From Candidatus Hydrogenedentota bacterium (lineage in GTDB: Bacteria > UBA8481 > J006): 11,579 bases of DNA. This document shows, one piece after another, positions 1 to 11,579 of this stretch. Made by a program: the position numbers and the translations under genes. The stretch spans positions 1 through 11,579 of the forward strand of contig RFFU01000004.1 of assembly GCA_003697085.1 (NCBI GenBank), written 5' to 3'. Below the pieces are notes generated by a model. The model ran no database searches, was not told the origin of the DNA, and saw only the letters and a list, made by a program, of their open reading frames with translations. Each line of letters opens with the position of its first letter. Position 1 is the stretch's first letter.

Positions 1-254
1 GCAAAGGCCCCGGCTCCCGCGCTTCGAAGGTAAGTCTCGCGCCTTCCGACGGTCTTCACGGCCGTAACAACCTCTGAAACGGCACTCGAAATCCTTCCGG
101 CCTTCGCCGCAATACGAAGATGCCAAGCGGCAAAGGCGGCATTTGTTTCAAGGAGGAAGAAGACCGCGGAAAGGAAGAGTCCGCCGAGACAGGCCCGGCG
201 GATTCTCCCCCATTCCCGCTCGCGGGTTCCCATCTCGGCCGATCCGCAATTCAT
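1..254 (-). CDS. Membrane-anchored protein downstream of mreB, N-terminal part only (possible MreC)
   Basis: An open frame on the minus strand begins 36 bp after the mreB stop and runs off the window edge with no stop. Two in-frame ATGs are possible, at 254 and 233; neither has a clear ribosome binding site, so the start is uncertain. From the ATG at 233 the product begins with a basic stretch (MGTREREWGRIRR), then a hydrophobic segment (about residues 15-36) that would be a signal anchor or uncleaved signal peptide, then a mostly helical segment. In most rod-shaped bacteria mreB is followed by mreC, whose product has exactly this layout: short cytoplasmic tail, one membrane segment, periplasmic coiled coil and beta domain. 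That makes MreC the best guess by position. The visible 77-84 residues hold no diagnostic MreC motif, so the identity is inference only. Confidence 0.45.
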   Translation of the reverse strand, partial: MNCGSAEMGTREREWGRIRRACLGGLFLSAVFFLLETNAAFAAWHLRIAAKAGRISSAVSEVVTAVKTVGRRETYLRSAGAGAF

Positions 255-290
255 ACTCGAACCCGCGGAATCGAACTCAGTGCCGAGCGG

Positions 291-1325
291 TCACACCGCT
301 TTTCGCAGTGTCCGCTTGATTTCCGTAAGATACTTTCCGGTCCCGACCGCCACCGCCGTCAAGGGATCCTCGGCAATCCTGATGGGAAGTCCGGTCTCGT
401 TGTGAAGAAGAGGTTCCAGGCCGCCCAGCAAAGCGCCGCCGCCGGCAACCGTGATACCATTCTCCATCAGGTCGCCCGCCAACTCCGGCGGGGTATCCTC
501 GAGCGTCTGTCGGATGGCATCGACCATCGCGTTCACCGGTTCCATCATCGCTTCTCGAATCTCGCCCGCCGTCAAGGAGATCGTTTTGGGAAGTCCCGTC
601 ATATCGCGCCCCCGGACCTCCTTCGTCGCCAAATCGTTCTCGCTGGGAAAGACGTTTCCGATCTCGATCTTGATCTCCTCCGCGGTCCGATCGCCGATCT
701 GAATATTGTGAACGCGCCGCATATAATTCACGATCGCTTCGTCCAAACGGTCCCCGGCGACCCGAACGGACCGCGCTGTGACGATATCTCCGAGCGAGAC
801 GACGGCCACTTCCGTCGTGCCTCCGCCGATCGTAACGATCATCTTTCCGCTGGGTTCCTCGATCTTGAGATCACATCCGATCGCCGCCGCCACACACTCT
901 TCGATCAGCCACACGCGACTGGCCCCGGCCTGAAGCGCGGACTCCTTCACCGCCCGCTTCTCCACCTCGGTGATCCCCGACGGAATACCGATCACAATCC
1001 GGGGAGCCACGAGGTTGCGGTGATTGTGGACCTTCTGGATAAAATGACGGATCATCCTCTCCGCGACACCGAAATCCGAAATCACGCCGTCCCGCATCGG
1101 CCGAATGGCGCGGATCGAGGCGGGCGTGCGTCCCACCATCCGTTTCGCCTCGTTCCCCACCGCCAACACCTCGCCGTCCCGCAGCGCTACGACGGACGGT
1201 TCCCTCAGAACAATCCCCCTCCCCTCGACGTAAACCAGCGTGTTGGCCGTCCCGAGATCGATTCCCATATCATTGGAAAAATGCGCCCAAAGGTTCTGAA
1301 TCCTGCTCATTACGTTCTTCTTCAT
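291..1325 (-). CDS. mreB: Rod shape-determining protein MreB (actin-like), with a variant nucleotide-binding loop
   Basis: This is bacterial actin, which polymerises on the inner face of the membrane and guides lateral wall synthesis. The product is 344 aa from ATG 1325 (E. coli MreB is 347 aa). GGAGG lies 11 nt upstream of this ATG. ATG 1310 would give 339 aa; the open frame continues to 1502 but the extra residues are not MreB-like. Family blocks are clear: [17 protein letters not shown] (residues 17-33, phosphate-1 loop), [12 protein letters not shown] (74-85), [14 protein letters not shown] (112-125), [10 protein letters not shown] (141-150, catalytic Glu region), [10 protein letters not shown] (166-175, phosphate-2), [10 protein letters not shown] (294-303, adenosine/hinge) and [16 protein letters not shown] (318-333). 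Odd points: residue 165, just before IGGGT, is Thr (codon ACG) where MreB and actins have Asp; the usual EEPMAAAIGAGLP reads [13 protein letters not shown]. The gene is divergent from the M23 peptidase gene with 31 bp between starts. The gene call is secure; whether it is the main MreB or a paralogue is open. Confidence 0.93.
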
Positions 1326-1356
1326 TCTCCGACCGTCCTCCATTATCGTATCAACT

Positions 1357-2025
1357 ATGATGCCGCGTTCCCTGAAACGTCCGCCGGACACCTGCTCCCT
1401 TTTCTCTTCGGCCTCCCAGCCTCTCCACTTTAGAATCTCATCTCCTCTTCTCGTTCTCTCTCTGATGCTCTTGCTTTCCGGTTGTACCGGCCTCTTTTCC
1501 AATATTCTTCACCAGGATAATCCCGCGCTCTTCGTACGCGTCGACCCGCTCTATCACCTTCCCCTTCCCCACACCCGGGAATACTTTCTTCTCGTTCAAG
1601 GAGTCGGAGGAGAATTCTCCCATACGGGAAACGAAACCTACGCTTTCGATTGGTCTATGCCCGTGGGGACACCCATCCCCGCCGCCCGGGACGGCGTGGT
1701 CGTCTTTGTCCGAAACCGCCCCTACGACCGAATGGTCCCGCTCGAAAAAAGGATCGCGAATGTCGTAAAGGTGAGGCATCGAGACGGAACAGTCGGCGTC
1801 TATGCCCATCTCGATACAACCTCGATTCGAATTGGAACCCACGTTCGTGTGGGGGACATCATCGGCCACAGCGGCAACACGGGATACTCCACCCGACCCC
1901 ATCTCCATTTTCACGTAGAAAAGGACGGAAGAAGCATCCCGATCGCCTTCGTCGATGTCGATGATCCTCTCGGGATCCCCCGGGTCGGGAAATTGTATCA
2001 GGGCTCAGGAACACGAACTCAGTAA
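1357..2025 (+). CDS. M23 (LytM-type) metallopeptidase lipoprotein
   Basis: A 222-aa predicted outer-envelope peptidoglycan endopeptidase. The N-terminus has a hydrophobic stretch (about 30-40) ending in the lipobox LLSGC, with Cys43 as the lipidation site. The mature part is a single LytM domain (about 75-205) with the zinc-ligand pattern of M23: His89 and Asp98 in a [12 protein letters not shown] context, His151 (YAHLD) and the HLHFH motif (His182/His184). Typical LytM blocks are present: [15 protein letters not shown] and [16 protein letters not shown]. These enzymes cleave peptide cross-links of the sacculus; with all ligands present, this copy is probably active rather than an EnvC-like activator. 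ATG 1357 and 1360 are the only early starts in frame. They leave a long 29-residue n-region and have no clear Shine-Dalgarno sequence, so the exact start is uncertain. It is divergent from mreB, so both promoters must lie inside or across the opposing 5' ends. Confidence 0.88.
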
Positions 2026-2061
2026 TCGGTCTTCGCCCTCCGATCTGGTACATCTTCGGTG

Positions 2062-2107
2062 CCCCTCCCCCCTTTCCGGCCGGCAGTCGCCCGGCAGACA
2101 GGAGGGG
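2062..2107. terminator. GC-rich inverted repeat between convergent genes
   Basis: CCCCTCC (2062-2068) can pair with GGAGGGG (2101-2107), and inside it CCGG (2076-2079) can pair with CCGG (2091-2094). A 7-bp direct repeat, CCGGCAG, also lies inside (2080-2086 and 2091-2097). It sits between the stops of the M23 gene (plus) and the aldo/keto reductase gene (minus), where a bidirectional terminator would be expected. No T-tract follows on either side, so this is only a candidate. Confidence 0.3.
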
Positions 2108-2182
2108 GAAGCGGCTCCTCACCCGCTATCAAACTCTCGCCGACTCGTCCCCTCTTGTTTCTGATACGACATTTTCGGCGGG

Positions 2183-3355
2183 TCATTTTTTCTCTTCGTG
2201 GAAGAGTTGGTGCGCCTCCATCAGAGCAGAAACAATCTCCTCCGGAAAGGGTGAGCGGGCGCAAGCGGCTCTGAGTTCCTCGCTCGAGGCCGCGGTAATC
2301 TTTTGGCCCGGAAACCAGTGGCCCCCGTCACCGAGCAGATTGTAGCGAAGTTTTCCATATCCAACGAGATCGTACGCGCGGGCCAGGTTCCGCAACCAGA
2401 CAATGACGGGGATATTCACTTCGCCGGGAGTGTCCTTCCAGTTCGGCAATCCTTCCTCCCAGCGCCGTCCGAATTCCTCACCGAGGCGTTCCCTCCATCT
2501 TCCCTCCAACCGCTCCACAATGGGGGGCACCAACTCCTCTGCTTGATCGAGAAGCCGCACCGCCTCGAGATGAAGGTCGAAATCCCCCGGGCGCGCCGCG
2601 CCGATACTGATGGTATGAACATTTGGGTTTCTCAGGCAGAAGAGGTCGTTGAAAACAATCGGATCCAGCGGGGCACAGAGACGCCGCATCTCGTCTCCCG
2701 GATCATAGAGTTTTCCTCCCTTGTCCGAGGGGCTGATGATGAAGACCCCCATATCTCTCCTTGCCGCCTCCTCGATCGCGGGAAGGTTTCTTTGAAAAAT
2801 GAAATACCAGTGGAGGTTGACATAATCAAAACCTCCGTCCCGCTCGTGTTTGATCACCTCCAGGATGAGATCGAGCGGGGCGTGCGTGGAGAATCCGATG
2901 TGACGGGCCCTGCCTTCCGATTGCAACTTCCGCGCGGCGGCAAGACACCCGTTGGGTTTCAGAGCCCATCCGATCAATTCCTCGTTGTTCAAACCGTGCA
3001 ACGCGAAGAGATCCACGAAATCCACCCGCAACCGCTTAAGCGAATCGTGGAATTCGGCCACGAATTCCGAAACATCTTTCTTCGGCGTCACTTTGGTTTG
3101 AAGAATAAACTCGTCCCGCTTCAAACGCGGCATCAACCGCCCCAACTGACGCTCACTCGTCCCGTAACCACGAGCGGTCTCGATGTGGCGTATTCCGAGT
3201 TCGAGCGCGCGGCGAATCGTCGCCTCAAGATTCCGTTGATTTTCCCGGGGGATCTCCTTCTCCTCAACATCCTGCCATTTGTACATATACCGCATACCGC
3301 CACAGGAAAGGACGGGCATCGCTATTTCGGTTCGTCCGAATCTTCGCGTGATCAT
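2183..3355 (-). CDS. Aldo/keto reductase, third gene of the feo operon
   Basis: A 390-aa cytoplasmic NAD(P)H-dependent oxidoreductase of the aldo/keto reductase superfamily. It starts RRFGRTEIAMPVLSCGGMRY, the usual beta-hairpin and first strand. The catalytic tetrad can be placed as Glu59 (in HIETARGYGTSE), Tyr64, Lys88 (LQTKV) and His120 (ALHGLN); the first position is normally Asp. Strands with DFVDLFALH, GRARHIGFSTHA, FDYVNLHWY and MGVFIISPSDKGG continue the barrel. SIGAARPGDFDLHLEAV is the cofactor-binding end. About 100 further residues follow after the barrel. Relatives of this size often carry a C-terminal 4Fe-4S motif there, but no such cysteine cluster is present. It begins 28 bp after the feoB stop on the same strand, so it is probably co-transcribed, but a role in iron uptake is not shown. 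Substrate unknown. Confidence 0.88.
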   Translation of the reverse strand: MITRRFGRTEIAMPVLSCGGMRYMYKWQDVEEKEIPRENQRNLEATIRRALELGIRHIETARGYGTSERQLGRLMPRLKRDEFILQTKVTPKKDVSEFVAEFHDSLKRLRVDFVDLFALHGLNNEELIGWALKPNGCLAAARKLQSEGRARHIGFSTHAPLDLILEVIKHERDGGFDYVNLHWYFIFQRNLPAIEEAARRDMGVFIISPSDKGGKLYDPGDEMRRLCAPLDPIVFNDLFCLRNPNVHTISIGAARPGDFDLHLEAVRLLDQAEELVPPIVERLEGRWRERLGEEFGRRWEEGLPNWKDTPGEVNIPVIVWLRNLARAYDLVGYGKLRYNLLGDGGHWFPGQKITAASSEELRAACARSPFPEEIVSALMEAHQLFHEEKK

Positions 3356-3383
3356 ATCCGCCGATCCGATAAGCCCGTTCCCA

Positions 3384-5654
3384 CTACGTCAAGACACGCC
3401 AGACCGTTGCCACGGCCACGCACGCCAGGAACCCCATTCCCACCGGCAGGAACGTTGCCAGCAGTGTCCAGCCGACTCTCCGCGTTTCCTTCCAGATCGT
3501 GAAGATCGTGGTGCTGCACGGATTATGCAACAGACTGAAGATCATCAAATTGATTCCGGTCAAAAGCGTCCATCCTCCGGCTTCTAATATCCGCGCCGTC
3601 TCGGAGATCGAATTCGCCTCAAACATCACTCCCGGGCCCGCTCCGACCCCGGAGAGACCTCCGACCATCACGGTCAACATCAGGATCGTTGGAATGATGA
3701 TCTCATTCGCGGGGATCGCAACGATAAACGCCAAAAGAACGACTCCGTTGAGCCCCATGAGGGTTCCGAGGGGATCGAGCAATCGGGAGAGGGAAACAGC
3801 CAGAGGCGCTCCTCCGAAAGAAAGGTTTCCAATCAACCAGATCACCAATCCCGCGGGGAAAGCGAAGAGAACGGCCCGGCCGAGAACGATGATCGTGCGG
3901 TCGATCAAAGAAGTATACAACGTTTGAAGAATTCGCGGTGGGCGGTAGGGAGGAAGTTCGAGGCTGAAGACGGAAGCCTCCCCCTTCAACACCGTTCGAG
4001 AAAGAACCCAGGAAACCAAAAGCGAAAGGATCACGCCGGTGACGGCGACGGTAAGCACTGCCAAGGCCGAAACGGCTCCGGCAAGCACAGGCGGAGCGAC
4101 GGCTCCCACGAAGATCGATGCCATCAAGATCTGCATCGGCCATCGCCCGTTGCAGATCGAAAAGTTGTTTGTAATGATCGCGATCAGTCGTTCGCGGGGA
4201 CTATCAATGATCCTCGTCGCCACTACGCCGGCCGCGTTGCAACCGAATCCCATACTCATCGTCAGTGCCTGTTTTCCGTGGGCGCCGGCCCTTCGAAAGA
4301 GGGGATCGAGATTGAAGGCGACGCGGGGAAGGTACCCGAAATCCTCCAGCAACGTGAAGAGAGGAAAAAAGATCGCCATTGGAGGGAGCATCACACTGAC
4401 CACCCAGGCCGTGGCCAGATATCCCCCGTCAATCAGGAGGCCGACAAGAAACCGCGGAAGACCCAGTGAAGAGGCCCCTGCCTTCAAAAGGGGATAGATT
4501 TTCCCGATGAGGAACCTCGAGATCATCTCGGAAGGAACGTTCGCACCGGCGATCGTCAACCACAACACGATCGCCAAGAGGCCCAACATTACGGGAAATC
4601 CCCACACCGGATGGGTGAGAATTCGATCGAGAACGAGATCCGGATCCCGTCGCATCGCCGCGCCTTCGCGAATCACGCAACGATCGGCAATACGAGCCGC
4701 TTCCGTATAGAGGCTTTCGACGATCCGATCACGAAGGGACTCGCGAAAGCGCCACCGTAATCTGCCCGCCGTCTCGAGCGCCTCACTGATCGCCTCGCGC
4801 CGCTCTCCCCTTTCCGTGTTCGTTCCGAAGGATTCCTCATCCCTCCCTCCCTCTCCGTCCCCCACGACCGGACTCGATCCCAACAATCCCCGACGAAATC
4901 CGTCCTCGACGGTCGCGTCCCCCTCCAAGAGCCGTAACGCAACCCATCCGGCGTTCTTCAAGTCCGGGTAGGCGCGGCGTACAGAGGCGGCCACCTCGTC
5001 CCGCGCTTCCCTCACTTCCGCAGGAAGGACGGTTTTGCGGTGCGGATGACACCGGTAAGACCCCTCCGCGACTTCACAAACAGCCCGAACCACCTCCGAA
5101 CTGCCCTTTCCATAACGCGCCACAGTCGGCACGACCGGCACGCCCAGATCCTTGGAAAGGCGCCGCACATCGATCCTCAGACCGCGCCGATCGGCCTCGT
5201 CCATGAGATTCAAACACACGACCGCACGCTCCGTGATCTCCAATATCTGAAGGCAGAGATTGAGGTTTCTCTCGAGCCGTGTCGCATCGAGCACGATGAG
5301 GACAACGTCGGGATTTCCAAAGAGGATGAAGTCACGGGCCACTTCCTCGTCGGTGCTGATCGGAAAGAGCGAATAAGTGCCTGGGAGATCGACGAGCTTG
5401 TAACGCGCCCCGCGCACCTCGAATCCTCCCTCCGCTCGGGTGACTGTTTTGCCCGGCCAGTTCCCGGTGTGTTGCCGCAATCCGGTCAGGCGATTGAAGA
5501 CGGTGCTTTTTCCTGTATTCGGATTCCCCGCCAGCGCAATAACATAATCCCAGTCGTTCATATCGATCCCGAGGCGCACGAGATTCTCCACGTTGTGCAC
5601 GGGACACCCCGCGCAGGCTTCGGGAACCCTCGCTTCGGAACGCCCCGAACTCAT
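3384..5654 (-). CDS. feoB: Ferrous iron transport protein B
   Basis: A 756-aa inner-membrane Fe(II) transporter with a cytoplasmic G domain. G1 is GNPNTGKST (43-51), the switch region is around [11 protein letters not shown] (61-71), G3 is DLPG (89-92), G4 is NLMD (149-152) and a weak G5 lies near TVAR (177-180). A helical spacer (about 190-345) contains an acidic, low-conservation stretch near 265-300. The membrane part begins at [20 protein letters not shown]. It holds the two FeoB gate repeats, with [15 protein letters not shown] followed by [14 protein letters not shown], and ends in a segment with [14 protein letters not shown]. The N-terminus has CAGCPVH (Cys14, Cys17, His20) before the G domain, a possible metal or redox site. 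ATG 5654 overlaps the upstream stop in an ATGA junction, implying translational coupling and supporting this start over the internal Met32. No separate feoA or feoC gene is seen; FeoA is fused to the upstream regulator. Confidence 0.97.
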
Positions 5655-6721
5655 AAGCCTTTGGACGCCGCCGGTTCCCCTGCCACGCGATGAATATTGC
5701 CGACTCTTCTCACGAGAAGTTTCTCGGCTTGCTCCGGCCTCAAGGCGATCAAACTTCCACGAATACGATAAGCCGTCACCCCGCCACTCATCGCTTTCAA
5801 CTCGGCACGAACCTTCGTTCCCGGAAGAAAACCGAGATCCATCAACCTTCGCCTCTCCAACCCCCGGAGACTTTGCGCGGTAGCCACGATTTCACCCGTT
5901 TCTCCCGGGGCCAATTCCGCCAGAGTTCCCGTAACCGCATCGCGCCTTCGTTCCCCGCATTTCCTTCTCCTCGGTTGCTCCCGACGGTCCACGAAGATGT
6001 TGGCCGCGGCCGCGTGCGTAATCTCCTTCGGAACCCCCTCCAAATTCAAGCGCGTAATCTCCCCCTCCTGTGACACCATCTCGATCTCCATACCCGGTTC
6101 AAATCCCTGCTCGGTCAATTCCCTGTAGAGATTTCCGGGTTCGTCCTCGATGTGCGTGATTCCGGCTCGTTCTCCATCCGACATCTCGCTCAACGGTGAG
6201 CCTTCCTCGGGGGAAGGCAGTTCGCCCGTGACAGTCGGAATCGGATCTCCATGCGGATCATAGCGGGGATGGCCGAGCCGGCGTTCCAACTCCGCCGCCT
6301 CGGAATCCGTCAGATAGTGCTCCCGTTCGTCCGCTTCCTCGTGCCATTCCCGAGAATCCACCCCCGTTTGGTCCGCCAGATATTTTTCCCAGAGGCGATG
6401 GAGTCTGACGAGTCGAACCGCCATCTTGCGTCCGGGGCCCGTGAGTTCAAGAGTGTTCCCGCGAGGACGAGCGAGGTTCCCCTTGCCGAGGTTATTCACG
6501 ATCTCTGCTGCACGGCGAGTCGATATCTCCAATGCTCCGGCGAGACTTTCGATCGTCGCCGTCCGCTCGCGGCGCTCCGCCTCGAAAAGGTGCTTCAACG
6601 AATCCTCAACCAGAATTCGCTCGGTCCTCCGGCTTCGCTTCAGAAGGCGCCGCACGCGGGCGAACGAAAAGAGAAGGAGAAACGAGGCAAGGACGAATAC
6701 AAATGTGAGAATGCCTTCCAT
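5651..6721 (-). CDS. Membrane-anchored DtxR/MntR-like iron regulator fused to FeoA
   Basis: A 356-aa protein with five parts in order. (1) One membrane segment (about 3-20, [18 protein letters not shown]) followed by basic residues, so the rest faces the cytoplasm. (2) A winged-helix DtxR domain (about 37-105; [19 protein letters not shown]). (3) The DtxR metal-binding and dimerisation domain (about 106-160). It keeps the ligand pattern His108 and Glu112 (LHRLWE), then His127, Asp131, Glu134 and His135 (HEEADEREH), and the signature [14 protein letters not shown]. (4) A divergent SH3-like domain (about 175-245). (5) A canonical FeoA domain (about 266-338; [40 protein letters not shown]). The ATG at 6721 has AGAGG 7 nt upstream. 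It is the first gene of the feo operon and overlaps feoB by 4 bp. Inferred role: senses Fe(II) or Mn(II), represses its own operon and supplies FeoA to FeoB. Whether it still binds DNA is untested. Confidence 0.9.
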
Positions 6722-6817
6722 AAGAACACCTCTTTCTTCGCCGCCGGTCGGACCAATCCAAGCCCCCTGAAGAAAGTCCGCGACTTCGAGAAGAGTACCG
6801 GCGAAACCGTCGACTAG

Positions 6818-6846
6818 ATTATACAGGAGGGGCCTTTCCCCGGAAA
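6818..6846 (-). promoter_or_regulatory. Candidate promoter of the feo operon
   Basis: Reading the minus strand, a perfect TATAAT (6823 down to 6818) lies about 100 nt before the first feo gene start. A weak -35, TTTCCG (6846 down to 6841), stands at 17-nt spacing. The -35 falls inside the dyad array described separately, consistent with regulation at this site. The leader would be roughly 90 nt. Confidence 0.55.
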
Positions 6847-6860
6847 CGAATTTCCGGAAA
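6835..6860. promoter_or_regulatory. Operator-like array of overlapping TTTCC/GGAAA dyads upstream of feo
   Basis: Three overlapping inverted repeats are seen on the plus strand: TTTCC-CC-GGAAA (6835-6846), GGAAA-CGAA-TTTCC (6842-6855) and the perfect palindrome TTTCCGGAAA (6851-6860). They begin 11 nt upstream of the TATAAT box and cover the -35 region. This fits a repressor site, most simply for the DtxR-like product of the first gene, but it does not resemble the textbook DtxR/IdeR box, so the binding protein is inferred. Confidence 0.5.
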
Positions 6861-6921
6861 TCGAGCCGGAAGCCGACTCATGAAGCGGAAAATAAGCCGT
6901 TGGACTCCCTTTCCGCTCGAG

Positions 6922-6939
6922 CCTCCCCCAACCGGGGGT
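6922..6939 (-). terminator. Weak stem-loop after the cupredoxin gene
   Basis: On the minus strand the cupredoxin stop is followed within a few bases by CCCCC-GGTT-GGGGG, a short GC stem with a 4-nt loop. No T-tract follows on that strand. On the plus strand the stem is followed by a T-rich stretch, but no plus-strand gene precedes it. A terminator is possible but weakly supported. Confidence 0.3.
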
Positions 6940-6942
6940 TCC

Positions 6943-7656
6943 TCATTTTACGATCACCTTGCCGACCATGAACGGATGGATATTGCAGTAATAATCAAAC
7001 GTGCCCCGCTCGGTAAACGTGTGAGCAAAAGACTTGTTCTGGCCGAACAGGCCCGATTGGAATTTGCCATCAGGAAATTTCGTCTGCTTCATACCGCGGG
7101 CTTCACGCCCATTATAGGATTTGCCGCTTGTGACGTCGTGTTCAAAAGCATCTTCGTTTGTCCACACAACCTTTGTCCCCGGTTTGATGACAATCTCGGC
7201 CGGATCAAACTTCACGTCATGAATAGCCACTTTCACGACCGCTTCTTTCCCCTGCCGTTCAGAAGATCCGTCACCTCTCGCGGAAGATCTTCCTGATTCG
7301 TTCGAGGAACTCTCCGGCTGGGACGTTTGTGGATCATTCTCGGACGGAGGCAAACCTTCTCCCGAGGGGTGAGACGCGGCCGTGGGCTTCTCGGATTTAT
7401 TCTCCTCCCACGAAGCAGGCTCACTCGCGGATTCTTCCGCATGAGGCATCGAAGCGGGCGAGGCGGTTGCCTCTTTCGCCGGCGATTCTGTTCTCCTCCC
7501 TGGGTGCCTCGATGCCCCGCACCCCACGGCTGCCGCGAAAAGAACCCCCCCCGCGATAAGCAACATTCCTCTTCCCGACAGCACACGGAAAAACACGGGC
7601 CGCCGGCGCAAGGCCGGCGACCACGTGTCGGTGCCGCGTGAAACGCTTTTTTCCAT
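6943..7656 (-). CDS. Type-1 copper protein (plastocyanin/amicyanin-like cupredoxin), lipid-anchored
   Basis: A small blue-copper electron carrier predicted to be tethered in the periplasm. Numbered from a possible GTG start at 7671 (242 aa): hydrophobic segment 36-48 ending in AAAVGC (Cys51, likely lipobox), a Ser/Glu/Pro-rich low-complexity linker (about 55-142), then one cupredoxin domain (about 143-242). Copper ligands are all visible: His178 (AFEHDV), then CNIHPFM giving Cys229, His232 and Met235. The C-x2-H-x2-M spacing matches amicyanin and pseudoazurin-like proteins. VKFDPAEIVIKPGTKVVWTNED is the usual first half of the fold. I chose ATG 7656, which follows AAAGGAG with almost no spacer; the GTG at 7671 overlaps the upstream gene. 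Either start implies translational coupling with the gene ending at 7662. The redox partner is unknown. Confidence 0.87.
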   Translation of the reverse strand: MEKSVSRGTDTWSPALRRRPVFFRVLSGRGMLLIAGGVLFAAAVGCGASRHPGRRTESPAKEATASPASMPHAEESASEPASWEENKSEKPTAASHPSGEGLPPSENDPQTSQPESSSNESGRSSARGDGSSERQGKEAVVKVAIHDVKFDPAEIVIKPGTKVVWTNEDAFEHDVTSGKSYNGREARGMKQTKFPDGKFQSGLFGQNKSFAHTFTERGTFDYYCNIHPFMVGKVIVK

Positions 7657-7661
7657 CTCCT

Positions 7662-8348
7662 TTACTTCCACTCGACCGTGTCATACATAAGGTGCAGGAA
7701 TTTCGTGTAGGGAGGTAGATAACCCTTGGTCGGCTCCTCCTTCGGATGCGCCACGAAATGGACCTGGATGCCCGAGGGATTGTAAACCGATCCCGGATAC
7801 TCCTTGACCTTCATCGGCCCCTTGAAGTCCACCTTTCCGGTCACGGGATCGCGTACTTCCTCCGTCACCATAAGGTGGCCGACGCCCTTCCACGCCAGCT
7901 TCCCGTTGTGCCAGACGACTGCCGGCCCCCACGTGGCCACGTAGGTCCAGATCTTCGGTAACACCGGCGGACTCATCGAAGCATCGACATCTCCCCCCGT
8001 CGCTCCGTGCAAATAAACATTCGTCTTGATCATCTTGAACTTTTCTTGCACAACCTTCCATTCTCCGTCTTCCCCTTTGAAGGTTGCCACGACCGATCCC
8101 TTTTTGGCATCGGGATCGAGATCGATCGTGATTTTTCCAACGCCGTGAATGATTCCCTCGCCGTTATAGCGAAATCGATCGTGACTGTCGTAACGACCGA
8201 CTTGGTAGGCCGGTTCTTTTCCCTCCATGACAACCTTGTTCCTCGCCTGGCTCGGAGTCGCCAGAACAGCCACCAACCCGGCGAAAATCGACAAAACCGC
8301 CAGCCCCGTCGTCCCTCTTCTCCCCAGAATTTCCTTCCGCCTCTTCAT
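7662..8348 (-). CDS. Exported protein of unknown function, paired with cupredoxin
   Basis: A 228-aa protein from ATG 8348, chosen because GAGG lies 5 nt upstream and a signal peptide follows at once: basic MKRRKEILGRR, hydrophobic core about 14-30 and a probable cleavage site after TPSQA (residue 35). A longer GTG start at 8387 would put 13 charged residues ahead of the signal and is less likely. The mature part has no cysteine, is rich in beta-type sequence and has eight histidines (56, 68, 114, 147, 158, 197, 201, 219) and several Trp/Tyr residues. Examples are GEGIIHGVGKITIDLDPD, WTYVATWGPAVVWHNGKLAW and GIQVHFVAHP. I do not recognise the family. The cupredoxin gene follows immediately, with start and stop overlapping or 5 nt apart, so the two are almost certainly co-translated. 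A periplasmic role linked to copper or electron transfer is inference from that alone. Confidence 0.8.
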   Translation of the reverse strand: MKRRKEILGRRGTTGLAVLSIFAGLVAVLATPSQARNKVVMEGKEPAYQVGRYDSHDRFRYNGEGIIHGVGKITIDLDPDAKKGSVVATFKGEDGEWKVVQEKFKMIKTNVYLHGATGGDVDASMSPPVLPKIWTYVATWGPAVVWHNGKLAWKGVGHLMVTEEVRDPVTGKVDFKGPMKVKEYPGSVYNPSGIQVHFVAHPKEEPTKGYLPPYTKFLHLMYDTVEWK

Positions 8349-8387
8349 AGTTTCCTCAGCCTCCTTCTCAATATTCTCGAATTCCAC

Positions 8388-8896
8388 GGCCAGTCACCAA
8401 CTTTCCTGATAATCTCCTTCATCCTCCCGAGACCTCCCCGGGACGGTTCCGTTCGAGGATTTCAGGCGCGCCATGGTCACCGACGAACCATCCAACGAAC
8501 CCTTCCTCGATCACCGTTCTTTTCGTCGCGAAATCTGTTACCGACTTACAAAGTTCTTAAACAAATTTTTCCGTTTGCCCGTCGAGGACGACGAAATATT
8601 CCGCTAACGTCAATGAAAGAAACGGACGAAAAAAGGACGCAGGAAAAATTACGGAGAGGCATAGGGATTAAAAATCCCTCCGAAAGTCCCGATTGTCGCT
8701 GCCGGTCACACTCCCTCAAAAAATGGAATGGGGCGCGAGTTTTCCAAACTCCAGACGACAAATCAGGAACTCACGGAGAAGAGGGCCCGTGCGCCTCCGC
8801 TGACTGGAGAGCCCGCGCTCCATTCGTTCGTATTAGTCTTGCCCGGAGGTGGCTCACCGTGTACTTGTGCCTTTCCCGCCCCGAGCGGATTCTTTC
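8388..8896. other. Gene-free stretch with short stem-loops
   Basis: No convincing coding region on either strand: the frames crossing it have unlikely composition or run through the tRNA genes. It must hold the promoter of the minus-strand cupredoxin unit, but I could not pick out a good -35/-10 pair. Two hairpins are visible: TCCCG/CGGGA (8425-8429 with 8439-8443) and AGGGATT-AAA-AATCCCT (8663-8679). The second is a perfect 7-bp stem with a 3-nt loop and no following T-tract. The part from about 8515 to 8680 is more AT-rich than its surroundings. Confidence 0.4.
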
Positions 8897-8925
8897 TTGC
8901 CCACTCCTTTCGAAACGAGTATCCT
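8897..8925 (+). promoter_or_regulatory. Candidate promoter for tRNA-Gly/tRNA-Val
   Basis: TTGCCC (8897-8902) and TATCCT (8920-8925) are separated by 17 nt and end 12 nt before the tRNA-Gly gene. Each hexamer matches 4 of 6 consensus bases. Position and spacing make it plausible. Confidence 0.5.
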
Positions 8926-8937
8926 TTTTCGAGATTC

Positions 8938-9012
<75 letters not shown>

Positions 9013-9079
9013 TCGTTCGAGGTATTGACTTTTCCCGGTACCGCAATGTCGCCCCACTTTTTGATTGGTGCGTTCTGTC

Positions 9080-9153
9080 GGGCGGATAGCTCAGTTGGTC
9101 AGAGCGTCTGGTTTACACCCAGAAGGTCCCAGGTTCGAATCCTGGTTCGCCCA
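9080..9153 (+). tRNA. tRNA-Val (anticodon TAC)
   Basis: Acceptor GGGCGGA/TTCGCCC with one G-U pair, D-arm GCTC/GAGC, anticodon stem TCTGG/CCAGA with loop TTTACAC (anticodon TAC), T-arm CCAGG/CCTGG with loop TTCGAAT, and discriminator A. CCA is not encoded. It lies 67 bp after tRNA-Gly, likely in one transcript. Confidence 0.97.
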
Positions 9154-9369
9154 CGTGAGCCCCTCACCTCCATCCAGCAACGAATTTTATCCTTTCTGAG
9201 AAGTCGAACTCTCGTCTTCCTTCGAAAAAATCCCCCTCTCTTTCATTCAATAAACTTTCTTCCCAAAAAAATCCAAAATCCCGATAAGAATGAAGATTTG
9301 CCCTCGGTGCGCCGAATACCAATAACGAGTTCGTCTCCGCATGGGCGACTCGATTCCACAAAAAAGGAG
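9154..9369. other. Spacer between tRNA-Val and the small gene
   Basis: No gene is seen. GTGAG-CCC-CTCAC (9155-9167) makes a 5-bp hairpin directly after tRNA-Val without a T-tract, so it is at best a weak terminator or a processing structure. The stretch about 9220-9290 is A/T-rich. No clear promoter for the following gene was found, which leaves readthrough from the tRNA promoter possible. Confidence 0.35.
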
Positions 9370-9377
9370 AGGAAATC

Positions 9378-9587
9378 ATGGAAGATTCCTATCTCGTGAA
9401 GTTCGATATGGTCCGGCTCCGATTCATACTGTCCCGCCAAGAAAAACGGATTCTCAAGGAGGAAGACATACACCGAATCCTCAGCGAACTCGGCTTCGTG
9501 CATACCGCGGAGGGTTGGATCGCGAAAGAGTCTGTGTTGGCCAAACTCAACGTCGCCACGATCGAAAGCTGCCGCCTGATCGCCTGA
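9378..9587 (+). CDS. Small hypothetical protein (69 aa) upstream of trmL
   Basis: A 69-aa frame with a very good translation start: AGGAGAGG lies 5 nt before ATG 9378. The product, beginning MEDSYLVKFDMVRLRF, has charged, helix-forming sequence in the middle (SRQEKRILKEEDIHRILSELGF), no signal peptide, no membrane segment and one Cys (near the end, ESCRLIA). I do not recognise it. It is followed after 31 bp by the TTG-started trmL on the same strand, so the two are probably co-transcribed. The strong ribosome binding site and the reasonable protein composition argue that it is real. Confidence 0.65.
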   Translation: MEDSYLVKFDMVRLRFILSRQEKRILKEEDIHRILSELGFVHTAEGWIAKESVLAKLNVATIESCRLIA

Positions 9588-9618
9588 CTTCGGAAAAGGC
9601 CTTCGTTCCGAACGCACG

Positions 9619-10134
9619 TTGCCCGCCATAGCGTTACTTCATCCGGAGATACCACAAAACGCGGGCAACATCGCTCGCTTTTCCGTCGCTATCGGTTGGA
9701 ACCTCTATTTCATCGAGCCGTTGGGGTTTTCCCTTGAGGATCGCGCGCTCAAACGAGCCGGTCTCGATTACTGGCCGCAGGTCCGCCTCCGTATCTTTCG
9801 TAGCGAAGAGGAATTCTTAACCGCCACGAACGCCAGGCGGCTCGTCTTCGTCGATCCACTCGGCCGCGCTCCGTTTTTCTCCTTCGATTGGAGTCCCAAT
9901 GATGTTCTCCTCTTCGGAAGGGAGAGCACCGGTCTTTCCTGGATCGGAGATAACAGCGTTTATATTCCCATGGCTGCCGATTGCCGCTCGATCAATCTCT
10001 CCAATGCCGTCGCGATCGTCGCCTATCACGTCGCGCAGCGCTTCTCCGATTTCGTCCGTTGGATTCCTCCGAAAAAAGGAAGTATTTACCCTCCGGCGCC
10101 GGGGCTCGATGCTTCTCCCTCGGGAATCAGGTAG
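9619..10134 (+). CDS. trmL: tRNA (cytidine/uridine-34-2'-O)-methyltransferase TrmL-like (SPOUT family)
   Basis: A 171-aa protein matching the TrmL/YibK family (E. coli TrmL is 157 aa), SAM-dependent SPOUT enzymes that 2'-O-methylate the wobble base of certain tRNA-Leu species. Family blocks: ALLHPEIPQNAGNIARFSVAI (5-25), FIEPLGFSLEDRALKRAGLDYW (31-52), LLFGRESTGLS (97-107), and IPMAADCRSINLSNAVAIVAY (116-136), which forms the trefoil knot and SAM site. The start is TTG 9619, the only initiation codon in frame that keeps the conserved N-terminus, and its ribosome binding site is weak, so low expression or coupling to the small upstream gene is likely. The last 20 or so residues (from PPKKGS) are an extension beyond the usual end. 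The final 16 codons overlap the 3' end of the convergent OmpA-domain gene. Confidence 0.92.
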   Translation: MPAIALLHPEIPQNAGNIARFSVAIGWNLYFIEPLGFSLEDRALKRAGLDYWPQVRLRIFRSEEEFLTATNARRLVFVDPLGRAPFFSFDWSPNDVLLFGRESTGLSWIGDNSVYIPMAADCRSINLSNAVAIVAYHVAQRFSDFVRWIPPKKGSIYPPAPGLDASPSGIR

Positions 10135-10928
10135 ATTTCCACCCGGCGGTTCTTTCGGCGTCCTTCCTCCGTTCCGTTATCCGCAATCGGACGGTAGGGC
10201 CCATAACCGATGCTCACCATCTTCTCCTGTGGAATCCCGAAGTTTCGCGAGAGGGAATGAAGGACCGCCAAGGCGCGTGCGACGGAGAGTTCCCAGTTCG
10301 AGGGGAATTGAGGCGTACGGATCGGGATCGAGTCCGTATGTCCGACAATCCGTATTTCCTTCGCCTGGGATTGTGCCAGGGCGCCCGCCACCTCACGTAA
10401 AACGTCCCATGCCGACCCCCGCAGTTCCGCGCTCCCCGATCGGAAAAGAATCGCATCCCGCACCGTGATCCGCACTCCCAATTCGGTGACATCGACGCCC
10501 AACTGCCGCCGGCCGATGAGGTTCTCGAGCCGCTTCTCAATCCGTTTTTTCTCTTCCTCGATTGCCCGAGCCCGGGCCGCCGCCTCCCGCGCCGCCTTCC
10601 GTGTCCGCTCCCATTTCGCGCGTTCCCTCTCCATCTCCCGTAAGCGGTTCTCCAGACGCGATCTCTCCGCGCGGCATTCCTCCGCTCTCCGCTCAACACT
10701 TTCCAGCTTAACACGCAACCCATCTCTTTCAGCAGCAATGGACCGAAGCGAAGCCATCTCCTTCTTCATCCGATCGATTTCAGCCTGCTTTTCCGCCCGC
10801 GCCAAAGCCAGTTGCCGGTTCAGTTCGCGGTAAGAGATACGTGAAGAGGAACAGGCGGTCATTACGAAGAGAAAGTTGAAAAGAATCAAGGCGGCGAGAA
10901 GACCTGATTTTTTCCAGTGCCACTGCAT
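10086..10928 (-). CDS. OmpA/MotB-domain peptidoglycan-binding lipoprotein with coiled coil
   Basis: A 280-aa predicted outer-membrane lipoprotein. The signal peptide core (about 8-22) ends in the lipobox FVMTAC, with Cys26 as lipid site. Residues about 33-140 are a long charged coiled coil rich in Arg, Glu and Ala. Residues about 142-267 are an OmpA C-terminal domain: ITVRDAILFRSGSAEL, IVGHTDSIPI, FPSNWELSVARALAVL, ISIGYG-type YGPYRPIADN and GRRKNRRVEIYL. Asp199 (GHTD) and Arg218 (SVARA) match the two residues that bind diaminopimelate in OmpA-like domains. HTDSIPI and FPSNWELS are closest to the MotB-like branch, but the lipobox and coiled coil rule out MotB itself. It probably tethers the outer membrane to the wall. 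GAGG sits 2 nt before the ATG, unusually close. Its 3' end overlaps trmL by 49 bp. A C10 tract lies in its candidate promoter. Confidence 0.93.
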   Translation of the reverse strand: MQWHWKKSGLLAALILFNFLFVMTACSSSRISYRELNRQLALARAEKQAEIDRMKKEMASLRSIAAERDGLRVKLESVERRAEECRAERSRLENRLREMERERAKWERTRKAAREAAARARAIEEEKKRIEKRLENLIGRRQLGVDVTELGVRITVRDAILFRSGSAELRGSAWDVLREVAGALAQSQAKEIRIVGHTDSIPIRTPQFPSNWELSVARALAVLHSLSRNFGIPQEKMVSIGYGPYRPIADNGTEEGRRKNRRVEIYLIPEGEASSPGAGG

Positions 10929-10966
10929 AACCTCTATATCGACTGGATGGAACAGCGTATTGAGAC

Positions 10967-10996
10967 ATTAGACAGAGGAAGGGGGGGGGGCGGAAA
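10967..10996 (-). promoter_or_regulatory. Candidate promoter of the OmpA-domain lipoprotein with a C10 tract in the spacer
   Basis: On the minus strand, TTTCCG (10996 down to 10991) and TCTAAT (10972 down to 10967; 5 of 6 consensus bases) are 18 nt apart. Ten of those spacer bases are an uninterrupted C run (10990 down to 10981). The -10 lies about 40 nt before the ATG. The -35 is weak, so the promoter is tentative, but the tract is a direct observation. Confidence 0.4.
10981..10990. repeat. Homopolymer G10 (C10 on minus strand)
   Basis: Ten consecutive G on the plus strand, 52 bp before the ATG of the OmpA-domain lipoprotein. It is followed by the palindrome GGAAATTTCC (10992-11001). Runs this long are prone to slipped-strand length change and also to sequencing error. 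Confidence 0.9.
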
Positions 10997-11103
10997 TTTC
11001 CATAAACGATACGCCCACTTCCCCTTTTGGAAAACCCCGTCACGATTTGGATAGGCTTCCTCTTCCATTTTCCGCAAATAGTTTTTCTGTCGGCCGGAAG
11101 TCA

Positions 11104-11121
11104 GTCCCGAGCCTCCGGGAC
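11104..11121. other. GC hairpin in the ompA-like / tRNA-Ser intergenic region
   Basis: GTCCCG (11104-11109) and CGGGAC (11116-11121) form a 6-bp stem with a 6-nt loop. It lies between the divergent lipoprotein and tRNA-Ser units and has no adjacent T-tract on either strand. Function unknown. The rest of 11002-11185 holds no gene that I can support. Confidence 0.35.
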
Positions 11122-11185
11122 AGTACACCGACTAAAATCCACCAACACTAATGATTTGCCCTTGCTCCGAGGCAAAAGCAAGCAC

Positions 11186-11213
11186 GTGACATTTCCGCAC
11201 GACGGAGTATTAT
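11186..11213 (+). promoter_or_regulatory. Promoter of the tRNA-Ser pair
   Basis: GTGACA (11186-11191) and TATTAT (11208-11213) each match 5 of 6 sigma-70 consensus bases and are 16 nt apart. The -10 ends 10 nt before the first tRNA-Ser, so transcription would begin almost at the mature 5' end. It is the best-looking promoter in the window. Confidence 0.75.
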
Positions 11214-11223
11214 AGAGAAAATC

Positions 11224-11313
11224 GGAGGGGTGCCGGAGTGGTTGAACGGGGCGGTCTCGAAAACCGTTGTACCAGTGATCCTGGTACCGAGGGTTCGAAT
11301 CCCTCCCCCTCCG
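11224..11313 (+). tRNA. tRNA-Ser (anticodon CGA)
   Basis: A class II tRNA of 90 nt. Acceptor GGAGGGG/CCCCTCC, anticodon stem GCGGT/ACCGT with loop CTCGAAA (anticodon CGA). The long variable arm is GTACCAG/CTGGTAC, a perfect 7-bp stem, the T-arm is GAGGG/CCCTC with loop TTCGAAT, and the discriminator is G. CCA is not encoded. Confidence 0.97.
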
Positions 11314-11374
11314 CTGAGACATTTCAACGAGTCGAAATTCAAAAGCCATACGGGAAAATGCAGGTCCCAAAAAG

Positions 11375-11459
11375 GGAGAGGTGGCCGAGTGGTTGAAGGC
11401 ACCGGTCTTGAAAACCGGCATACCGAAAGGTATCGGGGGTTCGAATCCCCCCCTCTCCG
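11375..11459 (+). tRNA. tRNA-Ser (anticodon TGA)
   Basis: A class II tRNA of 85 nt. Acceptor GGAGAGG/CCTCTCC, anticodon stem CCGGT/ACCGG with loop CTTGAAA (anticodon TGA). The variable arm is ATACC-GAAA-GGTAT, the T-arm is GGGGG/CCCCC with loop TTCGAAT, and the discriminator is G. CCA is not encoded. It lies 61 bp after tRNA-Ser(CGA) and is probably co-transcribed with it. Confidence 0.97.
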
Positions 11460-11465
11460 AGCCTC

Positions 11466-11477
11466 AAAAAAAAAAAA
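11466..11477. repeat. Homopolymer A12 after tRNA-Ser(TGA)
   Basis: Twelve A in a row on the plus strand, starting 6 nt after the tRNA end. Read on the minus strand it is a T12 run and could serve as the tail of a terminator for a minus-strand transcript entering from the right, but the nearest strong hairpin on that strand is more than 20 nt away. Confidence 0.6.
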
Positions 11478-11479
11478 CC

Positions 11480-11577
11480 GGGATTCGAACGCCGCGTCCG
11501 TGGGGCGCCTCATGGCGCCCGAGACGCACGGATGCGGCGAGAGCGGACGCGGCCGGGTCGTAGGAGCGAGGCACGAC
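11480..11577. other. GC-rich, strongly self-complementary element at window edge
   Basis: GGGCGCC (11503-11509) pairs with GGCGCCC (11514-11520) around TCAT. Outside it, CCGCGTCCGTG (11492-11502) pairs with CACGGATGCGG (11527-11537), ten of eleven positions plus one G-U, leaving a 6-nt bulge. An alternative perfect 10-bp pairing exists between GCCGCGTCCG (11491-11500) and CGGACGCGGC (11544-11553). A further stem GTCGT/ACGAC uses 11557-11561 and 11573-11577. GGGATTCGAAC (11480-11490) is the inverted copy of GTTCGAATCCC in the tRNA-Ser T-arm (11439-11449). This may be the start of a structured RNA gene or a repeat; the window ends before it can be identified. Confidence 0.4.
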
Positions 11578-11579
11578 GC

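Follow-up and report, generated by a model that had tools for sequence, protein, structure and literature searches.

Two partner proteins of FeoB are relevant to the locus reported here. FeoA contacts the FeoB G-domain in a nucleotide-dependent manner and stabilises its GTP form (PMC8980893). FeoC, a winged-helix partner that was formerly taken for a transcription factor, is able to act post-translation, and it leaves feoB expression unaffected where this has been tested (PMC8749426). DtxR-type proteins have been described in two settings that bear on the locus reported here. In Porphyromonas gingivalis the soluble protein PgMntR (PG1044), which has a mixed Asp/Cys site, is encoded in an operon with FeoB2, a reported manganese transporter; a shift of its own promoter DNA is seen at 700 nM regardless of metal, EDTA included, and Fe(II) dissociates the complex (PMC4805248). 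In Chlamydia, YtgC is cleaved to release YtgR, which binds DNA (PMC5599777). Fusions of DtxR with FeoA were removed from the analysis in the study of FeoA and Bacteroides fragilis FeoAB (PMC8980893), and a study of Feo evolution makes no mention of DtxR (PMC8749426).

In the present study we have analysed a complete contig of 11,579 bases (the window) from a 3.2-Mb, 94.6%-complete genome of Candidatus Hydrogenedentota bacterium, which encodes a membrane-anchored DtxR-FeoA protein, mDtxR-FeoA, immediately ahead of FeoB. The window protein is like PgMntR in its winged helix, metal domain, two FeoA domains and FeoB operon, in the same domain order; PgMntR is soluble, without an anchor, whereas the window protein is anchored through residues 3-21 (PgMntR was compared by its description and by way of a Prevotella look-alike). 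That Prevotella protein (L204) nests inside the family described below (support 100/100) and precedes an FeoB with an N-terminal CxxC. As in B. fragilis FeoAB, FeoA is paired with FeoB, but here it sits on the metal sensor and not on FeoB (PMC8980893).

Results

The mDtxR-FeoA gene and its surroundings

The gene is a single frame on the minus strand, from an ATG at 6721 to a TGA ending at 5651 (Table 1). It starts in the context AGAGGTG-TTCTT-ATG, the nearby in-frame alternatives being GTG23 and TTG42 only, and both a chance frame and a wrong start are excluded by this Shine-Dalgarno-like sequence together with the homologues. The downstream gene matches FeoB at 392 bits against a cut-off of 316 (TIGR00437).

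Table 1. Features of the mDtxR-FeoA-feoB locus, in window coordinates
Feature	Position	Strand	Basis or remark
mDtxR-FeoA gene: TM anchor, DtxR winged helix, metal/dimerisation domain, SH3 (FeoA-like), FeoA	5651..6721	minus	356 aa
Shine-Dalgarno-like AGAGGTG, 5 nt before ATG	6727..6733	minus	read from sequence
N-terminal TM segment, residues 3-21; homologue of the final helix in ABC permeases of MntB/TroC type	6659..6715	minus	hydropathy, profile search
Basic juxtamembrane linker, residues 22-38; family P(-21)/G(-18) motif lost in the window copy	6608..6658	minus	
DtxR helix alpha1 with winged helix-turn-helix, residues 39-94; carries ligand Asp40; degenerate DNA-contact surface	6440..6607	minus	
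DtxR metal-binding/dimerisation domain, residues 95-150; His108, Glu112, His127, Asp131, Glu134, His135	6272..6439	minus	
SH3 / FeoA-like domain 1, residues 183-246; starts just ahead of conserved H190-x-E192-D193-E194-P195	5984..6175	minus	
Canonical FeoA domain, residues 265-340	5702..5929	minus	Pfam
feoB, 756 aa; start overlaps mDtxR-FeoA stop as ATGA	3384..5654	minus	TIGR00437
CxxC (Cys14, Cys17) in the N-terminal extension of FeoB	5604..5615	minus	signature of mDtxR-FeoA-linked FeoBs

A gene for a plastocyanin/azurin-like cupredoxin (6946-7671, minus) precedes mDtxR-FeoA, ending about 225 bases before its start; beyond it comes a gene (7662-8387, minus) whose 241-aa product has a signal-like N-terminus and matches nothing in Pfam. 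Two pairs of tRNA genes are found on the plus strand (8938-9153 and 11224-11459; Rfam). Riboswitch control was considered and rejected, as Rfam gives no riboswitch in the window or in 10 loci, only tRNAs.

The first-pass annotation, made from the letters of the window, had named a separate feoA gene used with this FeoB as one of the observations that would count against its reading. No stand-alone feoA for the window FeoB was found across the 94.6%-complete genome, and the reading survives; the one other FeoA domain of this genome belongs to a second DtxR-FeoA protein beside a second feoB on contig C62. Stand-alone FeoAs are present elsewhere in the genomes of some other carriers, so that their absence is not general. 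On C62 the second feoB is followed by the gene of the soluble 236-aa DtxR-FeoA (approximately 13.5-16.6 kb of the contig in this genome, G000; locus L041, 7510-8220 and 8515-10626, minus). Its winged helix is shrunken and it carries a CPHG-x-PI...CC motif. CPHG DtxRs resembling it occur in several other genomes, some apparently near feoB, and this type is possibly an independent DtxR turned FeoB accessory.

Domains, fold and metal site

Pfam assigns residues 95-163 to Fe_dep_repr_C (1.3e-23, 83 bits against a cut-off of 27) and residues 266-338 to FeoA (2e-24, 85.9 bits against a cut-off of 23), with a weaker second FeoA match over the SH3-like domain (window 5987-6196). The DtxR fold is recovered by sequence against solved structures (5zr4, 2.4e-21), and a Foldseek search with an AlphaFold2 monomer model (built with 73 family members, mean pLDDT 90.8) ranks MntR, IdeR and ScaR structures first, the best being the MntR structure 5zr6. 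By fold, ligands and Pfam match the protein is thus a member of DtxR/MntR, and by domain score and position beside feoB it carries a canonical FeoA domain; no curated NCBI family takes up the mDtxR-FeoA protein at its cut-off. The Kyte-Doolittle maximum of 2.46 falls over residues 3-21, and beyond residue 40 nothing exceeds 0.65. Residues 22-37 hold eight K/R against one acidic residue, which predicts an N-out/C-in topology. In the model, residues 2-50 form one continuous helix, the TM segment running into the alpha1 that carries Asp40, although AlphaFold is prone to extending such helices. The first-pass annotation had read anchor, DtxR and FeoA as one chain at 5651-6721, translationally coupled to feoB. 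The frame, the domain matches and the model agree with the single chain, its limits are correct with the gene on the minus strand (6721-5651), the ATGA overlap of stop and start supports the coupling, and the predicted N-terminal TM segment is conserved in homologues.

The ligands of the two DtxR/MntR sites, primary and ancillary (Asp40, His108, Glu112, His127, Glu/Asp131, Glu134 and His135), are near-invariant in the family, with an entropy of 0.17 bits over 55 family representatives against 0.28 in the neighbouring soluble DtxRs. Judged from its residues, the primary site (Asp40, Glu/Asp131) resembles that of MntR more than that of DtxR. Since this site is MntR-like and PgMntR pairs with the manganese transporter FeoB2, the metal sensed and transported may be Mn(II). 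The same two observations bear on the earlier description of the protein as an iron regulator: metal sensing beside the transporter is probable, and iron as the metal is uncertain (PMC4805248).

The metal site might also be purely structural, in a passive scaffold of the FeoA or FeoC kind whose DtxR part dimerises, positions FeoA and stabilises FeoB. In favour of this, conservation is found in the second FeoA domain and the dimerisation domain, and FeoC, with no effect on feoB expression where tested, provides a precedent (PMC8749426). The near-invariance of both primary and ancillary ligands is nevertheless beyond what a structural role would seem to need, and we regard a passive scaffold as quite unlikely.

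An anchored family upstream of feoB

A scan of a genome collection yielded a first set of 80 loci, the best matches to the full protein, from at least 12 phyla: 48 are from Chloroflexota and 11 from Acidobacteriota, followed by Ignavibacteriota, Planctomycetota, Calditrichota, Gemmatimonadota, Zixibacteria and others. feoB is immediately downstream in all 80, with the identical 4-base overlap in 33. Because these loci were best matches to the full protein, we recounted with a query lacking the TM segment in 247 genomes of a sample of the phylum Bacteroidota, which gave 31 full-length fusions, 30 of them analysed. An N-terminal helix is found in 75 of the 80 first-set loci and in 30/30 of the Bacteroidota set; the anchor, which the first-pass annotation considered unusual, is therefore the rule in this family. 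At least six members lack it (L055, L093, L106, L116, L120 and Prevotella L204), and for this reason it is dispensable in some lineages.

In the Bacteroidota set, feoB is the next gene after all 30 fusions, and in 27 cases a soluble DtxR gene immediately precedes the fusion; among the 69 first-set loci with enough sequence on the upstream side, 25 have the soluble DtxR gene as a neighbour. The order of the module is soluble DtxR, anchored DtxR-FeoA, FeoB. Longer Bacteroidota frames, examined as candidates for other twin-FeoA proteins, were either conventional soluble DtxRs or a permease fusion. A search limited to open-access papers retrieved no description of an anchored DtxR-FeoA protein, and the family, although widespread, is apparently undescribed. 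Two Ignavibacteriales contigs, L074 (5297-12430) and L076, carry the whole module with an ABC permease-DtxR fusion approximately 4 kb downstream; in the tree this fusion is one of the family's nearest relatives.

The FeoB subtype

The FeoBs linked to mDtxR-FeoA form a recognisable subtype. An N-terminal CxxC is found in 108 of 110 linked FeoBs, against none of 20 unlinked ones; linked FeoBs without it are those of G007 and of one member in each of the two sets. The CxxC extension precedes the G1 motif and is a near-perfect marker, for which a metal relay or an Fe/Zn site are candidate roles.

The DNA-reading surface and the operator

We compared the 55 family representatives with neighbouring soluble DtxRs, the two groups having similar mean identities (0.49 and 0.51). 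The recognition-helix surface has an entropy of 2.92 bits in the family against 1.51 in the soluble proteins, and the eight-position DNA-contact signature of DNA-binding DtxR/MntR repressors, which adjacent soluble DtxRs match at 7.28 of 8 positions, is absent from the family (1.05/8). Permease-fused DtxRs score 1.69/8. Among the folded domains of the family, the winged helix is conserved least. A difference in the charge of the helix-turn-helix is modest in the paired set (p=0.02), and charge alone as proof of lost DNA binding was downgraded to weak support.

A palindrome, TTTAG-N6-CTAAA (at most one mismatch), precedes the module in 23 of the 28 operons that include a soluble gene and in 36 of the 51 that do not, against 0.3 and 0.45 expected from shuffles; the Bacteroidota set is weaker in this respect (10/27 against 1.1 expected). 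Where the adjacent gene is missing, a canonical soluble DtxR is in most cases encoded at another place in the genome. The operator is absent from five of six genomes without a soluble DtxR and from 10 of 33 with one (p=0.024, in a sample partly hand-picked), which means that 10 genomes have a soluble DtxR and an operon without recognisable operator. Because an invariant operator stands beside the hypervariable helix of the anchored protein, the pattern suggests that the soluble DtxR is its reader.

These data bear on the possibility that mDtxR-FeoA is itself a membrane-bound repressor, whose tethered dimer would bind the operon promoter at high metal, with its FeoA domain docked on FeoB. In favour of this, the model shows an intact winged-helix fold, a relative of PgMntR type shifts promoter DNA (PMC4805248), and the operator is kept in 36 of the 51 operons that have no adjacent soluble DtxR. 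On the other hand, recognition helix and wing vary freely and are without the contact signature while the operator is invariant, canonical soluble DtxRs are available in trans in most such genomes, and the window operon has no operator. We consider a membrane-bound repressor unlikely. In most anchored members DNA binding has likely been lost, to judge from the contact residues; in some lineages it may have been retained, or recovered, once the anchor was gone. The missing signature does not prove the loss, because permease-fused DtxRs also lack it and YtgR nevertheless binds DNA (PMC5599777).

In the window genome no TTTAG-N6-CTAAA operator was found upstream of the operon, and the other DtxRs (on contigs C62 and C79) are atypical; the canonical soluble DtxR and the operator both appear to have been lost. 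No match to a Fur-family protein was obtained in this 94.6%-complete genome, in which DtxR-type proteins may be the sole regulators of iron.

The origin of the anchor

A profile HMM of the family TM segment and linker was run against 2519 ORFs from all fetched loci. Outside the family, all its matches at E<0.05 fall on the last helix of ABC-3 metal permeases of MntB/TroC type; the strongest (2.9e-8) is in a permease-DtxR fusion, and the top matches are in register with the DtxR start. The distance from the proline of the FxPxxG motif to the start of the DtxR E-D motif is exactly 21 residues in all 13 fused permeases, in 67 of the 75 members from the first set and in 24 of the 30 from Bacteroidota; the window copy has kept the permease helix and lost the P and G of the motif. 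A DtxR-domain tree groups the family in a single clade (100/99) beside the permease-fused DtxRs (90/81), with all soluble DtxRs compared lying elsewhere (93/89), and a larger quick tree is in agreement. On the basis of the helix homology, the 21-residue register and this tree, the anchor is best interpreted as what remains of a permease-repressor fusion of YtgCR type. With such fusions the family has in common the last permease helix, FxPxxG, the register (at family level) and the nearest DtxR domains; it differs in that the rest of the ABC permease is gone, one helix remaining, that FeoA has been added and that the partner is FeoB instead of an ABC ATPase. With soluble DtxR, IdeR, MntR and ScaR it has in common the fold, metal ligands and SH3 domain, and is set apart by the anchor, the extra FeoA, the lost signature and a clade separate from those compared.

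The common ancestry with permease-DtxR fusions raises the question of regulated release, in which a protease would cut the basic linker and free a soluble, DNA-binding DtxR-FeoA, by analogy with Chlamydia, where YtgC cleavage frees YtgR (PMC5599777). The complete loss of the anchor in several members would fit such a protein; the freed form, however, would keep the degenerate DNA-reading surface, and the model shows the helix from TM segment to alpha1 unbroken, with no unfolded loop for cleavage. We consider regulated release very unlikely.

Discussion

The architecture, spread and origin of the family are well supported. Homology and phylogeny support a descent from a permease-DtxR fusion of YtgCR type, which lost the ABC permease save for its last helix and gained FeoA at the C-terminus, the gene becoming fixed upstream of feoB.

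As to function, we judge it somewhat probable that mDtxR-FeoA is a membrane-tethered metal-sensing accessory subunit of the CxxC FeoB subtype, while a separate soluble DtxR controls transcription. We propose that the anchor holds a DtxR-type dimer at the cytoplasmic face, where metal at the conserved DtxR sites would shift alpha1, with its Asp40 and continuous in the model with the TM segment, together with the SH3 domain. These shifts would alter the engagement of the FeoB G-domain by FeoA, and import could in this way answer to cytosolic metal without transcription. The separate soluble DtxR, often the first gene of the operon, would read TTTAG-N6-CTAAA. On this proposal mDtxR-FeoA would gate FeoB. 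Concerning the one-protein feedback loop put forward in the first-pass annotation, sensing beside the transporter remains probable, and the branch in which the DtxR part binds DNA is weakened both by the variable surface and by the pairing of the operator with the soluble DtxR. The full evolutionary statement, namely that a DtxR repressor was turned, by reduction of an ABC permease to a single helix, into a metal-sensing subunit that does not bind DNA and gates CxxC-type FeoB post-translationally in at least a dozen phyla, seems to us about evenly balanced.

The function of FeoA and the way in which FeoB is switched off are open questions, and this family joins a well-understood metal sensor to FeoA beside FeoB, a fusion that makes them testable by metal-site mutants. 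The family also offers an evolutionary path from a permease-repressor fusion through an anchored stump to a transporter subunit, and a criterion for when the annotation "DtxR regulator" is likely wrong. Some operons annotated as "ferrous iron" FeoB operons may import manganese. If the proposal is true, the family would represent a direct metal feedback on the importer, conserved over at least a dozen phyla.
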